The notes beneath the pieces are model-generated. The model searched no databases, had not been told where the DNA came from, and saw only the letters and a program-made list of their open reading frames with translations. Shown piece after piece: positions 1 through 64,000 of a stretch of 64,000 bases of DNA (positions are counted from its first letter, which is position 1; each line of letters opens with the position of its first letter). Made by a program: the position numbers and the translations under genes. The stretch lies in NCBI RefSeq assembly GCF_001424755.1, contig NZ_LMRF01000004.1, positions 140,557 to 204,556 on the forward strand, in the 5' to 3' direction. This DNA is from Marmoricola sp. Leaf446. Lineage in GTDB: Bacteria; Actinomycetota; Actinomycetes; Propionibacteriales; Nocardioidaceae.

Positions 1-645
1 ACCACCGACGACGCCGAGGGCGAGGTGTTGACCACGTCGTTCGTCGCCGCCAGCGAGGACGACGTCCGTACGGCTCTGGCCGGCTTCGTCGGCGAGCTCG
101 ACCAGGTGCCCTCCGCGGTCTCCGCGATCAAGGTCGACGGCCGCCGTGCCTACGACCGGGTCCGGGCCGGTGAGCAGGTCGAGCTCGCCTCCCGGCGGGT
201 GACCATCCACGAGCTCGTCGTCCACGACGTACGCCGCACCAACCACACCCGCCGCGAGATGAGCGACGTCGACCTCACCCTGCACTGCTCGACCGGCACC
301 TACGTCCGCGCCGTGGCGCGCGACCTGGGGGAGCAGCTGGGCACCGGGGGCCACCTCACCGCGCTCCGGCGTACGACGGTCGGCCCGTTCGCGCTCGACG
401 TCGCCCGCACCCTCGAGCAGCTGGAGGCCGAGCCCGGCGTGGTGCCGATCGCCGTGGCCGCCCGCGCGGCGTTCGCCTCGGTGGACCTCGACGAGAGCCA
501 GGCACTGGACGTGCGCGTCGGCCGCAAGCTCGACCTGGAGCTCGGCAGCCCGGGCCCGGTGGCGCTGTTCGCGCCCGACGGCACCTTCCTGGCGCTCTAC
601 GAGCAGGCGGGGCCGCAGGCCCGGGCCGTGGCCGTCTTCGTCTGA
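1..645 (+). CDS. truB: tRNA pseudouridine(55) synthase TruB, 5' end missing
   Basis: This is the C-terminal 214 codons of TruB, which makes pseudouridine 55 in the T-loop of elongator tRNAs. The reading frame is open from base 1 with no start codon in the window, so the N-terminus and the catalytic aspartate lie upstream. The visible part has the family's IKVDGRRAYDRVRAG segment, the STGTYVRAVARDLGEQLG segment and a PUA-like C-terminal domain ending in ALYEQAG. It ends 23 bp before ribF, the usual truB-ribF order in bacteria. A GTG at position 25 in the same frame should not be taken as the start, because homology continues in front of it. Confidence 0.93.
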   Translation, partial: TTDDAEGEVLTTSFVAASEDDVRTALAGFVGELDQVPSAVSAIKVDGRRAYDRVRAGEQVELASRRVTIHELVVHDVRRTNHTRREMSDVDLTLHCSTGTYVRAVARDLGEQLGTGGHLTALRRTTVGPFALDVARTLEQLEAEPGVVPIAVAARAAFASVDLDESQALDVRVGRKLDLELGSPGPVALFAPDGTFLALYEQAGPQARAVAVFV

Positions 646-656
646 GCGGGCGCCAG

Positions 657-662
657 TAGGGT
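657..662 (+). promoter_or_regulatory. -10 hexamer TAGGGT of ribF (leaderless type)
   Basis: TAGGGT ends 6 nt before the GTG start of ribF, so transcription would begin at or next to the start codon. No recognisable -35 and no ribosome binding site are present, which fits a leaderless mRNA. This is an inference from spacing. Confidence 0.5.
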
Positions 663-668
663 TCGTCC

Positions 669-1622
669 GTGCGCATCTGGCGATCCCTGGACGACGTCCC
701 CGCCGACCTCGCCGCCACCGTGGTGACCATCGGCAACTTCGACGGCGTGCACCTCGGCCACCGGGCGGTGCTGCGGCGTACGCGTGAGCTGGCCGACGAG
801 CTCGGCCACCGCGTCGTCGCCGTCACCTTCGACCCGCACCCGATCGCGGTGCTGCGGCCCGACCACGCGCCCCAGACGCTGACCGAGGTCGGCACCCGCT
901 GCGCCCTGCTCGCCGACGCCGGGGTCGACGACGTGTTCGTGCTGCCCTTCGACCGTGAGGTCGCGGCGTGGACGCCCGAGGAGTTCGTGCGGCGCGTGGT
1001 CGTGGACGGGCTGCACGCGAGGGCGGTCGTGGTCGGCGCGAACTTCCGCTTCGGCGCCCGCGCTGCCGGCGACGTGGCGTTCCTGCGCGAGTTCGGCCGC
1101 GAGCACGGCTTCACCGCCGAGGGCATCGAGCTCGACGGCGGCCCGCAGGTCTGGTCCTCGACCTACGTCCGCACCTGCCTGGCCGCCGGCGACGTCGAGG
1201 GTGCCGCCGAGGCGCTCGGCCGCCCGTTCTCGCTGGTGGGCCAGGTCGTCCGCGGCGACCAGCGTGGGCGCGAGCTCGGCTACCCCACGGCCAACGTGCC
1301 CACCCACGGCCTCGCCGCCCCCGCCGACGGGGTGTACGCCGGCCGGTTGCGCGTCCTCGACGAGGGCGACCCGCTGCAGGGCCAGTGGCTGCCGGCCGCG
1401 ATCAGCGTCGGTACCAACCCGACCTTCGAGGGCGAGCGCGACCGCCGCGTGGAGTCCTACGTCCTGGACCGGGAGGGGATCGAGCTCTACGACCGCACCG
1501 TCGAGGTGACCTTCACCGCGCGGATCCGCGGCATGGTCCGCTTCGACGGCGTCGAGGAGCTGCTGGAGCGGATGACCCTCGACGTCGAGCGCACCCGCGA
1601 GCTGCTGGAGGGCACCGCGTGA
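669..1622 (+). CDS. ribF: Bifunctional riboflavin kinase / FAD synthetase
   Basis: A cytoplasmic enzyme of 317 residues, full length for the family. It phosphorylates riboflavin to FMN and adenylates FMN to FAD. The N-terminal nucleotidyltransferase domain shows TIGNFDGVHLGHRAVL near residues 20-35, with the HxGH-type site, and TFDPHPIAVLRP. The C-terminal flavokinase domain shows the GYPTANV motif near residues 200-210. The GTG start is chosen because homology begins here and a -10 hexamer ends 6 nt upstream. The stop overlaps the GTG of the next membrane protein (GTGA), so the two are probably translationally coupled. Confidence 0.95.
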   Translation: MRIWRSLDDVPADLAATVVTIGNFDGVHLGHRAVLRRTRELADELGHRVVAVTFDPHPIAVLRPDHAPQTLTEVGTRCALLADAGVDDVFVLPFDREVAAWTPEEFVRRVVVDGLHARAVVVGANFRFGARAAGDVAFLREFGREHGFTAEGIELDGGPQVWSSTYVRTCLAAGDVEGAAEALGRPFSLVGQVVRGDQRGRELGYPTANVPTHGLAAPADGVYAGRLRVLDEGDPLQGQWLPAAISVGTNPTFEGERDRRVESYVLDREGIELYDRTVEVTFTARIRGMVRFDGVEELLERMTLDVERTRELLEGTA

Positions 1623-2683
1623 GCGAGGAGCAGCCGCCCACCGTCCCGTTCGCAGCCGGACCCGACCAGTCGGACCGGCCCGACCAGGGTCAGCCCGACC
1701 AGCCGCGTCAGCCCGACCAGTCCGACCAGCCGCGTCAGCCCGACCAGCGCGACCAGCCCGGCCGGCCGGCCCAGCCCGGCCTCCTCCGCGGCCGGCCGCG
1801 CGCCACCTCGCCCGAGGACGACCGCTGGTTCGTCGAGCACGGCTTGCCGTGGTTCGTGCCCGAGCGTCGCGAGCGGGCCCACCGGGCGCTGCGCGACCCC
1901 CGCCTGCTCGTGGGGCTGGTCGGCGTCGCGCTGCTCAGCCTGCTCGGCGGCATCGCACTGGCGTGGCTGGCCGGCACGCCCAGCCTGGCGCCCGCCTCGC
2001 TGCTCACGGTCACCGGCCTCGCCGCGGCGGCGTACGCCGGGACCAAGCTCGGCGCGTGGCCGATCGCCCGCTGGGCAGGCCGGCACACGCTGCGCAGCCT
2101 GCACCTGCTGCTGCCCCTGGTGACCCGGGCGCTGCCGCTGCTGCTGCTGTTCATCACCTTCTTGTTCATCAACGCCGAGGTGTGGCAGCTCTCGGCCAAC
2201 CTCGACGGCGGCGTGCTGTGGCTGACGGTGCTGATGTTCGCCGCGATCGCCGTGGTGTTCCTGCTGGCGCGGCTGCCCGAGGAGCTCGACCGGGTGGGCG
2301 ACCAGGTCGACGCCCCGCAGATCAGCGGTCTCGAACGGGCCAACCTGGTGCTCGTGCTGATGGTCGCCCAGGCGGTGCAGGTGCTGCTGCTCGCGCTGTC
2401 GGTGTTCGGCTTCTTCATGGTCTTCGGTGGCCTGGTGATGACCCACGGCGTGCAGGAGGCGTGGACCGGCCAGGACTCGATCTCGGCGCTGCCGTGGGCC
2501 GACAACCTCTCGGTGGAGCTGGTGCAGGTCTCGGTGTTCCTCGCGGCCTTCTCCGGCCTCTACTTCACCGTCTACGCCGTCACCGACGAGACCTACCGCG
2601 AGCAGTTCTTCACCGAGATCAAGGCCGAGCTCGACCGCGCCGTGTCCTCCCGCGCGACGTACCTCGCCGCCCGGGGCGACTGA
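1619..2683 (+). CDS. Multi-pass membrane protein with Gln/Pro/Asp-rich N-terminus
   Basis: A 354-residue protein of unknown function, started at the GTG that overlaps the ribF stop. Residues about 14-55 are a low-complexity stretch built from QPDQ, SDQ and PRQ units. The repeat is visible in the DNA as reiterated cagcccgaccag. After a short cytosolic segment (about 60-90, with the phrase DRWFVEHGLPWFVPERRERAH) come about six hydrophobic segments, including LLLLFITFLFINA and QVLLLALSVFGFFMVFGG. The soluble tail ends in FTEIKAELDRAVSSRATYLAARG. Similar proteins with the PWFVPERR phrase are common in actinobacteria and have no established role. No enzyme motif is visible. Confidence 0.8.
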   Translation: MSEEQPPTVPFAAGPDQSDRPDQGQPDQPRQPDQSDQPRQPDQRDQPGRPAQPGLLRGRPRATSPEDDRWFVEHGLPWFVPERRERAHRALRDPRLLVGLVGVALLSLLGGIALAWLAGTPSLAPASLLTVTGLAAAAYAGTKLGAWPIARWAGRHTLRSLHLLLPLVTRALPLLLLFITFLFINAEVWQLSANLDGGVLWLTVLMFAAIAVVFLLARLPEELDRVGDQVDAPQISGLERANLVLVLMVAQAVQVLLLALSVFGFFMVFGGLVMTHGVQEAWTGQDSISALPWADNLSVELVQVSVFLAAFSGLYFTVYAVTDETYREQFFTEIKAELDRAVSSRATYLAARGD

Positions 2684-2764
2684 GCGGGCAAAACTGCCCG
2701 CGAGACCGGGCATTCCGGACGTCGGAGGGCAGTTTCACCGGCTAGCCGGTGAAACTGCCCGCTC
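2684..2764. repeat. Dispersed palindromic element, family 1 copy 1; likely bidirectional terminator
   Basis: The element lies between two convergent genes. It holds a GCGGGCA/TGCCCGC hairpin (2684-2701), then AAACTGCCC (2691-2699), a 27-nt spacer and GGGCAGTTT (2727-2735). The last arm is the left end of a perfect 34-bp palindrome at 2727-2760. The same core with an equally long spacer recurs at 16087-16131. Position and fold suggest a terminator acting on both strands; no U-tract is present. The element family is my own observation and I do not recognise it by name. Confidence 0.75.
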
Positions 2765-4658
2765 ACCCACCCGAGGTCAGCCAAGCCGCGCCGTACGCCG
2801 GCAGCAGCACCGCCCCGCCGCGCACGACCGGCTGCTCGCCGGACGTGCGGTCGACCAGGTCGGCGGGGTCGAGCCCGACGGAGTGGAGCACCTCGACGGG
2901 CACCGGGCGCGGTGAGCCGGTCACGTTGTAGGCGCCGAGCATCGGGCCGAGGGGGTGGCGTCGCAGCACCAGCAGCACGCCGGGGTCGGCCGGGTCGAGG
3001 ACCTCCGCGCCGACCGAGGCGTGCAGGTGGGGCAGTGCCCGACGGGCGGCCACGAGCTGCCGCAGGTCGTCGCCGATGCCGTGGGCGTCGCGCGGCGTCG
3101 AGCCGTCCTCGGGCCACGGCATCACCGGCCGGTGCACCCAGCGGTTGTCCTCGGCGTGCTCGGGCACCTGGTCCCAGGCGGCGTCGTTGAGCAGCCCGAG
3201 CTCGTCGCCCATCCAGATCACCGGCACCCCGCCGAAGCCGAGCACCAGGGCGTGGGCGAGCCGGATCCGGGCCGGGGCGTCGGGGTCGCCGGCCTCGAGG
3301 CCGGCCAGCGAGGCCAGCGAGCCGGAGATCCGCCGGTCGCGGGTCTCCTCGTTCTCCTGGAACACCAGGCCGCGGGCCCAGGAGCCGGGGAAGTCGCCGG
3401 AGTAGAAGTCGGAGAGGAACGCGCGGTGGCCGTGGCCGGTGACCCCGACCGCCGCGGCGTCCGCGTCGTCGACGGCCCAGCCGATGTCGTCGTGGCAGCG
3501 GGCGTAGGTCACCCACGCCGTCGTCGAGGGCGGGGCGGGCAGCTGCTGCAGCGCGCGGCTCGCGAGCCACACGTCGCGGGTCGCCAGCATCGACCAGATC
3601 TGCACCATCAGGCTGTTGTGGTAGGCCAGGTCGCTGACCTTGCCGTGGTGGGCGCCCTGTCCGAGGTAGGCCACGAGGTCCTGCGGCCCGACGATCGCCT
3701 CGGCCTTGAACAGCACCGACGGGGCCGCGATCCGGGCCACGGTGCGCAGCGCCTGCGTCAGCGCGTGCACCTCGGGCTGGTTCTGGCAGCTGGTGCCCAT
3801 CCGCTTCCAGGTGAAGGCGATCGCGTCGAGCCGGAACACCTCGACGCCGTGGTTGGCCCAGAAGCAGATGATGTCGGCGAACTCGCACAGCACCGCGGGG
3901 TTCGACCAGTCGAGGTCCCACTGGTAGTCGTTGAAGGTCGTCCACACCCACGCGTCGAGCTCGGCGTCGTGGCTGAAGCTGCCGGGCGCGAAGTCGGGGA
4001 ACACCTCGGGCAGCGTCTGCTCGTAGGCGTCGGGGAGCTCGCGGTCCTCGAAGACCAGGAAGTAGTCGCGGTGGACCTGGTCGCCGGCCACCGCACGCCG
4101 GGCCCACTCGTGCTCGCGGGCCACGTGGTTGAGCACCAGGTCGAGGCACAGGCTGATGCCGCGGCCGCGCAGCTCGGCCGTCAGCCGGGCGACGTCGTCG
4201 ACGGTGCCGAGGTCGGAGCGCACGGTGCGGTAGTCCATGACGGCGTAGCCGCCGTCGTTGGGCGCCGGCCGGGGGGTGAGCAGCGGCATCAGGTGCAGGT
4301 AGCGCACCCCCAGCTCCTGCAGGTACGACGCCCGCCCGGCCACCCCGGCGAGGTCGCCGCCGAACCGCTCGGCGTACGCCGCGTAGCCGACGACGTCGGG
4401 CCGCTGGAACCAGTCGGGGGCCAGTGAGCGCTCGAGGTCGAGCGCGTGCAGCTCCTCGGACCGGGCGGCGAACGCCCGGGCGGCGAGCAGCACCAGCCGG
4501 TCGCCGACCGCGGCGGGCGCGTCGTACAGCGGACGCAGCGCGGCGTCGAGGTCGGGCCGCCACCGCGCGACCCGGGCCTCGAAGAGCTGGCGGCGGTGTA
4601 CGGGGAGCGGGGCGAGGACCTCGTCGAGGCCGGGGACCGCGGCGCGGGGCTCAGGCAC
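2763..4658 (-). CDS. Amylosucrase (glycoside hydrolase family 13)
   Basis: A 631-residue enzyme, close to the usual 630-650 of amylosucrases (EC 2.4.1.4). These enzymes polymerise the glucose of sucrose into alpha-1,4-glucan and release fructose. The three GH13 carboxylates are visible: Asp278 in [19 protein letters not shown], Glu320 in FKAEAIVG and the Asp390 region in RCHDDIGW. The first of these closely matches the Neisseria enzyme, including the [11 protein letters not shown] extension that separates amylosucrases from trehalose synthases. There is no signal peptide, so it is probably cytoplasmic. The GTG start overlaps the last 8 bp of the upstream oxidoreductase gene, implying co-translation. 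Sucrose hydrolase is the main alternative function. Confidence 0.85.
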
Positions 4659-6897
4659 GGGAGGAGTATGCCGGGGCCGGCTCGGCGACCGCCGTGGCGG
4701 CGTCGTGCCCCGACCCGTCGTCGTGGGCGTCCGCCGGCGCGAGCGTCACCGGGACGCCGTTGAGCGCGGCGTTGCCGGAGACGTCGAGCCGCTCGGGGTC
4801 GGTCAGGTCGTTGACCGACACGCCCACGACGCCGTTGGCGTGGGCCAGCCGGGTGCCGGCGTTGCCCGGGCCACCGTGGCCGTAGCCGTGGGGCAGCGAG
4901 ACCACGCCGGGCATCACGTCGTCGGTGGCCTGCACCTCGGTGGTGACGCTGCCGACGCGGGAGGTGATCCGCACCCGGTCGCCGTCGGCCAGGCCGCGCG
5001 CGGCCAGGTCGTCGGGGTGGACGAGGAGGTGGTGGCGTGCCTTGCCCCGGGTCAGCCGCGGCGTGTTGTGCATCCAGGAGTTGTTGGTGCGCTGGTGGCG
5101 CCGCCCGATGAGCAGCAGCTCGCCGTCGGCCGGCTGCGGGGCGTCGAGGCTGCGGCGGAGCCGGTCGAGGTCGGCGAGCACCAGGTCGGGGGCCAGGTGC
5201 ACCAGCTTGTCGCGGGTCTGCAGCCGGCCGGGCAGCACCGGGCGCAGCGGGCCGAGGTCGACGCCCTCGGGGTGGGCGCGCAGCGCGCGGAGCGAGGTGC
5301 GGCGACCGGCGAGGAGCAACAGCTCCACGAGCCGGGTCGGGCTGGTCCGCAGCACCGCGGCGTCGGCGAGCCGCTTGAGCCGCGCGGCGCCGCGGGCCGG
5401 GCGCCGCCCGGAGATCCGCAGCGCGAGGTCGCGGAAGATCTCCCAGTCGTGGCGCGAGCCGGCCGGCTGGGGCAGCACGGCGGGGGAGAACCGCGCCGTG
5501 TTGCGCACCGCCAGGGCGTGGAAGACCAGGTCGTAGTGGTCGCGCTCGAGCGCGGTCGTCGGGGGCAGCACCACGTCGGCGTGCCGGGTCGTCTCGTTGA
5601 GGTAGATGTCGACCGACACCATGAAGTCGAGGCCCTCCATCGCCCGGGAGAGCCCGGCGCCGTCGGGGGTCGAGAGCACGGGGTTGCCGGCCACGGTGAG
5701 CATCGCCCGCACCTGGCCGTCACCGGGGGTCTCGATCTCCTCGCGCAGGGCGCTGACGGGGAGCTCGCCGGAGAACTCGGGCAGGCCCCGGACCCGGCTG
5801 CGCCAGGCGCCGAGGTGTCCCCGGCCCACCAGGCCCCTGCCGACGACGTCGATCGCCGGCTCGGTGAACATCACGCCGCCCTCGCGGTCGAGGTTGCCGG
5901 TCAGCACGTTGAGCAGGTGGACCGCCCACTGGCCGAGCGAGCCGAACCCCTGGGTGGACAGCCCCATCCGGCCGTACGCCGCCGCGCGCCCGGCCGAGGC
6001 GAGGTCACGCGCCAGCCGACGGATCTCTTCGGCCGGCAGCCCGGAGACCGCCTCGGCACGCTCGGGGGTGAGGTCGGCGACGGCCAACCGGACCGCCTCG
6101 ACGCCCCGGACGTAGGAGGGGACTTCGGTGAGGTCCTCCTCGAGCAGCACGTGCACCATCGCGAGCAGCACCGCGGCGTCGGACCCGGGCCGCACGAAGT
6201 GGTGCTCGTCGGCGACCTTGGCGGTCTCGGTGCGCCGCGGGTCGAGCACGATCATCCGGCCGCCGCGCGCCTTGAGCTCGCGCACCCGCGCCGGGAAGTC
6301 GGGCACGGTCATCAGCGAGCCGTTGGAGGCCATCGGGTTGGCCCCGACGACCAGGAACAGCTCGGTGCGGTCGAGGTCGGGCACGGGGATCATCAGCTGG
6401 TGGCCGTAGAGCTGCCAGGCGAGCAGCTGCGCCGGCAGCTGGTCGACCGAGGTCGCGCTGTAGGTGTTGTGGGTGCGCAGCGTCTTGGCGAGCCGGACCC
6501 CGTGGGTCATGGCGCCGAGCGAGTGCACGTTGGGGTTGCCGAGGTAGACCCCGACCGCGTCGCGACCGTGCTGCCGCTGGGTGTCGGCGAGGCCGTCCGC
6601 GGCGAGCCGGATCGCCTCGTCCCAGGAGATCTCCTCCCAGGTCGCGTCGGCGCCGCGGCCGACGCGGCGTACCGGCGCGCGCAGCCGGTCGGGGTCGGCC
6701 TGGACGTCGGCGATGGCCACGCCCTTGGGGCACACGTGCCCGCGCGAGAGCGGGTCGTCGGGGTTGCCGCGCACGCCGGTGACCGCCGGCCCCTCGGGAC
6801 GCTGCTCGATGGTGAGCACCAGCCCGCAGATCGCCTCGCACAGGTTGCAGGCCGTCAGCCGGGTCTCGGTCGGGACGTCGGTGGGGGCGGTGGTCAT
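4651..6897 (-). CDS. Molybdopterin-dependent oxidoreductase (DMSO reductase / formate dehydrogenase-like superfamily)
   Basis: A 748-residue catalytic subunit with an N-terminal 4Fe-4S site (Cys17, Cys20, Cys24 and Cys56 in the [11 protein letters not shown] and HVCPKG segments). It is followed by the molybdopterin core ([43 protein letters not shown]). The C-terminal dinucleotide-binding domain contains [19 protein letters not shown]. There is no twin-arginine signal, so the enzyme is probably cytoplasmic. The residue at the expected metal-ligand position is not Cys or selenocysteine, judging from the SATSVDQLP stretch, and may be Ser. Substrate cannot be read from the sequence. The ATG at 6897 is preferred over in-frame starts upstream because GAGG lies 9 nt before it. 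It is the first gene of a two-gene unit with amylosucrase. Confidence 0.8.
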
Positions 6898-7019
6898 GCC
6901 GGGCATCCTCGCACGCGGCGCCGACGTCGCCGACGGTCTCGCGGGACGCCTCCGAGGACTCCCGCGGCGACCTCCGAGGTGCCAGGGTGGCCCCACCAGC
7001 CACCGCCGGAGGGAACCCG

Positions 7020-8744
7020 ATGACCACGTCTGCCACCGACCTCTACCGCGACGCCCGCGACCGCCTGCTGGGCTGGGGCGGCCGCTACGAGGAGGCCGTC
7101 GAGCAGTTCCGCTACCCCGAGATCACCGGCCCCTTCAACTGGGTGCACGACTGGTTCGACGTGGTCGCCGAGGGCAACGACGCCCGCGCCCTCGTGGTCG
7201 TGCAGGAGGACGGCTCCTCGGCCGCCCACACGTTCGCGGAGCTGCTCGACCGGTCCCGTCGGCTCGCGAGCTGGCTGCACGGCCTGGGCGTACGCCGCGG
7301 CGACGCCGTCATCGTGATGCTCGGCAACCGGGTCGAGCTGTGGGAGGCGATGCTCGCGGTGATGCGGCTCGGCGCCGTGGTGATGCCCACGACCACGGCC
7401 GTCGGCCCCGCCGACCTGACCGACCGCATCGAGCGGGGCGAGGTGCGCCACGTGGTCGTCGACGCCGCCGCGGTGGCCACGTTCGACGGGGTGCCCGGCG
7501 ACTGGACCCGGATCAGCGTGGGCGCCGCCGAGGGGTGGCACACCTTCGCCGACGGGTACGCCGCGGACCCGGCCGACCCCGTGGCGCTGGACCACCCGGG
7601 GACGCAGGCAAAGGACCGGCTGCTGCTCTACTTCACCTCGGGCACCACCTCGCGGCCCAAGCTGGTCGAGCACACCCAGGTCTCCTACCCGGTCGGCCAC
7701 CTGTCGACGATGTACTGGCTCGGCGTACGACCGGGGGACGTGCACCTCAACATCTCCTCCGCCGGCTGGGCCAAGCACGCGTGGTCGTGCTTCTTCGCGC
7801 CGTGGATCGCCGAGGCCACGATCGTGGTGCTCGACTACGCGCGCTTCGAGCCGGCCTCGCTGCTGGCCCGGCTGCGCGAGCAGCGCGTCACCACCTTCTG
7901 CGCGCCGCCGACGGTGTGGCGGATGCTCATCAAGTCCGACCTCGCCGGCGGGCCGGGGCAGCTGCGCGAGCTGATCGGGGCGGGCGAGCCGCTCAACCCG
8001 GAGGTGATCGCGCAGGTGCAGGAGCAGTGGGGGATGACGCTGCGCGACGGCTACGGCCAGACCGAGATGACGGCCGCGGTCGGCAACACCCCCGGCGCCG
8101 AGGTGCGGCCCGGCTCGATGGGGCGGCCGCTGCCCGGCGTGCCCGTGGTGCTGGTCGACCCGCTCACCGGCGAGCCGTCGGCGACCGAGGGCGAGATCTG
8201 CCTCGACCTCGACGGGCCCCAGGGGCGACCGCTGCCGCTGATGACCGGCTACCAGGGCGACCCGGCGCGCGACGCCGAGGCGATGGCGGGCGGCTACTAC
8301 CACACCGGCGACCTCGCGACCCGGGACGCGGACGGCTACATCACCTACGTCGGGCGCACCGACGACGTGTTCAAGGCCAGCGACTACAAGGTCAGCCCGT
8401 TCGAGCTCGAGTCGGTGCTGATCGAGCACCCGGCGGTCGCCGAGGCGGCCGTCGTACCCGCTCCCGACGCGTTGCGGCTGGCCGTGCCCAAGGCCTACGT
8501 CACCCTCGTCGCCGGCCACGAGCCCACCCGCGAGACGGCGCTGTCGATCCTCGCCCACGCCCGCGACCAGCTGCCGCCCTACCTGCGCGTGCGCCGGGTC
8601 GAGTTCGCCGAGCTGCCCAAGACCGTCTCGGGCAAGATCCGCCGCGTCGAGCTGCGCGGGCTCGAGGACGAGGCGGCCGCCGGCGAGGCGCGCGCGGGGG
8701 AGTGGCGCTACGAGGACTTCGAGGAGCTCCGCACCACCCGCTGA
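7020..8744 (+). CDS. AMP-dependent acyl-CoA synthetase (medium-chain acyl-CoA ligase type)
   Basis: A 574-residue ANL-family enzyme that activates a carboxylic acid as acyl-AMP and transfers it to CoA. Signatures are complete: the ATP loop YFTSGTTSRPKLVEH (about residues 204-218), DGYGQTEMTA, YYHTGDLATRDADGYITYVGR, and the C-terminal catalytic lysine in PKTVSGKIRRVEL (about residue 539). The N-terminal WVHDWFDVVAEGNDARALV phrase resembles the medium-chain (MACS) group, so fatty or aromatic acids are likelier substrates than acetate alone. The ATG at 7020 is chosen because GGAGGG lies 7 nt upstream. It diverges from the molybdoenzyme gene across a 122-bp gap that must hold both promoters. Confidence 0.88.
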   Translation: MTTSATDLYRDARDRLLGWGGRYEEAVEQFRYPEITGPFNWVHDWFDVVAEGNDARALVVVQEDGSSAAHTFAELLDRSRRLASWLHGLGVRRGDAVIVMLGNRVELWEAMLAVMRLGAVVMPTTTAVGPADLTDRIERGEVRHVVVDAAAVATFDGVPGDWTRISVGAAEGWHTFADGYAADPADPVALDHPGTQAKDRLLLYFTSGTTSRPKLVEHTQVSYPVGHLSTMYWLGVRPGDVHLNISSAGWAKHAWSCFFAPWIAEATIVVLDYARFEPASLLARLREQRVTTFCAPPTVWRMLIKSDLAGGPGQLRELIGAGEPLNPEVIAQVQEQWGMTLRDGYGQTEMTAAVGNTPGAEVRPGSMGRPLPGVPVVLVDPLTGEPSATEGEICLDLDGPQGRPLPLMTGYQGDPARDAEAMAGGYYHTGDLATRDADGYITYVGRTDDVFKASDYKVSPFELESVLIEHPAVAEAAVVPAPDALRLAVPKAYVTLVAGHEPTRETALSILAHARDQLPPYLRVRRVEFAELPKTVSGKIRRVELRGLEDEAAAGEARAGEWRYEDFEELRTTR

Positions 8745-8781
8745 CCGGCCCCGATCCCGCTGACCCGCCCCGATCCCACGT

Positions 8782-8864
8782 GGACGCGCGGACACAAGTC
8801 CGAGCGGCGTACGTCGAAATCCGGACAGAACCGGACACCCGTCGGGACGTGTGTCCGCGCGTCT
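8782..8864. repeat. Dispersed inverted-repeat element, family 2 copy 1
   Basis: Perfect 14-bp terminal arms GACGCGCGGACACA (8783-8796) and its complement (8850-8863) enclose about 53 nt that include GGCGTAC and CAGAACCGG. A second copy with 18-bp arms and the same internal words sits at 48424-48516. It occupies the gap between the acyl-CoA synthetase gene and the peptide locus. It may act as a terminator or be a non-autonomous mobile element; neither is proven. Confidence 0.7.
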
Positions 8865-8881
8865 CCGGGAGTGCGGCCCCC

Positions 8882-8897
8882 GTGAGAGCCCTCTCAC
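8882..8897. promoter_or_regulatory. Operator-like inverted repeat upstream of the Arg-rich peptide gene
   Basis: GTGAGAG and CTCTCAC form a perfect 7-bp inverted repeat with a 2-nt centre, followed by further CTCAC half-sites at about 8903 and 8914. The site lies about 80 bp before the peptide start in a gap without other genes, so it may bind a regulator of this locus. Confidence 0.35.
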
Positions 8898-8976
8898 GCT
8901 GACCTCACCCGCACCTCACGCATCACCGCGAGTGTCTTCCTCGTCAGGGAAACCACCCCCACAGGAAGGCACGACC

Positions 8977-9144
8977 ATGGCACGCTCCACGATCCTCGCC
9001 TCGCTCCAGCCGGCCCGGATGGCGCGCTCGGCGCGCTCGGACAGCTCCGACGACCAGCGCCGCCGCCGGCGTCGGCGCCGTCGGCGGATCATGCGCCGCC
9101 GGCGGCTGCGTCGCCGTGCGGCCCGCAGCCGCAGCACCGACTGA
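8977..9144 (+). CDS. Arginine-rich small peptide (55 residues, 23 Arg)
   Basis: I do not recognise this peptide. The ATG has a strong AGGAAGG ribosome site 7 nt upstream, and codon third positions look like those of neighbouring genes. The N-terminus, MARSTILASLQPARMARSAR, is followed by an acidic-serine patch SDSSDDQ (21-27). After that come ten consecutive arginines (28-37), IM, four arginines, L, three arginines and an ARSRSTD tail. There is no cysteine, no signal peptide and no membrane segment. A 17-bp hairpin follows the gene, then an ABC exporter gene and a kinase gene in the same direction. This layout resembles a peptide precursor ahead of its exporter and modifier. The SDSSDD patch would suit a kinase, but that is inference. 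A nucleic-acid-binding, protamine-like role is the main alternative. Confidence 0.6.
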   Translation: MARSTILASLQPARMARSARSDSSDDQRRRRRRRRRRIMRRRRLRRRAARSRSTD

Positions 9145-9169
9145 CGGCACGGCACCACCGCAGGCACAG

Positions 9170-9210
9170 GTCCGGGCGGGTGGCTCGATCAGGGAGCCAC
9201 CCGCCCGGAC
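9170..9210 (+). terminator. Strong hairpin between the peptide gene and the ABC exporter gene
   Basis: A perfect 17-bp stem (9170-9186 with 9194-9210, GTCCGGGCGGGTGGCTC and its complement) closes a 7-nt loop. It starts 26 nt after the peptide stop and ends 44 nt before the exporter start, with no U-tract. It could be a partial terminator or a 3' stabiliser, letting the peptide mRNA exceed that of the downstream genes. Confidence 0.75.
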
Positions 9211-9253
9211 GGCCATCACAGCACGCAGCGACGACGCACGGCGAGGACGACAG

Positions 9254-10993
9254 ATGACGACGAGGTGGCAGCGGGCCGGCGCCCTGCTCCGGCCCCAGCA
9301 CGACGAGGCCCCGGTGGTCGAGGAGGCCCCCGGGCTCACCCTCGCCCAGGTCGTACGCCGGTTCTGGCCCGACCTGCGCCCCTACTCCCGCCACCTGCTG
9401 CTGGGCCTGCTGCTGCTGGCCGCCGCCCCGGCGGTGGAGGTGGTCGAGATCCTGCTGTTCCAGCGGCTCGTCGACGACGTCCTGGTGCCCGCCTCCTTCG
9501 AGGCGCTGCCGCTGCTGGTGGCGTTCTACCTCGGCCTGAACCTGCTCAGCGCCGGCGTCTCCGGCGCCGACGACTACCTCTCGACCTGGATCACCCAGCA
9601 CTTCCTGGTGCGGCTGCGCGGCCGCTCCTTCGCGCACGCGCTCGCGCTGCCGCTGCCGCGGCTGGCACAGCGCCGGCTCGGCGACGTGCTGCAGCGACTC
9701 AGCAGCGACATCGCCCAGGTGGAGACCTTCATGGTCGGCCAGCTCAGCGAGGTCGTCGGCACCGTGCTGCGGCTGCTGTTCTTCGTCGGCGCGCTGTTCT
9801 TCCTGCAGTGGGAGCTCGCGCTCGCCTCGCTGGTCGTGGTCCCCGCCTTCTGGTGGGTGTCCTCGCGCTTCGCCCACCTCGTCAAGGACCTCAGCCGGGA
9901 GCGCCGACGTCGGGGCGGGGCGCTCGGCTCGGTCACCGAGGAGAGCCTCGGCAGCGCGGCGCTCGTGCAGACCGCCGGCGCGGAGCGCGAGACCGAGGCG
10001 GCGTACGACCGGCAGAACCGCGCCATCATGGCGGCCGAGCTGGCCTCGAGCCGCGTGCGCGCGGTCTTCCTGCCCGTCGTCGACCTCGTCGAGCTGCTCG
10101 GCGTGCTGCTCGTGGTCGCCATGGGCGTGTGGGCGCTGGAGTCCGAGCGGCTGACGCTGGGCGGCCTGCTCGCCTTCCTCACCCTGCTGGTGCAGTGCTA
10201 CCGCCCCGCCCGCGACCTCGGCGACCTGCTGCCGGAGATGTTTGCGGCCTCGGCCGGCGTCGAGCGCGTCGTCGAGCTGCTCGACGAGCCGGTGCCGCAG
10301 GACCGGCCCGGGGCGACCGCGCTGCCCCGCGGCCCGGGGGCGGTCAGCCTGCGGGGCGTCACCGTGGGCTACCCCGGCGCCGACCGGGCGGTGCTGCGCG
10401 ACCTCGACCTCGACGTCGCCGCGGGCGAGCGGGTCGCGCTCGTCGGGCCGAGCGGCGTCGGCAAGTCGACCCTGGCCTACCTGCTCACCCGCCACCTCGA
10501 GCCCACGGCCGGCCGCGTGCTGCTCGACGGCCACGACCTGGCGGCGCACACGCTCGACTCCGTGCGGGCCTCGGTCTCGATCGTGCTGCAGGAGACCCTG
10601 CTGCTCGACGCCAGCGTGCACGACAACGTCGCCCTCGGCACTCCGGGCGCGTCGAGAGCGGCGGTCCGCGACGCCGTACGACGCGCCGGCGCCGAGGAGT
10701 TCGTGGAGCGCCTGCCCGCGGCGTACGACGCCCGCGTCGGCCAGCGCGGCCGGCTGCTCTCCGGCGGCCAGCGGCAGCGGTTGTGCGTGGCCCGGGCGCT
10801 GCTGCGCGACGCGCCGGTGCTCGTGCTCGACGAGCCCACCACCGGCCTCGACGACGAGGCGGCCGCCCGGTTGCTCGCGCCGCTGTCGGCGGAGCGCGGC
10901 CGGACCGTGCTGGTGCTGACCCACGACCCGCGGGTCCTGGCCCACGTCGACCGGGTGGTCGACCTCGGCGCGCTGCAGCCGGTGCCGGCGTGA
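9254..10993 (+). CDS. ABC exporter, fused membrane and ATPase domains
   Basis: A 579-residue half-transporter of the B/C exporter type. Residues about 35-310 carry six membrane segments of the ABC_membrane fold. Residues about 360-579 are the ATPase, with Walker A GPSGVGKST (398-406), LSGGQ (502-506) and Walker B VLVLDEP ending in Asp526-Glu527. It should act as a dimer in the cytoplasmic membrane. The N-terminal extension is short, with no C39 peptidase domain, so it would not cleave a double-glycine leader. The ATG at 9254 follows GAGGACGACAG. The stop overlaps the GTG of the downstream kinase gene. Upstream lies the Arg-rich peptide gene, its most likely cargo by context. Drug or lipid export is the alternative. 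Confidence 0.85.
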   Translation: MTTRWQRAGALLRPQHDEAPVVEEAPGLTLAQVVRRFWPDLRPYSRHLLLGLLLLAAAPAVEVVEILLFQRLVDDVLVPASFEALPLLVAFYLGLNLLSAGVSGADDYLSTWITQHFLVRLRGRSFAHALALPLPRLAQRRLGDVLQRLSSDIAQVETFMVGQLSEVVGTVLRLLFFVGALFFLQWELALASLVVVPAFWWVSSRFAHLVKDLSRERRRRGGALGSVTEESLGSAALVQTAGAERETEAAYDRQNRAIMAAELASSRVRAVFLPVVDLVELLGVLLVVAMGVWALESERLTLGGLLAFLTLLVQCYRPARDLGDLLPEMFAASAGVERVVELLDEPVPQDRPGATALPRGPGAVSLRGVTVGYPGADRAVLRDLDLDVAAGERVALVGPSGVGKSTLAYLLTRHLEPTAGRVLLDGHDLAAHTLDSVRASVSIVLQETLLLDASVHDNVALGTPGASRAAVRDAVRRAGAEEFVERLPAAYDARVGQRGRLLSGGQRQRLCVARALLRDAPVLVLDEPTTGLDDEAAARLLAPLSAERGRTVLVLTHDPRVLAHVDRVVDLGALQPVPA

Positions 10994-11868
10994 CCGGGCC
11001 CGTCGTGGTCCCGCCCGTCGTGGTCCCGCCCGTCGTGGTCCCGCCCGTCGTGGTCCCGCTCGGCACGGTGCCGCCCGGGGAGCAGGTGCTCCCCGGCCAC
11101 GTCGTGGTGTCGCTGCTCTCGCACGGCCGCCGGATGGACACCTACGACGCCCACGACCTCGACCGCGGCTGCCGCAGCGTGGTCAAGGTGCTGCGCGAGG
11201 ACCGGCGCAACGAGCCGCGCGTGGTCGCGGCGACCCGGCGCGAGGGCGAGGTGCTCGCGACGCTGGCCCACCCCCACCTGGTGCGCTGCTACGAGGTGCA
11301 CGACGAGCCCCCGGCACTGGTCCTGGAGGTCCTCGGCGGGGCGACGCTCGCCGCGCTCGTCGAGGACGAGCCGCTCGGCCTGGCCGACACCGCCGGGCTG
11401 GGGCTGCAGCTGGTCTCGGTGCTGGGCTACCTGCACCGCCACGACTGGCTGCACCTCGACGTCAAGCCGGCCAACGTCGTGGTCGACGCGGGCCGGGTGA
11501 CGCTGATCGACCTCAGCCTGGTCGGCCGGCCGGGGGAGGGGCGGCCGGGGGCCGGCACCCGGGGCTACCTCGCACCCGAGCAGGCCCGCGGCTCCGGCCT
11601 GGGCCCGGCCACCGACGTGTGGGGCCTGGCGGTGACCCTGGTCGAGGCGCTGACCTCCGAGCTGCCGCACGGCGACGAGGCCACCTGGGACTCCCGGAGG
11701 CGGCTGCCGCTGCTGCACCGCCGCGCCCCCCGGCCGCCGCGGCTGCCGGCCGCGCTGGTGCCCGACGACGTGCGCGACCTGCTGCTCACCTGCCTGCGCA
11801 CCGACCCGGCGGCGCGTCCCGGGCTCGACGACGTACGCCGCGTGCTGGAGCCCCACGCGCACGCGTGA
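10990..11868 (+). CDS. Divergent cytosolic Ser/Thr protein kinase
   Basis: A 292-residue protein that is little more than a kinase domain, begun at the GTG overlapping the exporter stop. The N-terminus is a VVVPP repeat (residues about 4-23). Conserved residues are Lys66 in SVVKVL, the helix-C Glu in REGEVLATL, Asp157/Lys159/Asn162 in HLDVKPANVVV, Asp174 in LIDLSL (replacing DFG), and LAPEQ. The glycine-rich loop is hard to find, and HRD is replaced by HLD. All catalytic residues remain, so activity is plausible. There is no membrane segment and no PASTA or sensor domain, unlike the PknL-like kinase at 49.7 kb. Coupling to the exporter suggests it acts on the exporter or on the peptide. Confidence 0.75.
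   Translation: MTGPVVVPPVVVPPVVVPPVVVPLGTVPPGEQVLPGHVVVSLLSHGRRMDTYDAHDLDRGCRSVVKVLREDRRNEPRVVAATRREGEVLATLAHPHLVRCYEVHDEPPALVLEVLGGATLAALVEDEPLGLADTAGLGLQLVSVLGYLHRHDWLHLDVKPANVVVDAGRVTLIDLSLVGRPGEGRPGAGTRGYLAPEQARGSGLGPATDVWGLAVTLVEALTSELPHGDEATWDSRRRLPLLHRRAPRPPRLPAALVPDDVRDLLLTCLRTDPAARPGLDDVRRVLEPHAHA
10999..11058 (+). repeat. Four tandem copies of a 15-bp unit inside the kinase gene
   Basis: CCCGTCGTGGTCCCG is repeated four times without a mismatch at the 5' end of the kinase gene, encoding repeated PVVVP. Perfect identity suggests recent slippage expansion, and copy number may vary between strains. Confidence 0.9.
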
Positions 11869-11900
11869 GGCACGATTTCGGGTGCGGTGCCCCCCGCTGC

Positions 11901-11940
11901 TAGCCTGGGACAGTTGCCCAGGGCCGGTTCCCGGCCCGGG
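11901..11940 (+). promoter_or_regulatory. rpsO promoter -10 and leader hairpin
   Basis: A TAGCCT -10 hexamer at 11901-11906 would give a leader of about 120 nt. A GGGCCGG/CCGGCCC stem with a UUC loop (11921-11937) forms near its 5' end and extends by CCC/GGG across a bulged A. S15 autoregulates rpsO through leader structures in several bacteria, and this leader is long enough for that; the link here is inference. Confidence 0.45.
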
Positions 11941-12034
11941 TGGCACCGCCGTGCAACGGCCGCGGACCAGTAGTGCCCGGGTGAACAGGCCCCGGCGCGC
12001 CGCGCAACGAGACAAGAGAGACAGGTAGTTCGTC

Positions 12035-12310
12035 GTGTCGATCGGTACTGACGCCGAGACCAAGAAGAAGATCATCGCCGAGTACGCCACCGTCGAGGGC
12101 GACACCGGTTCTCCCGAGGTGCAGATCGCGCTGCTGAGCCACCGCATCTCCCACCTCACCGACCACCTGAAGACCCACAAGCACGACCACCACAGCCGGC
12201 GCGGCCTGCTGCTGCTGGTCGGCCAGCGCCGTCGTCTCCTGAACTACCTGGAGAAGACCGAGATCGAGCGCTACCGCTCGATCGTGTCCCGCCTCGGCCT
12301 GCGACGCTGA
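12035..12310 (+). CDS. rpsO: 30S ribosomal protein S15
   Basis: A 91-residue primary rRNA-binding protein of the small subunit that binds the central domain of 16S rRNA. The family sequence is clear from KKKIIAEY through [17 protein letters not shown], then [17 protein letters not shown] to the Arg-rich end. Length is normal (88-91). The GTG start follows GAGAGACAGG by about 9 nt. It is followed by a strong terminator hairpin and then pnp, the near-universal rpsO-pnp arrangement. Confidence 0.97.
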
Positions 12311-12315
12311 CACCC

Positions 12316-12347
12316 CGTTCGGCTCACCCTCCCGGGTGGGCCGAACG
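12316..12347 (+). terminator. Terminator/attenuator between rpsO and pnp
   Basis: CGTTCGGCTCACCC pairs with GGGTGGGCCGAACG over 14 bp with one G-U pair and a 4-nt loop, followed by TGTT. In Streptomyces the rpsO-pnp spacer hairpin is an RNase III target; the same role is possible here. Confidence 0.75.
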
Positions 12348-12429
12348 TGTTAGAACACAACTACATCCCTGATCCCCCCAGGAGTGGTCCGCGAGCCCTG
12401 CGGCCCGGTCCTCGGTAGTAGGGATTGGT

Positions 12430-12495
12430 GTCCTCCCCGGAGGACCGACGCCAGCAGGCGGCACGCCTCCCGGACACCAGTCGCTTCGATCGAAG
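12430..12495 (+). promoter_or_regulatory. Structured pnp leader
   Basis: The 199 nt between the terminator and pnp contain a GTCCTCC/GGAGGAC hairpin (12430-12445) and a 12-bp palindrome CTTCGATCGAAG (12484-12495). PNPase commonly represses itself through leader hairpins in other bacteria; here only the structures are visible. Confidence 0.4.
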
Positions 12496-12546
12496 ATCGG
12501 CCACGACGCGGCCGCGGATCGCTTCGCCAACGAAAGCGACGATCTT

Positions 12547-14784
12547 TTGACCGACACCACAGGAACCGACGTCTTCGCCGTCGAGACCGTCATCGACAAC
12601 GGCCCCCACGGCCAGCGCACCGTCAAGTTCGAGACCGGGCTGCTCGCCCGCCAGGCCGCCGGCGCCGTCACGGCCTACCTCGACGACGACACGATGCTGC
12701 TCTCCGCGACCACCGCGGGCAAGCACCCCAAGGACCACTTCGACTTCTTCCCCCTGACGATCGACGTCGAGGAGCGGATGTACGCCGTGGGCCAGATCCC
12801 CGGCTCGTTCTTCCGCTCCGAGGGCCGGCCCGGCGAGGACGCGATCCTCACCTGCCGCCTCATCGACCGCCCGCTGCGGCCCACCTTCAAGAAGGGTCTG
12901 CGCAACGAGGTCCAGGTCGTCATCACCGTGATGGCGCTGGACCCCAACCAGCCCTACGACGTGCTCGCGATCAACGCCGCGTCCGCCTCCACCCAGCTCT
13001 CCGGCCTGCCGTTCTCCGGCCCGGTCGGCGGCACCCGCGTCGCCCTCATCGACGGCCGCTGGGTCGCGTTCCCGACCCACGCGCAGCTCGAGACCGCCGT
13101 GTTCGACATGGTCGTGGCCGGCCGCGTCACCGAGACCGGCGACGTCGCCATCATGATGGTCGAGGCCGAGGCGACCGAGACCACCTGGGAGCTCGTGCAG
13201 TCGGGCCAGCAGGCGCCGACCGAGGAGGTCGTGGCCCAGGGCCTCGACGCCGCGAAGCCCTTCATCAAGCAGCTGTGCGAGGCGCAGGCCGAGCTGGCCA
13301 AGCAGGCCGCCAAGCCCGTCCAGGAGTTCCCGATCTTCCTCGACTACGAGGACGACGTGTACGCCGCCGTCGAGTCGGCCGTGAAGGACGACACCGCCGC
13401 CGCGCTGACCATTGCCGGCAAGCAGGAGCGCGAGGAGCGCCTCGACGAGGTCAAGGCCTCGCTGCTGGAGAAGGTCGCCGGCCAGTTCGAGGGTCGCGAG
13501 AAGGAGGTCGGCGCCGCGTTCCGCTCGCTGACCAAGTCGCTGGTCCGCGAGCGCGTGCTGCGCGACAAGGTCCGCATGGACGGTCGCGGCCTCACCGACA
13601 TCCGCACCCTCTCGGCCGAGGTCGAGGTCATCCCGCGGGTGCACGGCTCGGCGCTGTTCGAGCGCGGCGAGACCCAGATCCTGGGCGTCACCACGCTGAA
13701 CATGCTCAAGATGGAGCAGCAGCTCGACACGCTGTCGCCGGAGAAGCACCGCCGCTACATGCACAAGTACGTCTTCCCGCCCTTCTCCACCGGCGAGACC
13801 GGTCGCGTGGGCTCGCCCAAGCGTCGCGAGGTCGGCCACGGTGCGCTCGCGCGCCGCGCGCTCCTGCCCGTGCTGCCCAGCCGCGAGGAGTTCCCCTACG
13901 CCATCCGCCAGCTCTCCGAGGCGATGGGCTCCAACGGCTCCACCTCGATGGGCTCGGTCTGCGCCTCGACCCTGTCGCTGCTGCAGGCCGGTGTGCCGCT
14001 GCGCGCCTCGGTCGCCGGCATCGCCATGGGCCTCATCTCCGGCCAGGTCGACGGCAAGGACGAGTTCGTCGCCCTGACCGACATCCTGGGCGCCGAGGAC
14101 GCGTTCGGCGACATGGACTTCAAGGTCGCCGGCACCAAGGAGTTCGTCACCGCGCTCCAGCTCGACACCAAGCTCGACGGCATCCCCGCCGAGGTCCTGG
14201 CCGGTGCGCTGACCCAGGCCCGCGACGCCCGCCTGGCGATCCTCGAGGTGATGGCCGAGGCCATCGACGGTCCCGAGGAGATGTCGGTCCACGCCCCGCG
14301 CATCATCACCGTGCGGGTCCCCGTCGACAAGATCGGCGAGGTCATCGGCCCCAAGGGCAAGGTCATCAACCAGATCCAGGACGACACGGGCGCGACCCTG
14401 TCGATCGAGGACGACGGCACCGTCTACATCGGCGCCGTCAACGGGGAGGCCGCCGAGGCCGCGCGTGCCGCGGTCAACGCCATCGCCAACCCGACGATGC
14501 CCGAGGTCGGCGAGCGCTACCTCGGCACCGTGGTCAAGACGACCAACTTCGGCGCCTTCGTCTCGCTGCTGCCCGGCAAGGACGGCCTGCTGCACATCAG
14601 CAAGCTGCGTGCGCTGGCCGGCGGTAAGCGCGTGGACAACGTCGAGGACGTCGTCTCGGTGGGCCAGAAGCTCCAGGTCCAGATCTCCGAGATCGACGAC
14701 CGCGGCAAGCTCTCCCTGGCCCCCGTGGTCGAGGAGTCCGACGCGGGCGAGACCGACGGCGGCTCGGAGTCCGAGACCGCGTGA
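12547..14784 (+). CDS. pnp: Polyribonucleotide nucleotidyltransferase (PNPase)
   Basis: A 745-residue phosphorolytic 3'-5' exoribonuclease, full length. It has two RNase PH-like domains (about 20-240 and 340-580) joined by the alpha-helical linker. The second core contains [16 protein letters not shown] and [11 protein letters not shown]. It then has a KH domain ([16 protein letters not shown]) and an S1 domain ([27 protein letters not shown]). In actinobacteria this enzyme also makes and degrades RNA 3' tails. The start is taken as TTG, where family homology begins; an AAAG-rich stretch upstream is only a weak ribosome site. The stop overlaps the GTG of the M16 peptidase gene. Confidence 0.95.
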
Positions 14785-16061
14785 CGACCGCTGCTGCCAC
14801 GCCGGCGGGCTCCCTGCCCGCCGGCGTGCGCCGCACGGTCGTGCCGGGCGGCCTGCGCGTGGTCACCGAGCACGTGCCGGGCGTCCGCTCGGCCGCGGTC
14901 GGGGTCTTCGTCCAGGTCGGCTCGCGCGACGAGGCGGCCGACCTCAACGGCGCCTCCCACTTCCTGGAGCACCTGCTCTTCAAGGGCACCCCGACCCGGT
15001 CGGCGATGGACATCTCCACCGCCTTCGACGAGGTCGGCGGTGAGTTCAACGCCTACACCGCGCGTGAGTACACCTGCTACCACGCCCGCGTCCTCGACGA
15101 GGACCTGCCGATGGCGCTCGAGGTCCTCGGCGACATGCTCACCTCCTCGCTGATCGAGGGCGAGGACGTCGAGGCCGAGCGCGAGGTCATCCTCGACGAG
15201 ATCGCGATGCACGACGACGACCCCGACGACGTCGTGCACAACCTGTTCGCCGAGACCGCATGGGCCGGCACCCCGCTCGCGCTGCCCATCGCGGGCACCG
15301 CCGAGTCGATCCGGGCGCTGACCCGAGACCAGGTCGAGGGCTACTACCGCCAGCACTACGTGGCCGCCTCGACCGTCGTGGCCGTGGCCGGCAACGTCGA
15401 CCACGACGACGTCGTACGCCGGGTCACGGCTGCGTTCGCCGGCCGCGACTTCCTGGCCAACGACGCCTCCCCGCGCGGCCCCCGGCTCGCCGAGGCACCC
15501 CGCGACTTCCGGGTCGGCGAGGTCTTCGCGACCCGGCCCTTCGAGCAGGTCAACCTGGTGCTCGGGGTGCAGGGCATGACGCGCTCGGACCCCCGGCGGC
15601 TCACCCTCAACGTGCTCAACGCCGGCCTCGGCGGCGGCTCCAGCTCGCGGCTGTTCCAGGAGGTGCGCGAGAAGCGCGGCCTGGCCTACTCGGTCTACTC
15701 CTTCGGCCTCGGCTACTCCGACGCCGGCATGGTCGGCGTCGCCGCCGGTTCGCTGCCCGGCAAGGCCGACGAGCTGCTCCGCGTGGTGCGCGAGCAGGTC
15801 GCGCTCGTGGCTCGCCACGGACTCGACGACGACGAGGTCGAGCGCGGCAAGGGCCAGGCCCGCGGCGGCCTGGTGCTCTCGCTGGAGGACACCGGCTCCC
15901 GGATGACCCGCCTCGGCGAGGCCGAGCTCTTCCAGCGCCGCCTCCGCTCGGTCGACGAGGTGCTGACCCGCATCGAGGCGATCACCCCCGCCGACGTACG
16001 CACCCTCGCCGCCGAGGTGTTCTCCCGGCCGCAGACGCTCGCGACGGTGGGGCCGGCCTGA
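14781..16061 (+). CDS. M16 family zinc peptidase (processing-peptidase-like)
   Basis: A 426-residue single-chain M16B peptidase. The inverted zinc motif is HFLEH in [13 protein letters not shown] (about residues 58-70), with the downstream Glu in the [16 protein letters not shown] region. The C-terminal half carries the [23 protein letters not shown] segment typical of the family. M16 peptidases degrade short peptides in a closed chamber; the physiological substrate is unknown. The gene overlaps the pnp stop and is coupled to it, as in other actinobacteria. It is followed directly by the family 1 palindromic element. Confidence 0.9.
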
Positions 16062-16132
16062 GGGCAGTTTCACCGGCCAGCCGGTGAAACTGCCCGCGAG
16101 AACGGGCATACCGGTCACGAACGGGCAGTTTC
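16062..16132. repeat. Dispersed palindromic element, family 1 copy 2; likely terminator
   Basis: It begins right after the M16 peptidase stop. A 34-bp palindrome (16062-16095) is perfect except for its central CA. Its right arm AAACTGCCC (16087-16095), a 27-nt spacer and GGGCAGTTT (16123-16131) repeat the core seen at 2691-2735. Seventeen of the first nineteen spacer bases match copy 1. Order differs: the long palindrome precedes the core here and follows it in copy 1. Confidence 0.75.
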
Positions 16133-16201
16133 GCCTGTTCAGGTGTCCGGTTCCTCCCCACGTCGTACGACGCGCCGCGCATCCGTCGCGTCGGGGCTCG
16201 A

Positions 16202-16960
<759 letters not shown>

Positions 16961-16972
16961 GGTCCGCAACTC

Positions 16973-17001
16973 TGCACGAACGTGCAACGCACCATCGTGC
17001 A
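16973..17001. promoter_or_regulatory. Operator-like TGCACG/CGTGCA repeats upstream of the M4 peptidase gene
   Basis: TGCACG-AA-CGTGCA (16973-16986) is a perfect inverted repeat, and a third CGTGCA follows at 16996-17001. They lie in the 139-bp gap before the secreted peptidase gene and may bind its regulator. Inference from symmetry only. Confidence 0.3.
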
Positions 17002-17099
17002 CCCGCCAGCCCGGTGCCAGGAGACCGCGGCACGGGCACGCTGGAGGAGCCCCGGGAAGCCCGTCCCGGACCACCTCCTCCCGCGAAACGAGCAGCTGC

Positions 17100-18728
17100 A
17101 TGCGTCCCACCACCGCCTTCCTCAGCGCCGCCGCCGCGGCCCTCGCCTCGGCCGCCGCCGCCGGCACCCAGGTCGCGCCCGCGACCGCCGCGTCCGGTCC
17201 CTCGGTCACCGCCGACCCGTCCGGCGCCCGCGTCGACCGCGCCCTGGCCGCCGTCGAGGCCCACCCCGGCACCACGAAGTACGCCGCGTCGCAGCAGCTG
17301 AAGGCCGTCGGCACCGTCGTCGACGCCGACGGCACCAGCCACGTGCGCTTCGAGCGCAGCTACCGCGGCCTCCCGGTCGTCGGCGGTGACCTCGTCGTCC
17401 ACCAGGGCCCCGCGGGCGGCTGGAAGGGCGCGAGCCAGACCCTCGACGACACCCTGACCCTGGGCGTCACGCCTGCCGTGACCAGGTCCGCCGCCGGCGC
17501 CAAGGCGCTCGCCCCGAGCAAGGCCACCCGCGCCATCGCCGGCGAGCAGGTCGAGGGCAGCACACTGGTGGTCGACGCCCGCGGGGCGCAGCCGCGGCTG
17601 GCGTGGAAGGTGATGAGCGGCGGCACCCAGGCCGACCAGACGCCCAGCCGCCTCGCGACCTACGTCGACGCCACGACCGGCCAGGTGATCCGCACCGAGC
17701 AGGAGATCGTCAACGTCGACGGTTCGGGCCAGACGCTCTACAGCGGCACCGTCCCGCTGAGCGTCACGCAGTCCGGCTCGTCGTACCAGCTCAAGAACGC
17801 CGGCGTCCGCGGCGGCACCTACACCACCGACATGAAGAACAAGCAGGACTCCTACATCTGCCAGCTCACCGGCAGCGGCTGCTCCAACGGCACCCTGGTC
17901 ACCTCTTCGACCACGACCTTCGGCAACGGCACCAACGCCAACCGGGCGAGCGCCGCCGCCGACGCGCAGTACGGCAGCAACGAGACCTGGGACTACTTCG
18001 CCCAGGTCCACGGCCGCAACGGGATCTTCGGCAACGGCACCGGGTCGCTGAACCGCGTCCACTACGGCAACAAGTACGTCAACGCCTTCTGGGACGGCTC
18101 GAAGATGACCTACGGCGACGGCGACGGCACCAGCTTCGGTCCGCTCGTCTCCCTCGACGTGGCCGGCCACGAGATGAGCCACGGCGTCACCGAGAACACC
18201 GCCAACCTGACCTACTCCGGCGAGTCCGGCGGCCTCAACGAGGCCACCTCCGACATCTTCGGCACCCTCGTGGAGTTCTACGCCGCCAACGCCAACGACC
18301 CGGCCGACTACTACATCGGCGAGGAGTTCGACCTCGCCCAGGGCGTCGGCTTCCGCCGGATGGACGACCCCTCCTCCGACGGCAGCTCGCTGAACTGCTA
18401 CTCGGCGACCGCCGGCTCGGCCGACGTGCACTACTCCTCGGGCATCGGCAACCACTTCTTCTACCTGCTGGCCGAGGGCTCCGGCGCCAAGACCATCGGC
18501 GGCAAGCCGCACGCCTCCTCGACGTGCGACGGCTCCTCGGTGACCGGCATCGGCCGCGACGCCGCCGGCAAGATCTGGTTCCGCGCGCTGTCGGTCTACA
18601 TGACCTCCGGCACGACGTACGCCGGGGCCCGCACCGCCACGCTGAACGCCGCCCGCGACCTGTACGGCGCGTCCAGCACCGAGTCCACCACGGTGGCCGC
18701 CGCCTGGCGCGCGGTCAACGTGTCCTGA
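17100..18728 (+). CDS. Secreted M4 (thermolysin-like) metallopeptidase
   Basis: A 542-residue pre-pro-enzyme. An Ala-rich signal peptide (about 1-31, ending near TAAS) is followed by an FTP/PepSY-type propeptide (about 45-215, with FERSYRGLPVVGGDLVVH). The catalytic domain is preceded by LYSGTVPLSV. Zinc ligands and catalytic Glu are His357, Glu358 and His361 in GHEMSHGVTE, with Glu381 in GLNEATSD. The second histidine region is DVHYSSGIGNHFFYLL. It is exported and cleaved to an extracellular neutral protease. The ribosome site is weak. Two strong hairpins end the transcription unit. Confidence 0.93.
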   Translation: MRPTTAFLSAAAAALASAAAAGTQVAPATAASGPSVTADPSGARVDRALAAVEAHPGTTKYAASQQLKAVGTVVDADGTSHVRFERSYRGLPVVGGDLVVHQGPAGGWKGASQTLDDTLTLGVTPAVTRSAAGAKALAPSKATRAIAGEQVEGSTLVVDARGAQPRLAWKVMSGGTQADQTPSRLATYVDATTGQVIRTEQEIVNVDGSGQTLYSGTVPLSVTQSGSSYQLKNAGVRGGTYTTDMKNKQDSYICQLTGSGCSNGTLVTSSTTTFGNGTNANRASAAADAQYGSNETWDYFAQVHGRNGIFGNGTGSLNRVHYGNKYVNAFWDGSKMTYGDGDGTSFGPLVSLDVAGHEMSHGVTENTANLTYSGESGGLNEATSDIFGTLVEFYAANANDPADYYIGEEFDLAQGVGFRRMDDPSSDGSSLNCYSATAGSADVHYSSGIGNHFFYLLAEGSGAKTIGGKPHASSTCDGSSVTGIGRDAAGKIWFRALSVYMTSGTTYAGARTATLNAARDLYGASSTESTTVAAAWRAVNVS

Positions 18729-18753
18729 CCTTCCTCCCCCCTGGAAGGTCAGG
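18724..18753 (+). terminator. Terminator hairpin overlapping the M4 peptidase stop
   Basis: Perfect 11-bp stem CCTGACCTTCC/GGAAGGTCAGG with an 8-nt C-rich loop; the stop codon lies inside the left arm. Confidence 0.75.
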
Positions 18754-18761
18754 ATCCCCCC

Positions 18762-18801
18762 GGACGGGGGGCCCGTGTTGGGCACACGTGGCCCCCCGTC
18801 C
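18762..18801. terminator. Second long hairpin after the M4 peptidase gene
   Basis: GGACGGGGGGCC pairs perfectly with GGCCCCCCGTCC over 12 bp, and an inner CGTGT/ACACG continues the stem past one bulge. It can serve the convergent GNAT gene as well. The remaining 102 bp to that gene show nothing recognisable. Confidence 0.8.
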
Positions 18802-18903
18802 ACCCTCCACGACCGCCGGTGCGTCTCCGGGCCCCTCTCGGGTGGCCCGGATGGCCCCGGCGGTCAGGTGCGTCCGGGGGTCGGCCCGGTCCCGACACTT
18901 GGC

Positions 18904-19449
18904 TCAGTCGGAGAACGAGGTGTGCAGCCGGACCTGCTGCAACGTCACGGCGCCGTCGCCGAGCAGGTCGAGGGTGCGGTGCGCCCCGTCGGGTCCCCAG
19001 CCGGCCCCGGTCAGGAAGGCCCGCAGCGCGTCGTCGCGCGCCGGCAGCCAGGTCACGGCCCGCGTGAACCGGTCGGCCACCAGCGTGTCCGCGGCGGCCT
19101 GCAGCAGCCGGGAGCCGTGGCCGGCGCCGCGCACGTGGGGGTCGACGGTGAGGTCGGTCAGCTCGCCCGTCGCGACCGGGTCGCGGTCGGGGTCGGCCGT
19201 CGGCCCGGTCAGCACGAACCCGGTGACGGTGTTGCGCTCCAGCGCCACCAGGGTGCGCTGCCGGGCGTCGGCGGGCCGGGCCAGCGCCTCGCGCCACCCG
19301 GAGGCGAGTTGCTCGGGGTCGAGGGCGGCGAGCACCTCGGCGGGCAGCAGCTCGGCGTACGACGTCCGCCACGCGCGGACCTGGACGGCCGCGATCGCGG
19401 GGGCGTCGTCGGCCCAGGCGACACGGGCTGAGACGTCGGCACTGCTCAT
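18904..19449 (-). CDS. GNAT family N-acetyltransferase
   Basis: A 181-residue acetyl-CoA-dependent acyltransferase of unknown substrate. The acetyl-CoA loop region is LTDLTVDPHVRGAGHGSRLLQ (about residues 100-120), with the V-R-G-x-G-x-G-S pattern. The C-terminal beta-strand segment holds FLTGAGWGPDGAHRTLD, ahead of the tail. The ATG at 19449 is chosen because AGGA sits about 7 nt upstream; an upstream in-frame ATG would lie in the divergent thyA promoter. The two genes share a 34-bp divergent promoter region. Confidence 0.8.
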   Translation of the reverse strand: MSSADVSARVAWADDAPAIAAVQVRAWRTSYAELLPAEVLAALDPEQLASGWREALARPADARQRTLVALERNTVTGFVLTGPTADPDRDPVATGELTDLTVDPHVRGAGHGSRLLQAAADTLVADRFTRAVTWLPARDDALRAFLTGAGWGPDGAHRTLDLLGDGAVTLQQVRLHTSFSD

Positions 19450-19471
19450 CGGGCCATCCTGGCACCGACGG

Positions 19472-19477
19472 TAGATT
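19472..19477 (+). promoter_or_regulatory. -10 hexamer TAGATT of thyA (leaderless type)
   Basis: TAGATT ends 6 nt before the thyA ATG, with no ribosome binding site between. Confidence 0.5.
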
Positions 19478-19483
19478 GGCCCC

Positions 19484-20299
19484 ATGCAGGCCTACCTCGA
19501 CCTCCTCCGCCACGTGCTGGAGGACGGCGTCGAGAAGTCCGACCGCACCGGCACGGGCACCCGCAGCGTCTTCGGCCACCACCTGCGCTTCGACCTGACC
19601 GCCGGCTTCCCGCTGGTCACCACCAAGAAGGTCCACACCCGCTCGGTGTTCGGCGAGCTGCTGTGGTTCCTGCGTGGCGACACCAACGTGAAGTGGCTGC
19701 AGGACCGCGGCATCTCGATCTGGGACGAGTGGGCCGACGCCGACGGCGACCTGGGCCCGGTCTACGGCTACCAGTGGCGCTCCTGGCCCACGCCCGACGG
19801 CCGCCACGTCGACCAGGTCGCGCAGGTGGTCGAGCAGCTGCGCCGCGACCCCGACTCCCGCCGCCACCTGGTCTCGGCGTGGAACGTCGCCGACATCCCA
19901 GCCATGGCGCTGGCGCCGTGCCACGCGCTGTTCCAGTTCTACGTCGCCCCGCCCCGCGAGCCCGGGGAACGGGGACGGCTGTCGTGCCAGCTCTACCAGC
20001 GCTCGGCCGACGTCTTCCTCGGCGTGCCGTTCAACATCGCCTCCTACGCGCTGCTGACCCACATGGTGGCCCAGGTCGTCGACCTCGAGGTCGGCGACTT
20101 CGTGCACACCTTCGGCGACGCCCACCTCTACCTCAACCACCTCGAGCAGGCCGAGCTCCAGCTCACCCGCGAGCCCCGACCGCTGCCCACGCTCCACCTC
20201 GACCCGGCCGTGCGCGAGCTCGACGCCTTCGACCTCGAGCACGTCCGGCTCGAGGGCTACGACCCCCACCCGGGCATCCGCGCCCCCATCGCGGTCTAG
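19484..20299 (+). CDS. thyA: Thymidylate synthase
   Basis: A 271-residue ThyA that methylates dUMP to dTMP, using methylene-tetrahydrofolate and producing dihydrofolate. The catalytic cysteine is Cys146 in [13 protein letters not shown], the same position as in E. coli. Other family blocks are [25 protein letters not shown] and [12 protein letters not shown]. Dihydrofolate reductase follows after 14 bp, so product and recycling enzyme are co-transcribed. Many actinobacteria carry ThyX, some alongside ThyA; none is seen here. Confidence 0.97.
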
Positions 20300-20313
20300 C
20301 GCGTGAGCGGCCG

Positions 20314-20796
20314 ATGACGCGGGTCGTGCTCGTGGCGGCGCGCGCCCGCAACGGCGTGATCGGGGCCACGGGCGGCATCCCCTGGCGGATCCCGGCCGAC
20401 TTCGCCCACTTCAAGCGCACCACCGTGGGCCACCCGCTGGTGCTCGGCCGCGCCACCTTCGAGGGCATCGGGCGCCCCCTGCCCGACCGGCAGAGCATCG
20501 TGGTGACCAGCGACCGGGCCTGGGCCCACGAGGGCGTGCTGGTCGCGCGGTCCTTCGAGGAGGCGCTCGAGGTGGGTGCCGGCCTCGACGAGGTGGTCAA
20601 CGTCGGCGGCGGCGGCCGGCTGTACGCCGAGGCGATCCGGTTCGCGACCGAGCAGGTCCTCACCGAGGTCGACCTCGCCCCGGAGGGCGACACCCACTAC
20701 CCCGACTTCGACGAGGCCGACTGGGTCGAGACCCGTCGGGAGGAGCACCTCGACGATGACCCGGCGTGGACCATCCGGTGGCTCGCCCTGTGGTGA
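20314..20796 (+). CDS. folA: Dihydrofolate reductase
   Basis: A 160-residue enzyme that reduces dihydrofolate made by ThyA back to tetrahydrofolate with NADPH. Visible motifs are ARARNGVIGATGGIPWRIPAD (substrate site), GHPLVLGRATFEGIGRPLPDR and VNVGGGGRLYAEAI. Length is normal. The ATG follows a GAGCGG ribosome site 5 nt upstream. It forms an operon with thyA and ends at a bidirectional terminator. Confidence 0.95.
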   Translation: MTRVVLVAARARNGVIGATGGIPWRIPADFAHFKRTTVGHPLVLGRATFEGIGRPLPDRQSIVVTSDRAWAHEGVLVARSFEEALEVGAGLDEVVNVGGGGRLYAEAIRFATEQVLTEVDLAPEGDTHYPDFDEADWVETRREEHLDDDPAWTIRWLALW

Positions 20797-20833
20797 GGCG
20801 CCGGACCTGCGCGGGCCGGGACCTCCATCACCT

Positions 20834-20853
20834 CGAGCTCCTGGGGGAGCTCG
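20834..20853. terminator. Bidirectional terminator between folA and the TM2 gene
   Basis: CGAGCTCC/GGAGCTCG perfect 8-bp stem with a TGGG loop in a 64-bp gap between convergent genes. Confidence 0.7.
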
Positions 20854-20860
20854 GGAGCCG

Positions 20861-21340
20861 CTAGGCCAGGGGGCGCCCGTCGGCGTCCGGGACCTTGCGC
20901 AGCAGGATCAGGATGAAGTCGATCAGCGACCAGATGCCGCAGCCGCCGAGCGTCAGCAGCTTGAGGATGCCGAGGCCGGTCTGACCGAGGTAGAACCGGT
21001 CGACGCCGAAGCCGCCGAGGAAGGCCGAGAGCAGGGTGGCGGTGAGCCACTCGCGGTGGCTGAACAGTCCCGGCAGCTGCTTGGCCGGGAACCAGCCGCC
21101 CTGGTGGGACTCGCGCAGCGTCGCGTCGCCCTTGAGCTGGCCCGCCAGTGCCATCTGCTGCAGCTGCTGGAAGCCGTAGGGGCCGTACTCCTGGCCGAGG
21201 TGGGCCAGCATGAAGCTGCCCTGCGCCGGCGCGGGGACCCCCGCCTGGCCGTAGCCCTGGTCGTAGCCGCCCTGGCCGCCTCCCTGGCCGCCTGCGGCGT
21301 AGGGGTCGTACGACGGGTCGGGCTGGTCGCTCTGCGTCAT
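20861..21340 (-). CDS. GYF_2 and TM2 domain membrane protein
   Basis: A 159-residue membrane protein of unknown role. A Gly/Gln/Tyr-rich disordered head (about 1-40, with [15 protein letters not shown]) is followed by a GYF_2-like domain (about 43-98, with [15 protein letters not shown] and [13 protein letters not shown]). The TM2 domain is two membrane helices around the [20 protein letters not shown] turn. TM2 proteins are widespread and poorly understood; GYF domains bind proline-rich peptides. The ATG at 21340 is preferred over one 3 codons upstream. It diverges from dapA across 77 bp. Confidence 0.8.
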
Positions 21341-21404
21341 GCGGCACAAGATACTCAGCCGGGGCCGTCGTGCGCCTGCGACTCGCGACGGTCCGTGTCC
21401 CGGA

Positions 21405-21410
21405 TAACCT
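21405..21410 (+). promoter_or_regulatory. -10 hexamer TAACCT of dapA (leaderless type)
   Basis: TAACCT (within GATAACCT) ends 7 nt before the dapA ATG. Confidence 0.5.
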
Positions 21411-21417
21411 AGGCCCC

Positions 21418-22308
21418 ATGAGCCTGCCTGCCGCGCCCTTCGGCCGCGTGCTGACCGCGATGGTCACGCCCTTCACCGCCGACGGCGCGGTCGACCTCGA
21501 CGGCGTCGCCGCGGTGGCCTCGTACCTGCTCGACCACGGCAACGACGGCGTCGTGGTCAGCGGCACGACCGGGGAGTCGCCCACCACCACCGTGCCCGAG
21601 GACACCGAGATCCTGCGGGCCGTCAAGGACGCGGTGGGCGATCGTGGCACCGTCGTGGCCGGGGTCGGCACCAACGCCACCGCCCACTCCGTGGAGCTGG
21701 CGGTGCAGGCCGAGAAGGTCGGCGTGGACGCCGTGCTGTTGGTGGCGCCCTACTACAACAAGCCCGGCCCGGCCGGGATGCTCCACCACTTCACCGAGGT
21801 GGCCCGGGCCACCAGCCTCCCGGTGATGCTCTACGACGTGCCCGGCCGCACCGGCCAGGCGATCGCGCCCTCGACCTACGAGGCCGCCCGCCGGCTCGAC
21901 AACGTCACCTCGGTCAAGAGCGCGACGGGCAACCCGCTCGACGCGGTCGCGCTGCGCCAGCTCGGCTACGACGTCTACGCCGGCGACGACAGCCTGCTGC
22001 TGGGCTACCTCGCCCACGGCGCCTGCGGCATCGTCTCGGTGGCCGGCCACGTGGTCGGCGAGCAGCTGCGCCGCGTGGTGGAGCAGTTCGGCTCCGACCC
22101 GGCGGCCGCCCTCGACACGTTCACCACGCTGCTGCCGGTGTTCGACGCCGTCATGGGCGTGCCCAACTACGGCGCGACTACCGCCAAGGCGGCCCTCGAG
22201 CTGCTCGGCGTCCTCGACGGACGCCACGTGCGGGGCCCCCTGGTGCCGCTCGACGACGACGAGGTCGCGGCCCTGCGGGCCGTGATCCAGAAGGCAGGAC
22301 TCCTGTGA
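21418..22308 (+). CDS. dapA: 4-hydroxy-tetrahydrodipicolinate synthase
   Basis: A 296-residue class I aldolase-fold enzyme that condenses pyruvate with aspartate semialdehyde, committing carbon to lysine and diaminopimelate. Motifs are [13 protein letters not shown], the YNKPG turn and the tyrosine in [10 protein letters not shown]. The Schiff-base lysine is in TSVKSATGN (about residue 164), followed by [18 protein letters not shown]. The ATG at 21418 is chosen by homology and the -10 spacing. The stop overlaps the GTG of rnj, as in other actinobacterial dapA-rnj pairs. Confidence 0.96.
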
Positions 22309-23996
22309 GCCACCCCCATCCCGAGCTCTCCGCTCCGCCGCCGCTGCCGAAGGGCGGGCTGCGCGTGGTCCCCCTCGGCGGGCTCGGCGAGGTCGGTCGC
22401 AACATGACCGTCTTCGAGTACGACGGCCGGCTGCTGATCGTCGACTGCGGCGTGCTCTTCCCCGAGGAGAACCACCCCGGCGTCGACCTGATCCTCCCCG
22501 ACTTCGACTACATCCGGGACCGGCTCGACACCGTCGAGGCGCTGGTGCTCACCCACGGCCACGAGGACCACATCGGCGCCGTGCCCTACCTGCTGCGCGA
22601 GCGCGAGGACATCCCGCTGGTCGGGTCCAACCTGACCCTGGCCCTGCTGGGCTCCAAGCTGCGCGAGCACCGGCTGCGCAACACCGTCAAGGCGATCGTG
22701 GCCGAGGGCGAGACGATCAGCTTCGGGCCGTTCGAGCTCGAGTTCGTCGCGGTCAACCACTCCATCCCCGATGCGCTCGCCGTGGCGATCCGCACCCCGG
22801 CCGGCATGGTGCTGCACACCGGCGACTTCAAGATGGACCAGCTGCCGCTCGACGGCCGGATCACCGACCTGCGCGCCTTCGCCCGGCTGGGGGAGGAGGG
22901 CGTCGACCTGTTCCTCACCGACTCCACCAACGCCGAGGTCCCCGGCTTCACCACCACCGAGTCCGACATCGCCCCGGTGCTCGACGGCGTCTTCCGCACC
23001 AGCAGGCAGCGCATCATCGTGGCCTGCTTCGCCTCCCACGTGCATCGCGTGCAGCAGGTGATGGACGCCGCCGCCGCCCACGGCCGCAAGGTGGCCTACG
23101 TCGGCCGCTCGATGGTCCGCAACATGGGGATCGCCCGCGACATGGGCTACCTCACCGTCCCGCCCGACCTGCTGGTCGACGCCAAGGCGCTCGCCGACAT
23201 GCCGCCGGAGAAGGTCGTGCTGATCTCGACCGGCTCCCAGGGCGAGCCGCTGTCGGCGCTGAGCCGCATCGCCCAGAACAGCCACCACTTCGTGCACCTC
23301 GAGCAGGGCGACACGGTCGTGCTGGCCTCCTCGCTGATCCCGGGCAACGAGAACGCCGTCTACCGCGTCATCAACGGCCTCGCCCGCGGCGGCGCCCACG
23401 TGGTCCACAAGGGCAACGCGCTGGTCCACGTCAGCGGCCACGCCAGTGCCGGCGAGCTGCTCTACTGCTACAACATCGTCAAGCCCCGCAACGTGCTCCC
23501 GGTCCACGGCGAGATCCGGCACATGCTGGCCAACGCCGCCCTGGCCCGCCGCACGGGCGTGCCGGCCGACCGGGTCGTGATCGCCGAGGACGGCGTCGTG
23601 GTCGACCTCGTCGACGGACGGGCCAAGGTGACCGGCAAGGTCGACTGCGGCTACGTCTTCGTCGACGGCAGCTCGGTGGGCGACATCACCGAGAGCGACC
23701 TCAAGGACCGCCGCATCCTCGGCGACGAGGGGTTCATCTCGGTGATCGTCGTGGTCGACTCCCAGACCGGCAAGGTCGTCAGCGGGCCCGAGATCCACGC
23801 CCGCGGCTTCGCCGAGGACGACGCCACCTTCGCCTCGATCACGGGCCCGATCGTCGACGCCATCGACCGGGCGGTCTCCGAGGGCACGACCGACACCTAC
23901 CAGCTGCAGCAGACCATCCGTCGTGTGGTGGGCCGCTGGGTCAGCGGCACCCACCGCCGCCGGCCGATGATCGTCCCGGTCGTGCTCGAGGCCTGA
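22305..23996 (+). CDS. rnj: Ribonuclease J
   Basis: A 563-residue metallo-beta-lactamase/beta-CASP ribonuclease with endo- and 5'-3' exonuclease activity. Metal ligands are in LTHGHEDHIGA (His84, His86, Asp88, His89), and the beta-CASP segments TNAEVPGFTTTESD and ISTGSQGEPLSALSRIA follow. PVHGEIRHM carries another metal-binding histidine. The C-terminal domain completes the family length. It is translationally coupled to dapA. With PNPase at 12.5 kb, it is the second major RNA decay enzyme in the window. Confidence 0.95.
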   Translation: MSHPHPELSAPPPLPKGGLRVVPLGGLGEVGRNMTVFEYDGRLLIVDCGVLFPEENHPGVDLILPDFDYIRDRLDTVEALVLTHGHEDHIGAVPYLLREREDIPLVGSNLTLALLGSKLREHRLRNTVKAIVAEGETISFGPFELEFVAVNHSIPDALAVAIRTPAGMVLHTGDFKMDQLPLDGRITDLRAFARLGEEGVDLFLTDSTNAEVPGFTTTESDIAPVLDGVFRTSRQRIIVACFASHVHRVQQVMDAAAAHGRKVAYVGRSMVRNMGIARDMGYLTVPPDLLVDAKALADMPPEKVVLISTGSQGEPLSALSRIAQNSHHFVHLEQGDTVVLASSLIPGNENAVYRVINGLARGGAHVVHKGNALVHVSGHASAGELLYCYNIVKPRNVLPVHGEIRHMLANAALARRTGVPADRVVIAEDGVVVDLVDGRAKVTGKVDCGYVFVDGSSVGDITESDLKDRRILGDEGFISVIVVVDSQTGKVVSGPEIHARGFAEDDATFASITGPIVDAIDRAVSEGTTDTYQLQQTIRRVVGRWVSGTHRRRPMIVPVVLEA

Positions 23997-24002
23997 CCGG
24001 GG

Positions 24003-24035
24003 CGCGCGGCGGTCCCCTCCGGGGGCCGACGCGCG
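24003..24035 (+). terminator. Terminator after rnj
   Basis: CGCGCG-CGG-CCCC pairs with GGGG-CCG-CGCGCG around a 3-nt loop with two mismatched or wobble positions, starting 7 nt after the rnj stop. Confidence 0.7.
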
Positions 24036-24195
24036 GTGGACCTGCAGGAATGGTGCCCCGAGGCCATGTGCGAGCGGGGTCGTGAGGCGTACCGTCGGGT
24101 GGTGCGATCGGCAGTCAAACCGGACAATGCCACCTAGACTGCTGCCACAGGTCGCCGTCGTCCTGCCACCGAGACCGGTCAGGGGAAACCACCCG

Positions 24196-26124
24196 ATGCA
24201 CCTCACAGAGTCTCCTCGGGCCGAGGGGATCCGTCGTCTGTACGAGCTGATGCTGCGCGTCAACAGCTCGACGGACCTCTCCGAGGTGCTCGACGAGATC
24301 GCCCGCGGGGTGGTCGAGGTCCTCGGCTACGGCATCGCGGCCATCGCGCGGCTCGAGGGCGAGACGTTCGTGATGACCACCGTCGCGGGCCCGGTCGAGG
24401 TCCAGGAGCAGATCATCGGGCGGCGTACGCCGGTGGCCTCGATCTTCAACGAGTTCGCCCAGGCCGACGAGTGGGGCGTGCTGCGCTTCGTGCCGCACGA
24501 CCGGATGCCCGACGCCCTCGAGGAGTCCGCCTGGGTGCCGGAGTTCGAGCCCGACGCCCGCCCCGACGCGTGGCACCCGCTCGACGCCCTCTACGCGCCG
24601 CTCTACTCCGCCACCGGCCAGCTGCTGGGCAACATGTCGGTCGACCTGCCGCCGGGCAACCGCATCCCCAACCGCGAGGAGCGCGAGCTGCTCGAGATGT
24701 TCGTGGTGCAGGCGGGCCTGGCGATGTACAACGCCCAGCAGCGCGAGCGGCTCAGCGACCAGGTGCGGATGGGGGAGATGCTGCGCGCGGTCTCCTCGGC
24801 CGGGCAGCTGGCCGAGCTCGACGTCTCGCTGCGCGAGGCCGCCCAGGCGGTGGCCCGCGGGCTGCGCACCGAGCACCTGTGGATCCGCTGCTTCCCCAAC
24901 GGCGACCTCGGCCAGCTCGAGCAGTCCGCGGCGTACCCGCCCGACGAGCGCGAGCAGGCCGCCGACCTGGTGCAGGTCAAGGCCCAGCTGGCCTCGCGGG
25001 CCGCCCGGTTGGGCCGCCCCGTCGTGGTCACCGCGCGGACGTCGTACGAGCTGGCCACGCACCTGGACCCCGAGCAGCAGCAGCACGTGCTGGGGCTGCT
25101 CGAGGACAACCCCGACAAGAGCCTGATGTTCGCGCCGGTCGGGCTGGGCCGCGAGCTGCTCGGCTACGTGCTGCTCGCGCGCGACGACGGCGCCCCCTGG
25201 AGCGACGACGAGCAGGACGCCGTGATGGAGGTCGGGCGCACCCTGGGGCGGGTCGTGCTCAACGCCCGGCTCTACGACCGCGAGCGCCACCTGGTGGGCG
25301 AGCTGCAGGAGCTCGACCGCTACAAGGGCGAGCTGATCGCCACGATCTCCCACGAGCTGAAGACGCCGCTGACCTCGATCATCGGCCACATCGAGCTGCT
25401 CGAGGACCTCGACACCGGGATCTCCTCGGTCGACGCCATCTCCCGCAACGCCGACCGGCTCAACCGGCTGGTGCAGAACCTCCTCAACTACTCCCAGGTC
25501 CAGGACAAGCGCGAGCGGGTGCGGGTGCCGGTCGACCTGCGGACGCTGGCCGCCCAGAGCATCGACCTGATGGCGATGCCCGCCGAGCAGGGCTCGGTGG
25601 CGATCGCGGTCTCGGTGCCCGAGACCGAGGTGCTGGTCACCTGCGACCCCGACGAGCTGGGCAAGGTGGTGGACAACCTGGTCAGCAACGCCGTGAAGTA
25701 CACCCTGCCCGGGGGCTCGGTCGAGGTCTCGGTCGGCCAGGACGGGCCGCTGGCCTTCGTCGAGGTGGTCGACACCGGGCTCGGCATCTCGGCCGCCGAC
25801 CAGGTGCAGCTGTTCTCGGCCTTCCACCGCTCGTCCAACCCCGAGGCGCTGTCGATCCCCGGCACCGGCCTGGGACTGGCGATCTCGCGCCGCATCGCGC
25901 AGATGCACGGCGGCGAGATCCTGGTCTCCTCCGAGCTCGGGCACGGCAGCAGCTTCCGGCTGCGCCTCCCGGTGCGGGACCCCGACGAGCAGCAGGAGGG
26001 GCAGCACGAGGGCGGCACCCCCGACCCCGTCCGGGGCGCCGGCGGGCCCGACCGGACCGTGGGGCTGCTCGGCCCCGACGCCCTGGCACACCCCGGGACC
26101 ACGGCGCGGTCGCAGGCCTCCTGA
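24196..26124 (+). CDS. GAF-domain sensor histidine kinase without an adjacent response regulator
   Basis: A 642-residue soluble histidine kinase; no membrane segment is visible. Two GAF-like sensor regions (about 20-180 and 210-375) precede the H-box ATISHELKTPLTSIIGH (about residue 395). The ATPase domain follows, with N box NLVSNAVKYT, G1 VDTGLGIS and G2 GTGLGLAISRRIAQMHGG. The tail is Asp/Gln/Gly-rich and disordered. The ATG at 24196 follows AGGGGAAACC; a TAGACT about 55 nt upstream may be its -10. It sits just before ftsK, where Streptomyces has the osaA/osaB osmotic-stress pair. Orthology with OsaA is only a guess because receiver and partner are missing. Confidence 0.88.
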   Translation: MHLTESPRAEGIRRLYELMLRVNSSTDLSEVLDEIARGVVEVLGYGIAAIARLEGETFVMTTVAGPVEVQEQIIGRRTPVASIFNEFAQADEWGVLRFVPHDRMPDALEESAWVPEFEPDARPDAWHPLDALYAPLYSATGQLLGNMSVDLPPGNRIPNREERELLEMFVVQAGLAMYNAQQRERLSDQVRMGEMLRAVSSAGQLAELDVSLREAAQAVARGLRTEHLWIRCFPNGDLGQLEQSAAYPPDEREQAADLVQVKAQLASRAARLGRPVVVTARTSYELATHLDPEQQQHVLGLLEDNPDKSLMFAPVGLGRELLGYVLLARDDGAPWSDDEQDAVMEVGRTLGRVVLNARLYDRERHLVGELQELDRYKGELIATISHELKTPLTSIIGHIELLEDLDTGISSVDAISRNADRLNRLVQNLLNYSQVQDKRERVRVPVDLRTLAAQSIDLMAMPAEQGSVAIAVSVPETEVLVTCDPDELGKVVDNLVSNAVKYTLPGGSVEVSVGQDGPLAFVEVVDTGLGISAADQVQLFSAFHRSSNPEALSIPGTGLGLAISRRIAQMHGGEILVSSELGHGSSFRLRLPVRDPDEQQEGQHEGGTPDPVRGAGGPDRTVGLLGPDALAHPGTTARSQAS

Positions 26125-26165
26125 CCGTCCGGCGTGTGACGCGCGGGACGGGAGTGGTGCGCCGG

Positions 26166-26171
26166 TACATT
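26166..26171 (+). promoter_or_regulatory. -10 hexamer TACATT of ftsK (leaderless type)
   Basis: TACATT ends 7 nt before the ftsK ATG. Confidence 0.5.
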
Positions 26172-26178
26172 CGCGACC

Positions 26179-28812
26179 ATGGCGACCCGTACGTCTTCCC
26201 CGCCGGGGTCGCGCAGCTCCACCTCCTCTGCCCGCAAGACCGGCAGCAAGGGGGCGGGCACGCGCACCCGGTCGTCGGGAAGCAGCACCCGCAAGGCCCC
26301 TGCCCGTGGCAAGGGGCCGGCCAAGGGCCGTGGCGGGGCGTCCCGCCCGGCCCCGCGGGCGGTGCGCAACGGCACCGGTCCGGTCGCCCGCGTCTTCCTG
26401 GCCCTCGCCCGCGTCCTCGTCACCGCCTGGCTGGGCCTGGCCCACGCCGTCGGCGGGGCCGTGCGCAGCCTGGGTCACTCCGCCGGTGAGCTGGAGCCCG
26501 AGCACCGCCGTGACGGCGCCGGGCTCTTCCTGCTCGGCACCGCCCTGGTCGTCGCCGCCGCCGTGTGGTGGCAGCTCCCCGGCGGCATCGGCGACTTCAC
26601 CCGCGCGGTGGTCGCCGGCTCCGTGGGCCTGCTCGCGTGGTTCGTGCCGCTCCTGCTCGCCGTGGTCGCCTGGCGCAACCTGCGCGACCCCGAGCGCAAC
26701 GGACCCGCCGGCCGGCAGGTGATCGGCTGGGGCGCGCTGCTGTTCGGCGTGCTCGGCATCGTCCACATCGCCAACGGGTCCCCGGCCCCCGAGCTCGGCG
26801 ACACCCGTCCGCTGCAGCAGGCCGGCGGCGCCATCGGCTTCGTGGTCTCCAAGCTGCTGCTCGACCTGCTGCAGTCGGTCTACGTCGTGGTGCCGCTGCT
26901 GACCCTGGTGGCGCTGTTCGGGCTGCTCGTGGTCACCGCGACGCCCGTCTACCAGATCCCGGCGCGGTTCCGGGAGCTCGGCGAGCGGATCATGGGCACC
27001 CACCCCGACCAGCTCGACGACGACCGGGCCGAGGGCGCCCCACGCGGTCGCCGCGGCCGGGTCGACGACGAGATCGACCCCGAGATGGGCGACCCGGCGT
27101 ACGACTCCCCGGTGCTGGAGGAGCGCGAGGTCAAGCGCCGCGGCCGCCGTCGTCCCGACAGGGACCCCGAGATCGACCTCGACCTCACCGACGGTGCCGA
27201 CGGGGCCGACGCGTCCGAGCGCGGGACGTCCGCTGCGGCCGACCCCGCCGACCCCGCTGAGGCCGTCTCGGCCAGGGAGGCGCTCGAGCCGCCGCCGCAC
27301 ACCCCGCTGCCCGCGCGGGTCGAGCAGCTCGCGCTCTCCGGCGACGTCACCTACTCGCTGCCCGACAGCGAGGTGCTCAAGCCCGGCTCGGTGCACAAGG
27401 CCCGCTCGAAGGCCTCCGACGCCGTCGTCGACCGGCTGACCCAGGTGATGGAGGAGTTCGACATCGACGCGCAGGTCACGGGCTACACCCGTGGCCCGAC
27501 GGTGACGCGCTACATCGTCGAGCTCGGCCCGGCCGTCAAGGTCGAGAAGATCACCGGCATCGCCAAGAACATCTCCTACGCCGTGGCCTCGGCCGACGTC
27601 CGGATCCTCAGCCCGATCCCGGGCAAGTCCGCCGTCGGCATCGAGATCCCCAACAGCGACAAGGAGGTCGTCTCCCTCGGCGACGTCCTGCGCAGCCAGA
27701 TCGCCCGCAACGACCACCACCCGATGGTCTGCGGCCTCGGCAAGGACGTCGAGGGCGGCTTCGTGGTCGCCAACCTGGCCAAGATGCCCCACCTGCTGGT
27801 GGCCGGCGCGACCGGCTCGGGCAAGTCGTCGTTCATCAACTCGATGATCACCTCGCTGCTGATGCGCTCCACGCCCGACGAGGTCCGCATGATCATGGTC
27901 GACCCCAAGCGGGTCGAGCTCAACGCCTACGAGGGCATCCCGCACCTGATCACCCCGATCATCACCAACCCCAAGAAGGCCGCCGAGGCCCTGCAGTGGG
28001 TGGTGCGCGAGATGGACCTGCGCTACGACGACCTCGCCAACTTCGGCTTCCGGCACGTCGACGACTTCAACAAGGCGGTCCGCGCCGGCAAGGTGCAGGT
28101 GCCGCCCGGCAGCGAGCGGGTGCTCGCGCCGTACCCCTACCTGTGCGTGATCGTCGACGAGCTCGCCGACCTGATGATGGTCGCCCCGCGCGACGTCGAG
28201 GACGCGATCGTGCGCATCACCCAGCTCGCCCGTGCCGCGGGCATCCACCTGGTGCTCGCCACCCAGCGGCCCTCGGTCGACGTGGTCACCGGCCTGATCA
28301 AGGCCAACGTGCCCTCGCGGCTGGCCTTCGCGACCAGCTCGCTGGCCGACAGCCGGGTCATCCTCGACCAGCCGGGCGCGGAGAAGCTGGTCGGCCAGGG
28401 CGACGGCCTCTTCCTGCCGATGGGCGCCTCCAAGCCGGTCCGGGTGCAGGGCTCGTGGGTCACCGAGGCCGAGATCGCCCAGGTGGTCGCGTCCTGCAAG
28501 CAGCAGCTCGAGCCGGCCTACCGCGAGGACGTCACCGCGCCGGCCGCCTCCAAGCGCGAGCTCGACGACGACATCGGCGACGACATGGAGCTCGTGGTGC
28601 AGGCCATCGAGCTCGTCGTGTCCACGCAGTTCGGCTCCACCTCGATGCTCCAGCGCAAGCTGCGGGTCGGCTTCGCCAAGGCGGGCCGGCTGATGGACAT
28701 CCTGGAGAGCCGCGGGGTCGTGGGTCCCAGCGAGGGCTCCAAGGCCCGTGACGTGCTGATCAAGCCCGACGACCTCGACGAGGTCATCGTCGCCATCCAG
28801 GGGGAGCAGTGA
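26179..28812 (+). CDS. ftsK: DNA translocase FtsK/SpoIIIE
   Basis: An 877-residue septal DNA pump that clears chromosome DNA from the closing septum. The N-terminus is basic and Ser/Lys-rich (1-80). Four membrane segments follow (about 90-260), then an acidic linker and the RecA-like motor with Walker A GATGSGKS (543-550). The Walker B-type strand is [14 protein letters not shown], and [21 protein letters not shown] comes after. The C-terminal gamma winged helix (about 790-877, [20 protein letters not shown]) would read polar KOPS-like sites. The stop overlaps the GTG of the RodZ-like gene, so the two are coupled. Confidence 0.95.
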
Positions 28813-30449
28813 ACGCACCGACGACCATCACACCCATCGGGGTGTCGGTCCGCCAGGACGCCCGGATCGCCGCGGTGGTCGCGCTGCTGTCCGGCGTCCT
28901 CACCGTGGCGTGGTTCGCCCGGGCCCTGGGCACGGCCGACCCGCTCGACTGGGTCTGGTGCCTGGTGCCGGCCGCGGTCGGCCTGCTCCAGCTCCTGGTG
29001 GTGCGCGACGCGCGCTCGCCGCTGCTGGTCGCCGACGAGCTCGGTGTCCGCGTGCGTCGCGGCGTCACCTGGCACGGCGTGCAGTGGGAGGCGGTCGACC
29101 GCGTCGAGGTGCGCTCGGGCGGTCGCTGGCTCTCCGACGGCCGGCTGGTGGTCCACCCCCGGGTGCGTCCCGCCGACCCGTTCTCGCCCACCGACACCGA
29201 CGACGCCGCCGTCGAGCCGGTCGCCCTCCGTGCGCTGTCGGTGCCGCTGGGCCCGACCACCCGCATCGACTACGACGGCCTCACAGGTGACCTGGTCGCC
29301 GACCTCGACTCGCTCGGCCAGGGCCAGGTGCCCGTGCTGGTGCTGACCCGGCCGGTGCGGGAGGCACGCGCCGCCGCCGCCGCCGAGCAGGAGCCCGAGG
29401 TGCCCGCCGAGGAGCCCGCGGAGGTGTCCGGGCGGGAGCCTGCTGCTGTCGTCGAGGAGCCCGCGGCCGCGGTCGAGCAGCCGGCGGCCGAGGTCGAGCC
29501 CGAGGTCGAGGAGGGCGTGGCGGCGTACGAGCCGGTCGACCCCACCCGCGTGCCCCGCGCGGCCACGCGCGCCGAGGTGCGTCGCGAGTCCGTACGCCGG
29601 CTGCCCGACCCGCCCACCGTGCCGGCCCAACGCTCGCCCGACGGGCCCGTCCTGGTGGCCCGCATCGACGACGCCCCGAGCCGTGAGGGCGCCGCCGGGT
29701 GGGGCGAGGACCAGCCGCACCCCGTGGCCGAGCCGGTCATCGGCCCGCTCGTCGCCGCGGCCCGCCACCGCGCCCGGCTCAGCATCGACACGCTGAGCGA
29801 GCGCACCCGGATCCGGCCGCACGTGCTGGAGTGCATCGAGGTCGACGACTTCGAGGCGTGCGGCGGGGACTTCTACGCCCGCGGCCACCTGCGCACCCTC
29901 GCCCGCGTCTTCGGTCTCGACCCGGCCGAGCTGGTGGGGCTCTACGACCACCACTACGCCACCGCCGAGATCGAGGCGCGCCAGGTCTTCGAGGCCGAGC
30001 TCGCCACCGGCATCGGTGGCGGCGTGCGGACCGCCTCCTCGGGCCCGCGCTGGAGCCTGCTGGCCGCCAGCGTGCTGGCGCTGGTCGGGATCTGGGGCGT
30101 GGCGCGGGTGTTCAACGACACGCCGCAGGAGCTGGTGAGCCCCGCCCCCGACGTCGTCGACGTGGCCGGGCTGGCCAGCGGCGAGGACACCGAGGCGGCG
30201 CCCCAGTCGACCCTGGCCGCGCTGTCGCTGACCGCCCGGGGCGCCTCGCCCCAGGTGGTGGTGCGCGACCGCGACGGCAAGATCCTGCTGGCCTCGCGGC
30301 TGGCCGACGGGGCGCAGCAGCAGGTCATCGGCCTGGCGCCCTTCGACGTCACCTCCAGCAACGGCGCCGCGGTGACGGTGACCTACCTGGGCAAGAAGCG
30401 CGGCACCGTCGGCGAGGGCGAGCAGCCCGACAACCGCCAGTTCGGCTGA
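28809..30449 (+). CDS. RodZ-like membrane protein with an added N-terminal membrane/PH-like module
   Basis: A 546-residue protein with an unusual layout. Two membrane helices (about 18-62) and a PH-like strand region (about 75-125) come first. A long Glu/Pro/Ala-rich linker (180-300) follows, then a HTH_25 domain (about 310-375, [19 protein letters not shown] and [18 protein letters not shown]). It ends with a membrane helix (about 414-435) and a RodZ C-terminal-type (DUF4115) beta domain. The HTH-TM-DUF4115 half is the RodZ pattern, which links membrane and cytoskeleton during cell shape control. It overlaps the ftsK stop, placing it in a division/envelope unit. Confidence 0.75.
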
Positions 30450-30471
30450 GCCCGCGACCTCGTCGCCCGAT

Positions 30472-30501
30472 GGCCGTCCTCCCCGTCCGGGGTGGGCGGC
30501 C
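30472..30501 (+). terminator. Terminator after the RodZ-like gene
   Basis: GGCCGTCCTCCCC pairs with GGGGTGGGCGGCC over 13 positions with one mismatch and one wobble around a GTCC loop. Confidence 0.7.
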
Positions 30502-30567
30502 ACGGTCGCGTCGGGGGGACGGCGTGTGTGGCCGGGGCGCGATCGTCCGTCATACTCGACGAGGCCC

Positions 30568-32013
30568 ATGACTACCTCTGACACCGCCTCCGCGCCCACC
30601 GTCCGCCACGCCGCCCCCACGACCGTCGCGATGGTGACGCTGGGGTGCGCCCGCAACGAGGTCGACTCCGAGGAGCTCGCCGGACGGCTCGAGGCCGGCG
30701 GTTTCGTGCTCGTCGAGGACCCCGAGCAGGCCGAGACGGTGGTGGTCAACACCTGCGGCTTCGTCGAGGCGGCCAAGAAGGACTCCGTCGACACCCTCCT
30801 GGCCGCGGCCGACCTCAAGGGCGGCGGGGCCACGCAGGCGGTCGTGGCCGTGGGGTGCCTCGCCGAGCGCTACGGCGCCGACCTCGCCACCTCGCTGCCC
30901 GAGGCCGACGCGGTGCTGGGCTTCGACGACTACCCCGACATCGCCTCCCGGCTGCGCGGCATCCTCGCCGGGGAGCAGCAGCACCCGCACACGCCGTCGG
31001 ACCGCCGCAAGCTGCTGCCGATCTCGCCGGCCGAGCGCGCCGACGCGCCGGCCTACCAGCCCGGCCACGGCGAGCGGCGGCGCCTCGACAGCGGTCCGAT
31101 GGCTCCGCTCAAGCTGGCCTCGGGCTGCGACCGACGGTGCACCTTCTGCGCGATCCCGGCCTTCCGCGGCTCGTTCGTCTCGCGCCGGCCCTCCGACGTG
31201 CTCGCCGAGGCGCGGTGGCTGGCCGAGCAGGGGGCGCGCGAGCTGTTCCTGGTGAGCGAGAACTCCACGTCGTACGGCAAGGACCTCGGCGACCTCCGGC
31301 TGCTCGAGACGATCCTGCCCGAGCTGGCCGCGGTCGAGGGCGTCGAGCGGGTGCGGGTCTCCTACCTGCAGCCCGCCGAGACCCGGCCCGGTCTGGTGCA
31401 GGCGATCGCCGGCACCCCGGGCGTCGCGGCCTACTACGACCTGTCCTTCCAGCACGCGTCCAACCCGGTGCTGCGACGGATGCGTCGCTTCGGCGACAGC
31501 GGGTCCTTCCTGGGGCTGCTCGAACAGGCGCGCGCGCTGGCCCCGCAGGCCGGGGCCCGCTCCAACTTCATCGTGGGCTTCCCGGGCGAGACCGAGCACG
31601 ACTTCGAGGTTCTCTGCGACTTCCTGTCCCGGGCGCGCCTGGACGCCATCGGCGTCTTCGGCTACTCCGACGAGGACGGCACCGAGGCCGAGGGCTTCAC
31701 CGACAAGCTCGACGAGGACGTGATCGCCGAGCGCGTCGAGCACCTGACCGCGCTGGCCGAGGAGCTCACTGCGCAGCGCGCCGAGGAGCGCGTCGGCGAG
31801 GACGTGCTGGTGCTGGTGGAGTCGGTCGACGACGAGGAGGTCGAGGGCCGTGCCGCGCACCAGGGCCCCGAGGTCGACGGCAGCACCCTGCTGAGCGGCG
31901 ACCTCGCCGGGATCGTGGTCGGTGACGTGATCCGGGCACGCGTCGTCGCCACCGACGGCGTCGACCTCGTGGCGGAGGTCGCGGGCCGAGCGGCGGGGGA
32001 GGCGGGTCGATGA
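30568..32013 (+). CDS. rimO: Ribosomal protein S12 methylthiotransferase RimO
   Basis: A 481-residue radical SAM enzyme that adds a methylthio group to the conserved Asp of S12. The N-terminal MTTase cysteines are in [16 protein letters not shown] and VGCLAER. The radical-SAM cluster is Cys187, Cys191 and Cys194 in [18 protein letters not shown] domain ends the protein. It is RimO rather than MiaB because [11 protein letters not shown] and the DSVDTLL helix match RimO, and the neighbouring pgsA is its usual partner. The ATG at 30568 is used; CATACT 11 nt upstream is a possible -10. Confidence 0.9.
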
Positions 32014-32651
32014 CCGACAGCGGACGCACCGTGAGCAACTGGAACGTCCCCAACGCGTTGACCACACTGCGCATCGTGATGGTGCCGTTCTTCGGCTGGG
32101 CGCTGCTGCACGACGGCGGTCAGGACCTCACCTGGCGCTGGGTCGCCTGGGCCCTGTTCGCGGTGGCCATGCTGACCGACAAGATCGACGGCGACCTCGC
32201 CCGCAAGCACGACCTGGTCACCGACTTCGGCAAGATCGCGGACCCGATCGCCGACAAGGCGATGACCGGCATGGCCTTCATCGGCCTGGCGATCATCGCC
32301 GACTTCATGCCGGCCTGGCTGTGGTGGACCATCACGGTCGTGGTGCTGGTGCGCGAGTGGGGGGTGACCGCGGCGCGGCTCTCGGTGGCCCGCGAGGTCG
32401 TGATGCCGGCCAAGCAGAGCGGCAAGGTCAAGACCACGATGCAGGTGGTGGCGCTGGGTGGCTTCGTGGCGCCGTTCGGCCTGCTCGAGGGCGGCCTGGC
32501 CACGGTCGGCGACGCGCTGTGGTGGCTCTCGGCCGTGGCGCTGCTGGTCGCCGTGGTGCTCACCCTCACCTCCGGGTGGGAGTTCGCGCGCGACGTCGTG
32601 CGGCACCGGGCGGGACGCCCGACCAGCGCGGAGCGCCAGACCCAGGACTGA
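32010..32651 (+). CDS. pgsA: CDP-alcohol phosphatidyltransferase (phosphatidylglycerophosphate synthase)
   Basis: A 213-residue integral membrane enzyme that transfers phosphatidyl from CDP-diacylglycerol to glycerol-3-phosphate, the first step to phosphatidylglycerol and cardiolipin. The full D-x2-DG-x2-AR-x8-G-x3-D-x3-D motif is in [18 protein letters not shown] followed by KIADPIAD (about residues 51-76). About five membrane helices are present. The ATG overlaps the rimO stop. In Streptomyces and mycobacteria this gene is followed by cinA/clgR and recA or the 35-kDa antigen gene; here the convergent CGNR gene comes next. Confidence 0.92.
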
Positions 32652-32657
32652 TCCCGG

Positions 32658-33209
32658 CTAGGGGTCCGAGCGCTGGCGGTCGCGGTAGGCCCGGACGTTC
32701 TCCCGGTTGCCGCAGCCGCCCTCGCAGAAGCGGCGCGACCGGTTGCGGGACAGGTCCACCACGACGTCCTCACAGTCGTCGGCCGCACAGGTCTTGAGGC
32801 GGTCCAGCTCGCCCGAGCGGACCACGTCGATCATCGCCATCGCCGCCTCGACGGCCATCCGCTGGTCGAGCGGGGCGTGCTGCGGGACGGCGTGGACGTG
32901 CCAGCCGAGCCCGTCGTGGTCGACCAGCTGGGGCAGCGCGCGGGCCTCGACGAGGATCTCGTTGATCCGGGCGACCAGGGACTGCTCGTCGAGGTGCCAG
33001 AGCCGGCGCAGCGAGGGCCGCAGCGCCCGGACGGCGTCGAGCTCACCGGCGTCGCCCAGCCGTACGCCGTACCAGCCCTGGTCGTCGAGGAAGCGCGCGA
33101 GGTCGTCGCGGGTCTGCAGGGTGTCCTCGCCCGACCCGCCCTCGGGGTCGGTGTTGACCAGCGCGGCCGCCGCGGCCAGCGCCATCTGGGTGTCATGGGC
33201 GAAAGTCAT
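32658..33209 (-). CDS. CGNR zinc-finger putative regulator
   Basis: A 183-residue protein of the CGNR (ABATE plus zinc finger) family. The N-terminal two thirds form the helical ABATE-like stress domain. The C-terminus has the zinc finger CAADDCEDVVVD followed by RRFCEGGCGNRENVRAYR (about residues 140-177), with the C-G-N-R signature. Members are presumed transcription regulators but few have been studied. AGGAGTCAAC forms the ribosome site. It diverges from a DMT-type exporter over 77 bp, so control of that exporter is plausible. Confidence 0.85.
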   Translation of the reverse strand: MTFAHDTQMALAAAAALVNTDPEGGSGEDTLQTRDDLARFLDDQGWYGVRLGDAGELDAVRALRPSLRRLWHLDEQSLVARINEILVEARALPQLVDHDGLGWHVHAVPQHAPLDQRMAVEAAMAMIDVVRSGELDRLKTCAADDCEDVVVDLSRNRSRRFCEGGCGNRENVRAYRDRQRSDP

Positions 33210-33210
33210 G

Positions 33211-33270
33211 TTGACTCCTGACGTCTCGTCTTCCTAGAGTAACTGGTGTCCGACACTTTGACTCCTGACG
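33211..33270. promoter_or_regulatory. Divergent control region with a 13-bp direct repeat
   Basis: TTGACTCCTGACG occurs at 33211-33223 and 33258-33270, 47 bp apart, in the gap between the CGNR gene and the exporter gene. A near-palindromic TGTCCGACA lies next to the second copy, and TAGAGT (33235-33240) is a possible -10 for the exporter. The left copy overlaps the CGNR ribosome site, so part of the repeat could be coincidence. Confidence 0.4.
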
Positions 33271-33286
33271 ACGCGAGAGGCACCCC

Positions 33287-34294
33287 GTGGCGCTCCCCGA
33301 GACCCTGCCCCACGCGAGCGAGGCCGCCCGACCGGTGGGGCGCGGCCGTGGCCTGGCCGGCGGCGGACTGCTGGTGGCGCTGGTCTCGGCCGCCACCTTC
33401 GGCACGTCGGGCCCGTTCGCCAAGTCGCTGCTCGAGACCGGCTGGACCCCCGGGTCGACGGTCTTCCTGCGCATCGCCGGGGCCGCGCTGCTGCTCCTGG
33501 TGCCCACCGTGCGGGCGCTGTCGGGCCGCTGGCACCTGCTGCGCGGGTCCTGGCGGCAGGTCCTGGTGTACGGCGCGATGGCCGTCGCGCTGCCGCAGCT
33601 GGCCTTCTTCTACGCCGTGGACACGCTCTCGGTCGGCGTCGCGCTGCTGCTGGAGTACCTCGGTCTCGTCCTGGTCGTCGCCTGGCAGGCCCTCGTCCGC
33701 CGACGCTGGCCCGCGCTGCCGACCCTGGCCGGCGTCGTGCTGGCCGTCGGCGGCCTGACCCTGGTGCTCGACCTGCCCTCGCTGCTGCGGGGCGGCGAGG
33801 TCCAGATCAGCGGGATCGGTGTCGCCTGGGGCCTGCTCGCGGCGCTCGGACTGGCGTCGTACTTCGTGATGTCGGGGGTCTCCCACGACGACGCGCTGCC
33901 GCCGCTGGCCCTGGCCGGCTCGGGCCTGGTGGTCGCCTCGGTGGGCTTCGGCGTGCTCGGCCTGCTGGGCGTGCTGCCGATGACCTTCCGCACCGACGAC
34001 GTCGAGCTGGCCGGGGCGGTGCTGCCCTGGTGGGTCCCGGTCCTCGAGCTGGGAGCCGTCGCCGCCGCCACGGCGTACGTCACCGGGATCGTGGCCGCCC
34101 GTCTGCTGGGGGCCAAGGTCGCGTCCTTCGTGGGCCTGTCCGAGGTGCTCTTCGCGGTGCTCTTCGCGTGGCTGCTGCTCGGCCAGCTGCCCGGCCTGGT
34201 GCAGCTCGCCGGCGGGCTGCTCATCCTCGCCGGCGTGGTCGTGGTGCGGCTGGAGGAGCCCGACGCTCCGGCGGCCGGGGTGGCCGCGGGCTAG
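33287..34294 (+). CDS. EamA/DMT family transporter
   Basis: A 335-residue inner-membrane protein with about ten hydrophobic segments in two EamA repeats. Repeat one begins ALVSAATFGTSGPFAKSLLE and repeat two begins GVAWGLLAALGLASYFVMSG, each ending in the hydrophobic AxVxGxxVLL-type helix. DMT members export metabolites such as amino acids; the cargo here is unknown. The GTG start follows GAGAGG. A predicted regulator diverges from it. Confidence 0.85.
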   Translation: MALPETLPHASEAARPVGRGRGLAGGGLLVALVSAATFGTSGPFAKSLLETGWTPGSTVFLRIAGAALLLLVPTVRALSGRWHLLRGSWRQVLVYGAMAVALPQLAFFYAVDTLSVGVALLLEYLGLVLVVAWQALVRRRWPALPTLAGVVLAVGGLTLVLDLPSLLRGGEVQISGIGVAWGLLAALGLASYFVMSGVSHDDALPPLALAGSGLVVASVGFGVLGLLGVLPMTFRTDDVELAGAVLPWWVPVLELGAVAAATAYVTGIVAARLLGAKVASFVGLSEVLFAVLFAWLLLGQLPGLVQLAGGLLILAGVVVVRLEEPDAPAAGVAAG

Positions 34295-34297
34295 CGT
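34292..34297 (+). promoter_or_regulatory. -10 hexamer TAGCGT (leaderless type)
   Basis: TAGCGT ends 7 nt before the ATG of the coiled-coil gene and directly follows the exporter gene. Confidence 0.45.
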
Positions 34298-34304
34298 GCT
34301 GCCC

Positions 34305-35234
34305 ATGGCACGCACCGACGAGCCCGAGGCAGCCACGACCGCGGCTCTCGCCGCCGTCGCCGACGACCTCTACGCCGGGCCGGTCGAGCAGTTCGTGCCG
34401 CAGCGCGACGCCGCGGTGCGCGCGGCCAAGCAGGACGGCGACCCGGGCCTGGCCCGGGACGTGGGTCGGCTGCGCAAGCCGTCGGTGGCGGCCTGGGCGG
34501 TCAACCTGCTGGTGCGGGTGGAGGCGGAGCAGATCGACCAGGTGCTTGCCGTCGCGGCCTCCCTGCGCAGCGCCGCGGAGGCTCTGGACGGTGACGAGCT
34601 GCGCGCGCTCACCCGGCAGCGCCGCCAGCTCACCGCGGCGCTGGCCACCACGGCCCGCAGCCGCGCCCGCGACGAGGGGACGCGCCTCTCCGAGGCGGTG
34701 GTCGAGCAGGTCGAGGACGTGCTGACCGCCGCGATGCTGGACCCGGTGGCCGCCGAGGTCGTGCTGACGGGCCGGCTGGTCCGTTCGTTCACCTCCACGG
34801 GCGTCTCGGACCTCGACGTGGCCGCGGTCGTCGCGGTCCCCGAGGCGCTCGGGATGCGGGCCACGCCGCGCGCGCCGGGCGAGGACGGTGAGCCCACGCC
34901 CCCCACCCTCACCCTCGTGCCCGACGACGGGCGGGCGCGCCGCGAGGCGGAGGAGGCGCTGGAGCAGGCGACCGAGGAGCTGGACGCGGCCCGTGCCGAG
35001 CACGAGGAGGTCGCGACGTCCGTCTCCCGCCTCGACGCGCGCCGGCTGCAGCTGCAGGGCGAGGCCGAGGAGCTGCGCCGCCGGCTCGCGGAGCTCGAGG
35101 ACCAGGTCGACCGCTGCGACGAGGAGCACGAGGAGGCGCAGGACGCGCTCGACGACGCCCGGGCCGTGCTCGACGAGGCCGTGCGCGAGCAGGAGCGGGC
35201 CCGCGCCGCGCTGGACGACCTCGGCCCGGCCTGA
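34305..35234 (+). CDS. Coiled-coil protein of unknown function
   Basis: A 309-residue soluble protein that I recognise only as a conserved actinobacterial hypothetical. The N-terminal half is helical, with the phrases VPQRDAAVRAAKQDGD and LARDVGRLRKPSVAAWAVNLL. Residues about 205-305 form a long acidic coiled coil (ARREAEEALEQATEELDAAR, ELRRRLAELEDQVDRCDEEH). No catalytic motif is present. The ATG at 34305 is supported by the -10 spacing. The next gene has its own promoter of the same type. Confidence 0.75.
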   Translation: MARTDEPEAATTAALAAVADDLYAGPVEQFVPQRDAAVRAAKQDGDPGLARDVGRLRKPSVAAWAVNLLVRVEAEQIDQVLAVAASLRSAAEALDGDELRALTRQRRQLTAALATTARSRARDEGTRLSEAVVEQVEDVLTAAMLDPVAAEVVLTGRLVRSFTSTGVSDLDVAAVVAVPEALGMRATPRAPGEDGEPTPPTLTLVPDDGRARREAEEALEQATEELDAARAEHEEVATSVSRLDARRLQLQGEAEELRRRLAELEDQVDRCDEEHEEAQDALDDARAVLDEAVREQERARAALDDLGPA

Positions 35235-35277
35235 GCCCACGAGGCTGGCGGTCCTGGCGGCTGTCGGCGGCCGCGCC

Positions 35278-35283
35278 TAGCGT
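35278..35283 (+). promoter_or_regulatory. -10 hexamer TAGCGT (leaderless type)
   Basis: TAGCGT ends 7 nt before the ATG of the DinB-fold gene. Confidence 0.45.
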
Positions 35284-35290
35284 GCGGGAC

Positions 35291-35887
35291 ATGGCCGACC
35301 GCACCCTGGACCCCGCCCACCCCGACCACGCCGAGCTGCTGCTGGGCTACCTGCACCGCGCCCGCACCAACCTGCTCGGGGCGCTCGAGGGGCTCTCCGA
35401 CCACGACGTGCGCCGCCCGCTGACGCCGACCGGCACCAGCCTGCTCGGCCTGGTCAAGCACGTCGCGACCGTCGAGGCGGGCTACCTCGGCGGGTGCGTG
35501 GGGCGTCCGTTCCCCGAGGTGCTGCCCTGGGACACCGACGAGGGCTACGCCGAGGCCGCCGACATGTGGGCCACGGCCGAGGAGTCGCGCGCGGGCCTGC
35601 TCGGTCTCTACGGGCGCACCTCGGCCCACGGCGACGCGAGCGTGCGCGCGCTCGGGCTGGAGGCGCCCGCGACCGTGCCGTGGTGGCCTGAGGAGCGCCG
35701 CCGCACGACGGTCGGGTGGGTGCTGGTGCACCTGCTGGAGGAGACGGCGCAGCACGCCGGCCACGCCGACGTGCTGCGCGAGTCGGTCGACGGCCGGGGC
35801 GGCGCCGACCGGGACGAGCTCGGCGACGACGGCTGGTGGCAGGCCCACGTGGCCCGGGTGCAGGCCGCGGCCGACGCCCACCGGTGA
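35291..35887 (+). CDS. DinB/DUF664 fold protein
   Basis: A 198-residue four-helix-bundle protein of the DinB/YfiT superfamily, unrelated to DNA polymerase IV. The likely metal histidines are in LGLVKHVATVEAGYLG (helix 2) and VHLLEETAQHAGHADVLRE (helix 4). The opening YLHRARTNLLGALEGLSDHD matches DUF664. Characterised relatives are mycothiol- or bacillithiol-dependent transferases, which fits a mycothiol-making actinobacterium, but the substrate is unknown. Confidence 0.8.
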   Translation: MADRTLDPAHPDHAELLLGYLHRARTNLLGALEGLSDHDVRRPLTPTGTSLLGLVKHVATVEAGYLGGCVGRPFPEVLPWDTDEGYAEAADMWATAEESRAGLLGLYGRTSAHGDASVRALGLEAPATVPWWPEERRRTTVGWVLVHLLEETAQHAGHADVLRESVDGRGGADRDELGDDGWWQAHVARVQAAADAHR

Positions 35888-35981
35888 GCCGGCGGGCGAC
35901 GCGGCGCCCGGTGCCCTGGGTTTCCGTCCCCAGGTGTGGAACGATCCAACGCGGTCGACCCACCAGCCACGAGGAGAGCAG

Positions 35982-37010
35982 ATGCGCGTCGGAGTCCTGA
36001 CCGGAGGCGGGGACTGCCCCGGCCTCAACGCCGTGATCCGGGCGGTCGTCCGCAAGGGCGTCTCGGAGTACGGCTACGACTTCGTCGGCTTCCGCGACGG
36101 CTGGAAGGGCCCGCTCGAGGGCGTGACCACCGAGCTGGGCATCCCGCAGGTGCGCGGCATCCTGCCCCGGGGTGGCACCATCCTGGGCTCCTCGCGCACC
36201 AACCCGTTCAAGGTCGACGACGGCGTGGAGCGCATCAAGGCCAACCTCGCCGAGCTCGGGGTCGACGCGCTCGTCGCCATCGGCGGCGAGGACACCCTCG
36301 GCGTGGCGACCAAGCTGCACGACCTCGGCGTCAACGTGGTCGGCGTGCCCAAGACGATCGACAACGACCTCAACGCCACCGACTTCACCTTCGGGTTCGA
36401 CACCGCGGTCAACATCGCGATGGAGGCCATCGACCGGCTGCACACCACCGCCGAGTCGCACCACCGCGTGCTCGTGGTCGAGGTGATGGGTCGCCACGCC
36501 GGCTGGATTGCGCTGCACGCCGGTCTCGCGGGCGGCGCCAACGTGGTGCTGATCCCCGAGAAGCCGTTCGACATCGAGCAGGTCTGCGCGCTGGTCGAGC
36601 GCCGGTTCGAGGACCACTTCGCGCCGATCCTGGTCGTCTCCGAGGGCGCCGTGCCGGTCGAGGGCGGCGAGATGAGCCTGGTGTCGGGGGAGAAGGACGC
36701 CTTCGGGCACGTCCGCCTCGGCGGCATCGGTGACCGGTTGGCCAGCGAGATCGAGCACCGCACCGGCAAGGAGGCGCGCGCGGTCGTGCTCGGCCACGTC
36801 CAGCGTGGCGGCACGCCCACGGCGTTCGACCGGTGGCTGGCGACCCGCTTCGGGCTGCACGCCATCGACGCGGTCCACGACGGCGACTTCGGCACCATGA
36901 TGGCGCTGCGCGGCACCCACATCGAGCGGGTGCCGCTGATCGAGGGCACCGGCGAGCTCAAGCTCGTCGACCCCGCGGAGTACGCCGAGGCCGAGGTCTT
37001 CTTCGGCTGA
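35982..37010 (+). CDS. 6-phosphofructokinase, probably pyrophosphate-dependent
   Basis: A 342-residue group III-type phosphofructokinase catalysing fructose-6-phosphate to the 1,6-bisphosphate. The phosphoryl-donor site reads GGEDTLGVA where ATP enzymes have GGDGS, giving Asp at the E. coli 104 position. PKTIDNDL has Lys at position 124. Asp104 with Lys124 is the signature reported for PPi-dependent enzymes such as that of Amycolatopsis. Other motifs are GGGDCPGLNAVIR at the start, EVMGRHAGWIA and GHVQRGGTPTAFDR. The ATG at 35982 has GAGGAGA 5 nt upstream. A terminator follows, so it is monocistronic. Confidence 0.88.
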   Translation: MRVGVLTGGGDCPGLNAVIRAVVRKGVSEYGYDFVGFRDGWKGPLEGVTTELGIPQVRGILPRGGTILGSSRTNPFKVDDGVERIKANLAELGVDALVAIGGEDTLGVATKLHDLGVNVVGVPKTIDNDLNATDFTFGFDTAVNIAMEAIDRLHTTAESHHRVLVVEVMGRHAGWIALHAGLAGGANVVLIPEKPFDIEQVCALVERRFEDHFAPILVVSEGAVPVEGGEMSLVSGEKDAFGHVRLGGIGDRLASEIEHRTGKEARAVVLGHVQRGGTPTAFDRWLATRFGLHAIDAVHDGDFGTMMALRGTHIERVPLIEGTGELKLVDPAEYAEAEVFFG

Positions 37011-37015
37011 GCTCC

Positions 37016-37038
37016 CCGCCCGACGGGCCGTCGGGCGG
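37016..37038 (+). terminator. Terminator after the phosphofructokinase gene
   Basis: CCGCCCGACGG and CCGTCGGGCGG are complementary around a single G, giving a 9-bp stem with a small loop 5 nt after the stop. The rest of the 148-bp gap holds GTCAC/GTGAC repeats at 37049-37072 that may be regulatory. Confidence 0.75.
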
Positions 37039-37158
37039 CCGGGTCGCGTCACGGGCGTGTGACGGTCGCGTGACCTTGGCGCGTCGTACGCCGAATGGCT
37101 GGTCAGACCGCGTGTCGTGGTCCACGATGGCCGGAACCGCTCACGTCGGAGGTTCGTC

Positions 37159-38592
37159 ATGTCCAGCACCACGTCCGAACAGACCACGCAGGACCAGCCG
37201 GACCTCAAGCGGGTGATGGGGCCCGGTCTGCTGCTGCTCTTCATCGTCGGCGACATCCTCGGCGCGGGCGTCTACGCCGTCACCGGCCAGCTCAGCGGGA
37301 TCGTCGGCGGCATCGTGTGGCTGCCGTTCCTGGTGGCCTTCGTGGTGGCGTCGCTGACCGCGCTGTCCTACCTCGAGCTGGTCTGCAAGTACCCCCGGGC
37401 GGCGGGGGCCGCGCTGTACACCCACAAGGCGTTCGGCATCCACTTCGTGACGTTCCTGGTGGCGTTCGGGGTGATCTGCTCCGGCATCACCAGTGCCGCC
37501 ACCTCCTCCAACGTCCTGGCGCAGAACCTCACCGGCGGCTTCGTGGCCAACGGGTGGCTGGACTCCGAGCCCAGCACGGGCGTGGTCACCGCCATCGCCA
37601 TGGCCTTCATGCTGCTCCTGGCGCTGATCAACCTGCGTGGGGTCGGGGAGTCGGTGAAGTTCAACGTGGTGCTGACGCTCGTCGAGGTGACCGCCCTGGC
37701 GATCGTCATCGGCGTCGGCTTCTTCGCGATGTCCCAGGGCAACGTCGACTTCGGCCGCGTCGTGACCTTCGAGGACTCCGGCGACAAGGGCCTCTTCCTC
37801 GCGGTCACCGCGGCCACCTCGATCGCGTTCTTCGCCATGGTCGGCTTCGAGGACTCGGTCAACATGGTCGAGGAGACCAAGGACCCGGCCCGGATCTTCC
37901 CCCGCGCGCTGCTCACCGGCCTGGGGATCGCGGTCGTGATCTACATGCTCGTGGCGGTCTCGGTCGTCTCGGTGCTGACCTCCGAGCAGATCGCCGACGC
38001 GAGCGAGGGCCGGGCCCTGCTCGAGGTCGTCCGCGTGGGTGCCCCCGACTTCCCGATCGACCGGGTGTTCCCCTTCCTCGCGGTGTTCGCCGTGGCCAAC
38101 ACGGCGCTGATCAACATGCTGATGGCGAGCCGGCTGCTCTACGGCCTGGCCAACCAGGACGTGCTGCCGCGGGTGCTGGGCAAGGTCTCGCCCCGGTCGA
38201 AGGCCCCCTACGTCGGGATCGCCTTCTCCACGCTGCTCGCGCTGGCCCTGATCGTCTACGTCTCCAGCCGCGCCGAGGACGAGGTCGTCCTCAACCTCGC
38301 CAGCGTGACCTCGCTGCTGCTGCTCGTGGTCTTCCTCATCGTCAACGTCGCCTGCCTGGTGCTGCGTCGCGACAGGTCGCACGACGGGGGCTTCCGCTCG
38401 CCGGGGCTCACCCCGGCCGTGGCGGCCGTGCTGTGCGCCTTCCTGGTCGGCCCGTGGGTCGACCGGGGTGCGCTGGTCTACCAGATCGCCGGGGTGCTGA
38501 TGCTGATCGGCGTCGGGCTCTGGCTCGTGACCATGGTCGTGCACAAGCCCGAGGGCGGCCGCTTCCGCGACGTCGAGCACCTGGGGGAGTGA
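37159..38592 (+). CDS. APC family amino acid permease
   Basis: A 477-residue secondary transporter with about twelve membrane helices. The first helix has the APC substrate-binding GDILGAGVYAVTGQLSG segment (about residues 35-52), and FFAMVGFEDSVNMVEETKDP (about residues 222-240) is typical of helix 6 and its loop. Basic amino acids or polyamines are possible cargos, but this cannot be fixed. The ATG at 37159 is chosen because GGAGG lies 7 nt upstream. It is flanked by unrelated genes with their own signals. Confidence 0.87.
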   Translation: MSSTTSEQTTQDQPDLKRVMGPGLLLLFIVGDILGAGVYAVTGQLSGIVGGIVWLPFLVAFVVASLTALSYLELVCKYPRAAGAALYTHKAFGIHFVTFLVAFGVICSGITSAATSSNVLAQNLTGGFVANGWLDSEPSTGVVTAIAMAFMLLLALINLRGVGESVKFNVVLTLVEVTALAIVIGVGFFAMSQGNVDFGRVVTFEDSGDKGLFLAVTAATSIAFFAMVGFEDSVNMVEETKDPARIFPRALLTGLGIAVVIYMLVAVSVVSVLTSEQIADASEGRALLEVVRVGAPDFPIDRVFPFLAVFAVANTALINMLMASRLLYGLANQDVLPRVLGKVSPRSKAPYVGIAFSTLLALALIVYVSSRAEDEVVLNLASVTSLLLLVVFLIVNVACLVLRRDRSHDGGFRSPGLTPAVAAVLCAFLVGPWVDRGALVYQIAGVLMLIGVGLWLVTMVVHKPEGGRFRDVEHLGE

Positions 38593-38662
38593 GGCGGTCC
38601 GGCCCCACGGGGGCGGGGAGTCCACCTCGGGGTCGCGTTTCGGTGCGGCGTCCGGAGCGCCG

Positions 38663-38668
38663 TACCCT
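38663..38668 (+). promoter_or_regulatory. -10 hexamer TACCCT of the class II DAHP synthase gene (leaderless type)
   Basis: TACCCT ends 6 nt before the GTG start. Confidence 0.5.
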
Positions 38669-38674
38669 GGAGCG

Positions 38675-40018
38675 GTGTCCGTCCCGTCTGTCCCGTCCCT
38701 GGCCGAGCTGCACGCCCTCGCCCCCGCCCAGCAGCCGAGCTACCCCGACCGCGCCGCGGTCGACGCCGCCGTCACCCGGCTGCGCCAGATGCCGCCGCTG
38801 GTCTTCGCCGGTGAGTGCGACGAGCTGAAGGCCAAGCTCGCCGCAGTCGCGCGCGGCGAGGCGTTCTTGCTCCAGGGCGGCGACTGCGCCGAGACCTTCG
38901 CCGGGGTCACCGCCGACAACACCCGCAACAAGCTGCGGGTGCTGCTCCAGATGGCCGTCGTGCTGACGTACGCCGCCTCGGTCCCGGTGGTCAAGCTGGG
39001 GCGGCTGGCCGGCCAGTACGCCAAGCCGCGCTCCTCGGACTGGGAGACCCGCGGCGACGTGACGCTGCCGGCCTACCGCGGCGACGCCGTCAACGGCTTC
39101 GACTTCACCCCCGAGTCCCGCGTGCCCGACCCGAGCCGGCTCGTGGACGTCTACAACGCCTCGGCCGCGACCCTCAACCTGGTGCGTGCCTTCGTGACCG
39201 GCGGCTACGCCGACCTGCGCCAGGTGCACACCTGGAACACCGACTTCGTGCTCGGCTCGGAGGTGGGCCGTCGCTACGAGCAGCTGGCCGCCGAGATCGA
39301 CAAGGCGATGTCGTTCATGGAGGCCATCGGCGTCGACGTCGACGAGCTGCGTCGCGTCGACTTCCACTCCAGCCACGAGGCGCTGGTGCTGGAGTACGAG
39401 CACGCGCTGACCCGCACCGACAGCCGCACCCAGCTGCCCTACGACGTCTCCAGCCACTTCGTGTGGATCGGTGAGCGCACCCGCCAGCTCGACGGCGCCC
39501 ACGTGGAGCTGATGAGCCGCATCGCCAACCCGATCGGCGTCAAGCTCGGCCCGACCACGACCTCCGACGACGCCATCGCGCTCGCCGCCAAGCTCAACCC
39601 GACCAACGAGCCGGGCCGGCTGACCTTCATCACCCGGATGGGCGCGGGCAAGATCCGCGACCACCTGCCGCCGCTGCTGGAGAAGGTCCACGCCGCCGGG
39701 GTCGAGGCCGCGTGGGTCTGCGACCCGATGCACGGCAACACCTTCGAGGCGTCCTCGGGCTACAAGACGCGTCGCTTCGACGACGTCATCGAGGAGGTCC
39801 AGGGCTTCTTCGACGTCCACCGCGCCGTCGGCACCTGGCCCGGCGGCCTCCACGTCGAGCTCACCGGTGACGACGTCACCGAGTGTGTCGGCGGCGGCGA
39901 GGAGCTCAGCGAGGCCGACCTGGCCGGGCGCTACGAGTCGGTCTGCGACCCCCGCCTCAACCGGGTGCAGAGCCTGGAGCTGTCGTTCCTGGTCGCGGAG
40001 ATGCTGCGGAAGGCCTGA
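38675..40018 (+). CDS. Class II 3-deoxy-7-phosphoheptulonate synthase
   Basis: A 447-residue AroG of the plant/actinobacterial class II type. It condenses phosphoenolpyruvate with erythrose-4-phosphate at the entry to aromatic amino acid synthesis. Signatures are LLQGGDCAETFAGV (metal-binding Cys), RLAGQYAKPRSSDWE, FHSSHEALVLEYEHAL, SHFVWIGERTRQLDGAHVE and WVCDPMHGNTFE. Length is near that of the M. tuberculosis enzyme. A second DAHP synthase of unrelated class lies at 48.5 kb. Its last 62 bp overlap the end of a convergent membrane-protein gene. Confidence 0.95.
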   Translation: MSVPSVPSLAELHALAPAQQPSYPDRAAVDAAVTRLRQMPPLVFAGECDELKAKLAAVARGEAFLLQGGDCAETFAGVTADNTRNKLRVLLQMAVVLTYAASVPVVKLGRLAGQYAKPRSSDWETRGDVTLPAYRGDAVNGFDFTPESRVPDPSRLVDVYNASAATLNLVRAFVTGGYADLRQVHTWNTDFVLGSEVGRRYEQLAAEIDKAMSFMEAIGVDVDELRRVDFHSSHEALVLEYEHALTRTDSRTQLPYDVSSHFVWIGERTRQLDGAHVELMSRIANPIGVKLGPTTTSDDAIALAAKLNPTNEPGRLTFITRMGAGKIRDHLPPLLEKVHAAGVEAAWVCDPMHGNTFEASSGYKTRRFDDVIEEVQGFFDVHRAVGTWPGGLHVELTGDDVTECVGGGEELSEADLAGRYESVCDPRLNRVQSLELSFLVAEMLRKA

Positions 40019-41204
40019 GCGCCAGCACCGCCACCGCCGTCGGCGGGGCCATCACGGCGATCAGGCCCCACGGCGTGAAGGTCACGCCCGCGACGACGTG
40101 GCCCACCATGATGCCCAGCAGCGTCAGCAGGGCGACGACGCCCGCGACCGCGCCGGCGGCGACCCGGGTGCTGCGGCCGCCGTGGTGCAGCAGCGCGAGC
40201 ACGCCGGCGGCGACCAGCAGCCGCACCAGCAGCCCGCCCAGCACCAGCACGTCGGGGCGCAGCTGCTCGCCGTGGTCACGGTCGAGGGTCAGCCAGCGTC
40301 CGGTCAGGGCCAGCAGCTCGAGCAGCAGGCCCAGGGCGGGAGCGGCGACGAGCACCAGCCCGGCGGTGAGCGCCGGGTCGGCGCACCTGCCCTGCGGCGG
40401 TGGCTGCGGGTCGGTGCCCACGGCGACCCCGCCCGCGAGCAGCAGCACCGAGGTCGCGACGACCCAGGCCAGCGGGCTGGCCACCTGCGGGTAGGCGCTG
40501 CCGGCGGTCACGCTGCCGAGCAGCAGGAGCGCGACCAGCCCGGTGAGCGAGGCGCAGCCGAGCACCGCGCCCGCCCCGGGGCGCCGCAGCAGCAGCAGGC
40601 CGACGGCGAGTGCCGGGACGGTCAGGGCGCCGAGCAGGTAGACCGACGTCGGTCGCAGCCCGAGCCCCGCCGGCAGCGTGGTCGACGCCAGCCAGACGTC
40701 GCGCGCCACCTCCGCCGCCGGGTCGAGCACGGCGAGGGCGACGAGCGCCGTCGCGGCGTACCGGCGCCACCGGACGGCCGCGGGTGACGCGTCGGGCCGG
40801 CGGGGCAGCAACGCCACGACGGCCGCGGCCAGCAGCAGGCCGAGGGTGGCGGCGGCCGGGCGGTAGGGCACCTGGACGTCGGTGAGCTCGGGCTGCGACC
40901 GCACGGCCGGGAGCAGGACCGCCGCCGCTGCCAGCACGAGCAGCAGGCGTACGACGAGCAGCACGTCCCCCCGCGGCGTGGGCGTCAGCACCGTCGCCAC
41001 GTGCACCGACCCCACGGCGGCCAGCACCAGGGCGCCGGCGACCAGCGTGGCGGGACCGACCTCGGAGAGCGAGAGCAGGTCCCAGCCGGTGCCGCCCGCC
41101 ACGAGCAGCAGGGCCAGCAGGTCCAGCGCCGGGTCCCGCAGGCCCGCCGCCCTGGGCCCCACGGCGGAGCCGGTGGTGGGTGGGGTCGGTGCGGTCGTGG
41201 TCAT
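39957..41204 (-). CDS. Polytopic membrane protein of unknown function
   Basis: A 415-residue, very hydrophobic, Leu/Ala/Val-rich protein with about eleven predicted helices and no charged catalytic motif. Soluble loops include VRSQPELTDVQVPYRPA and GTDPQPPPQGRCADPA. The ATG at 41204 follows GGGGGGACC. I do not recognise a family. The last 62 bp run antisense through the end of the DAHP synthase gene. The final residues (LRPSAASPRPGTTAPGSAPG) look like disordered tail, so the functional part probably ends before the overlap. Confidence 0.7.
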   Translation of the reverse strand: MTTTAPTPPTTGSAVGPRAAGLRDPALDLLALLLVAGGTGWDLLSLSEVGPATLVAGALVLAAVGSVHVATVLTPTPRGDVLLVVRLLLVLAAAAVLLPAVRSQPELTDVQVPYRPAAATLGLLLAAAVVALLPRRPDASPAAVRWRRYAATALVALAVLDPAAEVARDVWLASTTLPAGLGLRPTSVYLLGALTVPALAVGLLLLRRPGAGAVLGCASLTGLVALLLLGSVTAGSAYPQVASPLAWVVATSVLLLAGGVAVGTDPQPPPQGRCADPALTAGLVLVAAPALGLLLELLALTGRWLTLDRDHGEQLRPDVLVLGGLLVRLLVAAGVLALLHHGGRSTRVAAGAVAGVVALLTLLGIMVGHVVAGVTFTPWGLIAVMAPPTAVAVLALRPSAASPRPGTTAPGSAPG

Positions 41205-41300
41205 GGTCCCCCCGAGGAACGAGCCGGTCGTGCGCCCATGGTCGCGGCTCGTCGCCGGCCGCGGGGCGGTTCTCCACAACCGCTGTGCCAGGGTGGGCCC

Positions 41301-41705
41301 GTGCCCCGCACCCACGCCCTGGTGGGCGACCACCTCGAGTTCTGGCGCGAGCGCCACCTGTGCACCGTGACCACGCTGCGGCGCGACGGCTCCCCGCACG
41401 TCGTCCCGATGGGCGTCGCCGTCGACCCCGACACCGAGGGCACCGGCGGCTTCGCCTGGGCCATCACCTCGGGCGGCTCCCAGAAGGTCGCCAACCTCCG
41501 CGCCGGCCTCGACCCCCGGGTCGCGGTGTGCCAGGTCGACGGTCGGCGCTGGTCGACGATCGAGGGCACCGCCGAGGTCCTCGACGACCCCGACTCCGTC
41601 GCCGAGGCCTGCCGCCGCTACGCCGAGCGCTACCGCCAGCCCCGTGAGAACCCCACCCGGGTGGCGCTGCGCATCACCCTCACCGGGGTCATCGGCAACG
41701 TCTGA
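41301..41705 (+). CDS. PPOX-fold flavin/F420-binding protein
   Basis: A 134-residue split-barrel protein of the pyridoxamine phosphate oxidase-like family. Family blocks are ERHLCTVTTLRRDGSPHVVPMG, AWAITSGGSQKVANLRAGLDPRVAVC, and GRRWSTIEGTAEVLDDPDSV. Such short actinobacterial members (TIGR03618-like) often bind F420 or haem rather than FMN. The GTG start is supported by CAGGGT ending 6 nt upstream, a leaderless pattern. The upstream 96-bp gap is shared with the divergent membrane-protein gene. Confidence 0.8.
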   Translation: MPRTHALVGDHLEFWRERHLCTVTTLRRDGSPHVVPMGVAVDPDTEGTGGFAWAITSGGSQKVANLRAGLDPRVAVCQVDGRRWSTIEGTAEVLDDPDSVAEACRRYAERYRQPRENPTRVALRITLTGVIGNV

Positions 41706-41709
41706 CCGC

Positions 41710-41786
41710 CGAGCGGGCAGTCCGTGCACGCCCAGGACCGTCGAGCGGGCAGTCCGTGCACGCCCAGGAGGGTCGAGCGGGCAGTC
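41710..41786. repeat. 32-bp tandem repeat, 2.4 copies, between convergent genes
   Basis: Units at 41710-41741 and 41742-41773 differ only at two bases near the end (CC versus GG before GT). A 13-bp partial unit, CGAGCGGGCAGTC, follows. Each unit begins CGAGCGGGCAGTCCGTGCAC. The GAGCGGGCA word is shared with the family 1 element. The repeat fills the gap between the PPOX and esterase stops and may contribute to termination. Confidence 0.85.
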
Positions 41787-41790
41787 CTGC

Positions 41791-42669
41791 TCAGCCGAGG
41801 CCGAGGACCGCGAGGGTCTGCTCGGCCATCCGACGCTCGCCCAGGGCGTTGGGGTGCACGATCACGGGGTTGGTGGTGCCCACGACCGGCTCCACCCAGC
41901 GGGTGCCGATCGGCTTGCAGGCGTCGTGGCCCTCGGAGACGCCGTCGAGGGCGACGTACGTCGCTCCGGTCGCCGCCGCGGCGCGCGCGACGGCGTCGTT
42001 GAGCGTGGCCTGCAGGCTGCGCAGGTAGGGCACGTCGCCGTCGGCGATGGGCAGCTGCGGGAAGCAGCGGCCGCTGCTCGGCACGATCCACGGGTAGCCC
42101 AGGATCGCGACGCGGGCGTCGGGCGCCTTGGCGCGGACGTCCTGCAGCGCCCGGACCAGCGCGGGGTACGTCGTGGTGCGGATGGTGTCCTCGAAGGAGC
42201 TGCCGTAGCGGTCCCGGCACGGGCTGCCCCGGCCGGCGGTGCTCGCCCCGGCGGTGCCGCACGTGGTGATGGCGCCGACGAAGACGCCGCTGTCGTTGCC
42301 GCCGATGGTCATCGTGACCAGCTCGGTGCTGCTGCTGACCGCGTCGAGCTGCGGCGCGACGCCGGGGTACTGCGACTCCCGGTAGTCGGTGGTGTCGGCG
42401 CCCCCGCAGGTCACGTCGCGCACCGGCCGGGCCGTCGCGGCGGCGATCACGGCGGGGTAGTTGCGGGTCGAGCGCAGGCACTGGGGCGGCGCGGTCGGGC
42501 TGACCGGGAGCACGCCGGAGGCGGCGCTGTAGGAGTCACCCAGCGCGACGTACGACGGCGGGGTGGGGGTGGTGCCCGTCGTGGCGGTCGACGCCGGGGC
42601 GGTCGTGACCAGGCCCGCCGACACGGCGGCGGCGATGCTGAGGGACAGGGCGGCGAGGCGGCGGCGCAT
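41791..42669 (-). CDS. Secreted SGNH-hydrolase (esterase/lipase)
   Basis: A 292-residue exported hydrolase. An N-terminal signal peptide (MRRRLAALSLSIAAAVSAG onward, cleaved near Ala30) precedes a short Thr/Pro linker. SGNH blocks follow: the nucleophile Ser in VALGDSYSAASG, the oxyanion Gly in VTCGGADT, Asn in TIGGNDSG, and the catalytic His in VIVHPNALGERRMAE. Six cysteines suggest disulfides. It resembles Streptomyces extracellular lipases of the SGNH family. The ATG has GGAG 5 nt upstream. TAACGT at 42719-42724 on the minus strand is a possible -10. Confidence 0.9.
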   Translation of the reverse strand: MRRRLAALSLSIAAAVSAGLVTTAPASTATTGTTPTPPSYVALGDSYSAASGVLPVSPTAPPQCLRSTRNYPAVIAAATARPVRDVTCGGADTTDYRESQYPGVAPQLDAVSSSTELVTMTIGGNDSGVFVGAITTCGTAGASTAGRGSPCRDRYGSSFEDTIRTTTYPALVRALQDVRAKAPDARVAILGYPWIVPSSGRCFPQLPIADGDVPYLRSLQATLNDAVARAAAATGATYVALDGVSEGHDACKPIGTRWVEPVVGTTNPVIVHPNALGERRMAEQTLAVLGLG

Positions 42670-42766
42670 GGGAGCTCCAGAGGTCGGTGTCCCCAGGAGC
42701 AACGCGTCCGGCGCCGGGACGTTACGGAACCCCCGGGGTGCGCGGAGCTGCCCGGTCGGCGTGTCG

Positions 42767-42789
42767 GAGCGGGGCGGAAGTGCCCGCTC
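42767..42789. other. GAGCGGG/CCCGCTC hairpin in the esterase-lon intergenic gap
   Basis: A perfect 7-bp stem with a 9-nt loop. It shares the GAGCGGG word with the elements at 2682 and 41711. Its role is unknown; it lies between divergent promoters rather than after genes. Confidence 0.35.
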
Positions 42790-42856
42790 GGGGTCGGAGG
42801 TGCTGGGCGTTCGCTGTGGGCGGACGTCGCCCGGGAAGCGCCGACCCCGGGCCGAG

Positions 42857-42877
42857 GTTGAGCCGGACAGACTCAAG
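42857..42877. promoter_or_regulatory. HAIR-like HspR operator upstream of lon
   Basis: GTTGAGC and ACTCAAG are separated by exactly 7 nt. The HAIR consensus is CTTGAGT-N7-ACTCAAG; the right arm matches fully and the left arm at five of seven positions. The site ends 14 bp before the lon start. HspR represses lon in Streptomyces lividans through such a site, so heat or misfolding stress control is likely here. No hspR gene is in the window. Confidence 0.7.
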
Positions 42878-42891
42878 AATCGGAGACCCCC

Positions 42892-45252
42892 ATGACCGAC
42901 GTGCAGACCCTCCCGCTCCTCTCCCTCCCCGACACCGTGGTGCTGCCCGGCATGGTCGTCCCGGTCGAGCTCGACGCCGACACCCGCCCGGTGGTCGACG
43001 CCGCGCGCGCCGCGGCCGACGCCGACAGCGAGGCCACCCTCCTGCTGGCCCCGCGGCTCGCCGACCGCTACCCGACGTACGGCGTCGTGGCGACCGTCGA
43101 GCAGATCGGCCGCCTCCCCGGCGGTGCGCCGGTCGCCGTGCTGCGCGCCGGCGCCCGAGCCCGGATCGGCTCCGGCGTCCCCGGCCCCGGTGCGGCGCTG
43201 TGGGTCGAGGCCGAGCCGGTCGAGACCGACGCCCCGTCCTCGCGGGCCCACGAGCTCGCCGAGGACTACCGCAAGGTCGTGATCGCGATCCTGCAGCGCC
43301 GCAACGCGTGGCAGGTCATCGACAACGTCCAGCGGATCACCGACCCCTCCGACCTCGCCGACCTGGCCGGCTGGGCGCCGTACCTCTCCGACGAGCAGAA
43401 GCGCGAGCTCCTCGAGACCCCCGACGTCGAGGAGCGGCTGACCCGTGTCCTGGGCTGGGCCCGCGAGCACTTCGCCGAGCTCGAGGTGACCGAGAAGATC
43501 AGCGAGGACGTCCGCGAGGGGATGGACAAGCGGCAGCGCGAGTTCCTGCTCCGCGAGCAGCTCGCCGCGATCCGCAAGGAGCTGGGCGAGGGCGAGCCCG
43601 ACGGCACCGAGGACTACCGCGCCCGGGTCGAGGCCGCCGACCTGCCCGACGACGTGCGCGACGCCGCGCTGCGCGAGGTCGGCAAGCTCGAGCGCGCCAG
43701 CGACCAGGCCCCCGAGGCCGGCTGGATCCGCACCTGGCTCGACACCGTCCTGGAGCTGCCGTGGTCGGTGCGCACCGAGGACACCACCGACGTCGGCGCC
43801 GCCCGTGCGGTGCTCGACGCCGACCACCACGGCCTCGACGACGTCAAGGACCGCATCACCGAGTACCTCGCCGTGCGCGCACGCCGTGCCGAGCGTGGCC
43901 TCCAGGTCGTCGGCGGCCGAGGCTCCGGCGCCGTGCTGGCCCTCGTCGGTCCTCCCGGCGTCGGCAAGACCTCGCTGGGCGAGTCCGTCGCGCACGCGCT
44001 CGGCCGGAAGTTCGTCCGCGTCGCCCTCGGCGGCGTCCGCGACGAGGCCGAGATCCGCGGCCACCGTCGGACCTACGTCGGGGCGCTGCCCGGCCGCCTG
44101 GTGCGGGCCATCTCCGAGGCGGGCTCGATGAACCCCGTCGTGCTGCTGGACGAGATCGACAAGGTGGGCTCGGACTACCGGGGCGACCCGGCGGCGGCGC
44201 TGCTCGAGGTGCTCGACCCGGCGCAGAACCACACCTTCCGCGACCACTACCTCGAGGTCGACCTCGACCTGTCCGACGTGGTCTTCCTGGCCACCGCCAA
44301 CGTCGTGGACTCGATCCCCGACGCGCTGCTGGACCGGATGGAGGTCGTCACCCTGGACGGCTACACCGAGGACGACAAGGTCTCGATCGCGCGCACCCAC
44401 CTGCTGCCGCGTCAGCTGGAGCGGGCCGCGCTCGGCGAGGACGAGGTCGTCGTCGAGGACGAGGCGTTGCGGTCGGTCGCCGCGTCGTACACGCGTGAGG
44501 CGGGGGTGCGGCAGCTCGAGCGGGCCCTGGCCCGCGTGCTGCGCAAGGCCGCGACCCGGCTGGCCTCGGGCGAGGCGGCGCCGCTGACGGTGGACGCGAG
44601 CACGCTGCGCGACTACCTCGGCCGGCCCCGGTTCACCCCGGAGACCGCCGAGCGGACCGCGGTGCCGGGCGTGGCGACCGGGCTGGCCGTGACCGGCACC
44701 GGCGGCGACGTGCTCTTCATCGAGGCGACGTCGATGCCCGGCGAGCGCGGGCTGCACCTCACCGGCCAGCTCGGCGAGGTGATGAAGGAGTCGGCGCAGA
44801 TCGCGCTGTCCTACCTGCGTGCCCACGGCGCCGAGCACGGCGTCGACGCCACCGCGCTGGACCGCAGCCTGCACCTCCACGTGCCCGCGGGAGCGGTGCC
44901 CAAGGACGGTCCGTCGGCGGGCGTCACCATGGTCACCGCGCTGGCCTCGCTGGCCACGGGTCGCCCGGTGCGCCACGACGTCGCCATGACCGGCGAGGTG
45001 ACCCTCAACGGTCGCGTGCTGCCGATCGGTGGGGTGAAGCAGAAGCTGCTCGCGGCCCAGCGGGCCGGCGCCACGACGGTCTTCATCCCGGCGCGCAACG
45101 AGCCCGACCTCGACGACGTGCCCGCCGAGGTGCTGGAGGCGCTCGACGTGCGGCCGGTGGCCGACGTGGCCGACATCCTCGCGCTGGCGCTCGAGGACGC
45201 GGCGGCGGGCGAGCCGGAGAGCCCGCGGGCCGCCGGGTTCACGGCCGCCTGA
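42892..45252 (+). CDS. lon: ATP-dependent Lon protease
   Basis: A 786-residue LonA. It has an N-terminal substrate domain (about 8-200), an AAA domain with Walker A GPPGVGKTSLGE (about 353-364) and Walker B VVLLDEIDKVG, and a C-terminal protease. The Ser-Lys dyad is Ser675 in KDGPSAGVTM and Lys718 in GGVKQKLLAAQ, 43 residues apart as in E. coli. It degrades misfolded and regulatory proteins in the cytosol. GGAGA lies 6 nt before the ATG. A HAIR-like operator just upstream indicates HspR control. Confidence 0.96.
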   Translation: MTDVQTLPLLSLPDTVVLPGMVVPVELDADTRPVVDAARAAADADSEATLLLAPRLADRYPTYGVVATVEQIGRLPGGAPVAVLRAGARARIGSGVPGPGAALWVEAEPVETDAPSSRAHELAEDYRKVVIAILQRRNAWQVIDNVQRITDPSDLADLAGWAPYLSDEQKRELLETPDVEERLTRVLGWAREHFAELEVTEKISEDVREGMDKRQREFLLREQLAAIRKELGEGEPDGTEDYRARVEAADLPDDVRDAALREVGKLERASDQAPEAGWIRTWLDTVLELPWSVRTEDTTDVGAARAVLDADHHGLDDVKDRITEYLAVRARRAERGLQVVGGRGSGAVLALVGPPGVGKTSLGESVAHALGRKFVRVALGGVRDEAEIRGHRRTYVGALPGRLVRAISEAGSMNPVVLLDEIDKVGSDYRGDPAAALLEVLDPAQNHTFRDHYLEVDLDLSDVVFLATANVVDSIPDALLDRMEVVTLDGYTEDDKVSIARTHLLPRQLERAALGEDEVVVEDEALRSVAASYTREAGVRQLERALARVLRKAATRLASGEAAPLTVDASTLRDYLGRPRFTPETAERTAVPGVATGLAVTGTGGDVLFIEATSMPGERGLHLTGQLGEVMKESAQIALSYLRAHGAEHGVDATALDRSLHLHVPAGAVPKDGPSAGVTMVTALASLATGRPVRHDVAMTGEVTLNGRVLPIGGVKQKLLAAQRAGATTVFIPARNEPDLDDVPAEVLEALDVRPVADVADILALALEDAAAGEPESPRAAGFTAA

Positions 45253-45294
45253 GGTCCCGCAGGGCTGTCGGAGGCGCGTGGCAGGGTGTGACGG

Positions 45295-47370
45295 GTGAGC
45301 GACCCGGACCCCACCACCGCCCCCGACGGCCCCGCTGTCGTCTCCGCCGACCCGCTGCACGACCTGGCGGCCTACGTCGCCCTGCCCCGCGTCGGCGGGC
45401 TCGCGGTGTCGCCCGACGGCACGCGGCTGGTGACCTCGGTCCAGACCCTCGACCCGGCGGGTGCCCGCTGGGTCAGCGCGCTGTGGGAGGTCGATCCGGC
45501 CGGTGACCGGCCGGCGCGTCGGCTGACCCGCAGCGCCAAGGGCGAGGCCGGTGCGAGCTTCGCCACCGACGGCTCGGTGCTCTTCACCTCGTCGCGGCCC
45601 GACCCGGCCGCGGAGGACGACGAGGAGACGGCGCTGCTGTGGCAGCTGCCCGCCGGTGGCGGTGAGGCGCGCGTCGTCGCCTCCCGACCCGGAGGCGTGG
45701 GCGACGTCCGGGTCGCGCGCGACGCCGGCACCCTGGTGCTGACCTCGGCCACCTTCCCGTCCTCCACCGACGAGGAGTCCGAGGCCCGCACCCGCAAGGC
45801 GCGCAAGGACGGCAAGGTCTCCGCGATCCTCCACGAGGGTGCCGGGATCCGCTTCTGGGACCACGACCTCGGCCCCGACCACCCCCGGCTCCTCGTGGGC
45901 ACCCTCCCCGAGGGCGACGACCGGGTCGAGCTGCGCGACCTGACCCCGGGTGCCGGCCGTGGCGACACGAGCTTCTACTCCGGGGGCCACGACCTCAGCC
46001 CCGACGGCACCACGGTGGCCGCGACCTGGGCGGTCCGCGAACGCGGCGGGATGCGCTCGGCGATGGCGCTGGTCGACGTCGCGACCGGGGAACGCCGGCT
46101 GCTGCTCGACGACCCCGGGGTCGAGCTTGGCTCGCCGTCCTTCAGCCCCGACGGGGCGACGCTGGCCGTGACCACCGAGCGACGCTCCACCCCCGACGAC
46201 CCGGGCGACGTGCGGCTGGCCGTGGTCGACCTCGCCACCGGCGCGTTGCGCGACCTCAGCGGCGACTGGGACCACTGGCCGGCGGGCGACCTCACCTGGA
46301 CCCCGGACGGCTCGGCGCTGCTGCTGCACGCCGACGAGGACGGCCGCTCGCCGGTGTTCCGCTGCGACGTGGGCAGCGGTGCGTTCACCCGGCTGACCCA
46401 CGACGACTTCGCCTACTCCGACGTGCAGGTGAGCCCCGACGGCAGGACCGTCTACGCCCTGCGCACCTCCTGGGCCGAGCCGCCCCGGCCGGTCCGCCTC
46501 GACGCCACCACGCCCGACCAGGCCTCCGTCCCCCTGCGCGGCCCGGCCGAGCCGCCGCTGCTGCCGGGCACGCTGGTCGACGTCGAGACGACCGCCGCCG
46601 ACGGCACCCGCGTCCGGTCGTGGCTGTGCCTGCCCCACGGGGCGTCGGTCGAGGCTCCCGCCCCGCTGCTGCTGTGGATCCACGGTGGGCCGCTCGGCTC
46701 GTGGAACGCCTGGTCGTGGCGCTGGAACCCCTGGCTCGCCGTGTCCCGGGGGTACGCCGTGCTGCTGCCCGACCCGGCGCTGTCGACCGGCTACGGGCTC
46801 GACTTCGTGGCCCGCGGCTGGGGCGCGTGGGGAGGCGCGCCGTACACCGACCTGATGGCGGCCACCGACGCCGCCGTCGCCCGCGACGACGTCGACGAGA
46901 GCCGCACCGCCGCGATGGGCGGGTCCTTCGGCGGTTACATGGCCAACTGGGTGGCCGGGCACACCGACCGCTTCGACGCGATCGTCACCCACGCCAGCCT
47001 GTGGGCCCTCGACCAGTTCGGGCCGACGACCGACGCCCCGTGGTACTGGTCGCGCGAGATGACGCCCGAGATGGCGGCCGCGAACTCCCCGCACCGGTTC
47101 GTCGCCGACATCGTCACCCCGATGCTGGTCGTCCACGGCGACAAGGACTACCGGGTGCCGATCGGGGAGGGGCTGCGGCTGTGGGCCGACCTGGCCGCGC
47201 ACGCCGAGGCCGACGACGGCTCGATGCCGCACAAGTTCCTGCTGTTCCCCGACGAGAACCACTGGGTGCTCACCCCCAACCACGCGAAGCTCTGGTACGC
47301 CACGGTCTTCGCCTTCCTCGCCCACCACGTGCTGGGGGAGGAGTGGGTGGTGCCCGACCTGCTCGGCTGA
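45295..47370 (+). CDS. S9 family prolyl oligopeptidase-like serine peptidase
   Basis: A 691-residue two-domain peptidase. A beta-propeller (about 20-400, repeated WD40-like PD40 blades such as SFSPDGATLAVTTERR) precedes an alpha/beta-hydrolase domain. The triad is Ser544 in GGSFGGYM, Asp618 in VVHGDKDYRVP and His656 in PDENHWV. It has no signal peptide, so it probably trims peptides in the cytosol, like acylaminoacyl peptidases and dipeptidyl aminopeptidases. The GTG start follows a CAGGGT ending 7 nt upstream. It lies after lon, but a 42-bp gap and its own -10 suggest separate transcription. Confidence 0.88.
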   Translation: MSDPDPTTAPDGPAVVSADPLHDLAAYVALPRVGGLAVSPDGTRLVTSVQTLDPAGARWVSALWEVDPAGDRPARRLTRSAKGEAGASFATDGSVLFTSSRPDPAAEDDEETALLWQLPAGGGEARVVASRPGGVGDVRVARDAGTLVLTSATFPSSTDEESEARTRKARKDGKVSAILHEGAGIRFWDHDLGPDHPRLLVGTLPEGDDRVELRDLTPGAGRGDTSFYSGGHDLSPDGTTVAATWAVRERGGMRSAMALVDVATGERRLLLDDPGVELGSPSFSPDGATLAVTTERRSTPDDPGDVRLAVVDLATGALRDLSGDWDHWPAGDLTWTPDGSALLLHADEDGRSPVFRCDVGSGAFTRLTHDDFAYSDVQVSPDGRTVYALRTSWAEPPRPVRLDATTPDQASVPLRGPAEPPLLPGTLVDVETTAADGTRVRSWLCLPHGASVEAPAPLLLWIHGGPLGSWNAWSWRWNPWLAVSRGYAVLLPDPALSTGYGLDFVARGWGAWGGAPYTDLMAATDAAVARDDVDESRTAAMGGSFGGYMANWVAGHTDRFDAIVTHASLWALDQFGPTTDAPWYWSREMTPEMAAANSPHRFVADIVTPMLVVHGDKDYRVPIGEGLRLWADLAAHAEADDGSMPHKFLLFPDENHWVLTPNHAKLWYATVFAFLAHHVLGEEWVVPDLLG

Positions 47371-47387
47371 GGCCGCGACCCCGCTCC

Positions 47388-47393
47388 TAGGCT
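47388..47393 (+). promoter_or_regulatory. -10 hexamer TAGGCT of the threonine aldolase gene (leaderless type)
   Basis: TAGGCT ends 6 nt before the ATG. Confidence 0.5.
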
Positions 47394-47399
47394 CGGCAC

Positions 47400-48398
<999 letters not shown>

Positions 48399-48423
48399 CG
48401 GTCCGGACGGCCCGCGGGCTCGC

Positions 48424-48516
48424 AGACGCGCGGACACAAGTCCGGCCAACGGGTCGGCGTACCGGGGCAGAACGGGTCAGGTCGACCAGCTCCGGCGAAC
48501 TTGTGTCCGCGCGTCT
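48424..48516. repeat. Dispersed inverted-repeat element, family 2 copy 2; likely bidirectional terminator
   Basis: Perfect 18-bp arms AGACGCGCGGACACAAGT (48424-48441) and complement (48499-48516) enclose 57 nt containing GGCGTAC and CAGAACGGG. These are the same words in the same order as in copy 1 at 8782-8864. It lies between two convergent genes. Confidence 0.75.
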
Positions 48517-48532
48517 ACGGTGCGCGGGCGGT

Positions 48533-49558
48533 CTAGGCCCGGCGGCCCACCACCGGTGTGAGGCGGCGTACGGCGGAGGCGAGCTCGCGCAGGTCGGCGC
48601 CGACCAGCGCCTGGGGGCCGTCGCACAGCGCGTTCTCCGGGTCGGGGTGGACGTCGACGAGGATGCCGTCGGCGCCGACCGCGATCGCGGCGCGGGAGAG
48701 GGGGACGACCAGGTCGCGGCGGCCGCCGGCGTGCGAGGGGTCGACGATGATCGGAAGGTGGCTGGTCGCCTGCACGACCGGCACCGCGGAGATGTCGAGG
48801 GTGTTGCGGGTCGCGGGCTCGAAGGTGCGGATGCCGCGCTCGCACAGCACGATGTCGAGGTTGCCGCGCTGGGCGACGTACTCCGCGGCCATCAGCCACT
48901 CCTCGACCGTGGAGTTCATGCCGCGCTTGAGCAGCACCGGTCGGCCCGCGTCGCCGACCGCCTGGAGCAGCCCGAAGTTGGCCATGTTGCGGGTGCCGAC
49001 CTGCAGCATGTGCGCGTGCTCGGCCACGACGGCCACGTCGCGGGCGTCGACCACCTCGGTGACGACGGGCAGCCCGGTGGCGCGACCGATGTCGGCGAGG
49101 ATCTCCAGGCCCTTGGTGCCCAGGCCCTGGAAGGAGTACGGCGAGGTCCGCGGCTTGAACGCCCCGCCGCGCAGCAGCCGCGCTCCCGCGGCACGCGCCA
49201 TCTCGGCCGCCTCGAGGGTCTGCTGGGCCGACTCGACGGCGCAGGGGCCGGCGATCAGGGTGAAGGTGTCGGGGCCGATCGCGACCTGCGCGCCGGGCTC
49301 GCCGACGTGCACCGTCGAGCGGTCGGGGTGGTGCTGGCGGCTGACGAGCTTGTAGGGGTCGGAGATGCGGTGGACCGCCTCGACGCCGGGCATGCTGCGC
49401 AGGTTGAGGCCGTGGAAGGACTCGATGTCGCCGACCAGCCCGATGATGGTGCGTACGACGCCGCGGCTCACGAAGGCGCGACCACCGGTCTCCTCGACGC
49501 GGGACGTGACGCGTGCGATCTGCTCCTCGGTGGCCTCCGGCGACATCACCACGACCAT
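48533..49558 (-). CDS. aroF: Type I beta DAHP synthase (AroA/KdsA family) with N-terminal regulatory domain
   Basis: A 341-residue enzyme of the same reaction as the class II DAHP synthase at 38.7 kb but an unrelated sequence. An N-terminal ferredoxin-like regulatory domain (about 1-70, VVVMSPEATEEQIARVTSRV) precedes the barrel. The barrel has LIAGPCAVES, GARLLRGGAFKPRTSPYSFQG, LLKRGMNSTVEEWLMAAEY, IVLCERGIRTFEP and IIVDPSHAGGRRD. The domain order resembles the Thermotoga enzyme, whose N-terminal domain senses aromatic amino acids. The start at 49558 is chosen because TACGCT ends 6 nt upstream; an ATG ten codons earlier is the alternative. Confidence 0.9.
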   Translation of the reverse strand: MVVVMSPEATEEQIARVTSRVEETGGRAFVSRGVVRTIIGLVGDIESFHGLNLRSMPGVEAVHRISDPYKLVSRQHHPDRSTVHVGEPGAQVAIGPDTFTLIAGPCAVESAQQTLEAAEMARAAGARLLRGGAFKPRTSPYSFQGLGTKGLEILADIGRATGLPVVTEVVDARDVAVVAEHAHMLQVGTRNMANFGLLQAVGDAGRPVLLKRGMNSTVEEWLMAAEYVAQRGNLDIVLCERGIRTFEPATRNTLDISAVPVVQATSHLPIIVDPSHAGGRRDLVVPLSRAAIAVGADGILVDVHPDPENALCDGPQALVGADLRELASAVRRLTPVVGRRA

Positions 49559-49564
49559 GCCGCG

Positions 49565-49570
49565 AGCGTA
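49565..49570 (-). promoter_or_regulatory. -10 hexamer TACGCT of the type I beta DAHP synthase gene (leaderless type)
   Basis: Read on the minus strand, TACGCT ends 6 nt before the ATG at 49558. The 106-bp gap to the kinase gene shows no other clear signal. Confidence 0.45.
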
Positions 49571-49664
49571 GGACGCCTTCGTCCGCATGACGGACCAGGT
49601 TTCCAGGATCCGGACCGCTGAGTCCGGATCGTGACCTCCTCGACGGACCTACCGGACGAACGGG

Positions 49665-51803
<2,139 letters not shown>

Positions 51804-51948
51804 GGTGTCCTCCGGCGCGGGTGGGGAAGAGAGCCCGACTGACCAGCCACTTTACGGTGCCAGGGGTCCCCGGCCCGGGACCGTGCGACCCGTCGGCGTG
51901 GAGTCGCGGTGGGGGGTCGGTCTGCCGGGGTGGGTCGGCGCGCGGCGG

Positions 51949-52008
51949 CGGTTTCCCAGGGTCGCCTGGGAAACCGGCGCTGCGCCGGGACCAGGGCTCC
52001 GGCGCAGC
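51949..52008. promoter_or_regulatory. Two tandem perfect hairpins between pknL-like and Rv2175c-like genes
   Basis: CGGTTTCCCAGG and its complement (51949-51976) surround GTCG; GCTGCGCCGG and its complement (51979-52008) surround a 10-nt loop. The 260-bp gap lies between divergent genes, so these are not terminators by position and may be operators or leader structures. Confidence 0.5.
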
Positions 52009-52063
52009 AGCAGGATCTCCGGCCGAGTACGCCGCGGCGCCGCTCGGGTGGGAGCATGGGCCG

Positions 52064-52462
52064 GTGAGCGACGACGACCTCCGCGTGCCGGCCTCCGCCG
52101 ACCCGAACGCCGACCTCGACGCCCTGGTGGGCGAATGGTGGGACTGGAAGCAGACCGCCGAGGCGCTCGGCGTGACGGTCAGCCGGGTGCGCACCTGGAT
52201 CCGGGAGCACCAGCTGGCCGCCGCCGTGCCGCGCCCGAAGGCCGGTCAGCAGGTCCCAGCCGCGCTCGTCATGGACGGCGAGATCGTCAAGGGGGTGCCC
52301 GGGCTGCTCACGCTGCTGCACGACGGCCACTACGACGACCTCGAGATCCTGACCTGGCTGTTCACCGACGACGAGACCCTCCCGGGTCGCCCCATCGACG
52401 CGCTGCGCGAGAACCGCGGCTCGGAGGTCAAGCGCCGCGCCCAGGCGATGGCCCTGTCCTGA
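52064..52462 (+). CDS. Rv2175c-like winged-HTH DNA-binding protein
   Basis: A 132-residue cytosolic protein matching M. tuberculosis Rv2175c, a DNA-binding protein and known PknL substrate. The HTH region is WDWKQTAEALGVTVSRVRTW (about 25-44). The conserved C-terminal half is GLLTLLHDGHYDDLEILTWL and EVKRRAQAMAL. The N-terminus is short and begins SDDDLRVPASADPNADLD, with no threonine equivalent to the PknL-phosphorylated Thr9 of Rv2175c. The GTG start is at the expected homology boundary, with a weak GAGCAT -10 ending 6 nt upstream. It diverges from the kinase gene. Confidence 0.85.
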   Translation: MSDDDLRVPASADPNADLDALVGEWWDWKQTAEALGVTVSRVRTWIREHQLAAAVPRPKAGQQVPAALVMDGEIVKGVPGLLTLLHDGHYDDLEILTWLFTDDETLPGRPIDALRENRGSEVKRRAQAMALS

Positions 52463-52489
52463 GCGACGGGGCCCACGCGGCGCGGGCGG

Positions 52490-53575
52490 TCAGACCGTGC
52501 GCTGGGTCGCCTGCTCCGCCAGCCCCGCGAGGGCGGTGCGGGCGCTGTCGGTGACCTCGGCGCGCTCCAGCGCCGCGAGGGCCGTGCCGGTCAGGTGCTC
52601 GATGACCTGCTCCAGCTGCGCGAGCGCGCCGCTGGCGTCGATGAGGTCGCGCAGCTCGGCGACCTGGTCGGGGTCGAGCGGGGTGCCGAGGGCGACGTCG
52701 AGACGACGGCCCTCCTCGGCCGGGAGGGCGTCGAGGGCCAGCGCGACCAGCACGGTGCGCTTGCCCTCCACGAGGTCGTCGCCCGCGGGCTTGCCGGTCA
52801 CCGCCGGGTCGCCGAAGACGCCGAGCACGTCGTCGCGCAGCTGGAACGCCTCGCCCAGCGGGAGCCCGAAGCGGGTCAGGTCGGAGACCTGCGCCGCCGT
52901 CGCGCCCCCGAGCGCCGCCCCGACGTGCAGCGGCCGCTCGATGCTGTACTTCGCCGACTTGTAGCGCAGCACCGTCATCGCGGTGTCCACGTCGGCGGTG
53001 CCCCGGGCCTGCGCGGAGACGTCGAGGAACTGCCCCGTCACCACCTCGCTGCGGGTGAGGTCGAGGAAGCGCAGTGCCTCCAGGACGCGCTCGGCCGGCA
53101 GCCCGGAGGTGCGCAGCAGCTCGTCGGACCAGCTGAGCAGGAGGTCGCCGAGCAGGATGGCCGCCGACGCGCCGTACTCCACGGCGCCGCCGCTCCAGCC
53201 CTGCTCGCGGTGCAGGCGCTCGAACGCGCGGTGGGTCGAGGGGTGGCCGCGACGGGTGTCGGAGGCGTCCATCAGGTCGTCGTGCACCAGGGCGCTGGCG
53301 TGCAGCAGCTCCAGCGCGCCGCACGCCCGCAGCAGCGCCGTGCCCGTCACGTCGTCGAGGGGGGCGTCGTCGATCGCGTGGTGGCCCCACCAGCAGAAGG
53401 CGGCGCGCAGCCGCTTGCCACCGGTGACGCTGGTGCGGGCGTGGGAGACGAGCCGGTCGGCGTCGGGTCCCAGCTCGGCCAGCCAGGCGGCCTGCGCATC
53501 GACGAAGTCGAGGAGCGTGGACTCGACCGAGGTCCGGAAACCGGCGGTGTCCCACGCTGCGTGCGGCACGGTCAC
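52490..53575 (-). CDS. Polyprenyl synthetase (geranylgeranyl-diphosphate synthase type)
   Basis: A 361-residue trans-prenyltransferase that extends allylic diphosphates with isopentenyl diphosphate. Aspartate-rich motifs are HDDLMDASDTRRG (about 98-110) and QLRDDVLGVFGDP (about 240-252); TGGKRLRAAFCWWG and HASALVHDD are typical. The residues before the first motif (LELLHASALVHDD) suggest a C20 product, but chain length cannot be fixed. It is the syntenic counterpart of mycobacterial idsA2. It diverges from metF with closely abutting promoters. Confidence 0.9.
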   Translation of the reverse strand: MTVPHAAWDTAGFRTSVESTLLDFVDAQAAWLAELGPDADRLVSHARTSVTGGKRLRAAFCWWGHHAIDDAPLDDVTGTALLRACGALELLHASALVHDDLMDASDTRRGHPSTHRAFERLHREQGWSGGAVEYGASAAILLGDLLLSWSDELLRTSGLPAERVLEALRFLDLTRSEVVTGQFLDVSAQARGTADVDTAMTVLRYKSAKYSIERPLHVGAALGGATAAQVSDLTRFGLPLGEAFQLRDDVLGVFGDPAVTGKPAGDDLVEGKRTVLVALALDALPAEEGRRLDVALGTPLDPDQVAELRDLIDASGALAQLEQVIEHLTGTALAALERAEVTDSARTALAGLAEQATQRTV

Positions 53576-53581
53576 CGGGTG

Positions 53582-53599
53582 AGCCTAGCCCCGTATCCT
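53582..53599. promoter_or_regulatory. Back-to-back leaderless promoters of the prenyl synthase and metF genes
   Basis: On the minus strand TAGGCT (53582-53587) ends 6 nt before the prenyl synthase GTG. On the plus strand TATCCT (53594-53599) ends 6 nt before the metF ATG. Only 6 bp separate the two -10 boxes and 30 bp the two starts, so the promoters overlap and polymerase may occupy only one at a time. Confidence 0.55.
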
Positions 53600-53605
53600 C
53601 GGGGC

Positions 53606-54493
53606 ATGTCCGGGACCCCTGCGCGCATCGGCGACCTGCTCGGGAGCGGACAGCGCTCGTTCTCCTTCGAGTTCTTCCCGCCCAAGGACGAGGCGGGCGA
53701 GGACGTCCTGTGGCGCTCGATCAGCGAGCTGGAGCCGCTGCAGCCCTCCTTCGTCTCCGTCACGTACGGCGCGGGCGGCACCACCCGCGACCGCACCCTG
53801 GCCATCACGGCGCGGATCGCGCAGGAGACCTCGCTGCTCCCGATGGCCCACCTGACCTGCGTGGGCCACACCACCGCCGAGCTGCTCGACATCCTCGCCG
53901 CGCTGCGCGGCTCGGGGGTCGGCAACGTCCTGGCGCTGCGCGGCGACCCGCCCGGCGGCCCGGGCACGCCGTTCGAGCCCACGCCGGGCGGCGTCGACTA
54001 CGCCTCCGAGCTGGTCGGGCTGGTGCGGCGCAGCAGCGACCTGTGCATCGGTGTCGCCGCGTTCCCCGAGGGCCACCGCGACGCGGCGACGCTCGACGAC
54101 GACGTCGCGGTGCTGCGGGCCAAGCAGGACGCCGGCGCGGAGTTCGCCGTCACCGAGATGGTGCTGCGTGCCTCGGACTACCTCGGGCTGGTCGAGCGCG
54201 CCGGGGCCGCCGGGGTGACGATCCCGATCGTGCCCGGCATCATGCCCATCCTGGGCGTCACCTCGATGACCAAGATGGTCGAGCTCTCGGGGCGCGACAT
54301 CCCCGCGGAGGTGCGCTCGCGCATCGAGCCGCTCGCCGAGGACCCCGCGGCCGTGCGCGCCGAGGGCATCGCGATCGCCACCGAGCTGTGCGACGACCTC
54401 CTCGCCGGAGGGGCGCCGGGGCTGCACTTCTACACCCTCAACCGCTCCAAGGCCACGCGCGAGATCTGGTCGGCGCTGTCGCTGAGCGCCTGA
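53606..54493 (+). CDS. metF: Methylenetetrahydrofolate reductase
   Basis: A 295-residue FAD enzyme that reduces methylene- to methyl-tetrahydrofolate for methionine synthesis. The TIM-barrel motifs are FSFEFFPPKDEAGE, SVTYGAGGTTRDRTL, HLTCVGHT, NVLALRGDPP, EFAVTEMVLRASDY and IPIVPGIMPI. GLHFYTLNRS, near the C-terminus, matches genuine MetF rather than the mycobacterial Rv2172c-like variant. It converges with the oxidoreductase gene, with only 10 bp between stops. Confidence 0.95.
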   Translation: MSGTPARIGDLLGSGQRSFSFEFFPPKDEAGEDVLWRSISELEPLQPSFVSVTYGAGGTTRDRTLAITARIAQETSLLPMAHLTCVGHTTAELLDILAALRGSGVGNVLALRGDPPGGPGTPFEPTPGGVDYASELVGLVRRSSDLCIGVAAFPEGHRDAATLDDDVAVLRAKQDAGAEFAVTEMVLRASDYLGLVERAGAAGVTIPIVPGIMPILGVTSMTKMVELSGRDIPAEVRSRIEPLAEDPAAVRAEGIAIATELCDDLLAGGAPGLHFYTLNRSKATREIWSALSLSA

Positions 54494-54503
54494 GCGCCCG
54501 ACC

Positions 54504-55811
54504 TCACGTCGCGGGGCCGACCGCCTGCGCGACGAGGGAGGCCGACAGCCCGACCGCCGCGACGCCGGCCCCGGGGTTGGCGCTGGCCCCGGCGAGGTAG
54601 GTCCCGCCGATCGGCGTACGCGGTCCGAGGCGGTGGGCGACCGTGCCGCGGCCCTGCCACAGCACGCCGTACGGCGAGCCGCCGTAGGTGCGCACCTGCT
54701 CCAGGGGGGACCGGTCGACCTGCACGACCACCTGGTCGCGCACGCGGACCCCGAGGCGCGCCAGCGCCGTCACCGGGTCCTCGCTGATCCGGCCACGGGC
54801 GAGCAGCGTCCAGGCGTGGTGGCCGGCGGGCGCGGTGCCGCCGGTGCGCACGACCAGGGTCGGGTCGCCGTGGAGCACGGTCTCGTGGGGGAGGTCGGGC
54901 ACCTCGCCGGCCAGGCCGACGTGGGCCACGACCGGCGGGATGGCCGGGTTGGTCCGGCGTACGTGCGGGGCGAGCGCCGGGACCTGGCGCGGGTCGACGG
55001 CCACCACGACGACGTCGGCGTCGAGGTCGCCGTCGTCCGTGCGGACGCCGCGCACCCGGCCCTCGCGGACCTCGAGGTCGCGCACGCGGGTGCCGAGCTC
55101 GACCTGCACGCGCCGCGTCGCCAGGCGGGCGGCGAGGGCGTCGGTGAGCCCGGCCATGCCGCCGGGCACCGTCCAGGAGCCGAAGTTCTGCTCGACGTAG
55201 CTCCACAGCCCGACCCAGGCCGGGACGTCGCGGAGCGCGTGGCCCTCCAGCAGGGCCGCGGTGCCGGCCAGGAGCCGCAGCCGCTCGTCCTTGCGGAAGG
55301 TCGAGCGCAGCACCTTGTGCAGCGTCAGCCGGGTGCCGAGCAGCGCCTTGGCGTGGTCGCCGGCGAGGTCGCGCGCGAAGGGTCGTTCGAAGTAGTCGCG
55401 GCGCAGTGCCGCCCAGTCGTCGGCGAAGGCGTCGACGTGCTCGACCCAGGCCGTGCCGGCCCCGGGCCCCAGCGCGGCGTCGACGGCGGCCAGCTGGTCG
55501 GCGCGACCGGCGGGCAGGTCGAGCTCGGTGCCGTCCTCGAACCGGTGCCGGCGCAGCGGGGTCAGCGGCACCAGCTCGAGCTCGCGCTCCAGGGGCCGGC
55601 CGGACTTGCGGAACAGGTCGCGGGCCACGGCCGGCAGCAGGGTGTGGGCCGGTCCGGCGTCCCACGTGAACCCGTCGCGCTCGACGCGTCCCAGGGCCCC
55701 GCCGAGGGTGTCGCGCGCCTCGAGCACGGTGACGTCGTGGCCGAGCTTGGCCAGACGGGCGGCGCTGGCGAGTCCGCCGTACCCGCCGCCGACCACCACC
55801 ACCCGTGCCAT
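54504..55811 (-). CDS. Phytoene desaturase-like FAD-dependent oxidoreductase
   Basis: A 435-residue flavoprotein of the CrtI/NAD(P)-binding amine-oxidase-like family. The dinucleotide fold is at the start (RVVVVGGGYGGLASAARLAK, then VTVLEARDTLGG). GSWTVPGGMAGLTDALAARL lies mid-protein, and the C-terminal FAD segment is GGTYLAGASANPGAGVAAVG. The nearby prenyl synthase gene makes a carotenoid or isoprenoid substrate plausible, yet no phytoene synthase gene is in the window. TAGGGT ends 7 nt before the ATG at 55811; a GTG three codons upstream is the alternative start. Confidence 0.8.
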   Translation of the reverse strand: MARVVVVGGGYGGLASAARLAKLGHDVTVLEARDTLGGALGRVERDGFTWDAGPAHTLLPAVARDLFRKSGRPLERELELVPLTPLRRHRFEDGTELDLPAGRADQLAAVDAALGPGAGTAWVEHVDAFADDWAALRRDYFERPFARDLAGDHAKALLGTRLTLHKVLRSTFRKDERLRLLAGTAALLEGHALRDVPAWVGLWSYVEQNFGSWTVPGGMAGLTDALAARLATRRVQVELGTRVRDLEVREGRVRGVRTDDGDLDADVVVVAVDPRQVPALAPHVRRTNPAIPPVVAHVGLAGEVPDLPHETVLHGDPTLVVRTGGTAPAGHHAWTLLARGRISEDPVTALARLGVRVRDQVVVQVDRSPLEQVRTYGGSPYGVLWQGRGTVAHRLGPRTPIGGTYLAGASANPGAGVAAVGLSASLVAQAVGPAT

Positions 55812-55818
55812 GGCGGTC

Positions 55819-55824
55819 ACCCTA
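55819..55824 (-). promoter_or_regulatory. -10 hexamer TAGGGT of the CrtI-like gene (leaderless type)
   Basis: Minus-strand TAGGGT ends 7 nt before the ATG at 55811, inside the 54-bp gap to the YbaK-like gene. Confidence 0.45.
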
Positions 55825-55865
55825 GGGGGCGGTCCCGCGCCGCCGGCCCGGCGGCACCGGGCGCG

Positions 55866-56372
55866 TCAGGCCTCGACGTCCACCTCGGTGGCGCCGGTCA
55901 TCCGCAGCAGCTCCTCGACGGTGGTGCTGAACACCGCGGCCGGGTGGCCGGCGGCCGCCCACACCACCTCGTGCCGCCGCAGCCACGGGTCGAGGTAGGT
56001 CGGCACGGGCGCCGGGTGCCCGAGCGGGGAGACCCCGCCGATCACCTGCCCGGTGTGGTGCCGCACGAAGTCGGGCCGCGCCCGCTGCAGGGCGGGTACG
56101 CCGATCCGGCCGGCCACCGCCCCGGTGTCGACCCGGTGCGCCCCGCTGGTGAGCAGGAGCAGCGGGGTCCCGTCCGTCGACCCGTCGGTCGCCGGCACGG
56201 CGAAGAGCAGGCTGTTGGCGATCGCCCCGACCTCGCAGCCCAGGGCCTGGGCCGCCAGCGCGGCGGTGTGGACCCCCTCCGGCAGCACCACGACCTCGCC
56301 GGTCCCGCCCCGCGCTGCGAGCGCCTCGCGGAAGCGGGTGATCGCCGCGTGCTCCGTGACCGGGTCGCCCAT
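55866..56372 (-). CDS. YbaK/ProX-type aminoacyl-tRNA deacylase
   Basis: A 168-residue single-domain YbaK/prolyl-tRNA-synthetase-associated protein. Relatives hydrolyse mischarged Cys- or Ala-tRNA(Pro) in trans. Family marks are EVGAIANSLLF, LLTSGAHRVDTG, IGGVSPLGHPAPVPTYLDPWL (the conserved GGxSPxGH loop) and AVFSTTVEELLRMT. Specificity is not predictable. TACGGT ends 6 nt before the ATG, a leaderless pattern. Confidence 0.88.
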   Translation of the reverse strand: MGDPVTEHAAITRFREALAARGGTGEVVVLPEGVHTAALAAQALGCEVGAIANSLLFAVPATDGSTDGTPLLLLTSGAHRVDTGAVAGRIGVPALQRARPDFVRHHTGQVIGGVSPLGHPAPVPTYLDPWLRRHEVVWAAAGHPAAVFSTTVEELLRMTGATEVDVEA

Positions 56373-56378
56373 GGCCGC

Positions 56379-56384
56379 ACCGTA
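56379..56384 (-). promoter_or_regulatory. -10 hexamer TACGGT of the YbaK-like gene (leaderless type)
   Basis: Minus-strand TACGGT ends 6 nt before the ATG at 56372. Confidence 0.45.
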
Positions 56385-56401
56385 CCGGGCTCGTCGGAGG
56401 C

Positions 56402-56456
56402 TTGACGGGTTGTCGGCGGGCGGGTGTACCTTGAGGTTGTTCGAACACGTGTTCGA
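56402..56456 (+). promoter_or_regulatory. LexA-controlled promoter of the dnaE2 operon
   Basis: TCGAAC-ACGT-GTTCGA at 56441-56456 is a perfect match to the Gram-positive/mycobacterial SOS box TCGAAC-N4-GTTCGA. TTGACG (56402-56407) and TACCTT (56427-56432), 19 bp apart, are likely -35 and -10, putting the start point at the edge of the box. LexA bound here would block initiation until DNA damage. Confidence 0.85.
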
Positions 56457-56545
56457 TCAGCCTCGGTGGGGGATGACCTCGACCCCCGTCCTCCACCGGG
56501 GCACCCAGCGGGTCGAGACGGCTGCGAGAAGACGAGGAGCACGAC

Positions 56546-56896
56546 GTGCGGCGTTACGACGACCCGGTGGAGGTCCGCAAGGGTGCGGAGGAGGACCCCG
56601 AGCAGTTCCTGTGGCGGGGCCGGTTGTGGCAGGTGCGCGAGGTGGTGGCGCACTGGGTGGAGACCGGGGCCTGGTGGACCCGACCCGCCGCCGAGGCCTC
56701 CGGTGCCGCGGTGACCGACCTGCTCCGCGAGCAGGAGGTCTGGCGGGTGACCGCGGCCCGGGGACGGGTCGCGGCGCTGGCCGCGGCCGCGGGGCGCGGC
56801 GGAGCCGGTGGCGACGCCGACCCGGGCTACGGCGTCTTCGACCTGGTCCTCAGCTGGTCCGACGGCAGCTGGCAGCTCGTCCGGGCGATGGACTGA
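56546..56896 (+). CDS. DUF6504-like small protein, first gene of the SOS operon
   Basis: A 116-residue protein of unknown function. The sequence RYDDPVEVRKGAEEDPEQF, then LWRGRLWQVREVVAHWVETG, and a closing DGSWQLVRAMD resembles DUF6504 proteins, which occur next to translesion polymerase genes in actinobacteria. It is rich in Trp, consistent with a small beta-barrel. GAGGAGC lies 6 nt before the GTG. It is the first gene after a perfect LexA box and is followed 12 bp later by a HEPN gene and then dnaE2, implying a role in damage tolerance. Confidence 0.7.
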   Translation: MRRYDDPVEVRKGAEEDPEQFLWRGRLWQVREVVAHWVETGAWWTRPAAEASGAAVTDLLREQEVWRVTAARGRVAALAAAAGRGGAGGDADPGYGVFDLVLSWSDGSWQLVRAMD

Positions 56897-56908
56897 GGAG
56901 GCCGACCC

Positions 56909-57340
56909 GTGAGCGCTGCTGTCGACTACTCGCCGCCCGCCTTCCTGCCGGCCGCCACCCACTCCTACCTCGAGCGGGCGGCCACCTCGCTGCGCGAGGC
57001 CATCACCACCCCCGGGGTGCCCGAGCGCTACGCCCAGGCCCACGTCTCGGCGCTCCGCGCCACGGCCGCGCTCCTGGCGGCCCGGGCCCGTCCCACCACG
57101 GCACGCCGGTCCCGGCAGAAGAATGCGTGGGTGCTGCTGGCCGAGGTCGCTCCCGAGCTGGAGGAGTGGGCCACGTTCTTCGCCGCCGGCGCCGCCAAGC
57201 GGGCGGCGGCCGAGGCGGGCTCCCGGCGGGCGGTGACGCCGCGGGAGGCCGACGACCTCGTGCGGGACGCCGATCGGTTCCTGGCGCTGGTCGAGACCTC
57301 GCTCGGTCTGACCGAGCACGCTCCCATCCGCGTCGCCTGA
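56909..57340 (+). CDS. SAV_6107-type HEPN domain protein
   Basis: A 143-residue all-helical protein. The segments HSYLERAATSLREAI, RYAQAHVSALRATAALLAAR, LLAEVAPELEEWATFFAAG and READDLVRDADRFLALVE match the HEPN family typified by SAV_6107. The strict R-x4-6-H RNase motif is not clearly formed, although RYAQAH has Arg and His five apart. GAGGAG overlaps the previous stop. Membership in a LexA operon with dnaE2 suggests a part in SOS mutagenesis or in shutting down growth; its biochemical role is unknown. Confidence 0.75.
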   Translation: MSAAVDYSPPAFLPAATHSYLERAATSLREAITTPGVPERYAQAHVSALRATAALLAARARPTTARRSRQKNAWVLLAEVAPELEEWATFFAAGAAKRAAAEAGSRRAVTPREADDLVRDADRFLALVETSLGLTEHAPIRVA

Positions 57341-57354
57341 GCCGGGCCCGCCCG

Positions 57355-60300
57355 GTGTCCGACCCCTTCGTGCACCTGCACGTCGCCTCCGGCTACTCCC
57401 TGCGCTACGGCGCGTCCCACCCCCACGTCCTGGTGGAGCGCGCGGCGGAGCAGGAGATGGACGCGCTGGCGCTGACCGACCGCGACGGCACCTACGGCGC
57501 GGTGCGCTTCGCCAAGGCCGCCCTGGCCCACGGGGTGCGACCCGTCCTCGGGGTCGACCTCGCCTTCCGCCCCGAGCCGGCGCGCCGTGCCGGCCCGCGG
57601 GCGCAGCCCCGCACCCCCGTGCGCGGTGGTGTCGTCCGGGACCCCCGGCTGCCCCGGGTGGTCTTCCTGGCGCAGGGGCGGCGCGGCTGGGCGGCGGTGT
57701 GCCGGCTGGTCTCGGCGGCCCACGGAGCGGCCGACGGTGCGGCCGCGGCCGACGGGGCCGGCCGGGGCGGCTGGGCCGACCGGCCCGGCTGGGGCGCCCC
57801 GCCGGGTGAGCGGGGCTCGCCGGTGTGCACCGCGGAGGCGGTGGCCGAGCACGTCGCCGGCGAGCCGGTCCGCGTGCTTCTCGGCCCCACCTCCGAGCTG
57901 GGCCTGGCCGCCGCGCGGCGCCGCGACGACCTCGCCGAGCAGGTGCTGGCGCGGTGGGTGGAGCTGGTCGGTGCCGAGCAGCTCGCGGTCGAGCTGACCT
58001 CCCACCGGCTGCGCGGCGACGGTCCCGGCACCTCGGTCCACGCCGCCCGCATGCTGGGCGTGGCCTCGCGGCGCGGACGCCGGGTCCCGGTGGTGCTCAG
58101 CAACGCGGTGCGGTTCGCCGACCGCCTCGACGCCCCCACCACCGACGTCCTCGACGCGACACGTCGGCTCGTCCCGATGGACCTGCGCCACCTCGACCGG
58201 CGCAACGCCGAGGGGTTCTTGAAGTCCGGCAAGCAGATGCACGAGGTCGCCGAGGAGGTCTGTCGTCTCGCCGGCACCGGCAGCGCGACCGCGGTCCTGG
58301 CCGGCACCCGCGGCGTCGCCGACCAGTGCGTGCTGGACCCCCGGGCCGACCTCGGCCTCGGCGAGGTCCACCTCCCCGAGCTCGAGCTCTCCACGACCGT
58401 GGTCCCGGCGCGGGTGGGGGCCGAGGCTCCTGCCGACGCGGTGCTGCGCGCGCGGTGCCAGGCCGGCATCGGGTGGCGCTTCGGCGACGTCGGCCGCCAG
58501 CGGATCTGGAAGCGGCTCGACGACGAGCTCGAGACCATCCGGCGTCTCGGCTACGCCCCCTACTTCCTCACCGTCGGCGACGTGACCGAGATGGTCCGCG
58601 GGCTCGGCATCCGCAGCGCCGCCCGCGGCTCCGGGGCCGGCAGCCTGGTCAACTACCTGCTCGGCATCTCCGGGGTCGACCCGATCCGGCACGGCCTGCT
58701 GATGGAGCGCTTCCTCTCGCCCCGGCGCCGCTCGCTGCCCGACATCGACCTCGACGTGGAGTCCGCCCGCCGGCTCGAGGTCTACGACGCGATCCTGGAG
58801 CGCTACGGCCGCGAGCGCTGCGCGACGGTCTCGATGATGGACACCTACAAGGTCCGCCACGCGATCCGCGACGTCGGTGCGGCCCTGGGCATGCCGGCGG
58901 GCGAGGTCGACGCGATCGCCAAGGCCTTCCCGCACGTGCGGGCCCGCGACGCGCGCGCGGCGCTGCGCGACCTGCCCGAGCTGCGCGCCACCGGCCTGGC
59001 CCGGGAGGCGGCGGCGGGGGAGTGGGGGAGCTTCGACCTGTTCTTCCGGCTCGTGGAGAGCCTCGACGGCCTGCCCCGCCACATCGCCATGCACCCCTGC
59101 GGCGTGCTGCTCTCCGACCGCAGCCTGCTCGCGCGCACACCGGTGGAGCACAGCCTGCTGGGCTACCCCATGAGCCAGTTCGACAAGGACGACGTCGAGG
59201 ACCTCGGCCTGCTCAAGCTCGACGTGCTCGGCATCCGGATGCAGTCCTCGATGGCGCACGCCGTGGCCGAGATCGAGCGGGTGGAGGGCCACCACGTCGA
59301 CCTCGACGACCAGACCCAGGTGCCCTTCGACGACCCGACGACCTACCGCATGATCTCCAGCGCCAAGACGCTCGGCATCTTCCAGATCGAGTCCCCGGGC
59401 CAGCGCGAGCTGGTGGGCAAGTCCGGGATCGAGGAGTTCTCCGACATCATCACCGACATCTCGCTGTTCCGGCCCGGGCCGGTCAAGAGCGACATGATCA
59501 CCCCCTACCTCGAGGCCAAGCAGGGCTGGCGGCTGCCTCACTACCTCCACGACGACCTGCGTCCCATCCTGGGCAGCACCCGCGGCGTGGTCGTCTTCCA
59601 CGAGCAGGTGATCGAGATGATCGCCCTGTTCACCGGCTGCTCCTACGCCGAGGGAGACGAGTGGCGGCGCGCGCTGGGGGACCGCGACGGCATGGCCGCG
59701 ACCCGGGCCTGGTTCCACCCCCGGGCGCTGGGCCGCGGCTACGACCTCGACGTGGTCGAGCAGATCTGGACGGTGATCGAGGCGTTCGCCTCGTTCGGGT
59801 TCTGCAAGGCCCACGCCGCCGCGTTCGCGCTGCCGACCTTCCAGTCGGCCTGGCTCAAGGCCCACTACCCGGCCCACTTCATCTCCGGGCTGCTGACCCA
59901 CGACCCCGGGATGTACCCCAAGCGGCTGATCCTCGACGACGCCCGCCAGCTCGGCATCGCGGTGCTCGGCCTCGACGTCAACGCCAGCGCGGCGACCTAC
60001 ACCGTCGAGCGGCTGGCCGACGGCTACGGCATCCGGCTCTCGCTCAGCGAGGTCCGCGGCATCACCGACGCCGAGGTCCGGCGCATCGTCGCCGGCCGGG
60101 AGGGCGCGCCGTACGCCTCGCTCACCGACCTGTGGCAGCGGGCCCGGGTCTCCCGGCCCGTGGTGGAGCGGATCGTGCAGGCCGGCGGCCTGGACGGCGT
60201 CTATGGCCTCGGCGGTGCCGAGGGGTGCGGGCGTCGTCACCGGGTGACCCGGCGCGACCTGCTGCTCGAGGTCGGCGACCTCGACCGGCTGCAGCGGGCC

Positions 60301-61116
60301 TCGGCCCGCAGCGAGCTGCGGCGCGCCCGCGGGCTGTCGCGCACCCGGCCGCCCGGCGACGGCCGCCCCGATCACACCGGTAGCCCCCACCACCCCGACC
60401 GCGACTCGGTGCAGCTGACCCTCGACCTCGGCGACCCCACCCACCAGCAGGTCAGCGGGCTGCCGGAGATGTCGCCCGCCGACCGGGTGCGCGCCGAGCT
60501 CGACGTCCTCGGGCTCGACGTCAGCCGGCACGTGGTCGACTTCCACGCCGCGTTCCTGGACCGGCTCGGGGTGACCCGCTCGGCCGGTCTGCTCCAGGCC
60601 CGCAGCGGCGCCGAGCTGCTGGTGGCCGGCGTCAAGGTCGCCACCCAGACCCCGCCGATCCGCTCGGGCCGGCGGGTGGTCTTCCTGACCCTCGACGACG
60701 CCACCGGTCCGGTCGACGCGACGTTCTTCGAGGACGCCCAGGGCCCCTACGCCGCCACCGTGTTCGGGTCGTGGCTGCTGGTGGTCCGCGGCGTGCTGCG
60801 GCGCACCGGGCGTCGCGGCGTCTCGCTGCGGGCGACCGGGGCGTGGGACCTCGGGGCGCTGCAGGACCTCTGGCAGGTCGAGGGGATGTCGGCGGTGCAC
60901 GACGAGCTGGCCCGCGTGCCGCGCGGCTCCGGCCCGGCCGGTTCGGGTGAGGACGGGGCCGTGGGCGACCCCGGCCCCCGCCGGGTCGTGGTGCACACCA
61001 GCGGGTTCCGTACCTCCCCCTACGCCGACGTGGCCCCCGCCGGGACCCGCCCCGGCGTCGTCACCGGTCAGGTGGCCCGCGCGCTGTGGCACCGCAGCCC
61101 CGGGAGCCCCGGGTGA
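57355..61116 (+). CDS. dnaE2: Error-prone DNA polymerase III alpha subunit DnaE2
   Basis: A 1253-residue C-family polymerase for damage bypass. The PHP domain begins FVHLHVASGYSLRYGASH, and its usual TDH is ALTDRDG, so the metal site looks lost. A Gly/Ala/Asp-rich low-complexity insert (about residues 120-160) helps make it longer than common DnaE2 (about 1050-1180). The polymerase core has AARGSGAGSLVNYLLGISGVDP and the catalytic aspartates in LPDIDLDVE. TLGIFQIESPGQRELVG and the helix-hairpin region follow, and the OB domain is at about 1080-1160. The GTG at 57355 is 14 bp after the HEPN stop. It is the third gene under the LexA box. Confidence 0.92.
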   Translation: MSDPFVHLHVASGYSLRYGASHPHVLVERAAEQEMDALALTDRDGTYGAVRFAKAALAHGVRPVLGVDLAFRPEPARRAGPRAQPRTPVRGGVVRDPRLPRVVFLAQGRRGWAAVCRLVSAAHGAADGAAAADGAGRGGWADRPGWGAPPGERGSPVCTAEAVAEHVAGEPVRVLLGPTSELGLAAARRRDDLAEQVLARWVELVGAEQLAVELTSHRLRGDGPGTSVHAARMLGVASRRGRRVPVVLSNAVRFADRLDAPTTDVLDATRRLVPMDLRHLDRRNAEGFLKSGKQMHEVAEEVCRLAGTGSATAVLAGTRGVADQCVLDPRADLGLGEVHLPELELSTTVVPARVGAEAPADAVLRARCQAGIGWRFGDVGRQRIWKRLDDELETIRRLGYAPYFLTVGDVTEMVRGLGIRSAARGSGAGSLVNYLLGISGVDPIRHGLLMERFLSPRRRSLPDIDLDVESARRLEVYDAILERYGRERCATVSMMDTYKVRHAIRDVGAALGMPAGEVDAIAKAFPHVRARDARAALRDLPELRATGLAREAAAGEWGSFDLFFRLVESLDGLPRHIAMHPCGVLLSDRSLLARTPVEHSLLGYPMSQFDKDDVEDLGLLKLDVLGIRMQSSMAHAVAEIERVEGHHVDLDDQTQVPFDDPTTYRMISSAKTLGIFQIESPGQRELVGKSGIEEFSDIITDISLFRPGPVKSDMITPYLEAKQGWRLPHYLHDDLRPILGSTRGVVVFHEQVIEMIALFTGCSYAEGDEWRRALGDRDGMAATRAWFHPRALGRGYDLDVVEQIWTVIEAFASFGFCKAHAAAFALPTFQSAWLKAHYPAHFISGLLTHDPGMYPKRLILDDARQLGIAVLGLDVNASAATYTVERLADGYGIRLSLSEVRGITDAEVRRIVAGREGAPYASLTDLWQRARVSRPVVERIVQAGGLDGVYGLGGAEGCGRRHRVTRRDLLLEVGDLDRLQRASARSELRRARGLSRTRPPGDGRPDHTGSPHHPDRDSVQLTLDLGDPTHQQVSGLPEMSPADRVRAELDVLGLDVSRHVVDFHAAFLDRLGVTRSAGLLQARSGAELLVAGVKVATQTPPIRSGRRVVFLTLDDATGPVDATFFEDAQGPYAATVFGSWLLVVRGVLRRTGRRGVSLRATGAWDLGALQDLWQVEGMSAVHDELARVPRGSGPAGSGEDGAVGDPGPRRVVVHTSGFRTSPYADVAPAGTRPGVVTGQVARALWHRSPGSPG

Positions 61117-61176
61117 GCGCCCCGCGCCCTGGCCCCACGGCCCTGCTCCGGGAGCTCCGGGAGCCCCGCCACCCCC

Positions 61177-61182
61177 TAGGGT
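61177..61182 (+). promoter_or_regulatory. -10 hexamer TAGGGT of the methyltransferase gene (leaderless type)
   Basis: TAGGGT ends 7 nt before the ATG at 61190, so this gene may be transcribed independently of dnaE2. Confidence 0.5.
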
Positions 61183-61189
61183 GGGCGCC

Positions 61190-61912
61190 ATGGAGCGCCC
61201 TCTCGAACGCCGCAACGCCGTCCGCACCGCCGTGGTGTGGGACGCCGTGCAGGCGGTGCTCGACGGCGGGACCCGGCGGGTGCTCGACATCGGGGGCGGC
61301 ACCGGCGGCTTCGCCGTGCGGGTGGCCGGTCTCGGGCACGACGTCACCGTCGTCGACCCCAGCCCCGACGCGCTGGCCGCGCTCGGGCGCCGCGCCCACG
61401 ACGAGGGCGTGGCGGCCCGGGTCACCGGTGTCCAGGGCGACCTCGGCACCCTCGCCGAGGTGGCCCAGGACGTCGACCTGGTGCTGTGCCACGGTGTGCT
61501 CGGCCTCGTCGACGACCCGGCGGCGGCGCTCGCGGCGATCGCCGGCGTGCTGCGCCCCGGGGGGATGCTCTCGCTCCAGGTGGGGCAGCGTCACGCCGCC
61601 GTGCTGGCCCGGGCCATGGCCGGGCACTTCACCCAGGCCCGTGACCTGCTCACCGCCGAGCACGGGGTCTCCACGGCCGAACGGCGCTTCACCGCCGAGG
61701 AGCTGCGCGAGCAGCTCGGCGCGGCGGGGTTCGACGTCGCCGCGGTCCACGGCGTACGGGTCTTCACCGACCTCGTGCCCTCCTCCCTGCTTGACCTCGA
61801 GCCAGGGGCCGGGGCAGCGCTGCTCGAGCTGGAGCGCGCGGTCGCGCAGCGGCCCGAGTACCTCACCGTCGCCAGCCAGCTCCACGTGCTCGCCGGTCTC
61901 TCCGCCTCCTGA
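61190..61912 (+). CDS. Class I SAM-dependent methyltransferase
   Basis: A 240-residue methyltransferase of unknown substrate. The SAM fold is clear: motif I VLDIGGGTGGFAVRVAGLG (about 27-45), the acidic strand end VTVVDPSPDAL, DLVLCHGVLGLVDDP, and GVLRPGGMLSLQVGQRH. The C-terminal half resembles CmoA/SmtA-like tRNA methyltransferases (MAGHFTQARDLLTAEHG, ERRFTAEELREQLGAAGFDV), but this is weak. It lies between dnaE2 and dinB, yet has its own -10. Confidence 0.85.
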   Translation: MERPLERRNAVRTAVVWDAVQAVLDGGTRRVLDIGGGTGGFAVRVAGLGHDVTVVDPSPDALAALGRRAHDEGVAARVTGVQGDLGTLAEVAQDVDLVLCHGVLGLVDDPAAALAAIAGVLRPGGMLSLQVGQRHAAVLARAMAGHFTQARDLLTAEHGVSTAERRFTAEELREQLGAAGFDVAAVHGVRVFTDLVPSSLLDLEPGAGAALLELERAVAQRPEYLTVASQLHVLAGLSAS

Positions 61913-61948
61913 CCCGAGCGGCCCGGCCGGCCCGAGCGGCCCGGCCGG
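61913..61948 (+). repeat. Two tandem copies of an 18-bp unit before dinB
   Basis: CCCGAGCGGCCCGGCCGG is repeated exactly, followed by a degenerate third start CCCGA. It fills most of the 57-bp gap between the methyltransferase gene and dinB, and its self-complementary GGCCCGGCCGGCC parts can fold. Confidence 0.8.
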
Positions 61949-61969
61949 CCCGAACACTCGGGGGGCCCG

Positions 61970-63187
61970 GTGAGGCCGGTCACCCGGGAGCCGGGCGATC
62001 CCTCGTGGGACTGCCCGATCCTGCACGTCGACATGGACGCCTTCTACGCCTCGGTGGCCATCCGCGACCGGCCCGACCTGCAGACGGTGCCCGTGATCGT
62101 CGGGGGCGGTCACCGGGGCGTGGTGCTGGCCGCCAACTACCCGGCGCGACGCCACGGCGTCCGCTCGGCGCTGCCGATGACCCGGGCCCGGAGGATGTGC
62201 CCCGAGGCCGTCGTCCTGCCGCCCGACTTCGCCGAGGTCGAGAGCGTCTCCTCGTCGGTGATGGAGATCTTCCGCCAGGTGACCCCGGTCGTGGAGGCGG
62301 TCTCGATCGACGAGGCGTTCCTCGACGTCTCCGGGGCGACCCGTCTGCTCGGCTCGCCACGCCGGATCGCCGAGCACGTGCGCGCCCGGGTGGCTGACGA
62401 GCAGCGGATCACCTGCTCGGTGGGGGTGGCCGGGTCGGTGGCGGTGGCCAAGCTGGCCAGCCGGCGGGCCAAGCCCGACGGCGTGGTGGTGGTCCCGCCG
62501 CGCGAGGTGACGCAGTTCCTGCACCCGCTCGACGTCGGCGAGCTCTACGGCGTGGGCGAGAAGACGCGCGACCAGCTGCACCGGCTCGGGCTGCGCACCG
62601 TGGGCGAGGTGGCGAACACCCCGGTGGCCACGCTGCAGCGGGGCATCGGCAACGCGGCCGGTGCCCACCTGCACCACCTCGCCTGGGGCACCGACCGGCG
62701 CACGCTGACGCCCCGGCGTCCGAACCACGAGCCCGACCGGAGCATGGGCGCCGACGAGACGTTCGGCCGCGACACCGACGACCCGGCGGTGGTGCTGCGC
62801 GAGCTGCTGCGCCTGTCGGCCAAGGTGACCAGCAGGATGCGGGCGGCCGGCGTCGCGGGGCGCACCGTCACGCTGCGGGTGCGGTTCGCGGACTTCACCA
62901 CCATCACCCGCTCCCGCACCCTCGGTGACGCCACCGACGTCACCGGCGAGGTCCACGGCACCGCGGCGGCGCTCTTCGACGCGCTCGGGCTGCAGCGGGC
63001 CCGGATCCGGCTGGTCGGGGTGCGGGTGGAGGGGTTGCTGCCACGGGAGCAGGTCCAGCGCCAGCTCGTCATCGGAGCCCGTGACCGGGGCTGGGAGGAC
63101 GCCGACCGGGCGGTCGACGCGGCGGCCAGCCGGTTCGGTGGCGGCGCCGTACGCCGGGCCACGCTGCTGCAGGGGGACCGACCCTGA
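61970..63187 (+). CDS. dinB: DNA polymerase IV (Y family)
   Basis: A 405-residue translesion polymerase. Catalytic carboxylates are in LHVDMDAFYASVAIRD (Asp21, Asp23) and VEAVSIDEAFLDVSGA (about Asp113-Glu114); the steric-gate region is FYASV. Thumb and little-finger domains follow (VGEKTRDQLHRLGLRTVGEV, VTLRVRFADFTTITRSRTL). RQLVIG near residue 365 may be a degenerate clamp-binding motif. The conserved active site marks a true Pol IV rather than an inactive ImuB. It is near dnaE2 but not directly behind the LexA box. Confidence 0.93.
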   Translation: MRPVTREPGDPSWDCPILHVDMDAFYASVAIRDRPDLQTVPVIVGGGHRGVVLAANYPARRHGVRSALPMTRARRMCPEAVVLPPDFAEVESVSSSVMEIFRQVTPVVEAVSIDEAFLDVSGATRLLGSPRRIAEHVRARVADEQRITCSVGVAGSVAVAKLASRRAKPDGVVVVPPREVTQFLHPLDVGELYGVGEKTRDQLHRLGLRTVGEVANTPVATLQRGIGNAAGAHLHHLAWGTDRRTLTPRRPNHEPDRSMGADETFGRDTDDPAVVLRELLRLSAKVTSRMRAAGVAGRTVTLRVRFADFTTITRSRTLGDATDVTGEVHGTAAALFDALGLQRARIRLVGVRVEGLLPREQVQRQLVIGARDRGWEDADRAVDAAASRFGGGAVRRATLLQGDRP

Positions 63188-63377
63188 CCGCGACCACGGC
63201 GGGGCCCGCCGTCGCGGCGGCCACCGCCCGGGCTCCTACCACCGATCTGGCCCCTATTTGTGATCTCGGCTACCGCCACGCCCACGGCCTGCCTAGACTT
63301 GACGGACCGACACCGACCGCCTCCAGCACAGGGGCGCTCACCGGGGCCACACCGGGCCAGTCACGTGGGAGGACGCC
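63188..63377 (+). promoter_or_regulatory. Upstream region and leader of the DUF3040 gene
   Basis: No gene is seen in this 190-bp gap. TAGACT at 63294-63299 is a likely -10, giving a leader of about 70 nt. A short AT-richer run, CCTATTTGTGATC, sits 40 bp before it, and GGGAGGA precedes the GTG. Confidence 0.45.
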
Positions 63378-63866
63378 GTGCCACTCTCCGAAGAGGAGCT
63401 TCGTCTGCTCGAGCAGATGGAGCAGGCGCTTGCGCAGGAGGACCCGAAGTTCGCCTCCACGCTCCGGGGCAGCGCCCTCGAGCGCACCGCCAAGCTGCGC
63501 ACCTTCGGGGCCGTCGCGGTCTTCGTCCTCGGCGTCGGCATGCTGATGGGCGGTGCCGTGTCCCAGCAGATCTGGCTCGCCGTCCTCGGCTTCCTGGTGA
63601 TGCTCGCGTCCGCGACCCTCGGCCTGGCCGCGTGGCGCGGCCGTCACGCCCCGGCCGCCCAGCAGCCCCGCAGTGGCGAGGAGCAGCTCTTCGACTTCGA
63701 CGACCACCCGCACCGCTTCGGTGTCATCGAGGGTGGTCGCGCCACCAAGCGCAGCAAGGGCCCCAAGGCCCCCCGCCGTGCCGGCCGCTCCAGCGCGCCC
63801 CGCCAGGGCACCTTCATGCAGCGCATGGAGCAGCGGTGGGAGCGCCGCCGCCAGCAGGGCTACTGA
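63378..63866 (+). CDS. DUF3040 membrane protein
   Basis: A 162-residue protein matching the actinobacterial DUF3040 family (M. tuberculosis Rv2169c type). The N-terminus PLSEEELRLLEQMEQALAQED is the family hallmark. Two membrane helices (about 48-66 and 68-90) are followed by a basic, disordered tail (TKRSKGPKAPRRAGRSSAPR) ending in QRMEQRWERRR. The role is unknown. The gene usually lies just outside the dcw (mraZ) division cluster, which probably begins beyond the window. GGGAGGACGCC precedes the GTG. Confidence 0.88.
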   Translation: MPLSEEELRLLEQMEQALAQEDPKFASTLRGSALERTAKLRTFGAVAVFVLGVGMLMGGAVSQQIWLAVLGFLVMLASATLGLAAWRGRHAPAAQQPRSGEEQLFDFDDHPHRFGVIEGGRATKRSKGPKAPRRAGRSSAPRQGTFMQRMEQRWERRRQQGY

Positions 63867-63879
63867 CCGATCCACCGCC

Positions 63880-63999
63880 TCACCAGCGCCGCCGCACGTC
63901 GTCGTGGGCGGCGCTGTGGCGTCCCCGGGCCCGGTCGCCCGCCGACGGGTGCCGGCGGTCGTGAGCGACCAGCCGACCCACCTCGTGGCCGGGGAGGTC
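63880..63999 (-). CDS. Possible C-terminal fragment of a gene running off the window
   Basis: A minus-strand frame stays open from the window edge for 39 codons with coding-like third positions. It reads DLPGHEVGRLVAHDRR and ends AHDDVRRRW before TGA, 13 bp from the convergent DUF3040 stop. I cannot assign a family. A strong hairpin at 63885-63915 lies inside it, so it may be untranslated DNA. Confidence 0.35.
   Translation of the reverse strand, partial: DLPGHEVGRLVAHDRRHPSAGDRARGRHSAAHDDVRRRW
63885..63915. terminator. Terminator hairpin after the DUF3040 gene
   Basis: AGCGCCGCC/GGCGGCGCT forms a perfect 9-bp stem, continued by CACG/CGTG across a bulged G around a TCGT loop, 18 nt after the stop. 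Confidence 0.65.
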
Positions 64000-64000
64000 T

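Follow-up and report, generated by a model that had tools for sequence, protein, structure and literature searches.

A locus of three genes, encoding a poly-arginine peptide, an ABC exporter and a PknB-like protein kinase, lies in the window (the whole stretch of 64,000 nucleotides of Marmoricola sp. Leaf446 that was analysed). The locus is real, and the evidence supports treating its three genes as a unit. The best reading, and in our estimation a fairly probable one, is that it specifies a leader-guided cationic peptide which would be phosphorylated by its own kinase and exported, with phosphorylation, export and activity all being what we infer. The sequence-only reading knew of no described system of this composition. 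None was found among the literature matches listed, whose scope left subscription papers and preprints outside, and neither ‘kinase’ nor ‘arginine’ occurs in the main text of PMC7794033, but the locus is no singleton: it belongs, as a single branch, to a large set of actinobacterial loci whose leader is common and whose cores differ greatly. The features are collected in Table 1.

Table 1. Features of the peptide–exporter–kinase locus, in window coordinates
Feature	Position	Strand	Remarks
16-bp palindrome GTGAGAGCCCTCTCAC	8882..8897	.	overlaps first operator unit; read from sequence
Operator, three CTCAC units	8893..8919	+	CTCAC N6 CTCAC N6 CTCAC, exact 11-bp period; exact match
Ribosome site AGGAAGG of peptide gene	8963..8969	+	sequence; Shine-Dalgarno-like sites also precede listed homologues
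Poly-Arg peptide gene	8977..9144	+	55 aa: leader MARSTILASLQPARMAR, acidic Ser patch SDSSDD, Arg runs, RSRST tail
Perfect hairpin	9170..9210	+	17-bp stem (arms 9170-9186/9194-9210), loop 7, no T run
Half-size ABC exporter	9254..10993	+	579 aa, ATG start; Walker A 10445, LSGGQ 10757, Walker B 10817
PknB-like Ser/Thr kinase	10990..11868	+	292 aa as called, GTG start; catalytic Lys, HLDVKPAN, DLS, GTRGY, APEQ motifs
Four copies of 15-bp repeat	11000..11059	+	code VVVPP at kinase N-terminus; none seen in aligned homologues

The small gene had been described as encoding 55 residues, 23 of them Arg, with an SDSSDD patch and a strong ribosome site of its own, and all of these are present, with AGGAAGG just upstream of the ATG; the peptide also has 4 Asp and 10 Ser/Thr, and no Cys. 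That it is more than a chance frame is evident from an excess of synonymous over amino-acid changes in 12/12 close peptide pairs and from pN/pS over 24 peptides (0.58 and 0.51 in frame, whereas the two alternative frames give 0.82 and 2.48). Ten peptides compared with Pfam and NCBIfam gave no credible family match. The alternating RS tail is short in the window's own species.

That the exporter would be free of a leader-peptidase domain was borne out: in Pfam it matches ABC_membrane and ABC_tran and, more weakly, three further ATPase models. A C39 peptidase is not among these matches, which sets it apart from the bacteriocin exporters that carry an N-terminal C39 domain. It shares its half-size build with MsbA-type exporters, whose model is the best among the matches listed, but at 361 bits against a cut-off of 602, and of the 25 NCBIfam models listed of 198 it reaches the cut-off of none. 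A plasmid-borne cassette was considered and discarded after a search of 72,556 plasmid records found nothing at E 1e-80.

In Pfam the kinase matches only protein-kinase models, and K66, E85, H155, D157, N162, D174 and E197, which make up the catalytic Lys, helix-C Glu, HxD, Asn, DFG-Asp and APE-Glu expected of an active Ser/Thr kinase, are invariant in all 37 aligned kinases. Among the matches listed, the solved structures nearest to it are those of PknB, PknA and StkP when compared by profile, and that of PknB when compared by fold; an SRPK-type enzyme is unsupported. An unusually acidic kinase, as might be expected of a poly-Arg partner, was also looked for, and the net charge over 45 kinases (-12 to +12, mostly mildly negative) was not decisive. 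As called, its GTG does overlap the exporter stop as GTGA, the arrangement noticed earlier, but this overlap is not general and the start is itself in doubt: the first 23 or so codons lie partly inside the four tandem repeats, and in most homologues the alignment begins no earlier than roughly residue 20-40, for which reasons the true start may lie downstream of 10990.

How constant is the company these genes keep? Among 34 close exporter loci (type 1; L035, on a named contig, stands for L009) in 294 genomes of the family, a homologous peptide lies just upstream in 33 and a kinase just downstream in 33. The one exception, genome G183, keeps peptide, exporter and kinase all at separate places, its kinase being 65% identical to that of a close relative. 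When the 294 whole genomes were searched with a peptide profile, 40 matches turned up in 36 of them. Thirty-three lie at the exporter (25 that went into the profile and 8 that did not), 5 are additional copies, full or partial, in two genomes that also have a match at the exporter, and 2 are weak matches in genomes that lack this exporter at E 1e-100. The leader's presence in 25/25 aligned peptides is by construction, these rows having been chosen with the L.PA pattern; ribosome site and length alone, with no motif, find a small frame upstream in 31 of the 34 loci, and the leader opens 30 of those 31. The acidic Ser patch, as [ST][DN]D, is in 22/25 aligned peptides, and at least two consecutive R[ST] are in 23/25. 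The N-terminus and patch are thus conserved, as the sequence-only reading had proposed checking, and the absence of a small frame beside exporter/kinase homologues, which it had named as refuting, did not occur.

These loci sit in several different gene neighbourhoods. No gene besides exporter and kinase is common across clades, and the most widely common further neighbour is found, with rough gene calling, at 10 of 71 loci, these 10 being close relatives of each other. A second subfamily (6/6 loci; exporter 46-49% and kinase 41-45% identical) has peptides with an M(G/A)F(S/R)AY leader and STST, TRTR or GTGT tails. Among 48 loci from a scan of named genomes, the one close relative with a name was Nocardioides sp. 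1609 (67%). The exporter relatives L111 and L152-L156 were set aside, since they lack a kinase of this family and no such peptide was seen upstream of them.

Across relatives the leader is kept and the core swapped, for TG, KS, TR, His-Asp, Pro-Lys or Gly-Tyr sequences. The leader pattern, drawn up on a first set of loci, occurs upstream in 37/67 fresh loci versus 21/2400 other small frames preceded by a Shine-Dalgarno sequence; the 30 fresh loci with no leader-matching frame are all kinase-negative and went uncounted. (For the fresh set 70 of 117 places were read, the 30 best and 40 hand-chosen over the identity range, and 3 of these repeat the first set.) A core was called S/T-rich at S+T of at least 0.15. 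Such cores were seen only beside a kinase: in 28/29 kinase-positive loci of the first set, in 11/21 of the fresh, and in 0/33 kinase-negative peptides (0/17 and 0/16). In other families, the KS-repeat (L145), TRTR (L147) and T/S-rich (L163, L164) peptides are all accompanied by a kinase. The first set comprised 71 loci, 45 with a kinase, 28 of which were used in the S/T test; the other 17 are 14 near-copies, L029 (contig edge), L102 (no called start) and the exception L162, in which a kinase accompanies a Trp-Arg-His peptide with, counted by eye, 1 Ser/Thr in 31 core residues. Sixteen of the 26 kinase-negative loci gave 17 peptides, L161 and L172 were read by eye, and at kinase-negative L176 the sequence downstream extends for just some 600 nt. 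The loci behind the association are related to each other: for its 55 rows the tree requires no more than 7 changes of kinase state, with L165, whose contig ends at the exporter, scored as kinase-lacking, and by our own reading only about three of the 7 have a readable peptide on both sides.

The prediction, stated beforehand, that every kinase-positive locus has an S/T-rich core failed for 10 of the 21 fresh loci, whose S/T-poor cores are His-Asp, Gly-rich or Glu-rich, and the kinase therefore does not always face an S/T-rich peptide. This lends something to the notion that the peptide is exported unmodified while the kinase, instead of acting on it, serves in signalling or in controlling the exporter or a regulator of the operon. 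Many kinase-negative relatives do consist of peptide and exporter only, and L185 and L186 have nearly the same peptide, one with a kinase and one without. Yet S/T-rich cores go unseen where the kinase is missing, and a second locus in the genome, described below, pairs a Thr-repeat protein with such a kinase and no exporter; we consider export of an unmodified peptide rather unlikely. What stands of the earlier interpretation, in which the kinase may act on the serine patch and so neutralise or activate the peptide, is the unit of three genes and the restriction of S/T-rich cores to loci with a kinase. What changes is the choice of acceptors, which likely include the alternating RS/TR/KS/TG tail as well as SDSSDD.

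The claimed 17-bp hairpin after the peptide gene is a perfect one. It starts 25 nt past the peptide stop, ahead of the exporter, and 9145-9260 folds 4.1 s.d. below its own shuffles. Of 28 kinase-positive loci tested, 16 have a perfect stem of at least 11 bp after the peptide, and hairpins are seen by eye after two of the three full peptide copies that G183 has away from exporter and kinase. The hairpin at 9170-9210 is not a genome-wide repeat, its inner 8-bp stem pattern occurring once in its own 3.8-Mb genome, and is probably a partial terminator belonging to the peptide gene. Could the small frame instead be a regulatory leader, where stalling on the Arg run would govern the hairpin and, through it, expression of exporter and kinase? 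A short frame in cis with an Arg run, a strong hairpin so soon after its stop and a peptide–exporter gap of 71-128 nt in 23/28 loci are what such an attenuator would look like. However, the scattering of the three genes in G183 argues against a cis-acting attenuator, the N-terminus and S/T tails are conserved as protein, the Arg codons are the common ones in the four loci looked at, and many relatives have KS, TG, HD or PK repeats in place of the Arg run. The stand-alone copies and non-Arg cores led us to reject this highly improbable reading.

Class III and IV lanthipeptide synthetases (LanKC, LanL) have a Ser/Thr-kinase-like domain that acts on Ser/Thr of the precursor, and it might be envisaged that the kinase here activates Ser/Thr for an unlinked lyase that eliminates phosphate to give dehydro-residues. 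The kinase does match the LanL (1.5e-24) and LanKC (5e-7) models, though PknB better (1.7e-26) and the lanthipeptide models well below their cut-offs (LanL 86 bits versus 650). It stands alone with no lyase or cyclase match in its protein, no third gene is common across clades, and Cys, absent from the window peptide and so unavailable for cyclisation there, is in only 2/25 aligned peptides; of the readings weighed this is the least probable.

Eukaryotic SR proteins and protamine, with SRPK kinases, offer RS dipeptide tails, Arg runs and a kinase, and by analogy the window-type peptides have RS repeats and a kinase nearby, but the setting is bacterial, with an exporter, and the kinase is PknB-like rather than SRPK-like. 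The same resemblance could suggest a peptide that stays in the cell as a protamine-like binder of nucleic acid or polyphosphate tuned by the kinase, the exporter moving something else; the structural model of the kinase, in which a disordered N-terminal tail is all that is added to the kinase domain and no extra helix is present, would suit this. The exporter, however, is the constant partner of cores that can hardly all bind nucleic acid (Asp/Trp-rich in L161, His-Asp-rich in L160), and an intracellular role seems quite improbable.

Closer in logic are the kinase-tailored lasso peptides (paeninodin with PadeK, pseudomycoidin with PsmK), where a small precursor also has a dedicated Ser-modifying kinase, a role that is only predicted for the window kinase. 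Lasso-peptide kinases have another fold than PF00069 kinases, to which the window Ser/Thr kinase belongs; the loci described here share no lasso cyclase or protease gene, and they offer many repeat Ser/Thr in place of one C-terminal Ser. A precedent for a phosphorylated peptide comes from paeninodin, where, according to PMC9266682, the dedicated kinase phosphorylates a C-terminal Ser of the linear precursor that is conserved in clusters with such a kinase. Like RiPP precursors with a tailoring enzyme, the peptide family has a conserved leader and a variable core, and modification of that core is predicted from the co-occurrence of S/T-rich cores and kinase. Pro/Lys/Arg-rich relatives such as MSLKKVAVLKPKAPKAPKQHKKPAKKLPPRRRPIAR (L148) look similar to proline-rich and cationic antimicrobial peptides, but gave no credible family match among the ten peptides noted above; any such activity is putative.

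Put together, our preferred reading, of a phosphorylated and exported peptide, is of a cassette that would make and secrete a ribosomally synthesized low-complexity peptide. The peptide would be made in excess, the hairpin 3' of its gene passing only part of the transcripts on to exporter and kinase. The kinase, whose catalytic residues are intact, would recognise the conserved N-terminal leader and phosphorylate Ser/Thr in the acidic patch and alternating tail; were all seven downstream Ser/Thr of the window peptide phosphorylated, its net charge would by arithmetic go from +19 to +5, and the resulting zwitterion may be safer in the cytosol and different outside. The dedicated MsbA-like exporter would then expel the peptide by its leader, an idea we base on its strict pairing with leader-sharing, core-variable peptides. 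Action on anionic envelope polymers outside the cell, as an antimicrobial or wall-binding agent, is a guess and a somewhat doubtful one even within this reading. It is tempting, if tentative and a little short of an even bet, to go further and see in actinobacteria an entire class of low-complexity peptides that are guided by a leader and leave through an ABC exporter (poly-Arg/RS, KS, TR, TG, His-Asp, Gly-Tyr-Arg, Pro-Lys). In one large branch of this class a PknB-like kinase would be the bacterial equivalent of the SR-protein kinases and would phosphorylate RS/TR/KS repeats, giving secreted zwitterionic phosphopeptides under envelope-sensing two-component control. Bacteria would then secrete phosphorylated low-complexity peptides akin to eukaryotic SR proteins and protamines, and would need no more than three genes to do so. 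Rules for peptide mining may overlook such a minimal route, as its precursor is of low complexity and it has no classical maturation enzyme. The cassette would offer a readily testable kinase–substrate pair and a new exporter specificity, with a common leader and exchangeable cores, and its family would be a ready-made natural collection of peptides with patterned charge, which may be antimicrobial or bind the wall.

Expression would start with an OmpR-type (or SARP-type) activator binding the 11-bp direct repeats and switching the peptide gene on. The operator itself is conserved sequence: a YTCAY triple at period 11 is present in 30/30 type-1 loci checked, and in 0 of 100 base shuffles of each. 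For the palindrome that overlaps its first unit, a GAGRG..CTCT pair is present by strict pattern in 15/30. The exact operator pattern has 4 sites in the 3.8-Mb genome, that in the window being one, and its reversed control none. The same operator also precedes the second locus, beside an OmpR-type two-component system, where a signal-peptide-like TRD-repeat protein accompanies a kinase of the same family (36%, E 7e-30); this locus is retained in two further genomes of 24 searched.

The peptide family is real, conserved and widely varied and is tied to one exporter family; the kinase is found in one branch of it, and an operator is common to its type-1 members, type 1 and type 2 being the closer and more distant subfamilies of exporter loci within the Nocardioidaceae. 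The Arg-rich peptide with ribosome site, 17-bp hairpin, exporter devoid of C39 peptidase, and kinase that the sequence-only reading had described are all present in the sequence. The window exporter matched ABC_membrane and ABC_tran, weaker ATPase models covering part of the protein, and gave no match to a C39 peptidase domain; protein-kinase models were the sole matches of the window kinase. The overlap claimed between kinase start and exporter stop is present, but the true kinase start is uncertain because the N-terminal part is a tandem repeat, probably a young expansion, not seen in aligned homologues. The next genes after the cassette are presumably rpsO and pnp.

Coordinates of the cassette in the window and of features at loci L263 and L265 of the same genome
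Feature	Position	Strand	Remarks
Operator copy, window cassette	8893-8919		
Poly-Arg peptide gene	8977-9144	+	55 residues, 23 Arg; AGGAAGG before ATG
Perfect 17-bp stem	9170-9210	+	3' of peptide frame
Half-size ABC exporter	9254-10993	+	579 aa
Protein kinase	10990-11868	+	292 aa as called
15-bp tandem repeat coding VVVPP	11000-11059	+	kinase N-terminus; not seen in relatives
Operator copy, L263	3037		before signal-peptide-like protein of DPQTRDTTRDTVTR repeats
Repeat protein, then kinase, L263 (C1)	3119-4525		
Operator copy, L265	4061	-	before lipoprotein-like frame

An exporter-query search over 294 genomes of the family (cut-off E <= 1e-100) gave 40 places in 37 genomes; the 34 with 57-100% identity are termed type 1, the six with 47-49% type 2. 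The proposed small gene is borne out by a homologous peptide frame directly upstream of the exporter in 33 of the 34 type-1 loci, its N-terminus conserved (for L029, which sits at the edge of a contig, it was identified by eye, and for G029 through the profile search). A search that used only ribosome site and length recovered the frame in 31, with the leader, i.e. the conserved N-terminus, at the start of 30; the L031 peptide was called short in this motif-free search, but is complete. The type-1 pattern is MARS-x-I(L/F)-x-x-L-x-P-A, acidic Ser patch, Arg run and RS/RT tail. Among 25 aligned peptides, which had been chosen with an L.PA pattern, the patch is conserved as [ST][DN]D in 22, an Arg run of five or more occurs in 24 and two or more R[ST] in 23. 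Searching the same genomes with a profile of these 25 produced 40 matches. The exporter loci account for 33 (eight of them absent from the profile), another three are full copies elsewhere in genome G183, two sit at the end of a G234 contig (L144), and the last two are weak and come from genomes without this exporter. The extra G183 copies (L142, L143) encode three identical proteins, two in tandem. Twelve close peptide pairs differ mainly synonymously (1-13 synonymous versus 0-5 amino-acid changes).

The kinase lies directly downstream of the exporter in 33/34 type-1 and 6/6 type-2 loci. Neighborhoods otherwise vary, the widest common gene besides exporter and kinase occurring, by rough gene calling, in 10 of the 71 first-set loci, mutually close relatives. 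The exception is G183, where neither peptide nor kinase adjoins the exporter: the kinase, which shares 65% identity with that of a relative, is found ~130 kb from the exporter and has none nearby, and the three peptide copies lie at two places apart from both. More than a cis leader, the peptide is thus a separable gene; since by eye a similar hairpin follows two of these copies, the hairpin seems to be part of the peptide gene.

The predicted kinase structure (pLDDT 89) and the profile are both nearest PknB, and the key catalytic residues are invariant in 37/37 aligned kinases, with HRD as HLD (HGD in L162) and DFG mostly as DLS or DLG. The exporter model (mean pLDDT 91) combines a nucleotide-binding part with long helices of transmembrane type, and by sequence the exporter is related to MsbA and ABCB types.

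Type-2 peptides start M(G/A)F(S/R)AY, followed by RGRG and then STST, GTGT and TRTR. Two type-1 peptides (L100, L109) are intermediate between the two types, having in their cores RGRG or RHGG with HTGT/TRTR instead of poly-Arg/RS; their kinases are only 49-55% identical. Exporters with 37-52% identity from further families in the order and class have other low-complexity peptides upstream, with cores such as KSHSKSYSKS (L145), TRTRTRTGKSG (L147), poly-Arg with TSSGSDTSD (L163) and HDHDHGHG (L160), or Pro-Lys-rich (L148-L151, L166, L169-L171, L174, L176), Trp-Arg-Cys (L167, L168) or Gly-Arg-Tyr (L173); from ten kinase-negative first-set loci no such peptide was obtained. His-Asp-Gly-rich cores of the HDHDHGHG kind, possibly metal-binding, recur behind the same leader and before the same exporter (L160, L185, L188, L190, L192, L195, L196, L198-L200), with kinase in some and without it in others. 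Gly-Arg-Tyr (RGG/GY-like) peptides precede related exporters without kinase (L173, L207, L209, L211, L252), and the L166 exporter ends C-terminally in a long tail of GYGYAAEGSAAG-type repeats. The leader pattern, defined after the first set had been seen, occurs upstream in 82/141 exporter loci, including 37 of the 67 in the fresh set (from another bacterial family), versus 21/2400 other small frames preceded by a ribosome-like site. Ten representative peptides gave no credible Pfam or NCBIfam family.

Beyond residue 14, Ser and Thr together make up a fraction of 0.16-0.61 in 28 kinase-positive peptides of the first set and of 0-0.12 in 17 kinase-negative ones, two ranges that do not overlap. 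An exception outside this comparison is L162, where a kinase is present, the peptide lies between exporter and kinase, and by eye only one of 31 core residues is Ser. A prediction stated beforehand, that every kinase-positive locus would have a Ser/Thr-rich core and kinase-negative ones none, was tried in the other family (345 genomes, 85 with exporter, 117 places, 70 read and 67 fresh): Ser/Thr-rich cores were found in 0/16 kinase-negative loci, as predicted, and in 11 of 21 kinase-positive ones, the other 10 lacking them, contrary to the prediction. A Ser/Thr-rich core therefore implies a kinase, but not the reverse; kinases also adjoin His-Asp and other Ser/Thr-poor cores. The association gave p = 1.6e-5 and 6e-4, relatedness ignored, and the exporter tree has at least seven kinase-state changes over 55 rows.

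We envisage that the exporter would expel the peptide by means of its leader and that the kinase would phosphorylate Ser/Thr in the acidic patch and tail, which, with all seven sites occupied, would take the window peptide from +19 to +5. An envelope-acting or antimicrobial role is a guess. The nearest precedent for such logic is paeninodin, a lasso peptide tailored by a kinase (PMC9266682). Lasso genes are not common to the loci here and their kinase belongs to a different kind, and so the cassette resembles the paeninodin system in its working but is not one.

Each of the 30 type-1 loci checked out of 34, many of them close relatives, has three YTCAY-like units upstream of the peptide, with exact 11-bp spacing, -83 to -141 from the ATG and scoring 13-15 of 15, a score reached by none of 100 base shuffles per locus. 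Against six alternative periods, the 11-bp one scores higher in 29 of the 30 and ties in L092. Direct repeats of 11 bp suit OmpR/PhoB or SARP regulators. The strict pattern is exact at four places in the Leaf446 genome (reversed control, 0), three of them tabulated; the fourth and the one-mismatch sites are in short tandem repeats or near oppositely oriented genes and may be meaningless. At L263 the operator precedes a signal-peptide-like TRD/DPQTRDTTRDTVTR-repeat protein and then a PknB-like kinase, 36% identical to that of the window; the neighbors are a histidine kinase with a HAMP domain, by Pfam match, and a response regulator judged by eye to be of OmpR type. Operator, T/R/D-rich frame and kinase are kept in two more of 24 genomes searched in the genus (L271, L272), and the repeats vary between these near relatives; this locus type is a second repeat-substrate/kinase pair, without exporter. 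By eye, type-2 loci L103, L104, L106 and L107 have a different block, unlike the type-1 operator, in which a TCCTAGTACCWACGGACATCTGCC-like stretch is followed by a CCTAGCGTC-like one; it lies some 70-120 nt upstream of the peptide and is weaker in L105 and L108.
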